Assembly: GCA_013388905.1 (NCBI GenBank)
Contig: JACAEI010000040.1
Location: forward strand, 1 to 64,000
Direction of reading: 5' to 3'
DNA length: 64,000 nt
Origin: Candidatus Bathyarchaeota archaeon
GTDB lineage: Archaea > Thermoproteota > Bathyarchaeia > Bathyarchaeales > Bathycorpusculaceae
In this document: piece by piece, positions 1 to 64,000 of the stretch
Layout of the letters: each line of letters opens with the position of its first letter
Numbering within the stretch: the stretch's first letter is position 1
Position numbers and translations under genes: made by a program
Notes under the pieces: model-generated
Told to the model about the DNA's origin: nothing
Seen by the model: only the letters and a program-made list of their open reading frames with translations
Database searches by the model: none

Positions 1-76
1 GGTAGGTCTTGTCCACAACCCGCAGATTCATAAGACCTTTCTTTCTCTCAGGTCGCAGCTTTCGAAGGAGACCCAT

Positions 77-1708
77 CTATCTGGCACCCCCGCCAGCACA
101 TGCGCACGCACAACCCACGCAGGCACAAGCACAAGCACATGCAGCACAAGCACAAACGCAACCAGCCTCGTGTCGAGCAGGCTCAGAAGAAGCCTTCGCC
201 TCAGGCATTGGCAAAATAGCGTTGGCGAATTTTTCAATGTTAGCTACAAAATTGTTTGAAGTTTTCTCCACAGCAGTTGCGATGTTGTTTGCGAAGTCAG
301 CTCCTGGAATTGTAGGCGGTTTTGCCGATTGAGATGGGGCTTCTACGTTTGGCTTGTATGTGGGGTTGGGATGATAGTGTTGATAGCTGTACCAGTACCA
401 GAGCCAGAAGGGACTCGGCTCGAAAGCTTTGTCTTGAAATGTTACTTTTGTGCGGGATTGATAATTTGGGTCAAGTAATAGCCACAACAGTTGTTCGTCA
501 TAGGCTTTTGAAGCTAGCTCGGGCGTGCCTGCTTGTTCCACTTGTTCCCAAGCCTTCGCCACAATTTTTTTGTAGTAGTCGATTGTGTCTCGTCTGCAAT
601 ATCCACGCATTTTTTCTTCAACAGTATCCCTAAGGTACATTATTGTTTCCGCTAGTTTCTCTTCGTCTAAGGTTCCATCTTCTCGTATTGCTTTCAGAAA
701 GTCGATTTCATAGTGTTGGAGAGGTGTTTCAGGCGTTGATGTTATCTCTTTGAATTGTTGCGTGATTTTAAGTTTAAGCGAGGGGTTTGTGGACTCAACC
801 CACATGGCTCTTTTCTGTAAGAGGCTGTAAATGATTTCTGTGACAATTTTTGTGGGCTGCATCTCCAGTAAGTAAGAGGCTTCTACAGCTGTCAACCCAC
901 GTCTTATTCCAAGCGTTTCCATGCTAACCTTAGGCATTAAATACGATCTCTTGCGAGCGACCACAATAGCAGCACCAATTACAAAAATGAAAAACCCAAA
1001 CACGAAGAGCCCAAATCCATACTTCTGAAGAAAAGCGATTAAACCAGTTGGTTGCACATCATAATACTGCACGTATCCCTTTGGAAAAGAAACTCCAATC
1101 GGAAACTGTTCATTCGGCAAAAGATTAGACTTTTCCCAATATACTTCCCATCTTCCATCCACATATTGCGTGGTATTCCAGTAAACCTCTGTTGTTTTTA
1201 CTTCGCTTACGTTGCTTAAGCTTGGAGGTAACGCAATCGCTACACGCAGATTTTGTATATTTGCGTCAAACCACGATGGAATGAACAGCATGCCAACATT
1301 GTTAGTGTCTGTTGTGTCTTCCCAAATCATGTGAGCTACCTTTGTGGTAAGCGTGAACCAGATAGTTTGGCCAGCGCTTAAGGGTTGAGAAAGATCAACG
1401 CGCACTTTGTAGTCGCTTCCAGAACTAGCATCAGAGATAGTTAAAACGTTTCCATACTGGTCTAAAGCGAGGACTATTGTGAAATCGTGGTTAGGCTGAC
1501 CAATTAACACGTAGTTTATATTGGAACCAGATTCAAGTGTTATGCTTATGTTGTAGAATAGATCGATTGACCCGTTTTCTGGGTTTATCCATATTTTCAC
1601 CCATTCTTGATTGAGATGGTAAACTCTCTGTGCAGAGGCTACGCCTAAAAACATCATTAGGATAAATATGGTGAATAACGCGACTGGAAGAGGGCGTAGT
1701 TTCACCAT
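77..1708 (-). CDS. DUF2207-like membrane protein with Cys-Ala repeat tail
   Basis: Predicted 543-residue envelope protein. It opens with a signal peptide (basic start, hydrophobic stretch about 8-24, ending near ASA). A beta-rich extracellular region of about 200 residues follows, then one transmembrane helix at about 232-252 followed by ARKR, then a cytoplasmic part with a winged-helix-like segment (about 265-310). This order resembles DUF2207-type membrane proteins; the family call is tentative. The last 27 residues hold 10 cysteines alternating mostly with alanine and end in GGGAR, encoded by a near-repetitive GCA/CAC tract at 80-160. Its start overlaps the end of the upstream zinc-ribbon gene by 7 nt, so the two are probably co-transcribed. 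Function unknown. Confidence 0.75.
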   Translation of the reverse strand: MVKLRPLPVALFTIFILMMFLGVASAQRVYHLNQEWVKIWINPENGSIDLFYNISITLESGSNINYVLIGQPNHDFTIVLALDQYGNVLTISDASSGSDYKVRVDLSQPLSAGQTIWFTLTTKVAHMIWEDTTDTNNVGMLFIPSWFDANIQNLRVAIALPPSLSNVSEVKTTEVYWNTTQYVDGRWEVYWEKSNLLPNEQFPIGVSFPKGYVQYYDVQPTGLIAFLQKYGFGLFVFGFFIFVIGAAIVVARKRSYLMPKVSMETLGIRRGLTAVEASYLLEMQPTKIVTEIIYSLLQKRAMWVESTNPSLKLKITQQFKEITSTPETPLQHYEIDFLKAIREDGTLDEEKLAETIMYLRDTVEEKMRGYCRRDTIDYYKKIVAKAWEQVEQAGTPELASKAYDEQLLWLLLDPNYQSRTKVTFQDKAFEPSPFWLWYWYSYQHYHPNPTYKPNVEAPSQSAKPPTIPGADFANNIATAVEKTSNNFVANIEKFANAILPMPEAKASSEPARHEAGCVCACAACACACACVGCACACAGGGAR

Positions 1709-2055
1709 TTTGGTTCCTCAGTTATCTCAAACGTTTGTCCGCAGTAAGGGCATATGGCATATGGTACTCCAGATACGATTTTGATGTGGTCCAGGTTTAC
1801 GGAAGCAGAACAATTTGGACACTTAATCGGAACAGCCTTCATCTCTCCTGAAACTTCAAGCTTCTGGACTATTGTGGTTGGCTTTTTGGTTATGTAATAG
1901 GCAATTCCAAAACCCGCAATGAACAATAATGCAGAAACGATTAATCGTGTAGACGCATAAACTGAGGCGAGAGCAAATATTATACCAAAAAAGAATAGAA
2001 CAGCAGTCACAATTGCGCCCAATATTGTTTTTAGATTCACAATTGTATCTGGCAC
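1702..2055 (-). CDS. two-TM zinc-ribbon membrane protein
   Basis: A 117-residue protein with two hydrophobic helices (about 10-31 and 37-55) followed by a soluble zinc ribbon, CPNC about 79-82 and CPYC about 102-105. It overlaps the start of the DUF2207-like gene by 7 nt, so the two are translationally coupled and may act together at the membrane. No specific family recognised. The ATG start is accepted because the first helix begins soon after it. Confidence 0.7.
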   Translation of the reverse strand: MPDTIVNLKTILGAIVTAVLFFFGIIFALASVYASTRLIVSALLFIAGFGIAYYITKKPTTIVQKLEVSGEMKAVPIKCPNCSASVNLDHIKIVSGVPYAICPYCGQTFEITEEPKW

Positions 2056-2083
2056 ATTCTCAGTAATTTAATCTTGCTCCTTT

Positions 2084-4873
2084 CTAACGCAGTTGCTTCC
2101 GCAATAGCTCTTCAGCCTTTTTAACTGCTTCTGACAGTTTTTTGACTTGTGTTCCGCCGCCCTGTGCGAAGTTTGGTCTCCCTCCGCCTCCGCCACCTAT
2201 GATTGCTGATGCTTCTTTGACTATTTCGCCAGCGTTTACGCCTTTTTCTACGGCGGTTTTTCCAGCTATAACCATTATTCTTGCATTTTTGCCATCCGTT
2301 CCATAGAATAATGCAACAGCACCGCTGTCTCTTTTAATTATCTCGTTAGCGGTCCGTACCATGCGGTCAACGTCGATTTCCTCTTCAAAATTACGTTTCA
2401 AAAGCTTAATTCCATCTATCTCTTTCACAGCTTCAAATGTCTTTGCTTTTAAACCAGCACTTTCCTGTCTTGCCAATTCTTTAATCAGTCTTCTTCTTTC
2501 GATATTTGCTTCCTTCAACTCTTTAACAAGTTTTTCCGCTGTTTTGTCTAACTTATCCAACGGGGCATTCAAGATTTCGGATACTTTCCAAAGCAGCTGT
2601 TCTCTCTCTTGCACAGCTTTTAAGGCCGGAATGCCAATAGAATAGACAAGTCTTTCCACGCCGTCTTGAACCTTTTCTGAATGTATTATTTTGATAAAGC
2701 CTATCTCACCTGTGCTTTTCAAGTGGGTGCCTGCACATGCTTCAACGTCCCAGTCGCCAGTTTTCACTACGCGAATTTCTTTACCTGGAACTGCTCCACC
2801 TTGGTAAAGTCTGAAACCGTAACGATTTTCTGCTTCGTTTCGCGGCATCCAAGCAGTCTCGATCTGCATGTTCTGTAGAATTGCTTGATTTGCCAAAACC
2901 TCTATCTTGTGCACTTCTTCCGATGTTAGTCGGCAGTAATGCGAAATATCTAGTCTCGAGCTTTCTGTGCCTTTTTGTGTTCCAAACTGCCAAACATGCT
3001 CGCCTAACACACGTCGCGCAGCACCATTAATCAAATGCGTGGCTGTATGATTCTTCATAAGGCTGTAACGTTTATCCCAATCAATCATGCCTTTAACGGT
3101 GTTGCCTTCCGTTGGAGTGACATTGCCCTTAATTTTGTGAACAATGACTTTGCCAACCTTTTTAACGTCAACAACTTCAACTTTGTTCTCATTGAAGACG
3201 AAATATCCAAAGTCTGCAGGTTGTCCTCCACCTTCTGGATAGAAACACGTTTTGTCAAGAACCACATATTCGTTATCTAAAACTTTAAGGACTTTCGCTT
3301 CGAACTCTTTCAAATACTGGTCTTTATAGTAGAGTTGCATTGTCGCCGGAAGGTTTGAGACTGCAGTTTCCAACCATTCCTCTGGCTTCACTTCCTCTTC
3401 AACTGGCTTAGATACTTGCATATGCCTCTGAGCAATCAAAGCGTAAAAGTTTTCTGGAACATCCAACTTTAGACTTTCTTTCTCGGCAAATTCTTTGACT
3501 ATTTCGGGTGGAAGCCCATGCGAATCATACAATTCTGAAACAGTTTCTATTGGAATTTCCTTGACATTTTTTGCTTTTAACTCGCTGGAGATTCGCTTTA
3601 CAAGTCCTTCGCCTCTTTTGATTGTTTCTTGAAATTTTTCCTCCTCAACCGAGAGCATCTCCCCAATCTCTTTGCGCATTTCCTTTAAGTGCGGATAATC
3701 TTTTGACCAGAAGTCAATCTGCATATCTACAATATCATATAGTCTGTCCGGGATGCCCAGCATTCTCAGTAGCCTATAAACCCTGCGGAAAAGTAATCTA
3801 GCCAAATATCCTTCTTGAATATTCGATGGAACAACACCCTCAGAAAGTATAAAGCTCAAACATTTTGTATGGTCAGCAACTGCAAAGGCATTTTCGATTG
3901 GAAGCAGGAAATTGTCCAGCACTTCGATTTTTACACCAACCAAATCTGCAATTTTCTTTCGAGCTTCAAGCCTGCTAACAGTCTTATCCAAGCTAACTAT
4001 GCCTGAAACTTCCGCCACTTTCACCAGCAAATCCATGTCAATTTTGTTTAATCCAGCTATATCAAAAATTTTGTCGAGCAGACTGCCATAAACAGCGTGA
4101 AAACCGCTTGGCACGCCTTGAGAAAGCCATGTATATCGGTCTATGCCATATCCCGTATCAACTGTCCGTATGGGCAACTTAACAAGTTCATTGTTGACAA
4201 CTTTATACTGCATAAAAACGAGTGTAGCAACCTCTAAACCCCGAATGATACATTCAACGCATGGACCAGCATTTCCGCCACCTGACCATACTTCCTCCTT
4301 GTAGATTACTTCTTCAGATTTCACACCTAAATCCTTCGTTACAAATTCATGATGATATCTCACAGTTTGATCTTTCCAATAAACTTCTTTATCTGGATAG
4401 TTGAAGGCGTGATGTCCACCCATCTCAAAAATTGTTAGGTATTTTCCGAAAGTTGGACCAGTGTTGGCAATGTCTACAAGGCGTATGCATGGCTGAACAA
4501 TTACAAGAGGGTTTGCTGGCGGTGGAGCAATTCCCTCAGTTACGTAGGGTTGAAAATCGATTATACTTGCGTGAGTAAGGTAAATGTCGTCTCTCCACCG
4601 CGCCACAACTGGATAAGGTTTTATGCGAATGTGCTCACGCTTTCCAAAAAAAGATAGAAACGCCTCTCTCATTTCACGCAATGTATAACTTTTGTGTGTG
4701 GGCGGATTATTTATGAAAGTGTAGGAGGCACAGCCTTCTGGTCTTGCTTCTCCACAAGTCTCTTGCTTTGGGTTCTGTGTCCAAAAATACTGTCCGCATT
4801 TTGGACAATGTTTTCTAATGTAGCCTACTTCTTTAAAGAATGGAAGGCAATATTCTTCTGGGGGAAAGCTCAA
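2084..4873 (-). CDS. alaS: alanyl-tRNA synthetase (archaeal type)
   Basis: Charges tRNA-Ala in the cytosol. The 929-residue length matches archaeal AlaRS. Visible in order are the archaeal N-terminal Cys motif (HCPKCGQYFW, about 19-28), the class II catalytic domain (about 60-330), the tRNA-recognition helical region, and the editing domain with HTATH (about 612) and CAGTH (about 713). The C-terminal DHHA1/C-Ala domain has a glycine run (GGGGGGRPNF) near the end. The start is TTG with GGAG about 10 nt upstream. It stands apart from the downstream membrane genes by a short spacer containing oligo-T. Confidence 0.97.
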   Translation of the reverse strand: MSFPPEEYCLPFFKEVGYIRKHCPKCGQYFWTQNPKQETCGEARPEGCASYTFINNPPTHKSYTLREMREAFLSFFGKREHIRIKPYPVVARWRDDIYLTHASIIDFQPYVTEGIAPPPANPLVIVQPCIRLVDIANTGPTFGKYLTIFEMGGHHAFNYPDKEVYWKDQTVRYHHEFVTKDLGVKSEEVIYKEEVWSGGGNAGPCVECIIRGLEVATLVFMQYKVVNNELVKLPIRTVDTGYGIDRYTWLSQGVPSGFHAVYGSLLDKIFDIAGLNKIDMDLLVKVAEVSGIVSLDKTVSRLEARKKIADLVGVKIEVLDNFLLPIENAFAVADHTKCLSFILSEGVVPSNIQEGYLARLLFRRVYRLLRMLGIPDRLYDIVDMQIDFWSKDYPHLKEMRKEIGEMLSVEEEKFQETIKRGEGLVKRISSELKAKNVKEIPIETVSELYDSHGLPPEIVKEFAEKESLKLDVPENFYALIAQRHMQVSKPVEEEVKPEEWLETAVSNLPATMQLYYKDQYLKEFEAKVLKVLDNEYVVLDKTCFYPEGGGQPADFGYFVFNENKVEVVDVKKVGKVIVHKIKGNVTPTEGNTVKGMIDWDKRYSLMKNHTATHLINGAARRVLGEHVWQFGTQKGTESSRLDISHYCRLTSEEVHKIEVLANQAILQNMQIETAWMPRNEAENRYGFRLYQGGAVPGKEIRVVKTGDWDVEACAGTHLKSTGEIGFIKIIHSEKVQDGVERLVYSIGIPALKAVQEREQLLWKVSEILNAPLDKLDKTAEKLVKELKEANIERRRLIKELARQESAGLKAKTFEAVKEIDGIKLLKRNFEEEIDVDRMVRTANEIIKRDSGAVALFYGTDGKNARIMVIAGKTAVEKGVNAGEIVKEASAIIGGGGGGRPNFAQGGGTQVKKLSEAVKKAEELLRKQLR

Positions 4874-4985
4874 TTCTTGAACGCTCCAATCAGCTACTTA
4901 ATGTGAATTTTCAATGGATTAACGAGATAGAGACATTTAAAGCATTTTACTATTTATACTTAAAAATGGAAATGCAGATTTAGGC

Positions 4986-5426
4986 TTACTCGCCAGTTTC
5001 TTCGGATTCTTCTTCCCAATAGCCAGCTACATTTTTGGCGATGTACCCGTTAATAAAACAGTAGATTATGAATAACGCTATTGTTATAGTAGGGTTTACA
5101 CCAATGATGTTTATGAAAATCTGCGGAATAGATGCCACAAATAGCGCAAGAGATAAAACAAAACCGTGAATTAAAAAGCTTAACCAGTCAGAGGCGGCAT
5201 TGACATCCCAAATAAACCATGCCAAAAACACGTTGAGACCACCGATAATTAAGAATAACATAAGAAGTCCTATGATAAATCCTATAAAAAGCCCTATGAA
5301 AACTAGCCCTATAAAAATGGCAATCCAAACAAAAGACAAAATGAGAAATATGACTGAGAACAAAATTCCATGAAGAAAGTATTTAGACAAGATAGAAATC
5401 TGAGAAGGTTGCTCTCCTTCTTCCAT
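4986..5426 (-). CDS. multi-pass small membrane protein, unknown
   Basis: A 146-residue very hydrophobic protein with about four membrane segments (about 20-50, 52-75, 88-106, 110-135) and an acidic C-terminus rich in Glu. A glycine/isoleucine pattern (GLVFIGLFIGFIIGLL) suggests tight helix packing. No family recognised. It sits between alaS and the FUN14 gene on the same strand with spacers over 100 nt, so it may have its own promoter. Confidence 0.65.
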   Translation of the reverse strand: MEEGEQPSQISILSKYFLHGILFSVIFLILSFVWIAIFIGLVFIGLFIGFIIGLLMLFLIIGGLNVFLAWFIWDVNAASDWLSFLIHGFVLSLALFVASIPQIFINIIGVNPTITIALFIIYCFINGYIAKNVAGYWEEESEETGE

Positions 5427-5547
5427 CTCGCATCACAGCAGATTGTTAAGCTTCACGGATAAATCATTTATGCCTTTAAGTTGACCCTTGCTATATTAAG
5501 ACCAATGAACGCTGCGTGTATTGACGCCTTTTTCAAAAAGATTCCTC

Positions 5548-5856
5548 TTAGCCCAGCTTGAATCCGAGCATAAAACCTACAATGAAGCTTCCAACAAACG
5601 GCAAAAGAGATATTATGCCAACAAGCCATGACGCTGCTTGACCTGCAAAACTTAGCAAACCTGCCAATGCGTTGAAAAGCTTATCATAGTTTATGCTGAT
5701 TACTCCACTCGTTCCTAGGTATAAAAGAAGGATGAAAAACAAGCCTATCAAAAACAGTATGAGCTTACTTATTTTCTTGATGACGTATCCAACTACGAAG
5801 CCCCCTATTCCTCCTATGCCCAATTGATAGGCAATTGGTGAAATTATGTCGCTCAC
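5548..5856 (-). CDS. FUN14 family membrane protein
   Basis: Short membrane protein with the FUN14 pattern: GIGGIGGFVVGYVIKK near the N-terminus, a hydrophobic helix with LYLG, and a C-terminal GSFIVGFMLGFKLG helix. About 102 residues, typical of archaeal members; function unknown in archaea. I prefer the GTG at 5856 because GGAGTG lies 6 nt before it and because FUN14 homologues begin a few residues before YQLGIGG. The open frame extends to a TTG at 5883. Confidence 0.8.
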   Translation of the reverse strand: MSDIISPIAYQLGIGGIGGFVVGYVIKKISKLILFLIGLFFILLLYLGTSGVISINYDKLFNALAGLLSFAGQAASWLVGIISLLPFVGSFIVGFMLGFKLG

Positions 5857-5959
5857 GCTCAACACTCCAATTTTTATATGCAATCACAAGTTTGATTTAA
5901 ATGCATTCTTTCTAAAGATAAGATGCAAAAAACATACGGTTGAGAGGAGGTGACAAAAT

Positions 5960-6214
5960 ACGGATCTGCTTGACATATACGTTCTTAACTTGGCGATTAC
6001 TGTAGCCATGTTTGCAGTTCTGGTTTTTCGAGCTTGGATTGAGATGAAGAATTATCGCATGATGTGGCGAGAATTAGAATGGCGACAGACTTATCAGACC
6101 ATGGGAAGACTTCTCAAAGCAGAAAAAGACCTATTTGCGAAAGTGGAGGGCGGCGAAGAATTATATCAGATGTTGTGCGAAATCTTCAGAGTAAACGAAG
6201 ATAAAAAACTTTAA
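5960..6214 (+). CDS. small single-TM protein with apparent ACG start
   Basis: Predicted 84-residue protein: a hydrophobic helix (DLLDIYVLNLAITVAMFAVL) followed by an amphipathic, charged helix rich in Arg, Glu and Lys. No family recognised. A very strong ribosome binding site (GGAGGTG, 5946-5952) is followed 7 nt later by ACG at 5960, and an in-frame stop at 5951 closes the frame upstream. The first conventional start is TTG 5990, which is 37 nt from the site and would cut the helix. CTG 5966 is an alternative. The gene is convergent with tiaS and their ends overlap by 4 nt. Confidence 0.6.
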   Translation, partial: TDLLDIYVLNLAITVAMFAVLVFRAWIEMKNYRMMWRELEWRQTYQTMGRLLKAEKDLFAKVEGGEELYQMLCEIFRVNEDKKL

Positions 6215-7548
6215 GGAAAATGCCAACCATCAATTAGCTTAACTTCAGCATGACTTTTCTCCATTCCATACCGCCTAAATGGTTTGGTTAAATGTCTCTG
6301 AGACCTTGTAGAAGTTATGTAAAGCCCTTCACTTATGTCACGCTCAAATCTAACCTCAACTTTTCCAAGGTTACGATATTTTGAACCGCACTTTTTGCAT
6401 CTGAAACCTTGATCCTTCCCCATAGATTCTAAGCGTTTACTGCAATTTGGACAAACAGGATTTTGATACGCAATTTTTGGTGCAAGCTTCAGCAGACGGA
6501 TTTTTTCAAGATTTATCGTTAAAGGCATATCCCTAGAAGCCTTGCGAACGCCACCGTAGACTTCCACGTAATCTCCTACGATTAATTTCCCTGCAATTTT
6601 GCGAAGAGCGCCAGTTGGTTCATAAGCGGCGCAGTCCACCTCACTGGTTTCATCTTTAATTGAGAAAATTACGTGGCGCCTAGGAACCATCTTCGGCTTT
6701 GTTGACACAGTGCCAGTTGCAATAACTGGATTGTATGGTTTTATTTGGGTTAGCTTTTCAATCCTTTTTAAATGAGCGTCTGTTCCATGATTTGTACGAA
6801 AAATAACCCATCTTTCCACAGGCTCGAGAGGAGTGACAATTTTAAATGCGTCTTTTAGAATTTCAGGGTTTTCACCTCTGATGCCGAATAGTATAGGATC
6901 TGGTCCACGTGGGGTAATCACGATTCTGCCTTTTTCTATGTCAACATTGTTAAACGTGTATGGCGCTGTAATTTTGTCCATTTTGAAAATTGAAGCTACG
7001 TCTACTTTTCTTTTTAAACCGTAATTCTCTGTGGCTCTATAGGCAATGATTTCATAAGTGTGGTCTTCTTGGAGAGTTTCGCCAATAGCCGCTAAACTGC
7101 CAATAATCCCTCTCCCACTTTTGAATCCAACTGCTTCAGCCTTGAATTTCGTAATCAGTTTTAACGCTTGCTTAAAAGTGACAATTCCAGTTATTGTGTT
7201 CTTGGCAAAAATTTTGACTTCTTCTGGAATTTCAGCCATCTCAAAGAAAACTATGCCAGGGTCTGTACCCTTAAATTCTAGGTCTGAATGTTTTTCAACT
7301 GTGCCTATGACGGTTTCTTTGATTTTTTCTTCACTGTTTTCATCATACTGAATTCTTATTGTTAGGGCGCCGTTTCCACGTGTTTTCCATGGCACGTTGG
7401 GATTCAGTCTAACCAAATTTGGATAATCAGTGAAGCTGACGCCTAGTTTTTCCAGTTTCTCTATGAGTAAGGCGACTATGTATGTTGTGCATCCTTTTCT
7501 CGGCGAATCTGTGTCGTCTAAGCCTATGTGCATGCGTTTCATAGTCAT
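6211..7548 (-). CDS. tiaS: tRNA(Ile2) 2-agmatinylcytidine synthetase TiaS
   Basis: Attaches agmatine to C34 of tRNA-Ile(CAU) using ATP so that it reads AUA, an essential archaeal modification. The N-terminus carries the family signature HIGLDDTDS...GCTTY. The middle has the GRGIIGSLAAIG loop. An OB-fold follows (about 285-360), and then a zinc ribbon (CPNC and CKKC). Length of about 445 residues is normal. Several in-frame starts precede HIGLDD: TTG 7569, ATG 7548, ATG 7542 and ATG 7533. The ATG at 7548 has AGG 9 nt upstream and is chosen tentatively. Confidence 0.95.
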   Translation of the reverse strand: MTMKRMHIGLDDTDSPRKGCTTYIVALLIEKLEKLGVSFTDYPNLVRLNPNVPWKTRGNGALTIRIQYDENSEEKIKETVIGTVEKHSDLEFKGTDPGIVFFEMAEIPEEVKIFAKNTITGIVTFKQALKLITKFKAEAVGFKSGRGIIGSLAAIGETLQEDHTYEIIAYRATENYGLKRKVDVASIFKMDKITAPYTFNNVDIEKGRIVITPRGPDPILFGIRGENPEILKDAFKIVTPLEPVERWVIFRTNHGTDAHLKRIEKLTQIKPYNPVIATGTVSTKPKMVPRRHVIFSIKDETSEVDCAAYEPTGALRKIAGKLIVGDYVEVYGGVRKASRDMPLTINLEKIRLLKLAPKIAYQNPVCPNCSKRLESMGKDQGFRCKKCGSKYRNLGKVEVRFERDISEGLYITSTRSQRHLTKPFRRYGMEKSHAEVKLIDGWHFP

Positions 7549-7640
7549 ATATGACAGCCTATTTCTCAACGGGTTAGATATTGAAATGTAGATAATAAAA
7601 GGAGTTAATTAACATAAAATAAAAAAAGAGGAAGCGTGTG

Positions 7641-7880
7641 CTATTTCGTTTCTTCAACCACTATCATTGTTAATGTTGACCTAACCTTGTCTAGTCTTCT
7701 AATGCGCCAAGTAACAATCTCTTTTAGCTTGTCCATAGTGTCGGCTTTCACTCTTGCGACTATGTCGTAGACGCCGTAGACAGCAAAGGCTTCTTCAACA
7801 CCCTCAACCTTTTTCAAATCCTTTAGCACGTCTGCCTCAGAGCCTATTTCTGTATTTACTAGCACGAATGCTGTTGGCAT
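7641..7880 (-). CDS. stand-alone Lrp/AsnC ligand-binding (RAM) domain protein
   Basis: 79 residues forming only the RAM/ACT-like effector domain of Lrp/AsnC regulators (MPTAFVLVNTEIGSE, then VYDIVARVKA), with no DNA-binding helix-turn-helix. Such single-domain proteins form ring oligomers that bind amino acids and may modulate full-length Lrp proteins. The start ATG 7880 is preceded by GGAG at suitable spacing; the longer GTG start at 7895 overlaps that site and is less likely. Confidence 0.85.
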   Translation of the reverse strand: MPTAFVLVNTEIGSEADVLKDLKKVEGVEEAFAVYGVYDIVARVKADTMDKLKEIVTWRIRRLDKVRSTLTMIVVEETK

Positions 7881-8118
7881 TTTATATCTCCTCACTCCTT
7901 ACTGTTTGCCTCGTTTACATTAAAATATTTTGCTACATTTTTGATTCTTTAGCTGGTTTTTACGCGACTGATTTGTTTATTCTCCAACAAGAAAGTGCCA
8001 TTTACTAAGAGGCGAGTGCCCAAGTATGAGTTTAACACTTGTCTGCAAAGAGAAGACAACCGCAACACCACGATAGACTTATCTTCTGTTCTAAGTCATT
8101 AAACTATAGGTTTTAAAT

Positions 8119-9669
8119 ATGTCAGAAAAAGTTGAACTTAAAGATTTTATCACTAGCCGTGAGATGCGTGCCTTAGAATTGAACGCAGAATATTATGGTG
8201 CTTCTAGGCTTCAGCTAATGGAGAATGCTGGACGCAACACGGCGTTCGAGATAGCTTCCCGATTCAAACCAGAACAGTCTATCGCGATTTTCTGTGGTTT
8301 GGGCGGAAATGGTGGTGATGGCTTCGTTGCAGCCCGACATCTATCCGCAATGGGTTTCAAGGTCACCGTTATTCTTGCTGGAAAAGCCAAAGAAATCACA
8401 GATAATGCAGCTTCTGAAAACTGGAAACCATTAGAAGCTTTGAAGGAAACAATTCCAATTCACGAGGTCTCTGACAGCACACTTGTGCCAGAAGTAAATA
8501 CAGACGTAGTCGTAGATGCGTTACTTGGAATAGGCACTAAAGGACATTTAAGACCGCCAATTCTACAATTAGTCAGGAAAATAAACACTACGAACGCTTT
8601 TAAAGTGGCGGTTGACTTGCCTACTGGTATTGATGCAGATACTGGGGAAGTTTTAGGTGAAGCAGTAAAAGCCAATTTAACAATAACTTTCCATAAAACA
8701 AAACCGGGAATTGAAAGGGCAAAGGAGTACATAGGCGAGTTAATCGTAAAAGATATAGGCATACCAAAGGAATTTGAGAAATTTGCCGGTCCGGGAGACG
8801 TTTCTTTAGCCGCAAAACTTCGACCATCTGAATCCCATAAAGGAGATTTCGGGCGTTTACTAGTTATTGGCGGAAGCGAAACTTTCTCTGGCGCACCAAC
8901 TCTCGTCGCTTTAGCCGCTTTACGAACGGGCGTCGACTTAGCCTATGTTGTGGCTCCAGAGAAAACGGCTTACGCCATCTCTTCAATATCACCCGACCTA
9001 ATCACCGTAAAACTTGAAGGAAAACACTTAAACGTTGGCAACGTCTCCGCCCTAAAAACTTACATTGAAGCAGCCAATGCAGTTGCCTTGGGGCCCGGTC
9101 TTGGTTTGCATCTAGAAACCAGAGAAGCTGTAAAGGCTACAATCGATATGGTTGAGAGTGCTGGAAAACCGTTGCTTTTGGATGCGGATGGCTTGAAGGC
9201 TTTTGCGGAGTTCAAAAGAAAACTAAACATTCCATTAGTGTTGACGCCTCATGCCGGAGAATACGCTATACTTACGGGCAAGAAACTACCGGAAGATTTG
9301 AAGGAAAAAGTTTCAGAAGTGCAGAAGACAGCGGCAGAATTAAGCGCGATACTGCTTCTGAAAGGATCAGTAGACATAATCGCCAACGAAAAACGGTTCA
9401 AACTCAATTTTACAGGTAATCCAGGCATGACTGTAGGTGGAACAGGTGACGTGCTCACTGGAATTGTTGGTGCCTTCTTAGCTCAACGAATAGACCCCTT
9501 CGAGGCTGCTGTTGCCGGAGCTTTTGTTAATGGTGCTGCAGGAGATTTTGTTGCCGCAGAAAAAGGCTACCACATGGTTTCCACAGACCTTATACAATGG
9601 ATTCCCAAAGTCCTAGATAACCCAATGAGTCATGTGAAGGTGCGCAGGGTGAGTGCAAAAACTGGTTAA
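8119..9669 (+). CDS. nnr: bifunctional NAD(P)H-hydrate epimerase / ADP-dependent dehydratase
   Basis: Repairs hydrated NADH and NADPH. The N-terminal half (about 1-220) is the YjeF-N epimerase with LMENAGRN and GNGGDGFVAARHL. The C-terminal half is the ribokinase-like dehydratase with GDFGRLLVIGG, LDADGLKAF, TPHAGEYAIL and the nucleotide motif MTVGGTGDVLTG near 440. The 516-residue length fits the fused form. Its end overlaps tsr3 by 17 nt, so the two are translated from one message. Confidence 0.95.
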   Translation: MSEKVELKDFITSREMRALELNAEYYGASRLQLMENAGRNTAFEIASRFKPEQSIAIFCGLGGNGGDGFVAARHLSAMGFKVTVILAGKAKEITDNAASENWKPLEALKETIPIHEVSDSTLVPEVNTDVVVDALLGIGTKGHLRPPILQLVRKINTTNAFKVAVDLPTGIDADTGEVLGEAVKANLTITFHKTKPGIERAKEYIGELIVKDIGIPKEFEKFAGPGDVSLAAKLRPSESHKGDFGRLLVIGGSETFSGAPTLVALAALRTGVDLAYVVAPEKTAYAISSISPDLITVKLEGKHLNVGNVSALKTYIEAANAVALGPGLGLHLETREAVKATIDMVESAGKPLLLDADGLKAFAEFKRKLNIPLVLTPHAGEYAILTGKKLPEDLKEKVSEVQKTAAELSAILLLKGSVDIIANEKRFKLNFTGNPGMTVGGTGDVLTGIVGAFLAQRIDPFEAAVAGAFVNGAAGDFVAAEKGYHMVSTDLIQWIPKVLDNPMSHVKVRRVSAKTG

Positions 9670-10183
9670 AATCGTTGTTTATCATGCTGGACAATGCGAC
9701 CCTAAAAAATGCACAGCATTAAAACTTAAACGCCATGGTTTAGTGCGATTAGTGTATCAGATTAAATTTCTTCCTAAGAGAGCTGTCGTGCTTAATCCGC
9801 TTTCTGAAATCGCTTTTTCGTCAGCTGATAAGGAGCGTATTGAAAATTTTGGTCTAGCTGCTTTGGACTTTAGTTGGGAGCATGCGGAAAATGCTTTGCT
9901 TAAGAATGTGAAGGGAACAGCCAGATGCCTACCTTATCTAGTTGCTGGAAACCCTGTTAATTTTGGAAAACCCACTAAACTCAGCACTGTCGAAGCGCTT
10001 GCAGCTGCCTTATACATTGCTGATTTGAAAGAAGAAGCTTACAGACTGCTTTCAATTTTTAAGTGGGGACAAACCTTCATTGATTTGAACTATGAAAGAC
10101 TAAAGGGCTATACAAAGGCGAGGAACAGTACTGAAATAGTAGAGATGCAAAAATGGTTTATGGAAAATGTGAAAACGCAATAA
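9653..10183 (+). CDS. tsr3: 16S rRNA aminocarboxypropyltransferase Tsr3
   Basis: Transfers the 3-amino-3-carboxypropyl group of SAM to a hypermodified pseudouridine of small-subunit rRNA. 176 residues of DUF367/Tsr3 type: early D-KKCTA motif (CDPKKCTALKLKRHG), LNPLSE, then the conserved core TARCLPYLVAGNPVNFGKP...LSTVEALAAALYI. The GTG start lies inside the end of nnr; both are probably expressed together with the downstream macrodomain gene. Confidence 0.93.
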   Translation: MQKLVKIVVYHAGQCDPKKCTALKLKRHGLVRLVYQIKFLPKRAVVLNPLSEIAFSSADKERIENFGLAALDFSWEHAENALLKNVKGTARCLPYLVAGNPVNFGKPTKLSTVEALAAALYIADLKEEAYRLLSIFKWGQTFIDLNYERLKGYTKARNSTEIVEMQKWFMENVKTQ

Positions 10184-10204
10184 CGATGCTTCAGAGGATA
10201 AAAA

Positions 10205-10795
10205 ATGTGCGTCGACGAATTTCTTGTTGGCAAAACAAAAATATGCCTAATTCAAGGTGACATAACAAACATGGACACAGATGCTATAGTAAACGCGGCA
10301 AACCCTTCGCTAATGGGAGGCGGCGGCGTAGACGGAGCCATACACCGCAAAGGCGGACCAAAAATCCTCGAAGAATGCAAACGCATAAGAACAAAAGAAT
10401 GGCCTAACGGTCTCCCAACTGGAAATGCTGTCATCACTTCAGGAGGAAACTTGAAGGCTAGATATGTTATTCACACAGTTGGACCCATTTGGCATGGCGG
10501 AAACCGCGAGGAACCAAAACTTCTGGCAGAAGCCTACAAAAACTCGTTAGGATTAGCGGTTTCTAAAGGAATGAAAACCATAGCTTTTCCTTCGATAAGC
10601 ACTGGCGCTTATAGATATCCCATAACAGAAGCTAGTCGCATAGCCATGAAAACTGTAAAGAACTTTCTAGAGAAAACAGACAAGCTTGAAAGAGTAGTGT
10701 TCGTTCTATTTTCGACGCATGACTTAGAAATTTACAGAAAAGTTGCTAGAGAAATTTTTGGTTTTTCAGTATCTGACGAATACTCTGCCACCTAA
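10205..10795 (+). CDS. macrodomain ADP-ribose-binding protein
   Basis: A 196-residue macrodomain of the MacroD/YmdB type, probably an O-acetyl-ADP-ribose or ADP-ribosyl hydrolase. Motifs: DAIVNAANPSLMGGGGVDGAIHRKGG (about 29-54; Asn and the Gly-rich loop bind the distal ribose) and STGAYRYP (about 137). It starts 22 nt after tsr3 with GAGGAT upstream. Substrate not predictable from sequence. Confidence 0.93.
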   Translation: MCVDEFLVGKTKICLIQGDITNMDTDAIVNAANPSLMGGGGVDGAIHRKGGPKILEECKRIRTKEWPNGLPTGNAVITSGGNLKARYVIHTVGPIWHGGNREEPKLLAEAYKNSLGLAVSKGMKTIAFPSISTGAYRYPITEASRIAMKTVKNFLEKTDKLERVVFVLFSTHDLEIYRKVAREIFGFSVSDEYSAT

Positions 10796-10921
10796 CTCTT
10801 CCACAGCGACTTTAAGTTTTTCTAATGTATGCCGCATTTTGTCGTTTACTACCATCTGCCAACCTTCAGGACCGCATGGAACTTTCACTTCAATGACACA
10901 ATAATACTTTCTATTGCTCAT
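10766..10921 (-). CDS. small ORF overlapping the macrodomain gene end
   Basis: A 51-codon frame beginning MSNRKYYCVIEVKVPCGPEG and continuing into an amphipathic helix (MRHTLEKLKVAVEELGG). It overlaps the last 30 nt of the macrodomain gene in antisense. Composition is protein-like (alternating beta residues, then a helix) and a GGGAG lies 11 nt upstream of its ATG. It is too short for ordinary gene callers. No family recognised; could be chance. Confidence 0.45.
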   Translation of the reverse strand: MSNRKYYCVIEVKVPCGPEGWQMVVNDKMRHTLEKLKVAVEELGGRVFVRY

Positions 10922-11013
10922 TTAATCATTAACTCCCTCGAACTACACTTTTGCCAAGAAACAGTTTTAACATAAAAAACATTTAAGGTGTATGAATCTG
11001 CAGTATGGATTTT

Positions 11014-11106
11014 CTATATTTCAAAGTCAGATTCAGAATCCACAACACTGAGAATATGGTCAAACTTTAGTCCTGTTTTTGCTAACTCGAACTTTGTTAA
11101 ACACAT
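11014..11106 (-). CDS. doubtful 30-codon ORF downstream of the Cys protein
   Basis: ATG at 11106, stop at 11014. The peptide begins MCLTKFELAKTGLKFDHILS and ends in an acidic stretch. It lies just past the Cys-protein stop, and its composition looks protein-like, but no ribosome binding site is visible. Listed because the 10.92-11.13 kb gap otherwise holds nothing I can identify. Confidence 0.2.
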   Translation of the reverse strand: MCLTKFELAKTGLKFDHILSVVDSESDFEI

Positions 11107-11127
11107 ACAAAAACAACTTTCTGCAAT

Positions 11128-11454
11128 TCAGTCGCGAGATCGCCCTTCTGCCAAGCATCTTACTATTCGCGAGCATCCGAGGCACTCGTCAGGAATTTTT
11201 GAATTTTTTGGAAGTGTTCCTAGATAGCCGAACTCGTGTGTGCATGAAAGTTCAGTTCTTGTTGAATTTTCTTGGTTTTCTTTGGATTTTTTTCTTTCTT
11301 TGGCATTTCTGTTGTCTGTTCTCGTTGGGTTTTGTTTAGTGAGGTGCTTTAAGGGAACTATTTCTGGTCTAAGCTTTCTAAGAATGAAAATGTATGTAAA
11401 CAAAGCTGCGACAATAAAAATGGCTATTAGAATGTTGGAGTCTAAAGGCAACAT
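11128..11454 (-). CDS. TM-anchored small Cys protein
   Basis: A 108-residue protein: hydrophobic helix (about 8-25), a long Lys/Arg/Asn linker, then a C-terminal cysteine region (CTHEFGYLGTLPKNSKIPDE followed by CLGCSRIVRCL) that probably binds metal or Fe-S. It follows the CBS-domain gene by 13 nt on the same strand, so the two are likely co-expressed. The function is unknown; the HEFGYLGTLPK-type ending looks conserved rather than random. Confidence 0.65.
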   Translation of the reverse strand: MLPLDSNILIAIFIVAALFTYIFILRKLRPEIVPLKHLTKQNPTRTDNRNAKERKKSKENQENSTRTELSCTHEFGYLGTLPKNSKIPDECLGCSRIVRCLAEGRSRD

Positions 11455-11467
11455 ACTGTTTTCCTCG

Positions 11468-11884
11468 CTATTTCGCGTTATTCTGCATCTTGGAAAAAAT
11501 GTGCTCTAAATAGGCCACAGAGCGGGCAAGGTCAGTCAAGGTTATCATGCCGACAAGGCGGCCTTCGTCGATTATTGGTAGTTTCTTTATTTTCTTTTCA
11601 GTCATTCGCTTTACAGCATCTTGAATGGTCATTCGTGGGTGTCCGAAGAAAAGAGGAGCAGACATTATTTGAAATGCCTTTGTAGTTTTGGGATCCTTTA
11701 ACTCAAGCAAGACCCGTTTCAACATGTCTCTTTCAGTAATTATTCCAATAGGATTTTCGTCTTGAACAATAATCACACAACCTATTTCATGCTCGTTCAT
11801 CATCATTGCTACTTCTTCAACGGTTACGTTTCCATCTATTTTTACAACATCTTTAATCATTATTTCTCCAATTTTCAATGACAT
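11468..11884 (-). CDS. CBS-domain pair protein
   Basis: 138 residues consisting of two CBS motifs in tandem: IMIKDVVKIDGNVTVEEVA...GCVIIVQDENPIGIITERDML, then MSAPLFFGHPRMTIQDAVKRM...LPIIDEGRLVGMITLTDLARS. Such Bateman modules bind adenosine nucleotides or SAM and sense cell energy or ligand state. No partner domain is attached. The ATG start is followed by a normal N-terminus. Confidence 0.9.
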   Translation of the reverse strand: MSLKIGEIMIKDVVKIDGNVTVEEVAMMMNEHEIGCVIIVQDENPIGIITERDMLKRVLLELKDPKTTKAFQIMSAPLFFGHPRMTIQDAVKRMTEKKIKKLPIIDEGRLVGMITLTDLARSVAYLEHIFSKMQNNAK

Positions 11885-12348
11885 GAACGCATCAAATTAA
11901 GTCTAAACATCCTATGCTTTATGTATTAAGAATAGGAAATCGTTATCAAAGATCCATATTCTAGTTTCATAATGTTTTACTCATTCTTGTTCTAATTCGG
12001 AGTCGGTATACACTAAGTGAGTGCTGAACTTGGCGATTGAACTTTCGCCAGAGTTCTTTCTATTCTTGGGCATCGACCTTTTCGTAGCTTTAGCATTGCT
12101 CACTTGCGTTATGGAACATTTCAACAGATTAGTATCGTATTTGTATGAAGCCGCTGCAGTCTTCGGCTATGTAAACCATGGACAAAGCATGTTAGTAAAA
12201 TGGACTGGTGTGTTGGTTGTAATATCAGCAAAGATGGAGACGTCTCCCGCAAATCCCCTCTTTTTCTCACGCTCAACTAACAATGAGATTAGAGGAAAAC
12301 TTATGTTATAATGGAATTATCTCTATATGTTGGCGAGGGTTACTTTGA
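11885..12348. other. gene-poor stretch with left attachment-site copy
   Basis: This 460-nt stretch between the CBS gene and the nuclease-like gene has no convincing gene. An open frame at 12021-12311 reads through the repeat at 12205-12222 and is regarded as non-coding or as the remnant of a disrupted gene. The only clear signal is the repeat. Confidence 0.5.
12205..12222 (+). repeat. 18-bp direct repeat, left att-like copy
   Basis: CTGGTGTGTTGGTTGTAA, identical to 13790-13807. The right copy is the 3' terminal part of the RNase P RNA gene (minus strand), so this copy looks like the fragment left when an element integrated there. The distance between copies is 1,585 nt. Confidence 0.75.
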
Positions 12349-13221
12349 TTGGGCTTTAATTCTTCTAATTCCGATTTTGATCCCTTCGAGTTTGCTGAAG
12401 AAGAAGCTCATCTCTATGATGAATATGAACAGAATGCTGAAGCTGCGATTCTGGAAACAATTTCGCAACAACAAGTTGTTACAGATAGAGAATTGAAAGT
12501 TAGACTGGAACGAAAATTTTTTCCGTGGGTAGTTGGCAGAGTCGTTAATCGCTTAATTGAAGAGGGCCATGTCAGACTTGTTCATCCTCCAGGCAGAAAA
12601 GGAGGTATGGGAACACCTGATAACTTTTACTTGGATGCATCAGCAGATTATGAAAGGCTTTTAAACTTAATGTTGAAAAAGAAACGAGTATCTGTTTATG
12701 TTAATTCTCTTCTAACTAGGGTATCTCCAGCGGGTTTTTTTGCAGAAGAGGTCTTTGAGTCCGCTTTTAACTTGTTACGGTTTAAAATACATGGAACAGA
12801 AGTTTCTGAGTTTAAAGGCAAAAAAGTCACTGGAGTACCTGGACGACAGGCGCCTAATCTTGATTTTGTTATTGAGAAGGATGATGTTATTTATGGAGTC
12901 GACGTTAAGAATTGGATAAAATACGAGTTTGATTCGATTCAGGAAGTAATGAGTAAAGTGAACTTAGCTGTTCAATTAGAGGTTGTACCTTTTATATGTG
13001 CACGATATATTGATAAGGACACTTTCTTCAAGGTTGTAAATACACCCGGTGTTGTGTATAGTTATGAAACATTAATTCTTCCTCCAGAGTTCCAAACTCT
13101 TGCTGAAGAGGCACGCAGTCTATTAGGTTATCCTGTATTTGTTGGTGAAATTCTTCCGAAACATAAGCTGGAATTCATAAAGAAGTTACATAATGTAATG
13201 TTGAAGAGGCTCCGAGGATAA
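12349..13221 (+). CDS. winged-helix plus PD-(D/E)xK nuclease-like protein
   Basis: A 290-residue protein. Residues about 30-95 look like a winged helix (EAAILETISQQQVVTDRELK...VVNRLIEEGHV). The rest resembles a restriction-endonuclease fold, with an acidic helix (EEVFESAF, about 133-140), D172 in APNLDF, and D185-V-K187 in GVDVKNW, matching the D-Xn-(D/E)xK pattern. It may cleave DNA or be a decayed relative. It is the only intact gene inside the rnpB-bounded element. The TTG start follows a stop directly; GAGGG lies 9 nt upstream. Confidence 0.7.
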   Translation: MGFNSSNSDFDPFEFAEEEAHLYDEYEQNAEAAILETISQQQVVTDRELKVRLERKFFPWVVGRVVNRLIEEGHVRLVHPPGRKGGMGTPDNFYLDASADYERLLNLMLKKKRVSVYVNSLLTRVSPAGFFAEEVFESAFNLLRFKIHGTEVSEFKGKKVTGVPGRQAPNLDFVIEKDDVIYGVDVKNWIKYEFDSIQEVMSKVNLAVQLEVVPFICARYIDKDTFFKVVNTPGVVYSYETLILPPEFQTLAEEARSLLGYPVFVGEILPKHKLEFIKKLHNVMLKRLRG

Positions 13222-13370
13222 ATGGCTGATTTTTTGGGTTTATTTTAAATTATGAAGTTTTAATTTGAGATTAAATCTGGAAACGGGTGTTTTTTTGGTT
13301 TTTACCCTATGAATACTAATAATTGCTTGTTATACTTTTTGTGATAGTGCAGTTTGTATGTGCCTTTAAT

Positions 13371-13765
13371 CTGTATGGATCAAGTGGCTTTCGCGGTGAA
13401 TACATCTTCAACCCCAACGTAAAAGCCCTAAGGATCAGCTTCACATACCAAAGAGCGCGAGCAACAGCAAAACTCAACAATCCAAGACTTAAAAAATAAC
13501 ATTCCACACGCTACGCCACTGGAAAGGCACAATGGAATACCATAAAACCAAGGACCCATGGCACGTCAAAAGAATACTTGGACATAAAACCCTAAGCAGC
13601 ACTGAAGTCTACATAAACGTTGAACAAGCAATCTTCCAAATCTCAAACGACGAATAACACGTCAAAGTAGCCCACGACCTCAAAGAAGCATGCCAACTGT
13701 TGGAAACAGGCTTTGAATACGTAACAGACATGGAAGGCGTCAAACTCTTCAGAAAACGCAAGTAA
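13371..13765 (+). pseudogene. tyrosine recombinase (integrase) C-terminal remnant
   Basis: Conceptual translation gives the C-terminal half of an archaeal XerC/D-like integrase: GEYIFNPNVKALRISF, then FHTLRHWKGTMEYHKTKD (the catalytic HxxR-type box), LGHKTLSSTEVYI (with the nucleophile Tyr), and the tail GFEYVTDMEGVKLFRKRK. It is broken twice. A 1-nt loss in the A run near 13495 shifts the frame, and a TAA at 13657-13659 stands where Tyr (TAT/TAC) would be expected. The N-terminal domain is absent. Confidence 0.85.
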
Positions 13766-13768
13766 AAA

Positions 13769-13786
13769 CCTGGTGTGTTATTTGTA
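13769..13786 (+). repeat. imperfect extra copy of the att-like repeat
   Basis: CCTGGTGTGTTATTTGTA, sharing the CTGGTGTGTT core and TTGTA end with the 18-bp repeat that starts 4 nt later. It could be a degenerate second attachment copy or an integrase arm site. Confidence 0.45.
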
Positions 13787-14116
13787 GGGCTGGTGTGTTG
13801 GTTGTAACCCGCCTTTTGTTCAATTGTGGCATTCGACTAATCGGGCTACCCGCGCCTCATGGTAGATTCCTCACAGGCGTCTGTTTGCCCTTTCCACTTG
13901 CAGGACAGCCGTTTCACCGCTTCACATCCAGCATCCTCAACAACTTAACATGAATCATAGGCATTTGCCAGATGGACGTTTCGTTTCTGCTCCGTTGCCA
14001 AGGCTCTCGCCTTACGCCCTTGCAGGCGTTGCAATTCTACATGTGGGCGGAGTTTCCTCAAGTCCCACGCGTTTGTGCTAGGGGACTCGAAAGCCACACA
14101 CCAACTCGCCAGCCCC
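13787..14116 (-). ncRNA. rnpB: RNase P RNA
   Basis: About 330-nt catalytic RNA that matures tRNA 5' ends. On the minus strand, GGCTGG at the 5' end pairs with CCAGCC at the 3' end (P1). CR-I reads GAGGAAACTCCGCCC; its CCGCC pairs with GGCGG in the CR-V sequence GAACAAAAGGCGGGTTA (P4). GGTGAAACGG and GGAATCTACC lie in the specificity and P15-like regions. Ends are set from the P1 pairing and may be off by a few nt. Confidence 0.88.
13790..13807 (+). repeat. 18-bp direct repeat, right att-like copy (rnpB 3' end)
   Basis: Second perfect copy of CTGGTGTGTTGGTTGTAA. On the minus strand it reads TTACAACCAACACACCAG, the CR-V/P1 3' end of the RNase P RNA, so integration here regenerates an intact RNA gene. 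Confidence 0.75.
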
Positions 14117-14178
14117 AAATAAAATAAGCGTAAAACTGTGCAATAAGAATTTTGGAAACCTTATTTGGTTTAAGCGCT

Positions 14179-14186
14179 TTTATATT
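14179..14186 (+). promoter_or_regulatory. TATA box of the AK6-like kinase gene
   Basis: TTTATATT centred about 26 nt upstream of the ATG at 14208. This spacing puts the transcript start at or next to the start codon, so the message is probably leaderless; no ribosome binding site is visible. Confidence 0.6.
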
Positions 14187-14207
14187 GGTATCCATGGAAG
14201 CAAAACT

Positions 14208-14792
14208 ATGTCTAAACATGTCATCTTGATAACTGGTACACCGTGCGTCGGAAAAACATCAGTTGCACGTTTGCTCACTTCTAAACTAAAAGCTTTTTAC
14301 GTGAATTTGACAGATTTGGCAACAAATGAACACCTGATTTTGGGTAAAGACAAAGAAAGAGACTCCATAATTGTCGATGAAAAGCGAATAAGGAGAAGGA
14401 TTCAAGAACTTATTATGCAATGCGACCGCGACGTCATTATTGATGGACATTACGCAGTTGGCGTCGTTCCAAAACAACTTGTCACATATGTTTTTGTTTT
14501 GAGATGTGACCCTGTTGAGTTACGGAATTTTATGGAAAAATGTGGTTTTTATGGTCACAAGTTATGGGAGAATTTGGCTTCCGAAATTTTGGACGTCTGC
14601 CTAGTCGACGCCCTAAACGTTAATGGAGAAGGAAGGATCTGCGAGATAGATAGGACACGTAAAAGCACGGAAGAGGTTGCTAAAGAAATTTTGGGCATCT
14701 TAAACGACAAAGAGAAATGCCGTGTAGGCGTTGTAGACTGGTTGAATAAGCTGGAAAACGAAGGCTTGTTGGAAGAATATCTTAGGATTTAG
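14208..14792 (+). CDS. AK6/Fap7-like adenylate kinase, ribosome maturation
   Basis: A 194-residue P-loop nucleotide kinase of the AK6/Fap7/CINAP family, which acts as an adenylate kinase/ATPase in late 40S-type small-subunit maturation. Walker A is GTPCVGKTS at about 10-18. IVDEKRIRRRI and VIIDGHYAVGVVP are family motifs, followed by VFVLRCDP. The insert after residue 115 and the C-terminal helix extend it slightly. It lies next to rnpB, divergently transcribed. Confidence 0.88.
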   Translation: MSKHVILITGTPCVGKTSVARLLTSKLKAFYVNLTDLATNEHLILGKDKERDSIIVDEKRIRRRIQELIMQCDRDVIIDGHYAVGVVPKQLVTYVFVLRCDPVELRNFMEKCGFYGHKLWENLASEILDVCLVDALNVNGEGRICEIDRTRKSTEEVAKEILGILNDKEKCRVGVVDWLNKLENEGLLEEYLRI

Positions 14793-14796
14793 GTTT

Positions 14797-15165
14797 TCAT
14801 CTTAATCGAGGGGCTATTTGACGTGTCGTTATTAACATAATTTTTCTTCTGTTCGCGTAAGATTTAGCATGGTCGCTGAATTTTTCACCTATTAAAATGG
14901 GATTCGACAACCCCACATCTTCTGAAGCCTTATCCAACGTTATAATAACATTCACGCCTATAGTTCTATTCCAATCTCTTATCCAAACTCCATGCGCTAC
15001 ACGCCCCTTCTGAACTATCAAATCAAATTTTTGCGAGAGTCCGCTGAAACCTTCAAAATCTGTTTTTACTAACTCGACCTTGTAGCCTTCCTTCTTAAAA
15101 TACTTTATAGCTAACTCTAGCAACTCTTGTGAAACCTTTGCGGACGTCTTCTCTTCACTGCTCAT
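14797..15165 (-). CDS. Mrr-like restriction-endonuclease-fold protein, probably inactive
   Basis: 122 residues resembling the Mrr/RecB-like fold: a helix, then KFDLIVQKGRVAHGVWIRDW, then FSDHAKSYANRRKIMLITTR at the position where Mrr proteins have A..YA.....LITT. The central strand has WIRDW where an active enzyme has (D/E/Q)xK, so catalysis is doubtful. It could be a DNA-binding or structural relative. It is convergent with the kinase gene, with 4 nt between stops. Confidence 0.65.
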   Translation of the reverse strand: MSSEEKTSAKVSQELLELAIKYFKKEGYKVELVKTDFEGFSGLSQKFDLIVQKGRVAHGVWIRDWNRTIGVNVIITLDKASEDVGLSNPILIGEKFSDHAKSYANRRKIMLITTRQIAPRLR

Positions 15166-15234
15166 CTGTTTGCCTCTTACACTAAACGTTATTAGGTTAA
15201 ACGTGGAAAAGGTTTTCGGAGCGATAAAAGTCTA

Positions 15235-15447
15235 ATGTCTTTTTTAATCGTAGCGTGCGGAAGATGCGGTGGGTTCTTGCTAGCTAAAGACGAGCAAAAA
15301 ACCAGAACTTGCCCTTACTGCGGGTCTAAAGTGACATTATACAAAGCTAAGAAATTGGCTTCAGCCAAAACCGCAAACGAAGCCTCAACAATACTGCGCA
15401 GATTGAAAAAAGACAAATTCCTAAACCGAGAAGCTAAGCACCAATAA
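15235..15447 (+). CDS. DUF1922-like zinc-ribbon protein
   Basis: A 70-residue archaeal protein beginning with a rubredoxin-like zinc ribbon (CGRCGGFLLA...RTCPYCG, about 8-30) followed by a basic helical tail. It matches the DUF1922 pattern. Probably binds RNA or protein; role unknown. Divergent from the Mrr-like gene and overlapping the ZIP gene's end by 14 nt in antisense. Confidence 0.8.
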   Translation: MSFLIVACGRCGGFLLAKDEQKTRTCPYCGSKVTLYKAKKLASAKTANEASTILRRLKKDKFLNREAKHQ

Positions 15448-16180
15448 AAATCTTAAGGTATGCCATCAACGCAATCCCTGACACAATGGCCATGAGCTGA
15501 ATGAAAGACGCGGTTCCCTGATGCTTCTTGTGCATCTCAGGCATGAGGTCTGCTGCCGCTATGTAAATGAAGCCGCCTGCTGCAAACGGAACAAGAAAAA
15601 CTGAAATGTTTTCGGCGTTTGCCAAAAAATAGGCAACCGATGCGCCCAAAATGGCTGTTAAAGCTGAAAGGAAATTGTAGGCTAATGCACGCTTTCTGCT
15701 GAAGCCTCCATATATTAAAACTCCAAAATCACCTATTTCTTGAGGAATTTCATGGAAAATCACAGCCAATGTAACGACAAATCCTAAGTCAAAAGAACCC
15801 AAGAACGCGGCTGCAATTATCATGCCATCAATGAAATTGTGGATTCCATCTCCAAAAAGGTTAAGGTATACAAACATGTGAACTGGACATTCGCCTTCAT
15901 GGCAGTGACGCCAATAAAGAAACTTTTCTAAGCCGAAAAAGAAAACAATGCCAATAATAACATAGAAAAACGGCGTCAACGTTGCATTGTTTTCTGCTGC
16001 TTCTGGGAGTAGATGAAGAAAGGCTGCGCCCAATAGTGTGCCTGATGCAAGGCCTACTAAAACTACTAAAACACGCCTCAAGATGTTTTCTTTTAAGCCA
16101 ATGAAGATTATTCCTATAAAAGCGATTAGGCTTACCGTTATTACTGAAGCTAAAATTGCAATTAATTCACTCATTAACAT
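15434..16180 (-). CDS. ZIP family metal transporter
   Basis: Integral membrane transporter for divalent metal (zinc, iron or manganese), 248 residues with about eight helices. Diagnostic segments: GTLLGAAFLHLLPEA (helix II), FGDGIHNFIDGMIIAAAF (helix IV, with the metal-binding H..D) and VIFHEIPQEIGDFGVLI (helix V, with HEIPQE). A His/Cys-containing loop, WRHCHEGECPVH, lies between helices III and IV. Metal specificity not deducible. Confidence 0.93.
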   Translation of the reverse strand: MLMSELIAILASVITVSLIAFIGIIFIGLKENILRRVLVVLVGLASGTLLGAAFLHLLPEAAENNATLTPFFYVIIGIVFFFGLEKFLYWRHCHEGECPVHMFVYLNLFGDGIHNFIDGMIIAAAFLGSFDLGFVVTLAVIFHEIPQEIGDFGVLIYGGFSRKRALAYNFLSALTAILGASVAYFLANAENISVFLVPFAAGGFIYIAAADLMPEMHKKHQGTASFIQLMAIVSGIALMAYLKIFIGA

Positions 16181-16220
16181 TTGTGTTCAAGTTTTCTTAT
16201 TTATTAGAATATCGGTTAAG

Positions 16221-17165
16221 CTAGCTAAGCTGCTTTAGCATTTGGCATGTTCTACATATTTTCTCTGCTGAGGGTTCACCGCACTCGTTGCATTCTCTTA
16301 ATCTTTCATTTTTAACTGTCTCTTCTAAGGCTGGTCTAATTTTTTCTATTGATTTAAAAATCGTAAATTTTATTCCTGCATGTCTTTCTTCCATGTGATT
16401 AAGCATTACGCGTATATCGTTTCTAAGAGCTTCTGAGGCGTATGGACATGGTGTGTTTTGGAATTTTATCTTTTTGACATAAGCGTATAATGCTGTTTCT
16501 TTTTCTGGTATTTCACAGAAAGGCTTTATCTTTTGCACAAGTTTTGGATGTGCTTCATCTGTGATTGGTTTTTCTCTGGCTATGCGAGTGACGTCGCCGT
16601 GGAAAATGTTTAGGAGAATTGTTTGTATTTCGTCATCTAGCGTGTGAGCTGTTGCAAGTTTGTCTGCTTTGACTTTTTTTGCGGCTGTGTTTAATGCTTT
16701 TCTTCTTAAGACACCACAATAAGCGCATGGTGTCAGACCACTTTTGCCTTTCTTCTTTTGGCTTTTAACAATTTCGTCAAGCGTGAATCCATAAAGTTTT
16801 TTAAATGAAACAATGTGTTGTGTTATTCCTAGTTTTTTGCAGTTTTCAGCTGCTATTTTTAATGCTTCGTCGCGATATCCTTTGATTCCTTCATCAACAG
16901 TAACTGCTACAAGCGAGACTTTAGGATACTTTCGCTCCATTTTAGCCAAAACGTGTAGTAGGCTTACGCTGTCTTTTCCGCCTGAAACAGCCATAGCAAT
17001 TCTATCGTCAAACTTGAGCATTTGATACCTGGCGATTGTTGCTCTGACTTTTTCTTCGATGGATCTAGTGAAACATGTTCTGCATAGTTTTTCTCCAGAG
17101 TAAGGTCTAAAGAAAAAGGCTTGTCTGCGTCCGCAAACAGTGCATATAGCAACATATGTATTCAT
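16221..17165 (-). CDS. TtuA/NcsA-type tRNA 2-thiolation enzyme
   Basis: A 314-residue PP-loop ATP pyrophosphatase that thiolates uridine in tRNA. It has an N-terminal zinc finger (CTVCG and CRTC, about 8-33), the PP-loop SGGKDSVSLLH at about 62-72, a central CAYCGVLRR that with another Cys binds an Fe-S cluster in relatives, THTLDDEIQTILLN, and a C-terminal zinc finger (CNECG and CRTC). The position thiolated (U34 or U54) cannot be assigned from sequence. Confidence 0.92.
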   Translation of the reverse strand: MNTYVAICTVCGRRQAFFFRPYSGEKLCRTCFTRSIEEKVRATIARYQMLKFDDRIAMAVSGGKDSVSLLHVLAKMERKYPKVSLVAVTVDEGIKGYRDEALKIAAENCKKLGITQHIVSFKKLYGFTLDEIVKSQKKKGKSGLTPCAYCGVLRRKALNTAAKKVKADKLATAHTLDDEIQTILLNIFHGDVTRIAREKPITDEAHPKLVQKIKPFCEIPEKETALYAYVKKIKFQNTPCPYASEALRNDIRVMLNHMEERHAGIKFTIFKSIEKIRPALEETVKNERLRECNECGEPSAEKICRTCQMLKQLS

Positions 17166-17249
17166 GATATTTTTCAGCTCTAATTGGCTTCTGGAAGTAC
17201 TAAAATAAACCCCTTATACAATAGTCTTTTTGAAAAAAGAGGTTGAGTA

Positions 17250-17957
17250 ATGGCTAAAAAGCCAGAGAGACGTTTCGTGCATCGAGAAGTCGTTTATGAT
17301 GCTGAACGCTGGAATCTGTTCAAGATGTTTAGGCAAAAAGCTACACTGCTGATGGAAGCGTTAAAGAATTTTCACCTAGACTCTGTAGTGCATGGTAGCA
17401 TCGCTAGAGGAGACGTAAATCGCAGAAGCGACGTAGACATTTTCATATTGAATCAACCGTCGTCCTTCATTGTGGAAACCGCGCTTGACAAAGCTGGCAT
17501 ATCAGCCAATAGACGTTTAATTGTGCAAGCCACGCCTTCTTATGCAATGAAAGCCTACATTGAAATAGGTGAGAACACATGCGTCTCGTTTCCTTTAATG
17601 AAAATGCGTAAAGTAGAAAAAGAATTCTACAAGTTTGGCGGCGATGCTACACTTGAAAATTTAAGTAAAAACATACGAGTTCCTGGAGTCGATAAGCGGT
17701 TGATGCTCATCGAACCAACGCAAAATGGGCACCGTGAAAGTTCGGTTGTTGGTCGAGAAGAACAGATTGCTAAACAGTTAGGAATATCTGTGGAAACAGT
17801 TCTAGATCGTGTTCACGCTCTTTTAAGAAGAGATGAAGTGGGCAGAACAGGAGTTTTCATAGAAAAAGAACTTTCAACTGACGAGAATTTTGAAATGGCT
17901 TTAAAGAGGCTAGCTGACGAGAACCCTGCGGTTCGGAGACGCCTAAAAAGTGTTTAG
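17250..17957 (+). CDS. archaeal nucleotidyltransferase-domain protein
   Basis: A 235-residue protein with a pol-beta-type nucleotidyltransferase core, VVHGSIARGDVNRRSDVDIFI (about 45-66), giving GS and the D-x-D metal pair. The C-terminal half includes a helix-turn-helix-like segment (IAKQLGISVETVLDRVHALLR, about 172-192). Found in archaea as an uncharacterised family. It has a good ribosome binding site (GAGGTTGAGTA) and is convergent with Pelota, with 3 nt between stops. Confidence 0.85.
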   Translation: MAKKPERRFVHREVVYDAERWNLFKMFRQKATLLMEALKNFHLDSVVHGSIARGDVNRRSDVDIFILNQPSSFIVETALDKAGISANRRLIVQATPSYAMKAYIEIGENTCVSFPLMKMRKVEKEFYKFGGDATLENLSKNIRVPGVDKRLMLIEPTQNGHRESSVVGREEQIAKQLGISVETVLDRVHALLRRDEVGRTGVFIEKELSTDENFEMALKRLADENPAVRRRLKSV

Positions 17958-17960
17958 GGC

Positions 17961-19040
17961 CTAGTATATTGCGAAGCGGAGAAGGGCAGCGATTCCGCCC
18001 AATGCAATGAGCTTTGCGCCAGCTTCATGTTCCGCGCTTACTACAAGTATACTTCCAGCTTTCTGCTCCACTTTTCTCATTAAATCCTCAAGAAGTAAAC
18101 GTTCTTCGTTTGAAGATTCACGCAATGCTGTATCTGCTAAGACAAGTTTTTCTACAGCCCCTAGCTGTGCTGCTTTTTCAACGTCTTCCATCCCATAAGT
18201 AACTGTTGGTTCGCCCTTTCCAAGCCTTTTCAGAATCTCTTCAACAGTTTCTGCTTCTTCAACAATTCGTTGGTGTTTCAGGGCTTTTAGCAATACGCCA
18301 GAGCGCATCGCCTCGTATATTCCAGCTACGCCTCCATTGTTTACACTTTTTACGTCTACTACGGATTTGGCAATGTCTCCCGCTTCGTTTTGGAGGAATT
18401 TTGCAAAGTCGCCTTTTACAAAGCCTACGCCGATTATTGCTATGGAACTTCGTGTCACTGTCCAGATTTGACGCAGACTATTCAATGCTTTTTGAAAATA
18501 CTCTTTCATGGCTGTGGTTCTTTTCTCGCTTTCCAGCTTTCCAGGAAGTTTTACGCGCTCTTCCATCTTGACTTCTACACCATACTGTGCTGTTGTGGCT
18601 ATTGCGTAGCCGTCGTCGTCTATGGCAACTATTATTATGGGTTTTTCAGATGTTTTGCTTGCTCTTTCCAAGCGTTCAATGTGGTGTCGAGCCCATTCTT
18701 TTTTCACGATTGCCAATGGTGTGTCCAATGCAATGTTTAGCGTGTGATGCGCGCCACATGGAACAGTTTCTGGTGCTTCACATATAACACCATGAATTCG
18801 GAGTCTACCCAAAAACTTGTCCCACATAACGCTCTCAACCTTTATGCCGAGAAAAACAGACACTCTTTCGCCACGTTTCGGTCTCTCATATACTCCTTCT
18901 TCTGGCTTTATTTCACGCGTAGTATAAGCGTAAACACAATCATTTTTATAAATCACATTATACAAGTGCCATAAATCATCAAAAGTATTAGGAGTAACCT
19001 TAACAAAGCCTTTCTTCAAATTCATCTCCAAGAGTTTCAA
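17961..19040 (-). CDS. pelA: mRNA surveillance protein Pelota
   Basis: eRF1-like factor that with aEF1A/ABCE1 releases stalled ribosomes. 359 residues: Pelota N domain (DDLWHLYNVIYKNDCVYAYTTREI), central domain (IIIVAIDDDGYAIATT and NEAGDIAKSVVDVKSVNNGG), and C-terminal domain (TYGMEDVEKAAQLGAVEKLVLAD). It lacks the GGQ of release factors, as expected. Full length. Confidence 0.95.
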   Translation of the reverse strand: MKLLEMNLKKGFVKVTPNTFDDLWHLYNVIYKNDCVYAYTTREIKPEEGVYERPKRGERVSVFLGIKVESVMWDKFLGRLRIHGVICEAPETVPCGAHHTLNIALDTPLAIVKKEWARHHIERLERASKTSEKPIIIVAIDDDGYAIATTAQYGVEVKMEERVKLPGKLESEKRTTAMKEYFQKALNSLRQIWTVTRSSIAIIGVGFVKGDFAKFLQNEAGDIAKSVVDVKSVNNGGVAGIYEAMRSGVLLKALKHQRIVEEAETVEEILKRLGKGEPTVTYGMEDVEKAAQLGAVEKLVLADTALRESSNEERLLLEDLMRKVEQKAGSILVVSAEHEAGAKLIALGGIAALLRFAIY

Positions 19041-19214
19041 ACCCTTTTAACCTCTCTCCTTATGCGTCTGTAAATGCAAATAATCAGCTTTTTAAATATA
19101 AATGTGCCAAAATTTGGGATGTTTCTGTAACTTCCTTTTTATGACATAAAAACAGTAGCGGAAAAATGTTAAAAGTAGCCCTTTGTTTTATTGATTCTTG
19201 AAAGGCGATAAGCC

Positions 19215-21599
19215 ATGAATGTTATGTTTTGGCTTCTAGATGTGAACTACGAAGTTAAAGATGGTGCGCCGGAAATTTGGCTTTGGGGTGTTAGCGATTC
19301 TGGAAAGCGCGTACTGATTATTGACAGAAATTTTGTTGCATATTTCTATGCTGTGATTGAAGAAAGTGCTGATTCAGCTAAAATTGCTAAGGAAATTGAT
19401 ACAGAAAAATATCCTTCTATTGTGAAGCTTGACATTGTTCAACGAAACTTTTTTGGAAAACCAATTAAAGCCATAAAAGTTTACTGCGAAAACCCAGACG
19501 TGATACCTAAATACGCCAAAGCTTTTCGAAGCTTGGAAGGTATAAAAGACTGCCTCGAAGACGACATTCGCTATTCGATGCGTTATCTAATCGACAATAA
19601 TGTTGTTCCGTGCGGATGGCACAAAGTAGAAGCAACTGAAGAAACAGATATCAAGAATGTTCAAGTTGACAAAATCTACGAGGCGACATCCTACCCAACA
19701 CTTCTTGAGAAGGCTGATGTGCCACAACTGAAAATTCTAGGTTTCTCAACCATATGTTACAGTCGTGAAGGCTCGCCAAAACCAGACAGAAACCCAGCAA
19801 TCATCATTTCAACTGCAACAAATCATAGTAAGGAAAAACAGTTCTTGGCAAACGAGAACAAAAACGACAAGACCCTAATCGAAAACTTCATAGAATACGT
19901 GCGCAACTTCGACCCAGATGTTATCGTAGGATATGGCATAAATGGACGTGACTGGCAATATCTTAGTGAGCGGTGCAAGAAACTAGGCTTACAATTACAC
20001 GTGGATAGAGCTGGAACCGAACCTCACACAAGTGTGTACGGTCATGTTTCGCTCACTGGAAGAGTCAACATAGACCTCTACGATTTCGCTGACGAATTCC
20101 CAGAAGTTAAGATTAAAACTTTGGAGAATTTGGCTGATTATTTGGGTGTCATGAAAATTGAAAATCGCACGTTGATAGAGGATGTAGACTTCGCAGATTA
20201 TTGGGATGATAAGAATAAACGTGAAACTCTCAAAAAGTTTTCAATGGAAAATACGCACTGTGTTATGGGAATAGCTGATGCCATCCTCGACTTTGCCACG
20301 CAGCTTTCAAATCTTGTAGGCTTGCCACTAGACCATGTTGGCACAGCAGCTGTAGGCTTCAGAGTAGAATGGTTCTTGATAAAGCATGCGCAGAAGATAG
20401 GTGAACTTGTGCCTAGAAGAATTGAACAGCCCTATAGACCCTACGCAGGCGCCATTGTGCTCCAACCAGAGCCGGGGCTGCATGAGAACATTGCTATTTT
20501 AGATTTTAAGTCTATGTATCCCAGCTTGATGATAACCTACAACCTCTCTCCAGACACTTACATACAACCAAAAGAGCCAGAGCCCTCAAGCGGAGTTTAC
20601 GAAGCTCCTGAAGTTAAGCACAAATTCCGAAAAGAACCAGCCGGCTTCTACAAAGAAGTGTTATCCTACCTTATTAAAGTGCGTGATGAAGTGCGTTTAA
20701 AAATGAAGAAAACCGCTCCAGAAAGCACAGAATATCGCGTTTTGGATGCTCGTCAAAAGGCTGTGAAAGTAATAACTAACGCTTCATACGGGTATGCCGG
20801 ATGGATTGGAGCGCGATGGTACATGAAACCAGTAGCCGAGGCAGCCACCGCGTTGGGAAGACACACAATTCTCAACGCTATTAAAATGGCTGAAAAAGCT
20901 GGACTAAAAGTAGTTTATGGCGACACAGACAGCTTATTCGTCAAGAATGAACCGGAAAAAATTGAAAAACTCTCCAAAGAAATTGAAGAAAAGCAAGGTT
21001 TAGAAATCAAGCCGGACAAGGTTTATACACGTATTTTCTTCACAGAAGCCAAGAAACGCTACGCTGGGCTCTTGCTAAGTGGACAACTGGAAATCGTTGG
21101 CTTAGAAGTTATTCGTGGAGACTGGGCAACCGTAGCCAAAAAAGTGCAAGAAAAGGTTTTGGAAATAATCTTGAAAGAGCAGTCACCCAAAAAAGCGGCT
21201 AGATTTGTGCAACAATTCATTACTGAATTACGGCAAAAACGTGTTCCTTATCGCGACCTTGTCATCTGGAAGACGCTAACTAAACCTGTAGAGGAATACG
21301 AGATTAAGGCTCCTCATGTAGAAGCTGCAAAAATGCTGATGGAGAAAGGTCGGAAACTCGCAGCAGGCGACAAGATAGGCTACGTGGCAGTAATTGGCAC
21401 AGGACGCCTATGTGAAAGAGTTAAACCATACATTTTCGCCTCATATGACGAAGTAGACATAGAATATTATGTATCAAAACAAGTTGTGCCAGCCGCAGCA
21501 AGAATCCTCGAAAGTTTTGACATAACAGAAGAGCAATTGTTAGGCTTAAAAACAGAGGAAAAGGAGACTAGAAGGCTCACAGAATTTTTCGGAAGCTAA
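19215..21599 (+). CDS. B-family DNA polymerase with degenerate exonuclease site
   Basis: 794 residues with archaeal PolB architecture. Polymerase motifs are intact: motif A LDFKSMYPS (D430), motif B KVITNASYGY (518-526), motif C YGDTDS (D570, D572). The 3'-5' exonuclease motifs are not. Exo I reads FSTI (177-180) where FDIE is expected, so both carboxylates are lost. Exo II reads YGINGRD (only D246 kept). Exo III reads FSMEN (342-346) where YxxxD is expected. It should therefore polymerise without proofreading. It may be a second, translesion-like polymerase or depend on separate proofreading. The ATG start has a purine-rich site upstream. Confidence 0.93.
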   Translation: MNVMFWLLDVNYEVKDGAPEIWLWGVSDSGKRVLIIDRNFVAYFYAVIEESADSAKIAKEIDTEKYPSIVKLDIVQRNFFGKPIKAIKVYCENPDVIPKYAKAFRSLEGIKDCLEDDIRYSMRYLIDNNVVPCGWHKVEATEETDIKNVQVDKIYEATSYPTLLEKADVPQLKILGFSTICYSREGSPKPDRNPAIIISTATNHSKEKQFLANENKNDKTLIENFIEYVRNFDPDVIVGYGINGRDWQYLSERCKKLGLQLHVDRAGTEPHTSVYGHVSLTGRVNIDLYDFADEFPEVKIKTLENLADYLGVMKIENRTLIEDVDFADYWDDKNKRETLKKFSMENTHCVMGIADAILDFATQLSNLVGLPLDHVGTAAVGFRVEWFLIKHAQKIGELVPRRIEQPYRPYAGAIVLQPEPGLHENIAILDFKSMYPSLMITYNLSPDTYIQPKEPEPSSGVYEAPEVKHKFRKEPAGFYKEVLSYLIKVRDEVRLKMKKTAPESTEYRVLDARQKAVKVITNASYGYAGWIGARWYMKPVAEAATALGRHTILNAIKMAEKAGLKVVYGDTDSLFVKNEPEKIEKLSKEIEEKQGLEIKPDKVYTRIFFTEAKKRYAGLLLSGQLEIVGLEVIRGDWATVAKKVQEKVLEIILKEQSPKKAARFVQQFITELRQKRVPYRDLVIWKTLTKPVEEYEIKAPHVEAAKMLMEKGRKLAAGDKIGYVAVIGTGRLCERVKPYIFASYDEVDIEYYVSKQVVPAAARILESFDITEEQLLGLKTEEKETRRLTEFFGS

Positions 21600-22738
21600 C
21601 CTTCAGCAATTTCTGAAAACGTCAATAACTGAACATTTAACGAGGGTTTAACAGCTTCAGACGTACGTGATGCAATAATTTTCTTAATGTTTCTTTCGCT
21701 TGCCACATCTACAATTCTTTGTGTAATAATGCCATCAAAGACAACAGTGTCTACACCTTCTATCTGCGTAAGCTTCTCGGCTAGTTGACTTACTGGAATG
21801 CGTTCAACTTGCTCCAACTTTTCGTTTAGGAGCACAGCTTCTAAAGTGCCTTCTAACTCCTTTGCAAGCTGGGCGATTTCTTTTGGAACTTCAATTTTCT
21901 GTTTCTCTCTTTTCGGTTTGAATAGCTCTTCTATTGGGACTTTAGCTTCTAAGGCTTCGAATATTTCTTTGCAGTTCAATTCTTCAACTTCTTTGCCTCT
22001 TGGCGCCCTAGCAATGTATTTTGTGTCTGTAACCTGCAAAAGTTCTTTTAAGATTAGGTCTCCGCCTCTGTCTCCGTCGAGAAAGGCTGTAACCTCCTTT
22101 TCTTTGGAAAGTTTCTTGACGGTGTCTGGAACTTTGGCGCCTTCTAATGCTAATACGTTTAGCATTCCGCATCGCATTAGATTTATTACATCAGCTCTTC
22201 CTTCGACAAGGATTAATTCCTTAGAACTTGCGACTTCAGGACCGGCAGATAATTCTTCTGGGCCGTACTTTTCCACTTTTGCGATTTTCAAGGTTTCTGC
22301 AACTTCTTTGAAGACTTCGTCTACTGAGGGCATGGCTTCAATTGTCCATTTGTGAAGAATTTCTTTGGCTCTGTCAATAATGATTTTTCTACGGGCTTCT
22401 CTGACATCTTCAATTTTTTCTAGAGTCACTTTTGCGGCGCACGGTCCAACTCTGTTTATGCTTTCTATGCTTGCAGCCAATAAAGCAGTGGAGACTTTGT
22501 CTAGGCTTGTAGGAATGGTAATCGTGCCTGTTGTTTTGTCTTGTTTTGAATGTAGTTCGATTTCTATTCTTCCAATTCTTCCAGATTTTTGCAGTTCCCT
22601 TAGATCGAGTTCTGGTCCGAATAAGCCTTCTGTTTGTCCGAAAACTGCTCCAATAACGTCTGGTTTTTCAACTACTCCTTCTATTTCGAATTTTGCGTTT
22701 ATGACATACTTTATGGTAAACGTTTGGGATGAACCCGT
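21596..22738 (-). CDS. dnaG: archaeal DnaG primase-like protein, apparent ACG start
   Basis: Toprim-containing DnaG, which in archaea binds the RNA exosome and can prime DNA. The frame encodes the complete N-terminal domain (KYVINAKFEIEGVVEKPDVI, GQTEGLFGPELDLRELQKSG) before the Toprim core (ILVEGRADVI, AFLDGDRGGDLILKEL). Between the upstream stop (22763) and TTG 22480 there is no ATG, GTG or TTG, although homology requires the region. GGAGGTG (22752-22746) lies 7 nt before ACG 22738, giving a 380-residue protein of normal length. Ends overlap polB by 4 nt, convergent. Confidence 0.9.
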   Translation of the reverse strand, partial: TGSSQTFTIKYVINAKFEIEGVVEKPDVIGAVFGQTEGLFGPELDLRELQKSGRIGRIEIELHSKQDKTTGTITIPTSLDKVSTALLAASIESINRVGPCAAKVTLEKIEDVREARRKIIIDRAKEILHKWTIEAMPSVDEVFKEVAETLKIAKVEKYGPEELSAGPEVASSKELILVEGRADVINLMRCGMLNVLALEGAKVPDTVKKLSKEKEVTAFLDGDRGGDLILKELLQVTDTKYIARAPRGKEVEELNCKEIFEALEAKVPIEELFKPKREKQKIEVPKEIAQLAKELEGTLEAVLLNEKLEQVERIPVSQLAEKLTQIEGVDTVVFDGIITQRIVDVASERNIKKIIASRTSEAVKPSLNVQLLTFSEIAEG

Positions 22739-22844
22739 AAGCGTACACCTCCAATTGATTAGTTAGGTAAGGTTAATCGCGTGATGAGAGAACCGCGCTC
22801 TCAACTCACAATTGTTTACCTTTACTATTTATTACTTTTATGAA

Positions 22845-23261
22845 TTATGAATTACTAGTCTTCCTCTTTAACGTTTCCATATAGCTGACTAAGCCTTCCA
22901 CATCTTTTACTTCTGTTCCCAAAATGCTTGAAAGGGCTCTCCAGAGTTGAATGTTTGGCTTTGTCCCAGTTTTTTCCAGATATTGTTCAAGGTTTCTGGT
23001 TAACTCCCTTCCTCGTCTGTCAAAATCTAGTAGCAGTATTACTTCTTTGGCTTCTGTTTTCTCCACTTCAGAAACGACGTCAAGGGATGCTTTACCACCA
23101 GTTTTTGCAGAGATGATTCTTCCTTTTACACCAAGTGCTCTTAAGGCTTCGGCATCTTTTTTGCCTTCCACAATTATAGGTATCCCAGCAGCAGATTCTT
23201 CCGCTAAGCAGTCTAAAATTTGCAGAATTTTCGCTTCTTTATTTTTAAGATGCGCTGACAA
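22845..23261 (-). CDS. small Toprim-domain protein
   Basis: A 138-residue single Toprim domain: PIIVEGKKDAEALRALG (Glu of the Toprim active site) and ILLLDFDRRGRELTRNL (DxD). This arrangement is found in archaeal small primase/RNase M5-like proteins of unknown function. The TTG start lies 7 nt after AGGT, right behind the tyrS stop, so it is in an operon with tyrS; dnaG, another Toprim protein, follows. Confidence 0.85.
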   Translation of the reverse strand: MSAHLKNKEAKILQILDCLAEESAAGIPIIVEGKKDAEALRALGVKGRIISAKTGGKASLDVVSEVEKTEAKEVILLLDFDRRGRELTRNLEQYLEKTGTKPNIQLWRALSSILGTEVKDVEGLVSYMETLKRKTSNS

Positions 23262-23266
23262 GTTTC

Positions 23267-24343
23267 TTACCTAGTTATTTCCACAGTTTTTAGAACGTTC
23301 AAGTGTTCATTTGCTTCTTTGTTGGTTTCAAAATATCTTCTGATGGGTTCAAGGATTATTGCCAATTCCTTTGCCACTGCATTCTTCAAATCTTGTGGGT
23401 GAAGATTACCTTGGCTATAGCTTTTTTCAAGCTCCTTATAATTTTGAAACTCTATTGCACCGCCAAATTTTGCTGGTCGCTCTATTCTAAACGTGTTTTT
23501 TTCGTGAAAGATAACGTATTTTACTATCTCCAGTATAGGGTTCATTTCTACGAGTTTTTCTGGACACCAGGCTTTTCTTAGTTTTTCTTTTATCTGCTCT
23601 TCTGTGTCGTGGATGAAAATTGCTGTCCACGGCTTTGACTTGCTCATTTTACTTGCAATGACTTGTTCCAGTTTGTCTCTCGTTTCGAGCTTGACTGGTT
23701 TTGCAATGCCCATTAGCAAGTGGTGGTGAACAGCCACTGGTTTTTTCCAACCCATCTTTGGATATATCTCTCGGGCTAAGACGTGGGCTTTTCTTTGATC
23801 CAAGCCTCCATGCGGTATATCTGCGCCTATTTCTTTTATATCGACTGCTTGCATCGGCGGATAGAAATATTGAGACAAGTCGAGCGCTTCGCTTTCGCTT
23901 CGTCCCATTATTGTCAAACATCTTAACGTTCTACTGAGCGTCATATGCTTTGAGAATTTCACTAGGTTTCGCCAGTATTCATCATTGTTATGATAAAGCT
24001 CAGAGCCTACAACAACCTTTACTCCAGGACAGAAGAATTCGAAGGCTTTTGCATAGTATTTTGCTGCAGCCAAGATTTTATTCCAGTCTCCGCCAAATTT
24101 GTCGTTTATGAAGCTGTGCCAATCTGCCATGTAAGCTTGACATTTTATTCCAGCTTTCAAAAAATCGTTTATCTTGAAGCCAGAAACAACAAAATTGCCT
24201 AGGTGTAACATGCCGGAGATTTCAAAGCCTTGATAGTGTCCTGGGTGTTCATTGGTTTCCAGAAGCTCTCTTAACTCTTTTTCTATCAATATTTCTTCTG
24301 TTGGAGGCTTTTTAATCAAGTCAATCTTTGTTTCTATGTCCAA
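23267..24343 (-). CDS. tyrS: tyrosyl-tRNA synthetase (archaeal type)
   Basis: Class I synthetase charging tRNA-Tyr. N-terminal archaeal pattern IDLIKKPPTEEILIEKELREL, then HYQGFEISG and HLGN (the HIGH box), YFYPPMQAVDI...GGLDQRKAHVLARE, and KMSKSKP (KMSKS box). The C-terminal HPQDLKNAVAKELAIILEPIRRYF is typical of archaeal TyrRS. 358 residues, slightly longer than the euryarchaeal form. TrpRS was considered, but the GGLDQRK and C-terminal signatures favour TyrRS. Confidence 0.93.
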   Translation of the reverse strand: MDIETKIDLIKKPPTEEILIEKELRELLETNEHPGHYQGFEISGMLHLGNFVVSGFKINDFLKAGIKCQAYMADWHSFINDKFGGDWNKILAAAKYYAKAFEFFCPGVKVVVGSELYHNNDEYWRNLVKFSKHMTLSRTLRCLTIMGRSESEALDLSQYFYPPMQAVDIKEIGADIPHGGLDQRKAHVLAREIYPKMGWKKPVAVHHHLLMGIAKPVKLETRDKLEQVIASKMSKSKPWTAIFIHDTEEQIKEKLRKAWCPEKLVEMNPILEIVKYVIFHEKNTFRIERPAKFGGAIEFQNYKELEKSYSQGNLHPQDLKNAVAKELAIILEPIRRYFETNKEANEHLNVLKTVEITR

Positions 24344-24582
24344 GCTTGATCCTGCCTTGTGGCTGACGACCCTAATGTTCTATGAGCTGGTTAGACTTAA
24401 AAGTTAGCATATCGCCAAGAGGCACACATAAGTACTAATTCTGCACACACAAACGCTTAAGGTAGCCCGAGATAGCTTCGAACTCCCTTTTTCCTGCTTG
24501 GGAGAAAACCAGTAAACTCGTGTTATTCCGCAAACCAAAACTCACCGAGGTTTAACCCTATTCAAAGTGCTCCAAAACTGAT

Positions 24583-25524
24583 TTGTATCGTGCGTCTTAT
24601 AAAAAATCCTTAAATGAGTTAGGGCACTATTATGTTGAATTAAGACACAAAGGAATTTTAATGTCTTCATCTACACTGTCTGACTTATTGCGGCATTCTG
24701 ATTTATCAAAAGTGAATATGTATACCATCCCTATTTCTAATTCCTTGTCTCTCAGAGTTTACTCGAATACGCGACCTTATAACTGGAAGATAGCGAATTT
24801 GCAGAAAGGTTTAATCCTCGTATTTAATGGCTCCGAAAAAGTTGGAGAAGGAACTGGATTTGGCTTTCCCGCAGTAGTTTATGCAGATGAAACGTATTTT
24901 TCGGGCACAGCAACCATCTATGTGTCTCAACGCAAGAACTGCACGGTGATCTATAAAGAATTCCACATGGACAGAGTCTCGAGAAACAATCTCAAGCATG
25001 TCAAACTACAAAATCGGAAAGTCCGTGCACTATTAAGACATTTAGCAGACCTATATCAAAAACATAAACATCTGCGTTTCTTGCTCGTGAAAAGTTTTTT
25101 TGTGAAGATGGGGATCAAAAGCAATTTTGTAAAAACTCCATCTGTTGGTAAAGTTCTGATTTCGTTTACCATAAACAAACGCTTCATCCATGTTAAAGCC
25201 GATTTTAGCCTTCTCAACAGAAAAAATCCACGAAAATTTTTCCTTTTAAACGAACAAAGTTCAAAGTTTTTTAGAAGATACATAGACGCAAATCATAGGG
25301 AACTGTTCGATAAGCAGATAGGTGCTTGGAACTTGGTTCAGGCAGATTGGGTTTGCATAACAAGTATAAACAGCAAAATCGGCTTTAAAATGTGGAAGTC
25401 TGATGGTATTCTGCGAAGAGGACGAGAATTCATCAATAACTCTTTAGACTGGGTGGGATTAGACTACGAAATTAGTCCAAGAAAAACTGTTTTCGAGTAT
25501 GACATTGAAATTTTGGGAGGCTGA
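24583..25524 (+). CDS. unknown 313-residue protein upstream of radical SAM gene
   Basis: No family recognised. It is mostly predicted beta with a conserved-looking segment GEGTGFGFPAVVYADETYFSGTA at about 85-107, and basic C-terminal half. No signal peptide or membrane helix. It ends 7 nt before the B12-radical SAM gene, so it is probably its partner, perhaps handling the substrate or product. Start TTG 24583 is uncertain; no clear ribosome binding site. Confidence 0.65.
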   Translation: MYRASYKKSLNELGHYYVELRHKGILMSSSTLSDLLRHSDLSKVNMYTIPISNSLSLRVYSNTRPYNWKIANLQKGLILVFNGSEKVGEGTGFGFPAVVYADETYFSGTATIYVSQRKNCTVIYKEFHMDRVSRNNLKHVKLQNRKVRALLRHLADLYQKHKHLRFLLVKSFFVKMGIKSNFVKTPSVGKVLISFTINKRFIHVKADFSLLNRKNPRKFFLLNEQSSKFFRRYIDANHRELFDKQIGAWNLVQADWVCITSINSKIGFKMWKSDGILRRGREFINNSLDWVGLDYEISPRKTVFEYDIEILGG

Positions 25525-25531
25525 TTTATAG

Positions 25532-26893
25532 GTGACGAAAGTTACCTTGGTTTATCCATATTTTCGACCCTTCAATGACGATTCAGTTTTTAGGTTTCCG
25601 CCTTTGGGTTTGGGCTACATAGCTTCGTCTTTAAGAAAACATGGCGTATCAGTTACTTTAGTGGACTGTACTTTCCTTACAAAAAAAGAAGCGCTGAAAA
25701 AAATTCAGCTCTCAAATCCAGAGATTATTGGAATTTACTCCATGTTTTCCATGAAACAGCAATCTATCGCATTGGCGAAACTTAGAAAAAACTGCGAGAT
25801 ACTTATTGCTGGCGGACCTTTGCCAACACTAACCCCGAAGGATTTTCTCCGGGAATTTGATGTTGTTGTGATTGGCGAAGGCGAGGAAACTATTGTTGAA
25901 CTTGTCGATGCTATAGAGAAGAATCTGGACTTGTCAACCATCAAAGGAATTGTGTATAGAGAAAAAGGCGGAGGCGATGTCGGGATTACTCCTTCACGGG
26001 CTGTTATTCGAGATTTGGATGGTGTGTCTTTTCCGTCTCGCGATTTGTTTGACAATCAATCCTACAAGAATTATTATTCAAAGAAGTTTGGCTATACGAT
26101 TACGTCTATGATAACATCGAGAGGTTGTCCGTTTAACTGTGATTTTTGCAGCCGCTCTGTTTTTGGCAACGAGTTTAGAACAAGATCAGCGGTTAATATC
26201 GTGGATGAAATAGAAACTGTTCTGGCATTGGGTTATGATAGAATATGGTTTGCTGATGACTGTTTCACGTTGAACCGCAAACGTCTTATCGAAATCTGCG
26301 ATGAAATAATCAACAGACGTTTAAGAGTTGGCTGGGAATGTCTTTCAAGAGTGGACACAATCGACAGAGATGTTGCTAACAAAATGAGAGAGGCTGGATG
26401 TGTACGCGTCTTCTTTGGCATCGAATCTGGAAATAACTCAGTTTTGGCGGTTATGAATAAGCAGACTACAGTTGAACGTGCAAGGAAAGCTGTCTTTATT
26501 GCTAAGAAGGCTGGGATTCAAGTTGGCGCTTTTTTTATTTTGGGGTATCCTAGTGAGAGCGACAAGACTGTTTTGGACACGGTGAGGTTTGCGTCTTCGC
26601 TTCCTCTGGATTATCTTTCTTTCACTTTGCCATATCCTATTCCCGGAACGCCTCTTTATGAGCGGGTTAAAGGTGAGATTGCGCTTGGTGATTGGAATGA
26701 GCCTAAGAATTTGCGTTTTATTAGGCACGAGTTGTTGTTTCGTGGAGGTTTCAGTGAGGGTAAGCTGAAGTTTGCGATTGGGAAGGCTATGGTGCAGTTT
26801 TATTTGCGGAAATATCTAGGCAACCGTGGTTATAGGTTAGTGGGTATACCTTTTGAGCGTTTGACTAATTTAACGTTTGAACTTATACGCTAA
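25532..26893 (+). CDS. B12-binding radical SAM protein
   Basis: 453 residues. The N-terminal cobalamin-binding domain (about 1-135) opens VTLVYPYFRPF, with FPPLGLGYIASSLRK and VVVIGEGEETIVELV. The radical SAM core (about 185-400) has RGCPFNCDFCSR (the CxxxCxxC cluster), FADDCFTLNRKRL, VRVFFGIESGNNSVLAVMNK and FILGYPSES. This architecture is shared by methylases and cyclases such as BchE-like proteins; the substrate is unknown. GTG start with GGAGG 11 nt upstream. Its companion is the preceding unknown gene. Confidence 0.92.
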   Translation: MTKVTLVYPYFRPFNDDSVFRFPPLGLGYIASSLRKHGVSVTLVDCTFLTKKEALKKIQLSNPEIIGIYSMFSMKQQSIALAKLRKNCEILIAGGPLPTLTPKDFLREFDVVVIGEGEETIVELVDAIEKNLDLSTIKGIVYREKGGGDVGITPSRAVIRDLDGVSFPSRDLFDNQSYKNYYSKKFGYTITSMITSRGCPFNCDFCSRSVFGNEFRTRSAVNIVDEIETVLALGYDRIWFADDCFTLNRKRLIEICDEIINRRLRVGWECLSRVDTIDRDVANKMREAGCVRVFFGIESGNNSVLAVMNKQTTVERARKAVFIAKKAGIQVGAFFILGYPSESDKTVLDTVRFASSLPLDYLSFTLPYPIPGTPLYERVKGEIALGDWNEPKNLRFIRHELLFRGGFSEGKLKFAIGKAMVQFYLRKYLGNRGYRLVGIPFERLTNLTFELIR

Positions 26894-26969
26894 GCGCGCA
26901 TGCATACAAACGTTATCTATCCCCTCTTTGGATCCAAATAGGTGGAAAAGTGTGTTGAGCAAAAAGTAG

Positions 26970-26977
26970 ATTTATAT
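26970..26977 (+). promoter_or_regulatory. TATA box of tRNA-Asp
   Basis: ATTTATAT centred about 29 nt upstream of the tRNA 5' end, the usual archaeal promoter distance. Confidence 0.6.
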
Positions 26978-27002
26978 GTATGAGTAATAGAAGTTGGAAA
27001 AA

Positions 27003-27080
27003 GCCCTGGTAGTATAGTCCGGTCTAGTATAAGCGGCTGTCGCCCGCTGGACCCGGGTTCAAATCCCGGCCAGGGCGCCA
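27003..27080 (+). tRNA. tRNA-Asp (GTC)
   Basis: Cloverleaf: acceptor GCCCTGG pairs with CCAGGGC, with discriminator G and encoded CCA. The anticodon arm GCGGCTGTCGCCCGC carries GTC. The T arm is CCGGGTTCAAATCCCGG. No intron seen. Confidence 0.95.
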
Positions 27081-27148
27081 TTTATTTTGACAGGTTCTTG
27101 TGGGGAAAGCATAAGAGTTCGTTTAAACCAGAATTTTAATGATAAGGA

Positions 27149-28513
27149 TTGGGTTCTTCTCGTCAGCTAGCGGACAAGCGTTCTCCTAATGTTTGGTTAC
27201 TTGACATTTTGAAGAATTCAAATACGGGATCTGAAGTAAAATATGACGAAAGCCTCGTAGTTTCAGAAGTTTCCAAAAGCGGTTTATGCGTGGCATGCAA
27301 AGGCTCACGTTTTCTCTGCGGCAAGGCTCGTTGTCCAATAATCGTTAAAGCAAACTATTTCCTGAGAAGCGTCCCGTTAATGCAGAGTGAAGACATTGCT
27401 GGTGCTTCGCCGCCAAGTGTTTTTATCGGCAGAATTGGCTATCCATATGTTTACGCTGGGCCTCTCGTGCCGCCAATTCAAGAAGACACAAGCGTTTATG
27501 ATTTGCCCGAATTCTGGTTTGGAAAAACAATAGATGAAATTGTAAGCTTCCGCTCCATGCTCGTCCGAGGAAAACACCGTGTGCACGTGCGCAGATTCGA
27601 AGAATGTGGAAAAATAATCGAGAAAACTCGTGAACTAGCCTTGGCTGTCACGCCTGTCGACGTTGAACTAATATTAAAAAAGAAGCCTAGAGGCTTTCTG
27701 CTCTTAGACGACGAGGTTCAGCCTTTTGGGCCTTCTGCACCTATCCGTGACCTTCTTGTTGGCAACGCTCGTTGGAACCATCATATAGAAAAAGCATACA
27801 GCGACACAGACTTGAGAGCAGTCCTAGCGGTTCAGGAACTTTACACAAAAGGTGTGCTAGTAACAAAGATTCAAAGGGCTTTCAGCGTCGGAGCCTTCGG
27901 CTTGAAAAATAATAGGCGGCTTGTGCCAACTCGATGGAGCATAACAGCTGTAGACAGCATACTCTCAAAAAACCTAATGGAAACGCTTAAGACGTTTCCA
28001 GAAATAAATGAATATCGAGTCTACGAGTCTCGCTATTTAGACAACATTTTTGAGGTTATAATGATTCCAAGTGCATGGAGCTACGAAGCAATTGAGGCTT
28101 GGTATCCTGGCACAGTCTGGAATCCTAGCGGCAGAAACGTTGTCATGTTTGGCGACTGGGAAGACCATGAAGGCAGAACAACATATGCAGAAATGGGCGG
28201 ATGCTACTATGCGGCTCGCTTGGCTGTCTGCGAACTGCTCGTAAAGGAGAGACGTCAAGCCACTGTAATAGTTCTGCGTGAAGCACATCCAGGCTACATA
28301 ATGCCTGTTGGCGTCTGGCAGGTCAGAGAAAATGTAAGAAACGCCATGCGCCAGAAACCCTTCCTTTTCAACACTTTAGACGAAGTCTTAAAGTTTATTG
28401 CAAGCCGATTTCAGATTCCGTTACAACAATGGATGATGAGAAGTGAGCTTTTGAAAAGTGCACTTTTCCAGAAGAAAATAACAGATTTTATAGGCAAGAA
28501 ACCTCACCCTTAA
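27149..28513 (+). CDS. Nre family DNA repair protein
   Basis: A 454-residue archaeal Nre protein, linked to DNA damage repair. It has a Cys cluster near the N-terminus (CVACKGSRFLCGKARCPI, about 48-65), the Nre core (ASPPSVFIGRIGYPYVYAGPL), WSITAVDSILSK and MFGDWEDHEGRTTYAEMGGCYYAARLAV. The C-terminus QKKITDFIGK fits a PCNA-interacting peptide (QxxhxxFh; the second aromatic is Ile). Start TTG 27149 is the only in-frame start after the upstream stop and has no clear ribosome binding site. Confidence 0.9.
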   Translation: MGSSRQLADKRSPNVWLLDILKNSNTGSEVKYDESLVVSEVSKSGLCVACKGSRFLCGKARCPIIVKANYFLRSVPLMQSEDIAGASPPSVFIGRIGYPYVYAGPLVPPIQEDTSVYDLPEFWFGKTIDEIVSFRSMLVRGKHRVHVRRFEECGKIIEKTRELALAVTPVDVELILKKKPRGFLLLDDEVQPFGPSAPIRDLLVGNARWNHHIEKAYSDTDLRAVLAVQELYTKGVLVTKIQRAFSVGAFGLKNNRRLVPTRWSITAVDSILSKNLMETLKTFPEINEYRVYESRYLDNIFEVIMIPSAWSYEAIEAWYPGTVWNPSGRNVVMFGDWEDHEGRTTYAEMGGCYYAARLAVCELLVKERRQATVIVLREAHPGYIMPVGVWQVRENVRNAMRQKPFLFNTLDEVLKFIASRFQIPLQQWMMRSELLKSALFQKKITDFIGKKPHP

Positions 28514-28652
28514 AGGAGATTATAAGCACTTTTAAGATACAGAAACAAGAAGATTAGATTGGCTAAGCCTGAGACATATAGTGATATTACGATGAAGCAT
28601 AAAGAATCCAAGATGAAAAGATTTTTAAGTGCGGTTCAAGGCATTGCAAGTA

Positions 28653-28662
28653 GTTTATATAA
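28653..28662 (+). promoter_or_regulatory. TATA box upstream of a membrane protein gene
   Basis: TTTATATAAT about 75 nt before the start of the next gene; predicts a leader of about 50 nt. Confidence 0.45.
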
Positions 28663-28737
28663 TGTTTTTTGTGGCTTCGTTCGCACTCTTTCAGGAGTAT
28701 CAATTGAAAGGTTAAATCGAAACTGCCTGTGTGGCGT

Positions 28738-29229
28738 ATGAAAGAAGAAACATTGGAGCATGTACGCTTCTCCATTAAAGTTTTTAAATGGATAGTTTTG
28801 CCAGTAAGTCTTCACATATTTGTGAATTTGTATTTCTTTAAAGAAAACGCTTTGAATTCTGCACTATGGGGAATGCTGCTTTTCTTCTATAGCAACTTTC
28901 TTCCAGACCTGCCCTCTGTTTATAGAAAAAAGAAGAAAACCAATGGAGTTGCTAAAGACTTGCCATGGTATAAGAAATACGCACTTTTACTTTTTGCCCC
29001 TTTGTTGATTTGGATACTGTTTTCTGGAATCCAGCTAACGTGGAGAACGACTGAAACATTTCACAATTTTAAATCATTAACAGCATATGGCGTTTTTCTT
29101 TCATTATTGGGCTTTCTTGTATTTGTTAATTTTCCGATTGAAGTTGGAAGCATGATCAAAGTTTTCGCCATTCCTTTTTATGGCATCATTGGATATTTGA
29201 CTCATTTAAAAGTTGACGAAATCTGGTAA
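28738..29229 (+). CDS. four-TM membrane protein, unknown
   Basis: About 163 residues with membrane segments near 17-35, 42-60, 85-103, 115-150, and a cytoplasmic KKKK loop. The histidine-containing FHNFKSLTAYG and terminal GYLTHLKVDEIW suggest a distant relation to membrane-bound metal-dependent hydrolases of the YdjM type, which I cannot confirm. The ATG at 28738 is chosen; a GTG 9 nt upstream is possible. Confidence 0.65.
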   Translation: MKEETLEHVRFSIKVFKWIVLPVSLHIFVNLYFFKENALNSALWGMLLFFYSNFLPDLPSVYRKKKKTNGVAKDLPWYKKYALLLFAPLLIWILFSGIQLTWRTTETFHNFKSLTAYGVFLSLLGFLVFVNFPIEVGSMIKVFAIPFYGIIGYLTHLKVDEIW

Positions 29230-29350
29230 ATCATTCGAAATAGTTCTTAACAGAGTCTTCCTCTCCAAAAAACTGCTAAAGATCCATTATTAACTGCGCT
29301 CAGACATCTTTTTTAAAAAAACGTTAATATCCTAAGTAAATAGAAAATCT

Positions 29351-29356
29351 TTTATA
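29351..29356 (+). promoter_or_regulatory. TATA-like element before the Lys-rich micro-ORF
   Basis: TTTATA about 40 nt upstream of the GTG; transcription would start just before the GAGGT ribosome binding site. Confidence 0.4.
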
Positions 29357-29392
29357 GAAATTGCTGAGAATCGTGTATCTGAGGTCACAATC

Positions 29393-29446
29393 GTGGCTAA
29401 GGCAAAAACGAAGAAGAAAAAGGGGAAGTCTAAGAAAACAAAGTAA
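29393..29446 (+). CDS. 17-residue lysine-rich micropeptide
   Basis: GTG start, TAA stop, encoding MAKAKTKKKKGKSKKTK. GAGGT lies 7 nt before the GTG, the spacing used by real genes in this window, a TATA-like box lies upstream and a double oligo-T terminator follows. A peptide with ten lysines could bind nucleic acid. Too short for a gene caller; coding is inferred only from these signals. Confidence 0.45.
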   Translation: MAKAKTKKKKGKSKKTK

Positions 29447-29476
29447 ATAAACAATTACACCAAATTAAATATCCCA

Positions 29477-29491
29477 TTTTTTACACTTTTT
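29477..29491 (+). terminator. oligo-T terminator
   Basis: TTTTTTACACTTTTT, two T tracts just downstream of the micro-ORF, the typical archaeal intrinsic termination signal. Confidence 0.45.
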
Positions 29492-29588
29492 GACTAAAAA
29501 AGACATAAATTCAGTCGGTTTTCATTTTTTCGGAAAGAAATATGACAGTTAATTCTTCGTTTTCTAAACAAAGATTCTTTAAGCTGAA

Positions 29589-30117
29589 ATGCAATTTCTA
29601 AAGAGCGTGTTCAAAATTGGTCGACCCTGTTACCCTTGCGTTGATAGTGGCTGGCGAGTAATTGTAATAGGCTTTTTAGGTAACTATGTCTTCGAGCGAA
29701 CCGGCTTTCCAGATATGATGTTTTTAATAGTTTTAGGCATTCTTTTTTGTTTACATAGGGTTAATAGTCACAATAGGCGACATGACCATATTATTTGTTG
29801 GAATAATCCTATCGCTAATACTATTCATAGCTAGATTTGGCGCAGTCTGCTTAGCTACGGTTCGTAGCCAATTAACTGAAGAAAAGGCAATGATGACTGT
29901 TTTGCTAACGAGAGGCTTAGCCGCTGCTGTATTGGCCACTCTGCCACTACAATATGTTGCTAAGTATATTGCTGATCCTACAAAGTATCCTGAGGCAGAT
30001 CCAATTTTCGAGAGGCTGGCATCTTACTACATTAACCTTGCAATTATAGTAATCTTGGCTACAGCGATAATCGCAACTGTCGGTGTTCCAGTACTAAAAC
30101 GTAGGGCAAAAAGATAG
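29589..30117 (+). pseudogene. NhaP-type Na+/H+ antiporter remnant
   Basis: The first part gives a broken first helix region continuing as VIVIGFLGNYVFERTGFPDMMFLIVLGILF, typical of the N-terminus of cation/proton antiporters. The end (29782-30117) gives GIILSLILFIARFGAV and TRGLAAAVLATLPLQY, the C-terminal antiporter helices, ending KRRAKR. The middle two thirds of the protein are missing and at least two frameshifts join the pieces, so it is not functional. Confidence 0.75.
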
Positions 30118-30304
30118 CTTTTTTGTAAACTTAAGCTGTTACTACTGCTTGAAACACTAAGATGCGTAAGCTCAATTAAGTCTTCGATAGATTTTATAGC
30201 AAATCGACTGGCTATCGCTAATACGAAAAGCGAAAATGTAAGAATCGCACCATACTCTTACGCCTTAGCAAAATAACCTGAGAAATGGTTTAACGCACGA
30301 ACTA

Positions 30305-31126
30305 CTATAATTTGTTTGTTCGCTTTGCCGTAAGCGATAATAGGCTTTCAGTTTTTGTTTCTGTTTTGCTTTCTTCCAGCAGTTCAACAACCTTATCTAT
30401 ATATCCAAAGTATGCACGTTCTCTCAAGTATTCAGCTCTGGGTCTTGGAATGTCGATTTTCACTTCACCAATGACTTTCCCTGGACGAGGTGACATCACT
30501 ATCACTCGGTCTGCCATAAACACTGCTTCTTCGACGTTATGACTCACCATTAGAAAGGTGTTTGTCGGCAAGGTCGGATTTCGCCAAATATCAAGCACTA
30601 ACTCACGAAGCGTTTTAGCGGTAAGTTCATCCAAGGAAGAGAAAGGCTCATCCATCAACAATACTTCTGGTTTTAAGGCTAAAGCTCTGGCAATTCCTAC
30701 ACGCTGCTTCATTCCACCTGAAAGGTCATGCGGATAAGTATTTTCGAACCCTTCCAGCCCAACCATTCTCAAATATTCTTCAGCAATGTGGATTCGTTTT
30801 TCCTTTTCCATGCCAAGCACCTCAAGGGGCACTTCAACGTTCTGTAGTGCAGTTTTCCATGGTAGCAAGCCGAAGAGTTGAAAGACCATGGCAATCTTCG
30901 GGGTGGGCTGAGTAATTGGTTGTTCACGGAAAAGAACTTTGCCAGAATCAGCCTTCTCTAAGCCCGCAATGATTCTCAGCATTGTAGATTTTCCGCAGCC
31001 TGAAGGTCCAACTAGGCAGACAAATTCGTCGTTCCCAACCGAAAAACTCACGTTATCCAAGACTAAAATTTTGGAATTCTCCACCACAAACGATTTTGAC
31101 ACATTTCCTACTTCAATCACTGACAT
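30305..31126 (-). CDS. ABC transporter ATPase (nitrate/sulfonate/taurine type)
   Basis: 273-residue ATPase: Walker A GPSGCGKST (about 39-47), Q-loop VFQLFGLLPWKTALQN, signature LSGGMKQR, Walker B VLLMDEPFSSLD, H-loop VSHN. The SsuB/TauB/NrtD class energises uptake of small organic or inorganic anions or thiamin precursors. The gene follows the fused permease by 3 nt. Confidence 0.95.
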   Translation of the reverse strand: MSVIEVGNVSKSFVVENSKILVLDNVSFSVGNDEFVCLVGPSGCGKSTMLRIIAGLEKADSGKVLFREQPITQPTPKIAMVFQLFGLLPWKTALQNVEVPLEVLGMEKEKRIHIAEEYLRMVGLEGFENTYPHDLSGGMKQRVGIARALALKPEVLLMDEPFSSLDELTAKTLRELVLDIWRNPTLPTNTFLMVSHNVEEAVFMADRVIVMSPRPGKVIGEVKIDIPRPRAEYLRERAYFGYIDKVVELLEESKTETKTESLLSLTAKRTNKL

Positions 31127-31129
31127 GGC

Positions 31130-32794
31130 TTACACCTCTACATGATACTTTTCAAATTTTCTAAGCAAACGTCTCCACACTAATCCTTCTATTAAAAGCA
31201 CGATTATGGCTACTATGCTTAAGAGGAAAACTAACACTACCGTATTTCCAAACTCATACCCTGCCTTATCCAACAGTGAACCCAAACCTGGAATTGAAAG
31301 AGGCGGGATCGATGGCTCTGTTGAAGGCATGTACTCGGCAAATATTATGGTGTTCCAACCTGTTCCCCATGAAAGAATGCTTCCTGTAACTATGGAGGGT
31401 AAAATGGATGGAATAACTATGTGCGTTATCCTCTTTACACCCTTAAAACCTAGAAGCTGACTCACTTCCTTTATTTCCGTAGGAATATTCTTCACCGCAC
31501 TTACGATGTTAAGGAACATGTACCATATCATGTCAAAAATCAGCATTATAATACATGTGAGCTCAAGGGCTATTCTTGGAATTCCGATAAGTCCATTTAA
31601 ACCAAGAAAAATAACTGGAAACAAAGCAAGAATTGGCACTCCTTGTCCAATATCGTAGAGCGGATAGAACACAGTTGCGAATCTCTTATGTTCAGCAGCT
31701 AAAACACCCATACTAATGGCAACTGCAAGAGAAATTCCATAGGCTATCGTAAGCCGCCCCATGGTTAGACCAATCAATAATGGCAAAAGAACAAGCTCGT
31801 TTGCAGGCGGTTTATTAAACCCCTCTTGAATTATAGCAAACGTGGGAAACTGTCCAAAAACAGTATACAGAATAAAGAAAACTGCTGAAAGAGCCAAAAC
31901 TGTAGCAACAATTTTCTCGATGTGAGTGTATTTTCGCAATCTCTGAGGAACAAGCGATAAGGATCTTGGCCAATGAAGTTTTCCAAGATGTATCCACCCA
32001 GTTGCTTTCGCAATTCCAAGCTTCCCAACACCTGAAAGGTCCATTCGGAAGATGGGCTTAAATGTGCCTGTGCTTGCGCGTTCCATGAGTCTATGCCATG
32101 TTAAAGTGTTGAAGTACACTACGATGAAGGTTATGAATACTAGCAGAATTATGGCTAGATTCATGTCCTTATAAAAATAGGCGACTTTTGCAAGGAGATA
32201 ACCCAAACCTCCAGAGGATGGTGCTATTACGTCTCCTTTGTATTGGATGTATTCTGCAGCAATCATGAAAAACCAGCCATCACACCACGCGAGATTGGCT
32301 CCTGAAACCACCGCTGGAGCTATTGCAGGCAATAGTACATGTCTAGTGTAACGCCATCCAGTTAAACCAAAACTTCGTGCAGATTCGGTGACATTTGTTG
32401 GAATGCCGCGTATGGCTCCCAATACTCCAAAGAAGATAGCCCATGCCATTGACGTGAAGAGCAAAACTATCACGGAAAACTCGACGCCCAGTGGACCAAG
32501 CGCGAATAGAAAACTTATCACCATTGGGAAATATCCAAGTATCGGAATCGACTGCAACAGATCTATGAATGGTGTAAGAATAAGCGATGCAACTCTGTTT
32601 GTGGCGGCAAATATGCCGAAGGAAACTCCCCAAACGACCGAAATCAAAAGCGTAACTACGATGCGAGAAACAGTGCTAAAAGTGTAGAGGGGAAGATTTT
32701 TGATTTCAGGGTTGCTTACAAAAGTCATGATTAGCCAAGTCATACCGCAGATGATGAGTAATCCAAGGATGAAGCTTATGGCATACCTTCGCAA
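31130..32794 (-). CDS. ABC permease, two fused BPD domains
   Basis: 554 residues with about twelve helices forming two tandem permease domains. Each carries the ATPase-contact loop: ARSFGLTGWRYTRHVLLPAIAPAVVSG (first, about 137-163) and SQLLGFKGVKRITHIVIPSILPSIVTG (second). In most organisms this family uses one gene for a homodimer; here both halves are one polypeptide. No periplasmic-type binding protein is adjacent, so the substrate cannot be inferred. TTG start. Confidence 0.92.
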   Translation of the reverse strand: MRRYAISFILGLLIICGMTWLIMTFVSNPEIKNLPLYTFSTVSRIVVTLLISVVWGVSFGIFAATNRVASLILTPFIDLLQSIPILGYFPMVISFLFALGPLGVEFSVIVLLFTSMAWAIFFGVLGAIRGIPTNVTESARSFGLTGWRYTRHVLLPAIAPAVVSGANLAWCDGWFFMIAAEYIQYKGDVIAPSSGGLGYLLAKVAYFYKDMNLAIILLVFITFIVVYFNTLTWHRLMERASTGTFKPIFRMDLSGVGKLGIAKATGWIHLGKLHWPRSLSLVPQRLRKYTHIEKIVATVLALSAVFFILYTVFGQFPTFAIIQEGFNKPPANELVLLPLLIGLTMGRLTIAYGISLAVAISMGVLAAEHKRFATVFYPLYDIGQGVPILALFPVIFLGLNGLIGIPRIALELTCIIMLIFDMIWYMFLNIVSAVKNIPTEIKEVSQLLGFKGVKRITHIVIPSILPSIVTGSILSWGTGWNTIIFAEYMPSTEPSIPPLSIPGLGSLLDKAGYEFGNTVVLVFLLSIVAIIVLLIEGLVWRRLLRKFEKYHVEV

Positions 32795-32866
32795 GTTTCA
32801 TTCGCCAGCTTAACCCCAACTATATGAATGAGAACAGTTCGAAGGGCAATTTAAAAATATCGCATG

Positions 32867-33400
32867 TTAAGGCATCTTAAGTTCTTTAAACTTTTTAAGA
32901 GCGTAATTCACGATTTTCATTGCTTCTTCAGCGCTTTTCCATTCTTTGAATCGGACCCACTTATGTGGCTCAAGTCGCTTGTAGGTTTCAAAGAACTCTT
33001 GAATCTCTATAAGCTGATGCTTATGAATATCTTTGATGTCTTTATAGCCCTCAAATCGAGCATCATTAACAAGCACAGACAAAATCTTAGGATCTTCGCC
33101 TTTCTCGTCTTCTATTATTAACGCTCCTATGGCTCTTACCTTAACTATGCATCCAACTTCTAGCGGTTCATAACTTAGCACCATAATGTCTAATGGGTCG
33201 TCATCATCAAACCATGTTTGCGGAACAAACCCATACTCAACTGGAAAAATCACGGATGATGGTATTATTCTGTCAAGGACGAATGATTCCCATTCTATAT
33301 TGTATTCATATTTATCTCTTGAACCGCTGATGACTTCGATCACCATGTTAAGCAGTTCTGGCGGCTTGTCTCCGGATGGAATGTCTTTCCAAATATTCAT
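32867..33400 (-). CDS. ppa: inorganic pyrophosphatase, family I
   Basis: Hydrolyses pyrophosphate in the cytosol. 177 residues with the family signature VEYGFVPQTWFDDDDPLDIMVL (catalytic Asp cluster, about 58-79) and DPKILSVLVND. Full length. An ATG start; the adjacent upstream gene on this strand is 13 nt away. Confidence 0.97.
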   Translation of the reverse strand: MNIWKDIPSGDKPPELLNMVIEVISGSRDKYEYNIEWESFVLDRIIPSSVIFPVEYGFVPQTWFDDDDPLDIMVLSYEPLEVGCIVKVRAIGALIIEDEKGEDPKILSVLVNDARFEGYKDIKDIHKHQLIEIQEFFETYKRLEPHKWVRFKEWKSAEEAMKIVNYALKKFKELKMP

Positions 33401-33413
33401 ATTGCCACTCTCA

Positions 33414-34319
33414 TTATTCCTCTACTAGTACCCGTTTCTTGACTTTTACCTCTTTCTCGCCATACTTCGCATATAACTCCTTCCTTAAAGCTTCAAGCAA
33501 CTCATTGCTTCTTCCACAAAACTCCGCTGCCGTAACAACCTTCACGTTTCGTTTCTTTGCCGTATCATAAACTGGTTTTATTCTTATTTTATAATCTAGT
33601 TCACGCAGAAAATGATGTTCTAAGACTAGAGTGTGAACTTTCGTCTTCGTTATCGCCTTGACAAGATTTTTGTTGGCAGTTTCGAGGCTTTTAAAGGAAA
33701 AGCGATAGCCAAGCATATACGTCATTGGGCCATCAACAAACATAATGTCAGGGTTTTCTTCAAGAATGAAATTAATCTGCTCTTCAAGTGTTGGGCCTTC
33801 CACATCAGAGGTGTAAAGAAACTTTTCATTGTTGCTTTTTATGCTGACTTCTGTCACGTATCCAAGGCGTGGATTCGTTCCGTGGCAAACTGCTTTTGAA
33901 AATTTTATCAACGTGTTGCCAAACTTGAAATCTTTGCTGTCAGCAATTTCAAGTTTCTTAGGCGCACCTTTTATGTTTTCTAGAAAAAAGGCTGCTCTGC
34001 CTCTTTGGCTTATGTTTATGTTTTCCGTCGGATGTTTTATGAAAACAGTTTTGTTCTTGTATAATTCTGGGCATTCTGGGTTATGATGGTCATAATGGTA
34101 ATGTGTTACTACGAGGATTTCAGCGGTCTGGGTATATTGCCTTATTATTTCCCATAGTTCTTCAAGCCTCTGCCACTCCAAAAAATGTGGAGCTAAGCCA
34201 TACCGAAGTGGGGCCAAAGAAACTCCGGGGTCTATCAGAATTTTCACGTCGTTTGTTTCTATGAAAGTCGCCATTGAGCGAACTCCAAAACTTTCAAAAG
34301 CTAAAGGAACAATTCTCAT
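33414..34319 (-). CDS. metallo-beta-lactamase-fold hydrolase (UPF0282-like)
   Basis: 301-residue metallohydrolase with the zinc motif VVTHYHYDHHNPE (HxHxDH, about 78-90), a further His in AVCHGTNPRLGYV, YTSDVEGP and LEHHFLRELDY. This pattern is that of archaeal UPF0282 proteins with unknown substrate. Its start overlaps the end of nucS by 4 nt. Confidence 0.9.
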   Translation of the reverse strand: MRIVPLAFESFGVRSMATFIETNDVKILIDPGVSLAPLRYGLAPHFLEWQRLEELWEIIRQYTQTAEILVVTHYHYDHHNPECPELYKNKTVFIKHPTENINISQRGRAAFFLENIKGAPKKLEIADSKDFKFGNTLIKFSKAVCHGTNPRLGYVTEVSIKSNNEKFLYTSDVEGPTLEEQINFILEENPDIMFVDGPMTYMLGYRFSFKSLETANKNLVKAITKTKVHTLVLEHHFLRELDYKIRIKPVYDTAKKRNVKVVTAAEFCGRSNELLEALRKELYAKYGEKEVKVKKRVLVEE

Positions 34320-35110
34320 TGGCTAGTTCCTTCTTTGAAAAAAGCTTCCAGTTTTCTCGCCTCTGACTTTTTCAAAATCTCCGCACATTTTCTCGGGTCT
34401 AAAGCCTTAAACTCTAACCCAAGCGTTGCTAACAGCCTTTGCACATCCTTCGCAATATTCGGCGCCACTAGAACTCCTCGCACTTCTCTGTTCGCTTTGC
34501 CCTTAATTGCGTCTATGTATTTGGCAAGCTGAATCACCGCATCTTTTCCAGCTACTTTGCGTTTAATCTCAACCACAACAAGTCTTCCATCTTTACTTAT
34601 ACCATAAACATCCACAAAACCTGGCTCCACTTTCTTCTCATAACTAATAATATTGAATCCTTCTTCCAGAAGCGAAGGCTCCATCAAAATGGCTTTTTGC
34701 ATGTCTTCTTCACTTGCATAGAGAGAAAATTCGCCAGAGTCTCTGAGACTGAAAGCTGAAACCAATTGAATTTGGTCAAAAAACACTTTAACGGATTCAG
34801 CTGGTTTTTGCCTCACAGCGCGAATCTCCAGCACGTTTTCTTTGGTTTGAACATTGAAAATACAGCCTGGCGGCTGCCAATTCACTGGCTCATAACCGAC
34901 TGGCCGATGAACAAGAATTGAGCCATCTTCCTTTATTATCAATATGCGTTCACCTTGTTCCAGTTTTGATTTTGCCCTTCCTAAATAGTGCACCCAGCAA
35001 TTACCTATTACAAGTAGTGTTTTGCGTTGAGAAACTGCTTCTTTAATGGCTTTCTCTGCTTCAGCAATCTGTGGATTTACTAGCACGTTCAATGATTTGT
35101 AATATGACAA
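34316..35110 (-). CDS. nucS: mismatch endonuclease NucS/EndoMS
   Basis: Cleaves mismatch-containing or branched DNA. The N-terminal OB-like domain has NCWVHYLGRAKSKLEQGERIL and LVHRPVGYEPVNWQPPG. The C-terminal RecB-like nuclease has GFVDVYGISKDGRLVVVEIKRKVAGKDAVIQL (D...ExK). The C-terminus RKLEAFFKE resembles a PCNA-interacting peptide that lacks the leading Gln. I prefer the TTG at 35110 (GGAGG 5 nt upstream). The longest frame begins at 35173, overlapping the start of the divergent methyltransferase. Confidence 0.93.
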   Translation of the reverse strand: MSYYKSLNVLVNPQIAEAEKAIKEAVSQRKTLLVIGNCWVHYLGRAKSKLEQGERILIIKEDGSILVHRPVGYEPVNWQPPGCIFNVQTKENVLEIRAVRQKPAESVKVFFDQIQLVSAFSLRDSGEFSLYASEEDMQKAILMEPSLLEEGFNIISYEKKVEPGFVDVYGISKDGRLVVVEIKRKVAGKDAVIQLAKYIDAIKGKANREVRGVLVAPNIAKDVQRLLATLGLEFKALDPRKCAEILKKSEARKLEAFFKEGTSQ

Positions 35111-35171
35111 CGTTTCCTCCGCCAATAGATTTACAAGACATGTCCATAGATAAGATTTCTGAAGACTAGCC

Positions 35172-35729
35172 ATGAGTGAATGGAACCAAAAACGCCGCGT
35201 AATGCATCGCTACAATTTAACAGCACACATCTACGAGGCGCGATACGCTGAAGAACAAGTAGCAAAAATCAAAGCGGCATTAGAAGCTACCTCAATTAAA
35301 AAGCACAGCGTAGTCTTGGATGCTGGTTGTGGAACAGGAATATTATTCGATTACATAGCTAATCAAGCAAAAACAATCATTGCTTTGGACATTTCTAAGA
35401 AAATCTTGTCTGAAGCAAAAAATCGTGCAAAGAAACTTCAAAATATTCACTTGATTCTAGCTGACGCTGACAACATGCCTCTAAAACAAAAAGCCTTCAC
35501 CCATGTTTTTGGCATTACACTTCTTCAAAATATGCCGAAACCAGCAAAAACTTTAAACGAAATAAAGCGAGTTGCAAAAGCAAATGCCAGAATTATTCTT
35601 ACTGGCATGAAAAAGGCTTTCACTCTGAAACAATTTGAGAATTTGTTGCAAAATGCTGCCTTGAAAACCATGTTCTTAAAGCATGAGGGTTTAATATGTT
35701 ACGTAGCAGTTTGTGTTCGAGAACCCTAG
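35172..35729 (+). CDS. class I SAM-dependent methyltransferase
   Basis: 185 residues with the Rossmann motifs VVLDAGCGTGILF (motif I, about 53-65), IALDISKKIL, ILADADNMPLKQKAF and LLQNMPKPAKTLNEIKRVAK. The MHRYNLTAHIYEARYAEEQ opening is typical of archaeal UbiE/Coq5-like methyltransferases. Substrate unknown. Transcribed away from nucS. Confidence 0.88.
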   Translation: MSEWNQKRRVMHRYNLTAHIYEARYAEEQVAKIKAALEATSIKKHSVVLDAGCGTGILFDYIANQAKTIIALDISKKILSEAKNRAKKLQNIHLILADADNMPLKQKAFTHVFGITLLQNMPKPAKTLNEIKRVAKANARIILTGMKKAFTLKQFENLLQNAALKTMFLKHEGLICYVAVCVREP

Positions 35730-35812
35730 TTTTGCTTCAAATTTAGTTCAGGTTTGCGGCAAAACAGATTTTGAGAATTCAATGTAAGAATAATAGCCGT
35801 TTTCAAGCAACG

Positions 35813-35822
35813 TTTATATTAT
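35813..35822 (+). promoter_or_regulatory. TATA box of the polyferredoxin-hdrA operon
   Basis: TTTATATTAT about 95 nt before the polyferredoxin ATG, predicting a leader of roughly 65-70 nt containing the hairpin at 35857-35880. Confidence 0.5.
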
Positions 35823-35856
35823 ATACTAGCCATTTTGAAACATTCCAATTAATATG

Positions 35857-35880
35857 GTGCTGGAGGTTTTTCCTCAGCAC
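35857..35880 (+). promoter_or_regulatory. leader hairpin upstream of polyferredoxin-hdrA
   Basis: GTGCTGGAGG, TTTTT loop, CCTCAGCAC: a 9-bp stem with one bulged G and a T-rich loop, within the predicted 5' leader. It hides a GGAGG sequence. It may control translation or mRNA stability; the function is inferred. Confidence 0.4.
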
Positions 35881-35912
35881 TTTAAATTGCATAAATATGT
35901 GGTGGTTAATAG

Positions 35913-36845
35913 ATGCCGTTAAAGACTTTAAAACAAGAAACGGCTAATGCGCTAACGTTAGAGTGGATTTTGCACGTAAAAAATTACAAACTTACCCTTA
36001 ACAAAGGCTATTGTGTAGGCTGTCAAATCTGCACTTTAGCTTGCCCAAAAGAAGCCATAAAACTTGTGAAACACCCCAAAATTCAGGGAGAAAAAGCCAA
36101 AAAAGCCAAAGTGGACATAGATTTGGCGAAGTGCAACTTCTGTGGAATATGCGATATACTATGCCCATATGGGGCCATCAAAATTTCAGTCAACGGTGAG
36201 CATCTCCTTTCTGTAGTTGAGAAGGAAAGCTTTCCGCAATTGGTCCGCGACATCCAAGTAGACGCTAGCAAGTTTCCTGCAGGAGATATGAAATGCGAAG
36301 AATCATGCCCACTAAACCTAATTTATATCACAAGACTTACGCCAGATGGAAACATTGTTAAGAACTTGAAATCGATACCAAGGAAAGATAGGAAGAAGCT
36401 TCAGGTTAAAATTGATGTAGAGAAAGAACGTTGCCCATGTTGCCGAGTCTGCGAATTCAAATGTCCCGAAGGCGTTATGCACATACGCAAATTTATTCAT
36501 GGAAAAATCTTTATTCATACCAACAAGTGTCCTGAAGGCTGCACCGACTGCTTAGACGTTTGCCCAATAACCGGCGCACTTTACTATTCTGACGAAGACA
36601 AGAAAGTGCATCCGGACGAGATGTTCTGCATTTACTGTGGCGCTTGCAAAGTCGTTTGTCCCGTCGAAGAAGCCTTAGAGCTTAAGCGAACCAAAATAAT
36701 TCACACGCCGGTTAGTTCTGGAGCGTGGAACAAAGCCTTGGAAAAACTGGCTTCTCCGATTGAAATCTCTAAAGAGTTGAAAGCAAAGGGTTCTCAGAAG
36801 GCTTTTTCATCAGTTGAAAAGAGGTTAGGATGGAAGAGTGCATAA
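35913..36845 (+). CDS. polyferredoxin, multiple 4Fe-4S clusters
   Basis: 310-residue electron carrier with five ferredoxin-type cysteine sets: CVGCQICTLACP (about 34), CNFCGICDILCP, CPCCRVCEFKCP, a variant CPEGCTDCLDVCP, and CIYCGACKVVCP. An additional CEESCP lies between the second and third. It resembles FwdF/MvhB-type polyferredoxins. It overlaps the longest hdrA frame, so it likely delivers electrons to or from HdrA. Confidence 0.9.
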   Translation: MPLKTLKQETANALTLEWILHVKNYKLTLNKGYCVGCQICTLACPKEAIKLVKHPKIQGEKAKKAKVDIDLAKCNFCGICDILCPYGAIKISVNGEHLLSVVEKESFPQLVRDIQVDASKFPAGDMKCEESCPLNLIYITRLTPDGNIVKNLKSIPRKDRKKLQVKIDVEKERCPCCRVCEFKCPEGVMHIRKFIHGKIFIHTNKCPEGCTDCLDVCPITGALYYSDEDKKVHPDEMFCIYCGACKVVCPVEEALELKRTKIIHTPVSSGAWNKALEKLASPIEISKELKAKGSQKAFSSVEKRLGWKSA

Positions 36846-36846
36846 T

Positions 36847-39291
36847 ATGGCTACAGAAAAGATTAAAGTTGAAGAGCCGCGAATTGGTGTTTTCGTTTGC
36901 CACTGTGGCTTAAACATTGCTGGCGTGTTGGACATAAAAGAGCTTCTTGATTACTCGAAAACCTTGCCAAACGTTGTTTTTGTGAAGGATAATCGTTACA
37001 CTTGTGCAGACCCTGGGCAGGAGGAAATTCGGAAGGCGATTAAGGAGCATAAACTTAACCGTGTTATTGTTGCTGCTTGCTCTCCTCGTATGCATGAGCC
37101 CACTTTCCGTCGAACAGTTTCAGATGTTGATTTGAACCCGTTCCTTTTTGAGATGGCAAATATCCGTGAATTCTCATCTTGGTGCCACTCAAGCACACCA
37201 AAAGAGGCAACTGAAAAAGCTAAGGATCTTATAAAAATGGCTGTTGCCAAATCAAGGCTGTTACAGCCTCTTCAAACAATTGAGGTTCCAGTCACAAACA
37301 AGGCATTAGTTATAGGCGGCGGCATAGCTGGAATGAATGCAGCTTTGGATTTGGCTGAAATGGGCTTCAAAGTGTATCTGCTTGAGAAAGGTGAAAGCAT
37401 CGGCGGCCACATGGCACAATTAGACAAAACTTTTCCAACACTTGACTGTTCCATCTGCATTGAAGGTCCAAAAATGGTGGATGTAGGCAGACATCCAAAC
37501 ATCAAGATAATAGCCAACGCTGATCTGATAAATGTCAGTGGTTTCATTGGCAATTTCAAAGTCAAGATTCGCAAAAACCCACGTTATGTGATTGCCGAAA
37601 ATTGTACAGGCTGTGGCGAATGCAAAGAAATTTGTCCAATTGAATATCCGAACGAGTGGGACATGAACTTAGGTGTGAGAAAAGCTATATCTGTTCCATT
37701 CGACCAAGCAGTTCCTCTTGTTTATACAATTAATAAGGACTATTGCATTGAATGTTTCAAGTGTGTTGATGCTTGCGGTGCAAGACAGGCCATAAATTTT
37801 GAGCAGCAACATGAAGAAATAGAAATTGATGTGGGCGCCATAGTTGTTGCGACTGGTTATGATATATACATGCCTTATGATAACTCGCTTCTGGGATATG
37901 GCAAATACACTAATGTTATCACATCACTTGAGTTTGAAAGGCTTATACTTGCAGCAGGTCCGACTGGCGGAAAGGTTGTTAGGGCTTCTGATGGGCAGAA
38001 ACCTCACAGCATAGCTTTCATTCAATGTGTGGGTTCGCGTGATAAGAACAAGTATCCCTACTGTTCGAATTTCTGTTGCATGTACACTTTGAAACATGTT
38101 GTTCAGCTTAAAGAAAAATACAAGCAAGATGTAGAGGTTTATGTTTTCTACATGGACATGCGAAGCAACTTTAAAGGTTATGAAGAGTTTTATGACCGAG
38201 CAAGAGAGTCAAGTGTGAATTTTATTCGTGGTAGAGTAAGCCAAATTTTGGAGGTTCCAGAAACCAAGAATCTGCTCATACACACTGAGGACATGACGCT
38301 TGGACAACCCATAGAAATTGAAGCAGAAATGGTTGTCTTGGCAACAGCTGCCATTCCCAAGAAGGGCACGGACGAGATAGCACGAATACTTAATGTGACG
38401 CGTGGTGCAGACGGCTTCTTCATGGAAAGCCATCCTAAGCTTAAGCCAATAGACGCGCCCACAGACGGCGTATTCTTCGCTGGAGCATGTCAAGGACTTA
38501 AGGATATACCTTACAGCGTTTCGCAAGGAAGTGGCGCCGCGTCGAGAGCTGCAACTGTGCTTTCGAAGCCGAAGTGGAAGATTGAGCCTATAGTTTCTGT
38601 TATAGATGCCACTAAGTGTAGAAATGTGAATTCTAAATGTGGCATTTGTGCTGAACGCTGTCCATACGGGTCGATAAAGGTTGAGGAGAAAAAAGCGGCT
38701 GAGGTTATTACTGCCATGTGCCATGGATGTGGAACATGTGTGGCTGAATGTCCCGCAGATGCTATAACACAGATGCATTTCACAGGCGCTCAAATATTCG
38801 CTCAAATAAGAGCTGCTTTAGAAACTAACCCGGAAGAGAAGATTCTGGCTTTTCTGTGCAACTGGTGTAGCTACGCAGGCGCAGACTTGGCGGGCACAAG
38901 TAGATTTGAGTATCCACCGACAATACGTCCCATAAGAGTAATGTGCTCTGGAAGAGTCGACCGTGACTTTGTCTTGGAAGCGCTTAGGCTAGGTGCTGGC
39001 ATGGTTCTTATTGGCGCATGTCACCTTCCATACGACTGTCACTATATAAGTGGCAACTGGAAAATGAAGGCTAGAATGGACGCGTTGGCGCCGATGTTAA
39101 ATAAGCTTGGATTAAGTCCAGAAAGGTTCCGTGTGGAATATGTTTCGGCGGCTGAAGGAGTCAAATTTGCTGAAGTAGTCAGAGAGATGACAGCGCAATT
39201 AAAGGCTTTAGGTAAGGATAAGATTAAGGCGGAAAACGAGAAGCTACGTCCTGTATTAGAGAATATGCTGAAGAGGAAAGAAAAGAAGTAG
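36847..39291 (+). CDS. hdrA: HdrA fused to an MvhD-like domain
   Basis: Flavin-based electron-bifurcating subunit of heterodisulfide reductase-like complexes, about 814 residues. N-terminal domain VFVCHCGLNIAGVLD. FAD site GGGIAGMNAALDLAEMG (about 153-169), then CSICIEGPKMVDVGRHPNI. Fe-S sites CTGCGECKEICP and CIECFKCVDACG, and later CGICAERCP and CHGCGTCVAECP. The last about 140 residues (ILAFLCNWCSYAGADLAG, IRVMCSGRVD) are the MvhD/FlpD domain that links HdrA to hydrogenase or formate dehydrogenase. No hdrB/C neighbour. ATG 36847; the frame opens at GTG 36838. Confidence 0.95.
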   Translation: MATEKIKVEEPRIGVFVCHCGLNIAGVLDIKELLDYSKTLPNVVFVKDNRYTCADPGQEEIRKAIKEHKLNRVIVAACSPRMHEPTFRRTVSDVDLNPFLFEMANIREFSSWCHSSTPKEATEKAKDLIKMAVAKSRLLQPLQTIEVPVTNKALVIGGGIAGMNAALDLAEMGFKVYLLEKGESIGGHMAQLDKTFPTLDCSICIEGPKMVDVGRHPNIKIIANADLINVSGFIGNFKVKIRKNPRYVIAENCTGCGECKEICPIEYPNEWDMNLGVRKAISVPFDQAVPLVYTINKDYCIECFKCVDACGARQAINFEQQHEEIEIDVGAIVVATGYDIYMPYDNSLLGYGKYTNVITSLEFERLILAAGPTGGKVVRASDGQKPHSIAFIQCVGSRDKNKYPYCSNFCCMYTLKHVVQLKEKYKQDVEVYVFYMDMRSNFKGYEEFYDRARESSVNFIRGRVSQILEVPETKNLLIHTEDMTLGQPIEIEAEMVVLATAAIPKKGTDEIARILNVTRGADGFFMESHPKLKPIDAPTDGVFFAGACQGLKDIPYSVSQGSGAASRAATVLSKPKWKIEPIVSVIDATKCRNVNSKCGICAERCPYGSIKVEEKKAAEVITAMCHGCGTCVAECPADAITQMHFTGAQIFAQIRAALETNPEEKILAFLCNWCSYAGADLAGTSRFEYPPTIRPIRVMCSGRVDRDFVLEALRLGAGMVLIGACHLPYDCHYISGNWKMKARMDALAPMLNKLGLSPERFRVEYVSAAEGVKFAEVVREMTAQLKALGKDKIKAENEKLRPVLENMLKRKEKK

Positions 39292-39293
39292 CC

Positions 39294-40559
39294 TTATTTC
39301 AGAGAAGCTTTGGCGGCGTAGTAAACTGTGCCTGCTATTAGTCCTGCAACACCTATTATTAGTGCTTGTGGTGAAGCAAAAAGAATGAACGCTAGCAGTG
39401 CGATGCATGTTATTATGCCTAAAACTGGTACGATACAAGGATACAGTCTTTTTTGCACTTTTAAACGTAAAGCGGAAGCATTTGCTAAGGCGTAATAGAA
39501 GATCAGCGCAAATGTGCTTATGGCTACGACATGTGTAAGGTCTACGAATAGCACGAGTAATGTCATTAAGGCGCCTATTATCCAGACTGAATAGTATGGC
39601 GTGTTATATTGTGGATGTAGTTTGCTGAAGACTTGTGGTATGTCTTTTCTCTTTGCCATTGCGTAAGCCATGCGCGAAACTCCCAGAATAGACGTGAGTA
39701 GGACACTTGCCGTTGCTAACAATCCTCCTGCAGCCACTACGTAAATTGCGGGTGAATTTCCAGTTATGTTTATGGCTTCTGTTAAGGGCGAGTTTGAACT
39801 AGAAAGTCTTTGTGCTCCGACGAGTCCCACTGCCACAGTTCCAACAAGTATGTAGACTATTGTGGATATGACGAGTGATAGGAGTATGGCCTTTGGAACG
39901 TTCCGTCTGGCATCTTTAACTTCTTCTGCAATTACGGCTACTCTTGCGAATCCGCCGTAAGCAAAGAAAATGTAGTAAGCGCCATAGAGCACACCAGCTC
40001 CGAAGGGAGTGAATGGAGCAAAGTTTGCAGAGTTGATGAAGAACATGCCTAGAAAAATAAAAAATGTTAGGATGAGCAGTTTTGCTATTACGAGAAAATT
40101 GTTGAATAGGGCTGATTGTCGAATGCCAAGATAATTAAGCGCTGTGAAAGCAATGCAGAGAACTACTGCAACCAAGTTAGCATTTAAGAATGTAAAAATT
40201 GCTGTTAAATAATATGCAAATCCAAGCGACACTGCAGCCCCGGCAAAAGTGTTTGAAAGCATCCACATCCATCCAACTAGAAAGCCTGCAAAAGGCGAAA
40301 TTAGCATACATGTATACTCGTATACACTTCCTTCTATTGGTAGCCAAGAAGTAAGCTCAGCAAAGCTTAATGCTGTGAATAAAGCGATGACAGCGGCTAT
40401 GAGCATGGAAACTATGAGTGCTGAACCTGCTGAGCCTGCGGCTATGCCCGTAACAACAAATATGCCTGCACCGATGATTGCACCGACACTTATGGCGGTA
40501 GCGTCAAACAAGCCTAAACTTTGCTTAAACTTAGATTGTTCAGCGCTTTTTTGGCTCAT
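39294..40559 (-). CDS. APC family amino acid permease
   Basis: 421 residues, about twelve helices, with the superfamily N-terminal signature FDATAISVGAIIGAGIFVVTGIAAG (about 19-43) and PKAILLSLVISTIVYILVG. Probably imports amino acids with protons. Convergent with hdrA (2 nt between stops). Substrate not assignable. Confidence 0.92.
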   Translation of the reverse strand: MSQKSAEQSKFKQSLGLFDATAISVGAIIGAGIFVVTGIAAGSAGSALIVSMLIAAVIALFTALSFAELTSWLPIEGSVYEYTCMLISPFAGFLVGWMWMLSNTFAGAAVSLGFAYYLTAIFTFLNANLVAVVLCIAFTALNYLGIRQSALFNNFLVIAKLLILTFFIFLGMFFINSANFAPFTPFGAGVLYGAYYIFFAYGGFARVAVIAEEVKDARRNVPKAILLSLVISTIVYILVGTVAVGLVGAQRLSSSNSPLTEAINITGNSPAIYVVAAGGLLATASVLLTSILGVSRMAYAMAKRKDIPQVFSKLHPQYNTPYYSVWIIGALMTLLVLFVDLTHVVAISTFALIFYYALANASALRLKVQKRLYPCIVPVLGIITCIALLAFILFASPQALIIGVAGLIAGTVYYAAKASLK

Positions 40560-40725
40560 TTTGTCACACCATCAGAAACTGTTCTTAAGACACCTTTTTA
40601 TTAAGTCTTAACACATTAAACTTGTGAATAATATTTTCTCTGTTCTCAGGAGTCTAGACTCCCTCCATTACATATAACATTGAAATTAGGATTAATCTAC
40701 TAGAGAAATGGCTTTGATTTGGTTA

Positions 40726-43629
40726 CTAACTTTTCATATGATTTTCTTTGTTTTCCCAGTATTCTCGTGTTCGTAAATATTGAATCTTTGCTTTTAGGAG
40801 ATCCATGTAGAATTCTTCTTCTTTCGGGTGCATCTTTCCAAGAATTCTGAAGGCTGTCTCTGGACCTACTCCTTTCACTTCTAATGCAATTATTGCTTTT
40901 TTACCGTAGCTAAGTATCAAATCTGCTGTGCGTCTCGCGTTTGTCAATTCCTTAAGTTCTTCTTCGCTGAATTGTATGGCTTCACGCCGCTTCTTCAGAA
41001 GTTCACGTAGCCGATTTGAATCTTGGCTCGGATATAACAGTGCCAAAAGTTTGGAGTCACATTTGTCACATGACGGATGTTCAAGCAGTTCTTTAATCTT
41101 TTTTTCAGCTGTCCATTCGCCGCATGACATGCAAAGTAGCTTGGCTGTTCTGGCTTCTATAGCCTTTTTCATCTTGTCAATATTACTAAGCAAAATTTGT
41201 TCAGGAGCCATCAGCTCTGAAACATCTGAATATTTAGCTAAAATATGATAAGCCAATGGCGTAGGCTTCTCGACACGGTATAAAGTGCTAACCTTAATCT
41301 TCCCCTCTCTGATATTTCGCATTATCTCCTTAGCTTTGTTAATATCCACTTTTTCAACCATGGCTTCACGCAAAGTTTCATCATAAATCGGCGTGTCCTT
41401 AAACTGTGCCAAAAGCTGACTCTGCCTCTCAGGTCCCATAGTTTTTCCACGTGGCAATGCACCGAAACGTTCGCCTACAAACTTCATCTTATATGAAAAT
41501 GGAAACTTTGCCTCTAAATAGTCGTTAAACGCTTCATCCACTTGTTCGTCTGTTAGGCTAAAAAGCGTGGTTGGTAATTTTTCCACCTCTTTCGGTGACA
41601 GATTCCGCGAAGCTTCGATTAGTATGCGGTAGCCGTCATTCCACCAGCCAACTATGAGTTCTCTATCAGAAAGCACTGAGTCGAAGACTCCGCCTAACGT
41701 GCTGTTCACGATTTCGCCAAAACAAGCATGAATTATAATGTATTTGTCATAGGCTTCAATAAGAATGCAATTATGCGTTGGCACTGGCGCTCCCTCTCTC
41801 AGATGCTGTTCAACTTCCTTGGCAACGTCGACTAAAACAGACTGGTCTGTTCCAAACTTTTCAGCAAGATTCGCAAGAGCCGGCTCTGCCTTTCTAGTTC
41901 TCTTTAACATTTCTGCAATTTCTCCTCGCATTTTTCCGGTTTCTTGCGCAAGGTCAAATGGCACTGGAAGCATTTCGCCGTCCCATCCGGGAATCGCAGC
42001 CAACGGGTCTTCCGATGGAACAACATAAACCGTGCCTGTTTCCTCTTCTATTTGGACTATGCGCCAAACTTTTCCTTTAACGATGAAGTTTAAGCCGACG
42101 CGTGCGCGTAAAGACATGAACTCGTCGCCTAAAGTGCCGATTTTTCTGTCTGAAATTACGTTTATTATTGGATAACGTTTCTCGTCTGGAATCATCGACA
42201 GATTCTCGTAGTAGTAGCGTCTGCCTTTAGCTGTTTTTCTCAATGTTTCTCCTTCTATTCTTACTTCATTTAAACTCTCTAAAAAGTATATCACATCCAA
42301 CAGCATTTCTTTAGTAAAGTTTCTATAAGGATACGCTCTCCGTAACATCGCCAAAAGTTCATTTATGCTTACGTTTTCTTTATCCATTAAAATGCCTACA
42401 ATTTGATGGGCTAAGACGTCCAAGGCATTTTCATGAATCAGAACAGGCTCAATTCTGTTTTCATATGCATTTCTCGTTGACGCAATCGACTCTAGTGTGT
42501 CGTCCGAAAAAGCCGTGATAATTACGCCCTTCGAAAGCATATCCAACCGATGACCGCTTCTGCCAACTCTTTGAATTAAGCTACTGACTTGCCGTGGCGA
42601 AAGATATTGAATGACTAAGTCCACATTGCCTATGTCTATGCCAAGCTCCAACGTGCTTGTGCAAATTATTGCTTTCAGAACGCCAGCCTTGAACTCATCT
42701 TCTATTTGAATTCGTTCTTCCTTCGATAATGAACCATGGTGCACTGCTATGTCTGTCCTGCCAAGCTGAGTGAATTTGTGACCAAGCATTTCCGCATTGG
42801 TTCTGCTGTTTACAAAGATTAGTGTGGATTTATGGTTATCAACAAGCTCTATTAATCGCCTTATTCTTGCTGCTGCTTCTGGTGCTGTGCGAAGCTTTCC
42901 AGCCAAATCATAATCAGCTTCCATTGGACTTGGATTTTCCACATGATATCTGTAGGCTTTAGCCAACGAAGCCTGAACAATGCTTATGCTTCTGTTTGTT
43001 CCAGCAATGAACTGTGCAACTTCGTCTGGATTGCCCAACGTCGCTGACAAACCTATCCTTTGAAACTCTTTTCCAATCAAATCATAAAGCCGTTCTAAGG
43101 CTATTGTAAGCTGTACACCGCGTTTGCTGCCTGCTAGCTCGTGCACTTCATCTACAACAACGTAGCAGACATGGCTCAAATGCTCTCTCATGCGGGTTCC
43201 AGGCAAAACAGCCTGCAGAGTTTCTGGCGTTGTCACAAGCATTTGCGGCGGCGAAATGGCCTGTTTCCTACGCAGTTTCAATTCGGTATCGCCATGTCTA
43301 ACTTCTACTGAAATTCCCAAACGGCTCGCCCAAAACGATAAACGCTTCAACAAGTCACGGTTCAAAGCCCTCAAAGGCGTGACATAAACCACAGCTATAC
43401 CATTTTTCTCTTCACTCTCGATTAGTTTGGAAAAGATGGGCAGGAGAACCGCTTCCGTTTTGCCGCTTCCAGTAGGCGCAATCAAAAGCACGTTTTCTCC
43501 ATTCAAGATAGGTGGAACTGCCATTATCTGCGGAAGAGTCAGCTCTCTAAAGCCTAACTCAGCTAAAGCCTCACGAATCGGCTTTGCAAGCAAACCGAAT
43601 GGGTCAGGGGTTTGAGCTTTTTTTGGCAT
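40726..43629 (-). CDS. Lhr-type superfamily 2 helicase
   Basis: 967-residue DNA helicase of the archaeal Lhr group: Q-motif region, Walker A LIAPTGSGKTEAVLLP (about 51-66), VVDEVHEL (DEVH box), SATLGNP, HHGSLSKEERI, TSTLELGIDIGNVDLVIQ, QRVGRSGHR, then the Lhr winged-helix/barrel region. Near the C-terminus is a zinc site (CMSCG and CDKC). Lhr helicases remodel forks and are linked to repair of alkylation or crosslink damage. Confidence 0.95.
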   Translation of the reverse strand: MPKKAQTPDPFGLLAKPIREALAELGFRELTLPQIMAVPPILNGENVLLIAPTGSGKTEAVLLPIFSKLIESEEKNGIAVVYVTPLRALNRDLLKRLSFWASRLGISVEVRHGDTELKLRRKQAISPPQMLVTTPETLQAVLPGTRMREHLSHVCYVVVDEVHELAGSKRGVQLTIALERLYDLIGKEFQRIGLSATLGNPDEVAQFIAGTNRSISIVQASLAKAYRYHVENPSPMEADYDLAGKLRTAPEAAARIRRLIELVDNHKSTLIFVNSRTNAEMLGHKFTQLGRTDIAVHHGSLSKEERIQIEDEFKAGVLKAIICTSTLELGIDIGNVDLVIQYLSPRQVSSLIQRVGRSGHRLDMLSKGVIITAFSDDTLESIASTRNAYENRIEPVLIHENALDVLAHQIVGILMDKENVSINELLAMLRRAYPYRNFTKEMLLDVIYFLESLNEVRIEGETLRKTAKGRRYYYENLSMIPDEKRYPIINVISDRKIGTLGDEFMSLRARVGLNFIVKGKVWRIVQIEEETGTVYVVPSEDPLAAIPGWDGEMLPVPFDLAQETGKMRGEIAEMLKRTRKAEPALANLAEKFGTDQSVLVDVAKEVEQHLREGAPVPTHNCILIEAYDKYIIIHACFGEIVNSTLGGVFDSVLSDRELIVGWWNDGYRILIEASRNLSPKEVEKLPTTLFSLTDEQVDEAFNDYLEAKFPFSYKMKFVGERFGALPRGKTMGPERQSQLLAQFKDTPIYDETLREAMVEKVDINKAKEIMRNIREGKIKVSTLYRVEKPTPLAYHILAKYSDVSELMAPEQILLSNIDKMKKAIEARTAKLLCMSCGEWTAEKKIKELLEHPSCDKCDSKLLALLYPSQDSNRLRELLKKRREAIQFSEEELKELTNARRTADLILSYGKKAIIALEVKGVGPETAFRILGKMHPKEEEFYMDLLKAKIQYLRTREYWENKENHMKS

Positions 43630-43671
43630 GGATTTATCAAGAATTGTAGTGTAGTTGAAGGGTTTATCTTT

Positions 43672-44463
43672 TTACTCAAATTTGATTGGATATGAAAGTG
43701 TGAGACCAGTATTTTCTTGGTATGGAATTGCGATTTTCTCCTTAAATTTGCCTGTGGCAAGTATCTTGCTGAATTCTTCGGTCAGTGGTTCTTTTCTTGA
43801 ACAGAAGATCACTTCATTTCTTTCGTTTGTCCAGACTGTCAACCCTCTGGTTTTTCCTTTATGAAGTAAATGTAGGAACGTGTTTTCTCCATCGATTTGC
43901 AACATAGCGATTGCGTTGGAACCTTGCAAAGAACAAAAAAGCGCGTATAAGGCTTCGTCAACACCTTCCTTTTCTTCTAGCAGTTCTGTGAAATAGTGGG
44001 GAATGACTTCTGAATCAACAAGCCCAACTTTTTCAGACTCAAAAACATGCTCTTCACCTAATCTCTCTCTAAGTTCTTTGTAGTTTTCCACTTTGCCGTT
44101 ATGAACTGAAACAATGGTTAAACTTGGGTCAAGTTCGCCAACATAAGGTTGCGCAGTTTCCCTAAATTTCGCAGTTTCAATAAACTCGGGGCTTGGCATT
44201 CGAACATGACCAAGCAAAACAGACGCTTCACCAAGCTTAGCGTTGACGATTTCAGCCAATTGCTTTGCTGGAGAGGCGCTTACTTTTCCCACTTTTTCTA
44301 ATAAAACGCTTCCATCATCCAGCAAAACAGCTACGCCTGCACCGTAACCTCCAACTGGTTTTAGTTCTCGTGGGTATTGATGAACTTCAAGTTTTTCAAG
44401 GAGTTTGAAGACTTTACTTAACGGGACAGGTTTTGTCAGTGCAAAGCCAAATATGCCACACAT
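43672..44463 (-). CDS. stand-alone class II glutamine amidotransferase
   Basis: 263 residues, Ntn-hydrolase: the N-terminal MCGIFGFAL exposes Cys as nucleophile after Met removal. Conserved LLGHVRMPSP and SVHNGKVENYKELRERL, followed by LVDSEVIPHYF. It has only the glutaminase domain; relatives are in GlmS, PurF and archaeal GltB1. Its synthase partner is not adjacent, so the product is unknown. A TATA-like AATATAAAAGG lies upstream on the minus strand (about 44524-44534). Confidence 0.88.
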   Translation of the reverse strand: MCGIFGFALTKPVPLSKVFKLLEKLEVHQYPRELKPVGGYGAGVAVLLDDGSVLLEKVGKVSASPAKQLAEIVNAKLGEASVLLGHVRMPSPEFIETAKFRETAQPYVGELDPSLTIVSVHNGKVENYKELRERLGEEHVFESEKVGLVDSEVIPHYFTELLEEKEGVDEALYALFCSLQGSNAIAMLQIDGENTFLHLLHKGKTRGLTVWTNERNEVIFCSRKEPLTEEFSKILATGKFKEKIAIPYQENTGLTLSYPIKFE

Positions 44464-44661
44464 TTGTTATCCTCTTCCTCAACCTTGCTTCAAGATTTGC
44501 AAACGCAGATATTTTAGAATAACCTTTTATATTATTGGACGATGAGGTAATCGAGGTACGTTGACGCCTCTGCGGATGATTGCCTTTTCCGCTCCCGAGT
44601 CCAAAACTAGAAGGATACAGCTAAGTTTTCGTGGATAAAGAAAGAGGGAGAGTAGCTTAGT
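44464..44661. other. structured intergenic stretch
   Basis: No gene on either strand. It contains the amidotransferase promoter (TATA near 44524-44534, minus strand) and a stretch at 44537-44602 that can fold: outer GGAC/GTCC, hairpin GAGG...CCTC, and hairpin GCGGA...TCCGC. Nature unknown. Confidence 0.35.
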
Positions 44662-44880
44662 TTATCGTTCTGGTGTTCCAGTGATGTATGCCCAGACGCT
44701 TACTAGCATCAATGTTAGACAGGCCCCAGCGAGTCCTGAAAGGACATAGCGTGCGTTGAGGAAGGCTGGCAATATGACTAAGAGCCCTGGTATTATGTAT
44801 TCTGCGGTTAGATCAGCGATTACTCCTGCTAAGAATCCCAGTAGCGCTACTAGCATGAACACTTTTAGTCTTTCATTCAT
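44662..44880 (-). CDS. small two-TM membrane protein
   Basis: 72 residues: MNERLK, then a hydrophobic helix (FMLVALLGFLAGVIADLTAEYI), then two further hydrophobic stretches. ATG with AGGTG 8 nt upstream, a good match to local ribosome binding sites. No family recognised; lies just upstream of the cdv promoter, divergently transcribed. Confidence 0.65.
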   Translation of the reverse strand: MNERLKVFMLVALLGFLAGVIADLTAEYIIPGLLVILPAFLNARYVLSGLAGACLTLMLVSVWAYITGTPER

Positions 44881-45028
44881 TTAATTTTCACCTTTGGTTT
44901 AGAATTCGAATCTAAGCCTCTTTTTAGTCTAACTTACACATTTTTGTCTATTACTCCAAAACCAGCAACATGCTCTTTTAATTATAGAATTAAAGCTTAA
45001 AAACGCTTTCAATTAGACATATAGCTCT

Positions 45029-45040
45029 ACGTATATACGT
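45029..45040 (+). promoter_or_regulatory. 12-bp palindrome overlapping a TATA element
   Basis: ACGTATATACGT, a perfect palindrome about 70 nt before the start of the cdv cluster, containing TATATA. It could be a promoter element for one or both divergent genes or a dimeric regulator site. Confidence 0.4.
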
Positions 45041-45057
45041 GCATATTTTCAACATGT

Positions 45058-45078
45058 TAACAATGCATAATATTGTTA
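45058..45078 (+). promoter_or_regulatory. inverted repeat in the cdv leader
   Basis: TAACAAT, 7-nt spacer, ATTGTTA. It lies between the palindromic TATA element and the ribosome binding site, near the expected transcript start. Operator role is inferred. Confidence 0.35.
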
Positions 45079-45109
45079 TATGCACCCCTTCTTTTTCGGA
45101 GGAATTAAT

Positions 45110-45781
45110 TTGTCTGAAAGATTCGCAAAAAAATGGGAAAGTAGAAGAGAAGAAACACCATTCACTGATCGCATAAAAGGAGCAGTAAGGCCGCCAGGTC
45201 CACTTAAACCACGTTTAGACTTTGCAGTTAGGCGTATCGAACTTCAAACACAGAAACTAGACCAGGCGACAGAAAGATTCAGTCAAAGAGACAAAGCAAT
45301 ATTCGCAAGAATTGTTGACGCATATACTAAGCATGACACAGCGCGCGCAAACGTTTTCGCTAATGAGCTCGCTGAAATACGCAAAATGGAAAGGCTTATT
45401 ATAAATGCGAGACTTGCCCTTGAGCAGATTGTGTTAAGGTTAAGAACAGTATCAGAACTTGGAGACGTAGTATCCACACTCGGACCAGCAGTAGGCGTAT
45501 TACGCTCAGTGAGAACTGGACTTGCAAGCGTTTTTCCAGAAGCAGAAAGCGAACTTGGAGAAATTGGAAATCTGTTAAGCGGTATAATGATTGAAGCAGG
45601 CCAAAGCTCAGGAATGACACTAAACTTTGACACAGTTAATGAAGATGCAACTAAAATTCTCACGGAAGCAGCAACGGTTGCAGAACAAAGAATCAAAGAC
45701 AAGTTCCCAGAATTGCCACCGGGAATCCCTGGCATCCCAACAGCGGCAGTAGACGAAAAGTCGTCAACTGAAACCTCGTAA
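45110..45781 (+). CDS. ESCRT-III/CdvB paralogue without winged helix
   Basis: 223-residue ESCRT-III protein: basic N-terminus (RPPGPLKPRLDFAVRRIELQ), long helices with QRDKAIFARIVDAY and FANELAEIRKMERLI, and a C-terminal proline motif FPELPPGIPGIP resembling a MIM2 that binds the Vps4/CdvC MIT domain. Unlike the second ESCRT-III in this cluster, it has no C-terminal winged helix. The start is TTG 45110 with GGAGG 7 nt upstream; the ATG 30 nt before it lies outside this site. Confidence 0.93.
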   Translation: MSERFAKKWESRREETPFTDRIKGAVRPPGPLKPRLDFAVRRIELQTQKLDQATERFSQRDKAIFARIVDAYTKHDTARANVFANELAEIRKMERLIINARLALEQIVLRLRTVSELGDVVSTLGPAVGVLRSVRTGLASVFPEAESELGEIGNLLSGIMIEAGQSSGMTLNFDTVNEDATKILTEAATVAEQRIKDKFPELPPGIPGIPTAAVDEKSSTETS

Positions 45782-45797
45782 AAACGGGGGAGAAAAA

Positions 45798-46541
45798 ATG
45801 TCACAGAACCCCAACCTTTTTCTTTCCGTTGGAAAGGAAATTAAAGATGAATATGGACGTGAAATAGGCAGAATAGCATCATTTGCTCTAACTCCAAGCG
45901 GAAAATTTGATGCTGTCTTTATAGAGCAGACTGGCGGAAAATTCGTGAAACTTTCCACAGAACACTTACAATTTGACGGCGCAAATGTCACTATGACTTC
46001 TACGGTTAAATCACGTGCAAACAGTTTCTGCAATCAGATTCCGCTTCTTTGGCGTAAGGATCAAGCCCTTAAAGAGTTGGCTGACAAGAACAAGATTTCT
46101 AAGGAACTTTACGAAGAGTTACACCATAGTTTTGAAGGTGCATTAAATCAGCTGAAAAGGGAGGCTCAGGCATTGACAGACGAGATAGATAAAGAAATCG
46201 ACAGATGTGCTAATGAGATAAAAGAATTAAACTATGCGCTGGTGCATCTCGAGCTTGAGCATGAAATAGGAAAAATCGACGACCAAGCTTATCAAACAGC
46301 TTTCAATATAATTCAAGAGAATATTAAACGAGTCAATAACGAAAAGAGTGATTTCGAACAGACAAGCAACAAGCTTTCAAACATTCTGCTGGGCGACACG
46401 CCAAAAACAGAAGAAATACTAAATACTGCGGTGAAAATGGAAGAACCACACAAAGAATCCACTTCGGCTTCTGAGGTTCCCGAACTTCCTGAGCCCCCCG
46501 TAGTAGTTTATGTGAAAGAAATCGGAAAAGCTGGAATATAG
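45798..46541 (+). CDS. cdvA: cell division protein CdvA
   Basis: 247 residues: N-terminal PRC-barrel domain (KEIKDEYGREIGRIASFALTPSG, about 13-70), central coiled coil (about 85-205) and a C-terminal peptide (VPELPEPPVVVYVKEIG) at the place of the ESCRT-III-binding E3B peptide that contacts the CdvB winged helix. CdvA positions the division ring on membrane and DNA. It lies 16 nt after the ESCRT-III paralogue. Confidence 0.93.
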   Translation: MSQNPNLFLSVGKEIKDEYGREIGRIASFALTPSGKFDAVFIEQTGGKFVKLSTEHLQFDGANVTMTSTVKSRANSFCNQIPLLWRKDQALKELADKNKISKELYEELHHSFEGALNQLKREAQALTDEIDKEIDRCANEIKELNYALVHLELEHEIGKIDDQAYQTAFNIIQENIKRVNNEKSDFEQTSNKLSNILLGDTPKTEEILNTAVKMEEPHKESTSASEVPELPEPPVVVYVKEIGKAGI

Positions 46542-46573
46542 TCGCATAACGAGTACGGGCGGAGGGAAAAGCT

Positions 46574-47473
46574 ATTAAAATCTTTGTTCGCTCTAACCCT
46601 CCTCTCCGTGATGTAGTAGTAGATTCCATGCGAACTTTGAGAGTGCAGCATAACAAGATTGCACAAGCTGCCTTCAGGCTTAAAGAACGAGACAAGATTC
46701 TTTTTCAAACATGTATAAACGCATTAAATAAGAAGAACAAAGAAAAAGCAGCTATTTGTGCAAACGAGATTGCAGAAGTTCGAAAATTACTAAAGTTTCT
46801 ACATAACATAGAATTAGCCATCGAACGTGTGCTCCTCAGACTTGAAACCATAAAAGAATTGAACGACATAGTTTTCGACCTCAAACCTGCTCTGCGACTT
46901 CTCCAAAGTGTTTCGCAACAATTATTTGAAATTTTGCCAGATGTTTCTTCTGAATTATCAAAAGTGAATGAAGAGATAAGCCAAACACTGCATTCCACAA
47001 AACTAGCGGCAGATGAGTCAATAATACCAGTAGGCGGAAAAACACCTGCTGGAGAAGCAATCTTAAAAGAGGTCTCCAGTTTCCTTGAGCAAAAACTAGC
47101 TGATGAACTCCCTGAACCGCCCATTACTTTAGAAGAAGCACCTAAACTCGAGAAAACCGGATTGAAAGAAATGATAGCCTTAGCAGCTAACTGCTCACAA
47201 GCAATAGGCCATGAAACCGAAGAATCAGCTGAAGATTCTTCTCAAACTCTCTTTTCATTTAAAAAAGCCGAGATTCAGGAAATTTCCTTAACTGTTGAAA
47301 AGGAAAAACAGCTTTTGGAAGAAGTTCTCCTTGAGTATGTTAAGAAATGTAAAGGAGAGATTGATTTAGCACGTTGCTCATCTGATTTGAAAACCTCGTA
47401 TGAGGAAATTGAGAAAGCCCTTGAAAGTTTAGGGTCGAAAGGAAAAATAAAAATTGAGTTAAAGACTGGATAG
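46574..47473 (+). CDS. cdvB: CdvB (ESCRT-III with winged helix), apparent ATT start
   Basis: ESCRT-III division protein, about 299 residues. The helical core (FRLKERDKILFQTCINAL, CANEIAEVRKLLKFL) is followed by a linker with LADELPEPPITLEE and a C-terminal winged helix (EKQLLEEVLLEYVKKCKG...IEKALESLGSKGKIKIE). The first ATG (46628) would remove IFVRSNPPLRDVVVDS, which aligns with RPPGPLKPRLDF of its paralogue. No ATG/GTG/TTG exists upstream, but GGAGG (46561-46565) lies 8 nt before ATT 46574. Confidence 0.88.
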   Translation: MKIFVRSNPPLRDVVVDSMRTLRVQHNKIAQAAFRLKERDKILFQTCINALNKKNKEKAAICANEIAEVRKLLKFLHNIELAIERVLLRLETIKELNDIVFDLKPALRLLQSVSQQLFEILPDVSSELSKVNEEISQTLHSTKLAADESIIPVGGKTPAGEAILKEVSSFLEQKLADELPEPPITLEEAPKLEKTGLKEMIALAANCSQAIGHETEESAEDSSQTLFSFKKAEIQEISLTVEKEKQLLEEVLLEYVKKCKGEIDLARCSSDLKTSYEEIEKALESLGSKGKIKIELKTG

Positions 47474-47487
47474 GAGAATTAAAACTT

Positions 47488-48651
47488 ATGAGTGCTTCTC
47501 AAGAACTTGAAAAGGCTGCGACAAACTATGCTTTAGAAGCTGTTCGCCTTGATAAGCAAGGTTCAAAGGGCATGGCAATAACGATGTATCAAAAAGCCAT
47601 CGAAAGCCTATTAAAACTTGTTCAATTGTACCCCGAATATAGCCTCAATAAAGTCTACATTCAAAGAGCCATAGCCTATCAAGAGCGCATAAAAGCGTTA
47701 CAAGGTGCTGTGGCGCCTATTCAACCTCAAATCGAGCCAAGTAATGGTGAAGAAGCAAAGAGTTTGGAAGGAGAGAAGTCCAGTTATGAAGAATTAATTC
47801 TTACGGAAAAACCAGACGTAAAATGGGAGGAAGTTGTCGGACTTGACAGCGCCAAAAAGGCCGTGAAGGAAGCCATAGTTTACCCAGTTCAAAGGCCAGA
47901 CCTCTTTCCGCTTGGATGGCCAAGAGGAATTCTCTTATTTGGGCCGCCCGGGTGTGGAAAGACTTTGCTTGCTGCGGCAGTTGCCACAGAAATAGACGCC
48001 ACGTTCATTTCAATTGACGCAGCTTCAATAATGTCTAAATGGTTGGGTGAAGCTGAGCAGAATGTTTCTAAGCTTTTTAACTCGGCTAGAAAATCCGCTA
48101 CTGAAGGAAGACCTTCAATTGTCTTCATTGACGAGTTAGACTCACTTATGGGGCGGCATTCAAACGAGGTTGGCGGCGAAGTTCGTGTTCGAAACCAATA
48201 CTTGAAGGAAATGGACGGCATCATCGATAAGGGCAAGAAACTTCATGTTTACGTCATAGGCGCTACTAACAAACCATGGGATTTAGATTGGGCTTTTATA
48301 AGAAGGTTCCAAAAACGAATTTTAGTGCCGCTTCCAGACCATCACACACGCTTTATGATGTTTAAGCTTTACACGAGCAATCTACTGCTTGGTTCAAATG
48401 TTGATTTGCACGAATTAGCTAGGCTGTCGGAAGGGTTCTCAGGAAGCGACATAAGAGACGTGTGCCAATCTGCCCAATTGAAGCTTATAGGCGAATTCTT
48501 CGAGACAGGTCAAGCATCAAACAAGCAAGCCAAACCGCGGGCAATAACAATGGACGACTTTAGACAAATATTAGAAGAGAGAAAACCAAGCGTCTCCATG
48601 GATATGTTAGCCCTATACAACAGATGGTTTGAAGCCTTTAAGGCACTTTAG
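47488..48651 (+). CDS. cdvC: CdvC, Vps4-like AAA ATPase
   Basis: 387 residues: N-terminal MIT domain (about 1-75), Walker A LFGPPGCGKTLLAAAVA (about 151-167), pore loop SKWLGEAEQ, Walker B PSIVFIDELDSLM, sensor GATNKPWDLDWAF, arginine finger FIRRFQKR, and a C-terminal Vps4 helix. It disassembles ESCRT-III during cytokinesis. Follows cdvB by 14 nt. Confidence 0.96.
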   Translation: MSASQELEKAATNYALEAVRLDKQGSKGMAITMYQKAIESLLKLVQLYPEYSLNKVYIQRAIAYQERIKALQGAVAPIQPQIEPSNGEEAKSLEGEKSSYEELILTEKPDVKWEEVVGLDSAKKAVKEAIVYPVQRPDLFPLGWPRGILLFGPPGCGKTLLAAAVATEIDATFISIDAASIMSKWLGEAEQNVSKLFNSARKSATEGRPSIVFIDELDSLMGRHSNEVGGEVRVRNQYLKEMDGIIDKGKKLHVYVIGATNKPWDLDWAFIRRFQKRILVPLPDHHTRFMMFKLYTSNLLLGSNVDLHELARLSEGFSGSDIRDVCQSAQLKLIGEFFETGQASNKQAKPRAITMDDFRQILEERKPSVSMDMLALYNRWFEAFKAL

Positions 48652-48691
48652 GAAGGAGGGAAAACAAAACTAATCAAAGTTGGGTGGAAAA

Positions 48692-48759
48692 GGTTTGGAG
48701 AAAAATTCTCTATTTTAAAATTGTCTTTCCTTTCTCCCCCTTAACAGAATCTCCAAACC
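48692..48759. terminator. inverted repeat between convergent cdvC and mobB
   Basis: GGTTTGGAGA at 48692-48701 and TCTCCAAACC at 48750-48759, a perfect 10-bp inverted repeat with a 48-nt T/C-rich middle. Placed between two converging genes, it may stop transcription from both sides. Confidence 0.45.
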
Positions 48760-48778
48760 CCCACAAACCAACACAAAA

Positions 48779-49309
48779 TTAAGAGTATAAAACAGCTTTT
48801 TCAACAATTTCTGCAATTTTTTCTGGATTTTTAAGCACGTCTACATATGGAATTTTAGCATCCATTTCTTTTGCCGAGTAGGGTCCAGTGAAAGCCAACA
48901 ACGGTCTAAATTTTCTTATCGCTTCTGAAACTTCTTCTTTAGATTTCACTGCTACAATCTTGTGTATGCTTCTGTTTCTACTTACTAGTTTTCTGAATCC
49001 TTCTAGGAAAACTATGTCGTTGTTTTTGCATTTTTGCAGAATCTTTTGCAAAGAGAAATCTTGTGTATCGACCTTTTCTATTGTGGCTATTTCGTTAGCG
49101 GCTACGCTGAGGATTGTTTTGGCTCCCGATTTAGCGAATCTCCATGTATCTTTATCAACGGTGTCTATGGTGAAGTCTAGTTCAGGAATGTGCTTTACTG
49201 CTGCAATTTTGTATCCTTTCTTTGTCAGTTCTCTTGTCAAAACCTCAATTGTTGTTGTTTTTCCAGAGCTTTTGCTTCCGACAATTGATACGACAGCTAT
49301 TTTTCTCAT
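48779..49309 (-). CDS. mobB: molybdopterin-guanine dinucleotide biosynthesis MobB
   Basis: 176-residue GTPase-like adaptor in Mo/W cofactor maturation. P-loop VGSKSSGKTT (about 10-19), AVKHIPELDFTIDTVDKDTWRF and VFLEGFRK. The cofactor would serve the Fwd formylmethanofuran dehydrogenase encoded 8 kb downstream. Follows the wHTH gene by 18 nt. Confidence 0.9.
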   Translation of the reverse strand: MRKIAVVSIVGSKSSGKTTTIEVLTRELTKKGYKIAAVKHIPELDFTIDTVDKDTWRFAKSGAKTILSVAANEIATIEKVDTQDFSLQKILQKCKNNDIVFLEGFRKLVSRNRSIHKIVAVKSKEEVSEAIRKFRPLLAFTGPYSAKEMDAKIPYVDVLKNPEKIAEIVEKAVLYS

Positions 49310-49327
49310 TTTTGCACCTTTGTGTGA

Positions 49328-49828
49328 TTATATTTCTTCTCTAAAAATTTTCTCCAACGTTTTTTTGTCTAAGTGAAGTTTTTCTGAAAGATCTTTCACC
49401 CATCTTATATATATTCTAAAAAGGTTTTGCAGTATTTCCGCCTTCTCTTTTTCAGATAAATCTTTTTCTTCAGCGAGTAATAGTGCAAACCATCTGCCAG
49501 CATCTGAAAGTTGATAGGCTTTCACCCATACAATGCGTCCTTCTTTCTCGCTTTTCTCCATGTCCTCTCTCAAGGCTCCAAGTTTAGTCAGCGACTTTAA
49601 ATTTTCAATTATGGTTTTATTTGAATAGCCAAGTTTTCTCACGAGGTCTTTTTGGTAAATTTTGTTTGATATGCCCTGTTTGAGAGAGAATTTTAATATG
49701 TCAACTGCAGCTTTTGAACCGAAGATGGCGCTTAATATTCTGTTTTTTTGTTCGGATGGAAGGAACACTACATATGGATGTAAATCCTCGTTCAAACGCT
49801 TCACACTAAACTGCTCTGCAGCAAACAT
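49328..49828 (-). CDS. winged helix-turn-helix regulator-like protein
   Basis: 166 residues with a wHTH core (IYQKDLVRKLGYSNKTIIENLKSLTKLGALRE, about 57-88, then the wing KEGRIVWVKAYQLSDAG). The C-terminal part is helical and charged. Likely a transcription factor; its proximity to mobB suggests a possible link, unproven. Confidence 0.75.
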   Translation of the reverse strand: MFAAEQFSVKRLNEDLHPYVVFLPSEQKNRILSAIFGSKAAVDILKFSLKQGISNKIYQKDLVRKLGYSNKTIIENLKSLTKLGALREDMEKSEKEGRIVWVKAYQLSDAGRWFALLLAEEKDLSEKEKAEILQNLFRIYIRWVKDLSEKLHLDKKTLEKIFREEI

Positions 49829-49899
49829 GCTTTAAATGTTATGGTTGTAAGCAATAGGTTTTTTAGTGTTCCATCGACACCTTATCAAGGTGAATTGAA

Positions 49900-50925
49900 A
49901 CGGTTGTTAAGAATTGGCTTCCTTCAGACGGCGATACATTTGTAACCAAAGATGGATTTGTATTCAACGCTTTCGGTTATGAGCACCCAAACGATCGAGT
50001 ATTCGCTTTTCTAAAATACATTCCGCACAAATTCAGAACACTTTTCGATGTTCGCTTCTTGGAAAGAGCGTGGAAATATGGAAAAACAAGACTTTATCGA
50101 GCTGAAAAACTGTATACAGCACAAAACTATCAAACGTTTCTCAAAACTTTTTGCAAGAATTTTCCAGATTACGTGTTTTTTGACCCTTTTAGAGGAAAAG
50201 AAGTAATTAGTGCACCTTTAAGCTCTGTAGAAAAAGTCTATGTTCCCAAGGAATGTTTGGGATTTCTAACCGAAATTAAAAGAAAAGATAGTTTACAGGA
50301 ACTGACTTTAAGGTTTATTAATTTTCTTTCAGCCAAATCAGACATTGCCGTAGAAGATTTTGGGGTTCACGGCTCTATTGCATTAGGCATGCACTCAGCT
50401 AAATCAGACATAGATATAGTTGTCTATAGTTCACAAAACTTTCGAAAGTTGGAGAAAACAATAGAGAGGCTTGTTGAAAATGGTGCGTTAAGCTATGTAA
50501 TCAGTAATCGTTTAGATGCTGCCAGACGGTTTAAGGGACGCTATATGCACAAGATTTTCATGTATAACGCAATTCGCAAACCAGAAGAAATTCATTCCAA
50601 ATATGGCATGTACAAGTATGTGCCAGTCAAGCCTATCAATTTTCACTGTACCATCACAGATGACAGCGAAGCCATGTTCCGTCCCGCTATTTATAAAATC
50701 GAAAATTACAAACCAGCTGACACAGTGTCTGTGCTCCCTAAAGAAATGATTCCGGAGCTTGTGGTTTCAATGATTGGATGCTACAGAAATGTTGCTAAAA
50801 GAGGCGACAAAATTAGAGTTTCTGGCATGCTTGAACATGTTGAAAACCTTGAAAACAGCGAAGTCTTTCATCAAGTTGTTGTTGGAACAGGCACAAGTGA
50901 GGAAGAACACATTTGGCCGCTTTAA
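49900..50925 (+). CDS. nucleotidyltransferase paralogue 1, apparent ACG start
   Basis: About 341 residues: N-terminal domain, pol-beta-type core [23 protein letters not shown] (GS...DxD), C-terminal domain ending before the next gene. The first conventional start (TTG 50059) would remove [20 protein letters not shown], which aligns with [20 protein letters not shown] of paralogue 2. GGTG (49889-49892) is followed 7 nt later by ACG 49900; a TGA at 49891 closes the frame. Activity not known. Confidence 0.8.
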
Positions 50926-51983
50926 GGCTTAGAGACCGAGACGCAATAATCACAAAAGAAGGCTTAATCTTCCGTGTTTTCGGCAATTCCCATCCATCAG
51001 ACGCATACATATGCGACGTCGAATATGCCTCTTCAAATATTTTTAAATCAGCAAATCCGAAGGCATATAGAAACGGTGAACAAGGTGTTTTTTACAAGTT
51101 TTATGAAGATGAAGGCGCAAAATTTGTTGGGGCTTATTATCCACATCATCTCGTTTTTCATGAGATGCTTCAATCAGACGTTGTAGGAGTTAAGCAATCC
51201 AACGTTGATGAATCGAGAAAACCAAACGAAAAGTTACAAGAAATAATGGGAAAGAAACCGCACGACGAGCTTATGAAGGCTTTGCACGTGGTTCTGAACT
51301 TTACTGCAGAACATTCTGGCTTGTCGACAAGGAATTTCGGCGTTTTTGGTTCATTACTGCACGATTTTTATCATCCGCAATTCTCTGACCTAGATTTCAC
51401 AATATATGGCAAAGAAGAACTAGCTAAGCTGCGTGAAACCTTACAAGAAACGTTTAAGGACAAACGGGCGGTTCTCAAAAATGAGTTCGAGAATCAGAAA
51501 TTAGTTGAAGGGAAGCCTTGGCGATTCAAAAACTTTAGTGCTAAAGAATTTGTTTTGCATCAACAGCGAAAACTAATCTACGCGGTGTTTAACAATAGAA
51601 AGAGTCGAAGAATTTTCAAGACCGAGTTTGAACCTGTAAAGGATTGGAAAGAAATCTTCAATGAATACGATTCTAGAGCGAAAATTTTTCAGAAAGGTTG
51701 GGTTAAAATGATTGCCCGCATAACAGATGACAATGATGCCCCTTTTATTCCATCAGTCTATGGCATTGAACCTTTGTTGATTATGGACGGGTTAAATGGA
51801 GCTGAGGAAGCTGTGCGCATAGTCTCTTACATGGAAGAGTTTCGATTGCATGCGTTTAAGGACGAAAAGGTTTATGTAGAAGGAAACCTGGAAGAAGTAA
51901 CTTCTCCAAAAGGCAACTTCCATCAAATAACGTTAACCTATTGCCCAAGATATTACGAGCAAGCCCTAAAAGTCGTATCTTAA
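50913..51983 (+). CDS. nucleotidyltransferase paralogue 2
   Basis: 356 residues with the same layout as its neighbours: N-terminal [16 protein letters not shown] domain, core [25 protein letters not shown] (about 144-168; GS and DxD kept), and a C-terminal domain with [19 protein letters not shown]. The TTG start overlaps the end of paralogue 1 by 13 nt, so they are co-translated. Possible functions include nucleotide or RNA 3'-end modification or a toxin-like role; none shown. Confidence 0.8.
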
Positions 51984-51988
51984 CCGAG

Positions 51989-52999
51989 CTATGCCAAAAC
52001 CATAAAATCTGAAGGCTTATTCCCAATTAGAAGCCTAAAATGCTCACGGTTATGCCTTTTATCTGTTACTTTTTCAACTTTTCCCTGAGCTATAATGACT
52101 TCGCCCGTTCTTGCCTGTTCACAGAATCTGCCGCGAAAAGAAGCTATTTCATCAATCTTTAGGCGCGTCCCATTGAGAACTGTCACATTTCTTAGTTCAT
52201 AACTGCAAGGCGTGAAAATCGCTTCTGAATCAGCTTCAATCTCAGCTTTTATCCTCGCATATCCTACGTTTTTGTAACAGATCATGCCATATTCAGCGTT
52301 AATTTCTAGTCTATCCTTGATAAACCGTATAAAATAGTCTCTATTCTTGAATTTTCCTTGCAAAACCTTCCTTGACTCGGTCTTCAAGAAATCCTTAAAA
52401 GATGTTTGCGTGTCTTGAAAGCGAAACTGATAAAGTCTTTGCAACTCTTCTTTGGAATAAGGTCTGATCGCGTTTTCCTTATCTTTGTGAGTTGTTTTCA
52501 AGGTTTCGTAGATTTTGTGGCAGTTTTCAGTGCCGTAAAAGACTGGGTCGATATCAGATTTTGGCGTGTGCAATTTTACAAGAAGCGAACCTGAAATTCC
52601 AACCTTGCTCCATGGTATATTTGTGCATCGTTTTAAGAGTTCAAGAAACTTTAGCGCGTCTCTTTCTAACTCGTCTAAATTTTCACAACATCGCAGTTCT
52701 CGTAAACGGTTAACTGGTTTATAATAACGTTTAATATCTTCTGCAGGCACTTCGCAGAGTTGTTCATCAAAAACCGAATCATAAACAATGTACTGCGGAA
52801 ATTTTTGCTCTAAAAACTTGAAACGGGTGGAAATATTGTACACTTTACTGTACTTAACTCCTTCTCGTTCACGTTCACCTTGAGGGTTTGGAATGAAACG
52901 AGGAAAGGCAATCACTTTTCTAGGCGGATGAACTAAGCCTTTAACGTCTAATATTAAACCGTCGATTGTTTCTATTAAGTCACCTTCTCGGGCCTTCAT
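51989..52999 (-). CDS. nucleotidyltransferase paralogue 3
   Basis: About 336 residues, homologous to the two preceding genes but on the other strand: N-terminal ETIDGLILDVKGLVHPPRKV, core VGISGSLLVKLHTPKSDIDPVFYG (GS and D-x-D), C-terminal IEADSEAIFTPCSYELRNV. ATG 52999 chosen; TTG 53005 also possible. Convergent with paralogue 2, 5 nt between stops. Confidence 0.8.
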   Translation of the reverse strand: MKAREGDLIETIDGLILDVKGLVHPPRKVIAFPRFIPNPQGEREREGVKYSKVYNISTRFKFLEQKFPQYIVYDSVFDEQLCEVPAEDIKRYYKPVNRLRELRCCENLDELERDALKFLELLKRCTNIPWSKVGISGSLLVKLHTPKSDIDPVFYGTENCHKIYETLKTTHKDKENAIRPYSKEELQRLYQFRFQDTQTSFKDFLKTESRKVLQGKFKNRDYFIRFIKDRLEINAEYGMICYKNVGYARIKAEIEADSEAIFTPCSYELRNVTVLNGTRLKIDEIASFRGRFCEQARTGEVIIAQGKVEKVTDKRHNREHFRLLIGNKPSDFMVLA

Positions 53000-53031
53000 C
53001 TGCAATCTTCACACAAAGTTTGTTTAAAATT

Positions 53032-53742
53032 TTATTTATTCACATTGATTAGCCTAGCCATCCTAAGGCTATAGTAAACTGGAGTTGCAATAACGACTAT
53101 GATGATTAATGCAATCATTCTCTCTATTGGATATATAGGCATTATTGAATACCATATTGGTGGTGTCAAAAACGGCGAAAAATACCACATTGCCAAGGCG
53201 CTGCCACTAATATGGTCAGTTAAAACTCCTACAAAAGCGGCTATTGAAATGCCGAATATTGGTTTTTTGGTGTTGGAGGAGCTAAAAGTTGAGCTAGCTA
53301 TGTGTGCAATGGGAGAGAAGGCGACTATCATGGCGATTATGTGGAGCCATGGATAAATATAGGCTTCGCGGCCAAAAGGATGAGCGTAGAAAATTAAAAG
53401 CGCGACAAGAATAATTGCTCCTGTTACATAGCCCCTCTTAATCTTTACACAACCAGCCCCAAAAGCTCCCAGAAATGGAGGTATCACGGTTAAAATGCCA
53501 AAAAGAGCACCTGCTGGATTAACAAAAACTCCTACAACAGAACCTATCAAGACGGCCAGTCCTCCTATGATAGGTCCGAGCAAAATACCGATAAGAGATC
53601 CGCCTATGACGCCTAACGTTATCTCCCCTGAAACACCTACAGTAATCGTGAAAGGAAAAATCGAAAAAGAAGCTTGTAAAGCTGCAAAAACAGCCATTAG
53701 CGCAACATTTTGTGTTGATAATTTCATTTTTAATCTCCTCAT
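53032..53742 (-). CDS. ECF transporter S component-like membrane protein
   Basis: 236 residues, about six helices: NVALMAVFAALQASFSIFPF opening, GVSGEITLGVIGGSLIGILLGPIIGGL, and C-terminal MPIYPIERMIALIIIVVIATPVYYSL. This matches energy-coupling-factor substrate-binding subunits for vitamins. ECF ATPases and EcfT are not adjacent, so it would share a common energising module. Vitamin not assigned. The start is probably the second in-frame Met (MKLSTQN). Confidence 0.75.
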   Translation of the reverse strand: MRRLKMKLSTQNVALMAVFAALQASFSIFPFTITVGVSGEITLGVIGGSLIGILLGPIIGGLAVLIGSVVGVFVNPAGALFGILTVIPPFLGAFGAGCVKIKRGYVTGAIILVALLIFYAHPFGREAYIYPWLHIIAMIVAFSPIAHIASSTFSSSNTKKPIFGISIAAFVGVLTDHISGSALAMWYFSPFLTPPIWYSIMPIYPIERMIALIIIVVIATPVYYSLRMARLINVNK

Positions 53743-53828
53743 TCTATGTAATAGATTCCATTAGCATGTAATTTTTTACACAACGTTAATAAAACTTCCT
53801 ATATAATTGCATAATTAAGGGGGCATCC

Positions 53829-54785
53829 TTGCTGAAACAATTCGGTCAGAAGGCAAAGCACATTTCAAAATGCCTTGAATTGGCAATTCTCTTCGAGATA
53901 AGCGCTGACAAGCCAGGAAACGTAAATCTAACTGTGGGGTTTGAAGGCACAAAATATGAGCATTTTCTCGCTTCTGCTGTTGCTGCAACGCCATCATTTG
54001 AAGTAGCTGCAGAAAAAGGAATTGCTGTTTCCAAAGGAGAGATACGCCTAACCGCTGTGGGTATAGGGCACATCATAAAAAGCTGCGTAGCCGACGTTAA
54101 CGCGTGGCAGCAAGGCGGTAACACCCTGCTTGGCACAATAATTCTTCTTTCGCCTATCGCAGTAGCTGCTGGAATGGCTCCCACGATTAAAGATAATATT
54201 TTTGAAGTTCAAGAGTTGAGGAAGAATCTGAAGTTTATCGCTGAAGCGACAACGCCTGAGGACGCAATAAATGTCTACGAAGCGATTAGAATTGCTAATC
54301 CAAGTGGATTGAATAAGGCACCTGAACTTGACGTCAACGATTCTTCTTCCTTGGACAGAATCGTCAAAGAGAAGATTTCTCTGCTTCAAGTCTTTAAAAT
54401 AGCTTCCGAGTATGATAATGTATGTGCTGAATGGGTTAATAATTACCCTATAACTTTTGAAATCGCATATCCCTACTTACAGAAGCAAATTAGGGAAAAA
54501 GAAAACCTAAATGTAGCAATAATTCACACATTTCTAAAAGTGCTGTCTGAATATCCAGACACTTTTATTGCCCGAAAGGTTGGCATTCAAAAAGCGCAAG
54601 ACGTGTCTTCTATGGCTGCGGAAATTCTCAAATTTGGAGGACTTAAAACTTTAAAAGGTAGGGAAATGCTTCGTGAATTTGACTTGAAACTTCGAAAATC
54701 AGATAGCCTTCTTAATCCGGGAACAACCGCAGATATTATTGCAGCTGCTTTGGCTTTATGTGTTCTTAGTGGCTATAGACCTTAA
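53829..54785 (+). CDS. CitG-like triphosphoribosyl-dephospho-CoA synthase homologue
   Basis: 318 residues of the COG1767/CitG family: EISADKPGNVN near residue 30, GNTLLGTIILLSPIAVAAG (about 97-115), NPGTTADIIAAALAL near the C-terminus. In bacteria CitG makes a citrate-lyase prosthetic group precursor; archaeal members have another, unproven role, possibly in cofactor synthesis for C1 metabolism. TTG start with GGGGGC upstream. Confidence 0.85.
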   Translation: MLKQFGQKAKHISKCLELAILFEISADKPGNVNLTVGFEGTKYEHFLASAVAATPSFEVAAEKGIAVSKGEIRLTAVGIGHIIKSCVADVNAWQQGGNTLLGTIILLSPIAVAAGMAPTIKDNIFEVQELRKNLKFIAEATTPEDAINVYEAIRIANPSGLNKAPELDVNDSSSLDRIVKEKISLLQVFKIASEYDNVCAEWVNNYPITFEIAYPYLQKQIREKENLNVAIIHTFLKVLSEYPDTFIARKVGIQKAQDVSSMAAEILKFGGLKTLKGREMLREFDLKLRKSDSLLNPGTTADIIAAALALCVLSGYRP

Positions 54786-54786
54786 C

Positions 54787-55890
54787 TTATTTTTCAACCC
54801 ATCTTTTGTAAAGAATAACACCGATGCCATACAGAATTAAAGCGGAAATAGTCAGCGTCAATATAGGCAAAGCTAAATCTGCTAATGTGGCGTTTCGAAT
54901 CATTATGTCTCTTAATGCTTGAGCCGCGTAGGTCATCGGTATCACACGTCCGATTTGCTGCATGTAAGTCGGCAAATATTCTATTGGAAAATACATTCCA
55001 GTGAAGAATTGAAGCACTACAGCTATTGTGGTGGCTGCGTTTGACGCTTCTTGCGGTGCTCTGCCAATACATGATATTATCAAGCCTAAGGCTATACCAT
55101 TCATTGAGCCCAAGAAGAATATGGGAATCAGCAATGGAACATTCCAATTGAGCTTTGGATCAAGCAGAAATGCGGCTAAGAGTGCCATGACTAATATGGA
55201 TATGGCGGTTTGAACCAGAGCTGCAAGTGTCTTACCAAAAAGCATGTTTATCGGGCGAATGGGTGAAGCCCTAATCTTTTTGAGTGTGCCTTTTTCTCTT
55301 TCGTAAACAATAGCGCCGGTTGAAACGACCATGCTTGAAAACAAAAGTGGATAGGTTAACATGCCAGGAGTAATGTTTTCCTTATACCCTATCACTTGTG
55401 CTACTGCTGCAGATTCAGTTTTCACTGTTACTGGTTCAGTATAATTCTTAAATTGCTTTGAGAATTCTGAGAAAAAGGTTCGGACTCCATTGTCAATCAG
55501 TCTGAATACGTCAGGGCTTGTGCCATCTATTATAAGCGAGACATTCACTTGTCCATAGTTCATTAGATTCTCTGTGAAGTTTTCAGGGATTATCAAAACA
55601 GCACGCACATTGGTAGTGTTTAATTCTTTAAATGCTTCCGTTCTTTGAGTGAAATTCTTTAGGGTCAAGAATCCTGTCGCGTTAAGTCCTGATATCACGG
55701 CTTGAGTGACAGGTGTTTTTGTGTCTTCGTTTACTATTCCCAGGTTTGCGTTGAAGGGAATTTCTCTTCCAAAAATTGCTGTGAACAGCAGCAGCATCAT
55801 TACTGGGAATGCTATAGTCCAGAAAACTGTTCCTTTCTCTCTGAAAAATGTCTTGATATCTTTTACAGCTATTCCTATTATCGAATTCAT
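54787..55890 (-). CDS. ABC-2 type permease
   Basis: 367 residues: N-terminal helix after MNSIIGIAVKDIKTFFREKG, a large extracellular loop (about 50-190) and five further helices with EREKGTLKKIRASPI and MYFPIEYLPTYMQ. Exports drugs, lipids or antibiotics together with the upstream ATPase. The ATG at 55890 overlaps the ATPase stop by 1 nt and has GGAGG upstream; the longer open frame to 56025 is a shadow inside the ATPase gene. Confidence 0.92.
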   Translation of the reverse strand: MNSIIGIAVKDIKTFFREKGTVFWTIAFPVMMLLLFTAIFGREIPFNANLGIVNEDTKTPVTQAVISGLNATGFLTLKNFTQRTEAFKELNTTNVRAVLIIPENFTENLMNYGQVNVSLIIDGTSPDVFRLIDNGVRTFFSEFSKQFKNYTEPVTVKTESAAVAQVIGYKENITPGMLTYPLLFSSMVVSTGAIVYEREKGTLKKIRASPIRPINMLFGKTLAALVQTAISILVMALLAAFLLDPKLNWNVPLLIPIFFLGSMNGIALGLIISCIGRAPQEASNAATTIAVVLQFFTGMYFPIEYLPTYMQQIGRVIPMTYAAQALRDIMIRNATLADLALPILTLTISALILYGIGVILYKRWVEK

Positions 55891-56819
55891 CAAGATTCCT
55901 CCGCAAGTTTTCTTCCAGCCAATTTTATGAAAACGTCTTCCAAAGTTGGCTCGACAATCTCTATCTTCTCTGTGAGAATTCCCTGGGAAACTAGTTTGTT
56001 TGACACTTCTGCCATGATTTCCCAAGGGTTATTAGCAGAAACTCGGATTTCGTTGTCTATAACTGTGGTTTTGTATTCCTTAAGAACTGTAAGCGTCTTT
56101 TTTGTTTGTGAATTCTTCACTCTAATGTGTATGGCTGCATCTCCCCCAATCGTCTTTTTCAAAATGTATGGTTTGTCAAGTGCAACAATCTTTCCCTTGT
56201 CCATTATTGCTACTCTGTCGCAAATTTCATCAGCTTCATACATGTCATGTGTAGAAAGAAGAACGGTTTTTCCATAATTCTTAAAGTTTTTAATCATTTC
56301 CCAAAACTCTCTCTTAATGTTAGGGTCAAAACCCACAGTAGGTTCATCCAAAATCACAATAGGCGGGTCATGAATAACTGATGCTGCAAGATTTGCTCGT
56401 CTCTTCATTCCGCCAGACAATTGCTGAACTTTCCTATTCAAGAATTCGCCCACACCTAAAACCTTAGAGGAGAACTCCACTCGCTCCTTAAACTTCTTAG
56501 AACTCAGCGAATAAAGTGAAGCGGAAAAAGCAAAATTTTCTTTCACACTTAACAAGTCATAAAGCAACGTTTCTTGTGGGCAGAATCCAATCGAGGCGCG
56601 AACTTTCAAAGAGTCTTTAACTAAATCAAACCCGCGAATTGTAACTCTTCCACTGTCAAATGTTCTCAAACAACAGAGTATCTCCATCAAGGTGGTTTTG
56701 CCTGCACCGTTTGGACCTAATAATCCAAAGATTTCGCCTTCTTCAACTGCAAAAGAGACGCCATCAACTGCTTTGACTTCGCCATAATGCTTAACCAAAT
56801 CCTCAACTTCAATAATCAT
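55890..56819 (-). CDS. ABC-2 exporter ATPase
   Basis: 309 residues: Walker A LGPNGAGKTTLME (about 34-46), signature LSGGMKRRANLA, Walker B IVILDEPTVGFDP, switch His in LSTHD, and a C-terminal extension typical of DrrA/CcmA-like ATPases. It pairs with the adjacent ABC-2 permease through overlapping stop/start codons. Confidence 0.95.
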   Translation of the reverse strand: MIIEVEDLVKHYGEVKAVDGVSFAVEEGEIFGLLGPNGAGKTTLMEILCCLRTFDSGRVTIRGFDLVKDSLKVRASIGFCPQETLLYDLLSVKENFAFSASLYSLSSKKFKERVEFSSKVLGVGEFLNRKVQQLSGGMKRRANLAASVIHDPPIVILDEPTVGFDPNIKREFWEMIKNFKNYGKTVLLSTHDMYEADEICDRVAIMDKGKIVALDKPYILKKTIGGDAAIHIRVKNSQTKKTLTVLKEYKTTVIDNEIRVSANNPWEIMAEVSNKLVSQGILTEKIEIVEPTLEDVFIKLAGRKLAEES

Positions 56820-56841
56820 TCATTTCTTCACCGAATAACCT

Positions 56842-56865
56842 TGACAGTCTTGCCATGTTTTGTCA
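56842..56865. promoter_or_regulatory. inverted repeat next to ABC exporter promoter
   Basis: TGACA and TGTCA separated by 14 nt, lying between a minus-strand TATA (TTTTTATAATG, 56869-56879) and the ATPase ATG, at the expected transcript start. Possible operator for the exporter. Confidence 0.3.
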
Positions 56866-57024
56866 GCATTATAAAAACGTTGCTTTACTAGACAGATTTA
56901 AGATATGTCAAGTTTGACGCAAAACATGTTTCTGGTTTTAAGGGGAAAGACATTTTGGATTACGTTTTTTCCAAAATACATATTACGAATAGAAGCGCAT
57001 TCTACATTAATAGTTGGTTGGCGA

Positions 57025-57432
57025 ATGGTGACATATCCAAAGCTAAAGGTAACATTGCTTACGGGACGCACAATCGAGCAAGGCGTGGGAAAAGAGCGGG
57101 GTAAAACTTCCCAAGAATACGTAGAAAGCGTTTCAGTCTGCTTCATCGACCCTGAAGATTTAAAGAAACTTGGAATCAAGGAAAAAACAAACGTGCTTGT
57201 TTCAACAAAATATGGTTCAGTTGTTGTTAAGGCGTTAAAATCTTTGAGAGGTCCACATTCTGGAGTAATCTACATTCCTTATGGTCCATGGGCAAACGTC
57301 ATTGTGGACCCGGAAACACACAGCATAGGAATGCCCTCTTTAAAGGGAATTTCAGCAGAAATTGAGCCAGCTCCAGATAAGCCTCTCCTAAGCCTAGAAG
57401 AACTGCTTAATGAACAGTTCAGGAAGGATTAG
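57025..57432 (+). CDS. fwdD: formylmethanofuran dehydrogenase subunit D
   Basis: Molybdopterin dinucleotide-binding subunit, 135 residues: VTLLTGRTIEQGVGKERGK...EYVESVSVCFIDPEDLKKLGI, then GPHSGVIYIPYGPWANVIVD. First gene of the fwdDBAC-mch operon, the H4MPT C1 branch. ATG 57025 chosen (GTG 57028 also possible); the frame extends to 56905, but that part does not resemble FwdD. A TATA-like AAATACATATTA lies about 45 nt upstream. Confidence 0.92.
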   Translation: MVTYPKLKVTLLTGRTIEQGVGKERGKTSQEYVESVSVCFIDPEDLKKLGIKEKTNVLVSTKYGSVVVKALKSLRGPHSGVIYIPYGPWANVIVDPETHSIGMPSLKGISAEIEPAPDKPLLSLEELLNEQFRKD

Positions 57433-57433
57433 C

Positions 57434-58894
57434 ATGTTAGTTGTTAAAGCTGTAACATGTCCTGTCTGTGGAAGTCTATGCGACGATATAGAACTGACGA
57501 TCCAAAATGGTAGAATAGTTAAAGTTAAAAAAGGCTGCGCCATGTGTGAATCAAAATTTTTAGGCTATAATGGCGAACATAGAGTTTTGAAGCCGCTCAT
57601 AAGGAAAAATGGAAAACTTGTTAAAACAACGGTTAAAGAAGCCGTTAAGAGAGCAGCGGAAATTCTTGCTGAAGCAAACTACCCAATATTATATGGATGG
57701 AGCTCAACAAGCTGCGAAGCCATGCGCGTGGGTCTTGAACTTGCTGAGGAAGTTGGAGGAGTAATTGACAACACTTCAGTAATATGTCATGGACCCTCGA
57801 TTTTGAGCATCCAAGATGTCGGCATTCCCTCGTGCACGCTTGGACAGATTAGGCATAGGGCTGACCTTGTCATTTATTGGGGAAGCGACCCATGGAGTGC
57901 TCACCCAAGGCATATTGAAAGATACACAGCCTTTTCTCAAGGAAGATTTGAGAATAGCGCATGGAGAGGATACTTAACTAAACTTAAGGCTTCTCAGGTT
58001 AGGAAGAAAATTGAAAGTGCTGTTAGAAGAGTGTTTCTAAAAGAGAAGCCTTCTGTTTCCGTGTATATTAGGCGTGGGCCTCCTCCCACAATTTTGAGAG
58101 AAGGAAGAAAACTTGTAGTTATTGATGTTAGGAGAACAAGGTCTGCTCAAATGGCAGATTATTTCATTCAAGTTGAGCCTAACAAGGATTATGAACTTTT
58201 GCAAGCTTTCAGAGCTCTGATTCGTGACGAAGAACTGGAAGTTAACGAAGTTGCGGGGGTTCCAGTGGAATATTTGGAAGAAGTTGCAGACGTGATGATT
58301 GGATGCAATTTTGGAATACTGTTTTTTGGGTTGGGACTCACAATGAGTAGTGGCAAACTGCGAAACATAGACGCAGCGCTTTCTTTGATTCGAGATTTGA
58401 ATATGCGAACGAAATTCGCAATAATGCCCATGCGTGGACATTTCAACGTTACTGGCGCAAATACAGTTTTTACATGGCAAAGTGGCTATCCATACGCAGT
58501 GGATTTTTCGCTGGGCTATCCACGTTATAATCCTGGAGAAACATCTGTCGTCGACGTTCTTCTACGCAAAGAATCTGATGCAGCCTTAATTATTGCTTCA
58601 GACCCAGTTGCGAATTTTCCGCGAAAGGCTGTAGAGCATTTGGTTAAAAATCCGCTGATTGTTATTGATCCTCATATGAATGCAACTGCCCAGATGGCTG
58701 ATGTTGTCTTTCCTTCTACCTTTGTTGGGATAGAAGCGAGTGGAACAGCTTATCGTATGGATCATGTGCCGCTTCCTTTGAAGAAGGTTGTTGAACCGCC
58801 TCAAGGAGTGCTTACAGATGAAGAAATTCTGCGCAGAATTCTCTCTGAAGTTAAGAAGATGAGAAAGAAAAAGCAAGGAGAGATAACAGCATAA
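57434..58894 (+). CDS. fwdB: formylmethanofuran dehydrogenase subunit B
   Basis: Catalytic Mo/W subunit reducing CO2 to formate. About 486 residues: N-terminal CPVCGSLCDDIEL and CAMC for the 4Fe-4S cluster, NTSVICHGPS supplying the metal-ligand Cys (not selenocysteine), YWGSDPWSAHPRH, and IDPHMNATAQMADVVFPST. ATG 57434 lies 1 nt after the fwdD stop with GGAAGG upstream. Overlaps fwdA by 1 nt. Confidence 0.95.
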   Translation: MLVVKAVTCPVCGSLCDDIELTIQNGRIVKVKKGCAMCESKFLGYNGEHRVLKPLIRKNGKLVKTTVKEAVKRAAEILAEANYPILYGWSSTSCEAMRVGLELAEEVGGVIDNTSVICHGPSILSIQDVGIPSCTLGQIRHRADLVIYWGSDPWSAHPRHIERYTAFSQGRFENSAWRGYLTKLKASQVRKKIESAVRRVFLKEKPSVSVYIRRGPPPTILREGRKLVVIDVRRTRSAQMADYFIQVEPNKDYELLQAFRALIRDEELEVNEVAGVPVEYLEEVADVMIGCNFGILFFGLGLTMSSGKLRNIDAALSLIRDLNMRTKFAIMPMRGHFNVTGANTVFTWQSGYPYAVDFSLGYPRYNPGETSVVDVLLRKESDAALIIASDPVANFPRKAVEHLVKNPLIVIDPHMNATAQMADVVFPSTFVGIEASGTAYRMDHVPLPLKKVVEPPQGVLTDEEILRRILSEVKKMRKKKQGEITA

Positions 58895-60585
58895 TGGAGC
58901 TTCTAATAAGAAACGGCTTGGTCTTCGACCCAATCAACGGCGTTAAGGGCGAAAAAATGGACATTGCAGTTAGCAACAGCAAAATAGTTGAAAAGATAAA
59001 CGAGCGTAAAGCTAGGAAAATTGATGCTTCCGGAATGATTGTTATGCCAGGTGGCGTTGACATTCACACTCATATTGCAGGTTCAGAAGTGAACACAGGA
59101 AGGCTTCTTAGACCAGAAGACCATTTTAAAGATTTTGAACGCAAAACCTCTGCAACAAGGTCTGGTGTGGGCTATTCGATTCCCTCCACCTTCACAACTG
59201 GCTATCGTTATGCGAGGATGGGTTACACTACAATAATGAATCCTTCCATGCCCCCTTTAGAGGCTAAGCATACGCATGAGGAATTAAGCGACACGCCAAT
59301 GGTTGATAAGGCGAGTTACCCGCTTCTTGGCGACTGGTGGTTTGTGCTTGAATATCTAAAAGATGGAAAAATCGAAGAATGCGCAAGATACATTGCTTGG
59401 ATGATGACTTCTACGAAAGGCTACGCCATCAAAATCGTCAACCCAGGCGGATTAGAAGCATGGGGATTCGGCCACAACGTCAGCAGTTTAGATGACCATG
59501 TTCCATGTTTCTGCATCACACCGCGAGAGATAATCCGAGGGCTATGCAAAGTAAATAAGTTGCTAAATTTGCCTCATACAATTCATGTTCACACGAACAA
59601 TCTTGGCAAGCCAGGCAATTATCAAACAGCCTTAGAAACCATGCGGTGCGTTGAGGATTTAGCTGATGGAAACAAACCTGCAATTCACATTACTCACTGT
59701 CAGTTCAGCGGTTTCAAAGGTGATGATTGGGCGTCGCTGCAGTCTGGGGCAGAAGAAATCGCCAACTACGTTAACGCACATTCACATGCAACTTTGGACA
59801 TGGGTCAAGTCATATTTACAGACACAACAACTATGACGGCAGACGGGCCATTCCAATACACACTTTATGAGCTTAGCGGAAACAAATGGGTAAACCACGA
59901 TGTAGAAACTGAAACAAGCGCGGGCATTGTGCCATTCAAATATCGCCGCAAAAGCTACGTCCATGCGGTTCAATGGTCCATAGGCTTGGAGCTAGCCCTA
60001 CTAATAAAAGACCCATGGAAAATATTTATGACAACGGATCATCCAAACGGCGGTCCATTCACTTCCTATCCAAGAATTATTGCTTGGCTTATGAGCAAAA
60101 AAGCTAGAGAAGCAACGTTAAAGAGAATTAATCCCAAAGCGAGGAGCCGAAGTCTTCTTCCTTCCATAGACCGTGAATTAAGCTTTTACGAAATTGCAAT
60201 CGTTACGCGTGCTGGACAAGCAAAAGCCTTGGGACTTGCTAACAAGGGGCATCTTGGCGTTGGGGCAGATGCAGACATAGCCATATATAACGTGAATCCA
60301 GAGAAAACTGACCCTTCTAGGAAATATAAGCGTGTAAGAAGAGCATTCAAGCGAGCTGCTTACACGGTTAAAGGCGGCAAAATAGTTGTTAAAGATGGCG
60401 AAATACTGAGGCATGTGGAAGGCGCCACCATTTGGCTGGATGTGCAATCGTCTCAGCCTGTGCGAATAACTGATGATATGAAGAGAAGATTTAGAGAATA
60501 CTGGACCGTTGAATACGAGAACTATCCAGTGGCAGATGATTATCTCAAAATTTCAAACCCTATACCCATAAAGGCTAGTGTCTAG
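58894..60585 (+). CDS. fwdA: formylmethanofuran dehydrogenase subunit A
   Basis: Amidohydrolase-type subunit condensing formate with methanofuran. 563 residues: metal ligands GGVDIHTHIAGSE (HxH, about 54), modified-Lys region GYAIKIVNPGG, HVHTNNLGKPGN, HITHCQFSGF and MTTDHPNGG (Asp). Full length and in tight operon context. Confidence 0.97.
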   Translation: MELLIRNGLVFDPINGVKGEKMDIAVSNSKIVEKINERKARKIDASGMIVMPGGVDIHTHIAGSEVNTGRLLRPEDHFKDFERKTSATRSGVGYSIPSTFTTGYRYARMGYTTIMNPSMPPLEAKHTHEELSDTPMVDKASYPLLGDWWFVLEYLKDGKIEECARYIAWMMTSTKGYAIKIVNPGGLEAWGFGHNVSSLDDHVPCFCITPREIIRGLCKVNKLLNLPHTIHVHTNNLGKPGNYQTALETMRCVEDLADGNKPAIHITHCQFSGFKGDDWASLQSGAEEIANYVNAHSHATLDMGQVIFTDTTTMTADGPFQYTLYELSGNKWVNHDVETETSAGIVPFKYRRKSYVHAVQWSIGLELALLIKDPWKIFMTTDHPNGGPFTSYPRIIAWLMSKKAREATLKRINPKARSRSLLPSIDRELSFYEIAIVTRAGQAKALGLANKGHLGVGADADIAIYNVNPEKTDPSRKYKRVRRAFKRAAYTVKGGKIVVKDGEILRHVEGATIWLDVQSSQPVRITDDMKRRFREYWTVEYENYPVADDYLKISNPIPIKASV

Positions 60586-60586
60586 A

Positions 60587-61414
60587 ATGATTAAACTCTC
60601 TCCAATAAAGGAATTTAAATTTCCAATAATTGCCGAATGTCTAAACCCAGACATTTTCGCTAGCAAAACACTTGAAGAAATAGCAAAGTTAGAAATTTGG
60701 GAAGGAAACAAACCCAAACAACTCAGCGAGCTTTTCAAGGTTGAGGAAAACAAGACAGAAAATCAGCCAGAACAAGAAGAAGCAATAACTATTCAAGGCA
60801 ACTTAAGCAAAATTCGAAGAATAGGCGCTGGCATGAAAAACGGATAAATAGTTATTCACGGCGATACTGGCATGCACCTTGGCGAGGAAATGAAGGGTGG
60901 AAAAATAACAGTGCACGGAAACGTAGATAGCTGGGCTGGTGCAATGATGAAAAATGGAACAATCGAAATTCTTGGAAACGCTGGCAACTATTTAGGTGCT
61001 CCATACCGCGGATGTAGCGAAGGTATACATGGAGGAAAGATAGTCGTTCATGGAAATGTTGGCACAGAAGCAGGCGCCCACATGCATGGAGGCATAATAA
61101 AAATTTATGGTTCTGCAGCCCAGTTTGTTGGTTTTCGTATGTGTGATGGAACAATATACGTTCAAAAAGACGCTGAACCGAGAGTAGGCGCTTGCATGAC
61201 TGGAGGCAAAATCGTTATAGGCGGTTTCTTGGAGTCTGTTTTGCCCTCTTTCACGATAGATGGCATTAGAGGAAAAGTCAAAATTGAAGAGAATGAAGTG
61301 GCTGAAGGACCTTTCTATCTTTTTGTTGGCGACCGTGTGGAGAATGGCGAGGGCAAACTTTATGTTTCTAAAATGAAGAATCCTCATCTAAGCCATTACG
61401 AAAAATACTTGTAA
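60587..61414 (+). pseudogene. fwdC: fwdC interrupted by an in-frame TAA
   Basis: Formylmethanofuran dehydrogenase subunit C (GltB-C-like beta-helix). The frame from ATG 60587 reads to GAGMKNG and then meets TAA at 60845-60847. The same frame continues without loss as IVIHGDTGMHLGEEMKGG and the repeated GG-x-I-x-V-x-G-N helix turns to 61414, about 275 codons in all. The stop stands where Glu or Lys is usual in this repeat (GG-E/K-I). The gene may be a fresh point mutant, an assembly error, or decoded by readthrough. Neighbours are intact. Confidence 0.85.
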
Positions 61415-61428
61415 AGAAGGAGCGTTTC

Positions 61429-62394
61429 ATGAAACAAGCCTTAAGCGTTAATCGCCTAGCATGGAAGCTTTTAGAGAAATTATGCGAAAATCCAGAGTAT
61501 TATGGGATTAAAATTGAAAAGACAAGTTCTGGCACGACCATTGTAGATGCTGGAATAACCGCCAAGGGAGGGTTCCAAGCAGGAAAACTTGTGACCGAAA
61601 TTTGTATGGGTGCTTGCGGAAAAGCCAGAATAGTTTGTAGGCGATATGGCAAGCTTGAGCTTCCTTCCATATTCGTTTATTCTGACCATCCAATTATTGC
61701 TACTTTGGGTTCACAGTATGCGGGATGGCAAATAAAAGAAGACAACTATTTTGCGATAGGTTCGGGACCAGCAAGAGCCTTAGCCCTAAAACCCCGAGAC
61801 ATTTACGAAAAAATCGGGTATCGAGATGATTTCGATAAGGCAGTTGTGGTTCTGGAAACCGATAAGCATCCACCAGAAAAACTGTTAGAACGCCTCTTGA
61901 AAGATTGCAATGTGCAGCATGAAGATTTAGCAGTGATTTTGACTCCAACAGCCAGTATAGCCGGCGCAACACAAGTTTCTGGGCGAATTGTTGAAACTGG
62001 GATTCACAAGCTTGGAAAAATCGGTTTAGACCCGAATGTAATTGTTTATGCGTGGGGAATCGCTCCAATAGCGCCTATTCATCCAAAGTTTGTGAAAGCA
62101 ATGGCGAGAACTAATGATGCGATTCTTTATGGCGGTATAGCCTATTACACAGTTGAGTATGAAAACGAGGAAGAGCTGAAATCGATTATAGCAAAAGCTC
62201 CGTCTAACGCTTCTAAAAGCTATGGAAAACCTTTCATAGAAATCTTTAAAGAAGCCAACTACGACTTCTATAAAATTGACCCGAGTCTATTTGCTCCAGC
62301 TGTAATCACCCTAAACAATATGAAAACGGGCAACACGTTCCAAAACGGCGAAATAAATGTTGATGCATTGAAAAAATCCTTTGGCTTTATTTGA
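61429..62394 (+). CDS. mch: methenyltetrahydromethanopterin cyclohydrolase
   Basis: Interconverts formyl- and methenyl-H4MPT, the step after Fwd/Ftr. 321 residues: LSVNRLAWKLLEKL opening, GGFQAGKLVTEICMGACGKA, YAGWQIKEDNYFAIGSGPARAL and VYAWGIAPIAPIHPKFVKAMARTNDAILYGG. Full length, with AAGGAG upstream. 14 nt after fwdC, so co-transcribed. Confidence 0.97.
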   Translation: MKQALSVNRLAWKLLEKLCENPEYYGIKIEKTSSGTTIVDAGITAKGGFQAGKLVTEICMGACGKARIVCRRYGKLELPSIFVYSDHPIIATLGSQYAGWQIKEDNYFAIGSGPARALALKPRDIYEKIGYRDDFDKAVVVLETDKHPPEKLLERLLKDCNVQHEDLAVILTPTASIAGATQVSGRIVETGIHKLGKIGLDPNVIVYAWGIAPIAPIHPKFVKAMARTNDAILYGGIAYYTVEYENEEELKSIIAKAPSNASKSYGKPFIEIFKEANYDFYKIDPSLFAPAVITLNNMKTGNTFQNGEINVDALKKSFGFI

Positions 62395-62953
62395 GGAATT
62401 TAAAACCAATCTTCACCGTTTTTGCCAACGAGTAGCCTATTGGAATAGTGTACAACGCCAGCGTAATGTTAAAAATTGTTACCAATGGAACATAACCAAT
62501 TATTACAGCCTCTTGTAAGCCGTAACCTACAGGAGGAGGAAAGCGAAGGAGAACATAGTTCAAGATAGCCATAACAATAGTTCTAAACACAGTACCAAAT
62601 GTCGTGAACAAAGAAGCAATGACAGCTTCGTTTTCAAAAGAACGTCTCTCAATTGCAATTTTCACTAAGCCTATACCTAAAAGCATGCTTAAAATGGCTG
62701 CCAAATTATACAATGGGCCAGTCGGAAGGCCCCCCGGAAACAAGACAAGCAATGCTACAGTGTTAATCAAGGCTATCAAAATTCCTACTCCAGTTCCGAA
62801 AAGTAGGAACGCTGTCACTATGGGTATTTCCCATATCTGATAATAAAGAAAAGGTGCGTATGGAGCTGGAAACTTGATAGGAGACAGATTGAGTGCAATA
62901 GTAAGCGCAGCAAATATGATTACAGCTGCAATGGCTTTGGTGTTCACTTTCAC
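62387..62953 (-). CDS. ECF transporter S component-like membrane protein 2
   Basis: 188 residues, about six helices: TKAIAAVIIFAALTIALNLSPIKFPAPYAPFLYYQIWEIPIVTAFLL and GYGLQEAVIIGYVPLVTIFNITLALYTIPIGYSL. Resembles riboflavin or related vitamin-binding ECF S components. Convergent with mch, overlapping by 8 nt. Substrate unassigned. Confidence 0.75.
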   Translation of the reverse strand: MKVNTKAIAAVIIFAALTIALNLSPIKFPAPYAPFLYYQIWEIPIVTAFLLFGTGVGILIALINTVALLVLFPGGLPTGPLYNLAAILSMLLGIGLVKIAIERRSFENEAVIASLFTTFGTVFRTIVMAILNYVLLRFPPPVGYGLQEAVIIGYVPLVTIFNITLALYTIPIGYSLAKTVKIGFKFLK

Positions 62954-63085
62954 CCCCCCTGATTATGGTAGCTGTTGTATTTGTCATAATTATTTAAGAG
63001 TAGCTACTTAAAAAAGAGTATAGTGCTCGTGAAAAAGTTGAGAAATAAATATGTCTTCTGCTTATCTTCCTATTGGGAAATTTGA

Positions 63086-64000
63086 TTGTCTGAAACCTTG
63101 AAACTCTCCTCAAAAGAAGTTAAAAGCCGGCTTGAAAAAGAAACAAGCACAATTTTCATTCCAGTTCATTCCCGAGCTCAAAAATTAGTTGATGAAATGC
63201 GCCGAGCACTGGAGAATCTCATCGATGCGAGTAAAATGCTTCTGGAAAATAGCCAAAAAGAAATTGAAAAAAGGAACATGAAGACTTATGGAAGAGCCAG
63301 AGCCTTAAACAAGCTTGCACGCATGTTTCTTGACCGAATGCGCCAGATTAAAGTTCCAGACAATGTCACATATGATAGTTTTAACAGTTTTGTCCAAGAA
63401 ACCCAAAGAGCTCTTATGGTTACTGAAGTTGATGTCAGAAATTGGTTTTCAAGAATCTCTCCATTCTTCATCATTGACAGACGAAGGTTCCTAACAGTTT
63501 TCGAAAAATCAAAAGAATTGCTGAAAGATATGACTAGCTTCTTAACAAAAGAGTATGTTAAAACTAAAACTTTGGAAGAAACTTTTCAGCTTATAGATAG
63601 ACTTAGAAGCCTTAAAGAACAACAAACAACGCTTAAAGAGCAGAAATTGAAGGCTGAAAATGAAAAGGCTCGTGTTGAAAAGGAAATAGCTGAAACACAG
63701 CAAAAAATGGCTGAACTGAAAAACAAAGGAGCTGTCAGCCAACTCAACCAGACAAACATGGAAATTGACGCCTTAAGCAAGGAAGTAAAACATGCCTTAC
63801 AGCATCTATGGAAGCCCTTCATAAAACTTCAAGCATTAAGCCTTCATGGTGGGGGTAGCGGCTTAACACAAGAAGAGGTTAAGAAACTCGGGCAATACTT
63901 GGAAAATCCTTTCGAAGCCTTAGCATCGGAAGAGCCCAGCTATTCGCTTTTAAGACAGATTTTGCAAAAAGCATCTCGTCTAATGGCAGATAAAAAGCTA
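63086..64000 (+). CDS. partial coiled-coil protein, runs off the window
   Basis: 305 codons visible with no stop. N-terminal helical domain (FIPVHSRAQKLVDEMRRALENL), a central region (NWFSRISPFFIIDRRRF), then a coiled coil rich in Glu, Lys and Gln at about 165-225, then a mixed C-terminal part with GGGSGLTQEEVKKLGQYL. Not recognised; could be a structural or chromosome-associated protein. TTG start; GGGA upstream. Confidence 0.7.
   Translation, partial: MSETLKLSSKEVKSRLEKETSTIFIPVHSRAQKLVDEMRRALENLIDASKMLLENSQKEIEKRNMKTYGRARALNKLARMFLDRMRQIKVPDNVTYDSFNSFVQETQRALMVTEVDVRNWFSRISPFFIIDRRRFLTVFEKSKELLKDMTSFLTKEYVKTKTLEETFQLIDRLRSLKEQQTTLKEQKLKAENEKARVEKEIAETQQKMAELKNKGAVSQLNQTNMEIDALSKEVKHALQHLWKPFIKLQALSLHGGGSGLTQEEVKKLGQYLENPFEALASEEPSYSLLRQILQKASRLMADKKL

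Follow-up and report, generated by a model that had tools for sequence, protein, structure and literature searches.

Three genes with ACG in place of a canonical start codon

The window, by which we mean the whole stretch of 64,000 nucleotides that was analysed, comes from a MAG of the Bathyarchaeia, a large group of uncultured archaea. The MAG comprises 1.5 Mb in 48 contigs and is 93% complete, and its closest named relatives are MAGs of Candidatus Bathyarchaeota; all genomes with which it was compared are MAGs as well. On the reverse strand of the window lies dnaG (21596..22738), which encodes an archaeal DnaG protein with a TOPRIM domain, 380 aa long when read from an ACG codon at 22736..22738. 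After a TAA (22765-22763) the frame, which reads LINWRCTLTGSSQTFTIKYVINAKFEIEGVVEKPDVIGAVFGQTEGLFG..., runs for 94 codons without a canonical start, the first in-frame ATG, GTG or TTG being the TTG at 22480, so that the mechanical open reading frame built on canonical starts covers 21596-22480 only. Our check of the frame agrees in this respect with an earlier note on this DNA, which had reported that ATG, GTG and TTG are missing between the TAA and TTG 22480. The note had also stated that the frame encodes the conserved N-terminal domain of DnaG, and this is borne out by the match to the NCBIfam model NF003108 (E = 1.7e-144; the Toprim domain is matched as well). Position 1 of the profile aligns with residue 10 of the ACG-started protein, and the next canonical start would therefore lose the conserved N-terminal domain. 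The Shine-Dalgarno (SD) motif GGAGGTG is found where the note had placed it, at 22746..22752 on the reverse strand, 7 nt 5' of the ACG.

The same arrangement, said in the note to recur at two other genes, is present twice on the forward strand, with a spacing of 7 nt in both cases. One of these genes (5960..6214) encodes a small membrane protein of 84 aa and has ACG at 5960..5962, preceded by the SD motif GGAGGTGA at 5946..5953, which was located in the sequence and by pattern search. The other (49900..50925), identified by Pfam and by its homologues, encodes a protein of 341 aa with a nucleotidyltransferase domain (NTP_transf_2), and has ACG at 49900..49902 behind the SD motif AGGTGA at 49888..49893. 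The spacing of 7 nt common to all three genes is also that of genes that start with ATG. The region 49894-53005 holds three adjoining nucleotidyltransferase-like paralogues (49900-50925, 50913-51983 and 51989-53005); this three-paralogue arrangement recurs in other genera, and has a weak MntA-like match.

The start codon position in related genomes

The small membrane protein gene was aligned with its orthologues across 36 genomes. The start slot was occupied by ACG in 19, TTG in six, ATG in five, CTG in five and GTG in one, counts that include four rows displaced by one codon (ACG 16 + 3, TTG 5 + 1), and no other codon was seen. An SD-like motif preceded the slot in every case. With ATG, TTG, GTG or CTG filling the very same slot in orthologues, behind the same SD motif, ACG occupies the position of the start codon, and it is this gene that provides the clearest evidence in the alignments for such a position. 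CTG was found at the slot in the genomes of L113, L220, L224, L227 and L232, which suggests that it too serves as a start codon within this order.

For dnaG, a first set of near relatives showed the common motif GGAGGTG-N6/7-ACG-GGT-TCA-TC. Among 28 relatives with more than 75% identity, the aligned start codon was ACG in 27 and ATG in one. In the same 28 sequences, none of 50 invariant DnaG residues with four-fold-degenerate codons had kept a single codon, and the codon varied in all 14 of the other columns that are mostly Thr. The earlier note had named an alignment of sister genomes as a check, and the use of ATG or GTG elsewhere in the region as an outcome that would refute the ACG start; this outcome was not observed, as nearly all sisters keep ACG in place. 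Across the order (90 genomes), codon 1 was ACG in 49, ATG in 34, TTG in six and GTG in one, with at least nine switches between ACG and a canonical codon on a tree for which codon 1 had been left out, a quick tree from a short alignment with many weakly supported branches. ACG is present in families f1, f4, f6 and f7, and ATG is also found within f1 (L278, L289, L295 and L298-L300). In a member of family f2 (L271) the leader is the same and the start codon alone differs, GGAGGTGTACGCTT-ATG-GGTTCATC as against GGAGGTGTACGCTT-ACG-GGTTCATC, the next codon being GGT. This exchange of ACG, ATG, TTG and GTG among orthologues supports the central claim of the earlier note, that dnaG truly starts at ACG.

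The ACG of the nucleotidyltransferase gene is kept in 13 genomes, representing 13 genera, behind a GGTG motif, and ATG fills the slot in L089 and L090. A TAA lies immediately 5' of the ACG in L081 and L083, which excludes initiation upstream for this gene. Taken together, the comparative alignments, in which the conservation of ACG spans many genera and dozens of genomes, show that ACG is the start codon position in dnaG, the small membrane protein gene and the nucleotidyltransferase gene.

The start of the ribosomal protein eL22 (PF01776) is mostly ATG across the relatives, and ACG was found at the ATG-aligned position in L233 (G023, family f6) and L239 (G012, family f1), the latter being a weaker case owing to an additional ATG three codons downstream. 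Candidate ACG starts behind GGAGGTG were also seen in front of a gene for a cysteine-rich protein (L161, position 1515, reverse strand; G013) and one for a probable membrane protein of 169 aa (L169, position 1513, forward strand; G016). Two further reading frames attracted our attention. One, near 19447 on the reverse strand of L070, resembles an NADPH-dependent FMN reductase (KVKVLGISGSPRKNANTSFLL) and is without a start, with an upstream ATG in a different frame that suggests either an indel in a run of A or frameshifting. The other, of 259 aa, follows a GGTGA on the forward strand of L058 (11701-11707), where the start could be CTG or ATA.

ACG starts are rare in the genome

In the whole of the window's own genome, the pattern GGAGGTGN{5,7}ACG had two matches, both of them real gene starts described above and thus beyond coincidence, while the pattern AGGTGN{6,7}ACGG had 11, of which three were gene starts, namely the three already known. 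These whole-genome searches were accompanied by a survey of start codons in 690 kb of the 1.5 Mb, in which the SD-led starts (at least six SD matches) comprised 27 ATG, four ACG (three of them genuine), four TTG and three GTG. Such counts do not support genome-wide use of ACG as a start, and we rejected that possibility; ACG is confined to particular genes. A scan of codon usage for further start-less genes returned mostly apparent frameshifts or fragments. Judging from these searches and alignments, the ACG start is rare in the genome, with about three genes, yet kept by selection.

In most dnaG genes of family f1 the ACG persists, though a single transition would give ATG. As ACG was retained while all of the invariant four-fold-degenerate sites changed codon, the simplest reading, and the one that we infer, is that purifying selection holds the dnaG ACG as a weak start. 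Such long retention in the face of an available C-to-T change suggests that weak initiation is itself the selected trait.

A conserved stem-loop in the dnaG leader

Single-sequence folding and the variation of paired bases revealed a conserved stem-loop in the dnaG leader at 22775..22813 on the reverse strand. Within family f1, 22 members fold in this way with a mean z of -3.4, and the stem covaries, pair types changing while pairing is kept. No Rfam family matched the stem-loop. RNAalifold applied to a MAFFT alignment of the leader returned no structure, the arms of the hairpin being misaligned there. At the inspected dnaG loci of families f4, f6 and f7 that carry ACG, an evident leader hairpin was absent. 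The hairpin thus does not track ACG across the order, and any role in the selection of the dnaG start would be a putative one.

How the ACG codon may be read

We consider it very probable that dnaG, the small membrane protein gene and the nucleotidyltransferase gene are translated from their ACG codons by direct near-cognate initiation. The 30S subunit would be positioned through pairing of the SD and anti-SD sequences, and the ordinary initiator Met-tRNAi (anticodon CAU) would tolerate the second-position mismatch with ACG, in the manner of near-cognate starts in eukaryotes, so that the protein would begin with Met. Weak initiation itself may be under selection, either because it sets a low level of expression or because it confers sensitivity to the fidelity of initiation, as governed by aIF1. 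A tRNA search of the genome gave 38 matches with a single initiator, at the L203 locus, which has the A1:U72 pair, the GGG/CCC anticodon stem and the anticodon CAU; two further CAU tRNAs and ordinary Thr-CGU and Thr-UGU tRNAs were also present. No initiator with a CGU anticodon was found among the 38 matches, five of which lie outside the anticodon scans, in this genome that is 93% complete. An ordinary initiator and the failure to find a CGU initiator favour direct mismatch initiation. The earlier note had offered, without choosing between them, two explanations, direct initiation aided by special features of the ribosome or tRNA, and C-to-U editing of the mRNA; the former is favoured in so far as initiation is direct, and its special tRNA finds no support.

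The codons at the start slots point in the same direction. Those other than ATG, namely ACG, CTG, GTG and TTG, are single-mismatch relatives of AUG with G at the third base, and neither GCG nor TCG was seen at the slots of the small membrane protein gene and dnaG. Their absence favours direct near-cognate initiation, since editing could convert them to GUG and UUG. On the other hand, aIF1 reportedly makes initiation complexes less stable when the mRNA is non-AUG (PMC6237735), and work with P. abyssi and S. solfataricus assigned it a part in fidelity, acting against complexes on non-AUG codons (PMC6237735, PMC8211752), which makes efficient use of ACG unexpected from the known archaeal factors.

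A further counterpoint to direct initiation is that ACG and CTG are exactly the near-cognates that C-to-U editing would turn into AUG and UUG. Editing of the mRNA before translation would account for both of the non-canonical codons at the small membrane protein slot, and is what happens to the plastid transcripts of rpl2, psbL and ndhD (PMC9845219). We nevertheless regard it as unlikely here. The equally convertible GCG and TCG are not seen, and no cis motif is shared, the flanks differing on inspection (cttACGggt, aatACGgat, gaaACGgtt and catACGccg) with only the distance from the SD in common. A search with PF00383 found one deaminase, a protein of 142 aa that resembles cytidine deaminases acting on free nucleosides, in the 93% complete genome.

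It is very improbable that translation starts elsewhere, at an upstream non-canonical codon or at TTG 22480, with the ACG an internal Thr codon. An in-frame GTG is indeed found 9 nt upstream of the dnaG ACG in about eight near relatives, and an in-frame ACG two codons upstream (-6) is common among relatives. However, the GTG lies within the SD motif, as part of it, and is often out of frame in other genomes, while the upstream ACG is not conserved, being ACA in L008, L021 and L164; we rejected both as starts of dnaG. TTG 22480 was rejected as well, because a protein begun there would lack a domain that all relatives conserve. Stop codons stand just before the ACG of dnaG in L022, where a TGA is separated from the conserved region by ACG CTT ACG alone, as they do in the nucleotidyltransferase genes of L081 and L083. 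The internal Thr codons of dnaG, moreover, vary freely.

A dedicated initiator tRNA with a CGU anticodon, or initiation by Thr-tRNA, has even less to commend it, for although a Thr-CGU tRNA is present (L195), it has ordinary elongator features (G1:C72), and the sole tRNA of the initiator type among the 38 matches in this 93% complete genome, five of them outside the anticodon scans, is the CAU one. Least credible of all is an error of sequencing or assembly, contamination, or a start provided by an intron. The genome is admittedly a MAG, but tens of independent MAGs obtained in different studies carry this ACG too, and the contiguity of SD and ACG requires no upstream exon.

Discussion

In eukaryotes, near-cognate codons (CUG, GUG, UUG and ACG) serve as starts in yeast ALA1, in viral genes with ACG starts, in the Sendai virus P/C gene and at mammalian ACG starts, the last two being among the works cited in PMC9845219. 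The Bathyarchaeia resemble this pattern in placing CTG, GTG, TTG and ACG, all with G at the third base, at one slot. The likeness would extend to the machinery, as an ordinary initiator tRNA is presumed and archaea share factors of the eIF1, eIF1A and eIF2 type. Unlike the eukaryotic near-cognates, which are leaky second starts reached by scanning, the archaeal ACG is placed by an SD motif and would be the sole start of chromosomal genes. GUG and UUG starts in archaea are similarly non-AUG codons behind an SD motif, but their mismatch is at the first position and that of ACG at the second, and ACG is not accepted by gene callers.

Bacterial infC has an AUU start and is autoregulated by IF3. 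It is like the archaeal ACG genes in that a rare and weak start is conserved though one mutation would give AUG, which suggests control linked to fidelity. It differs in the codon, the position of the mismatch, the domain of life and the genes concerned, and the feedback loop is a feature of infC, where what we have here is conservation of a codon and of a leader hairpin. The plastid genes rpl2, psbL and ndhD also have a genomic ACG at the start where relatives have ATG (PMC9845219), but their transcripts are C-to-U edited, whereas the ACG of the Bathyarchaeia is known from the genes alone. The open-access literature that we searched describes ACG starts in viruses of eukaryotes, in the mitochondria of fish and, with editing, in plastids, but yielded nothing comparable in archaea or other prokaryotes.

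DnaG is an exosome-associated protein in other archaea. We tentatively propose that the Bathyarchaeia have a conserved class of genes (dnaG, the nucleotidyltransferase, the membrane protein and in places eL22) in which the ACG, and CTG, start may act as a regulatory switch tuned by start codon fidelity, possibly with the structured leader in the case of dnaG; alternatively, they could represent the first start codon C-to-U editing of mRNA in archaea. Gene finders for prokaryotes do not count ACG among their start codons, so that such genes are truncated or missed in all of these genomes. Conservation of the ACG implies that in these cells proteins are either initiated at ACG or made from mRNA in which it has been edited to AUG, and raises the question of what aIF1 and the ribosome do differently in this clade, or whether archaea edit mRNA. 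Comparative support for a conserved ACG start in a lineage of prokaryotes suggests that near-cognate initiation with a mismatch at the second codon position, regarded as typical of eukaryotes, also works in archaea, whose initiation factors are homologous.
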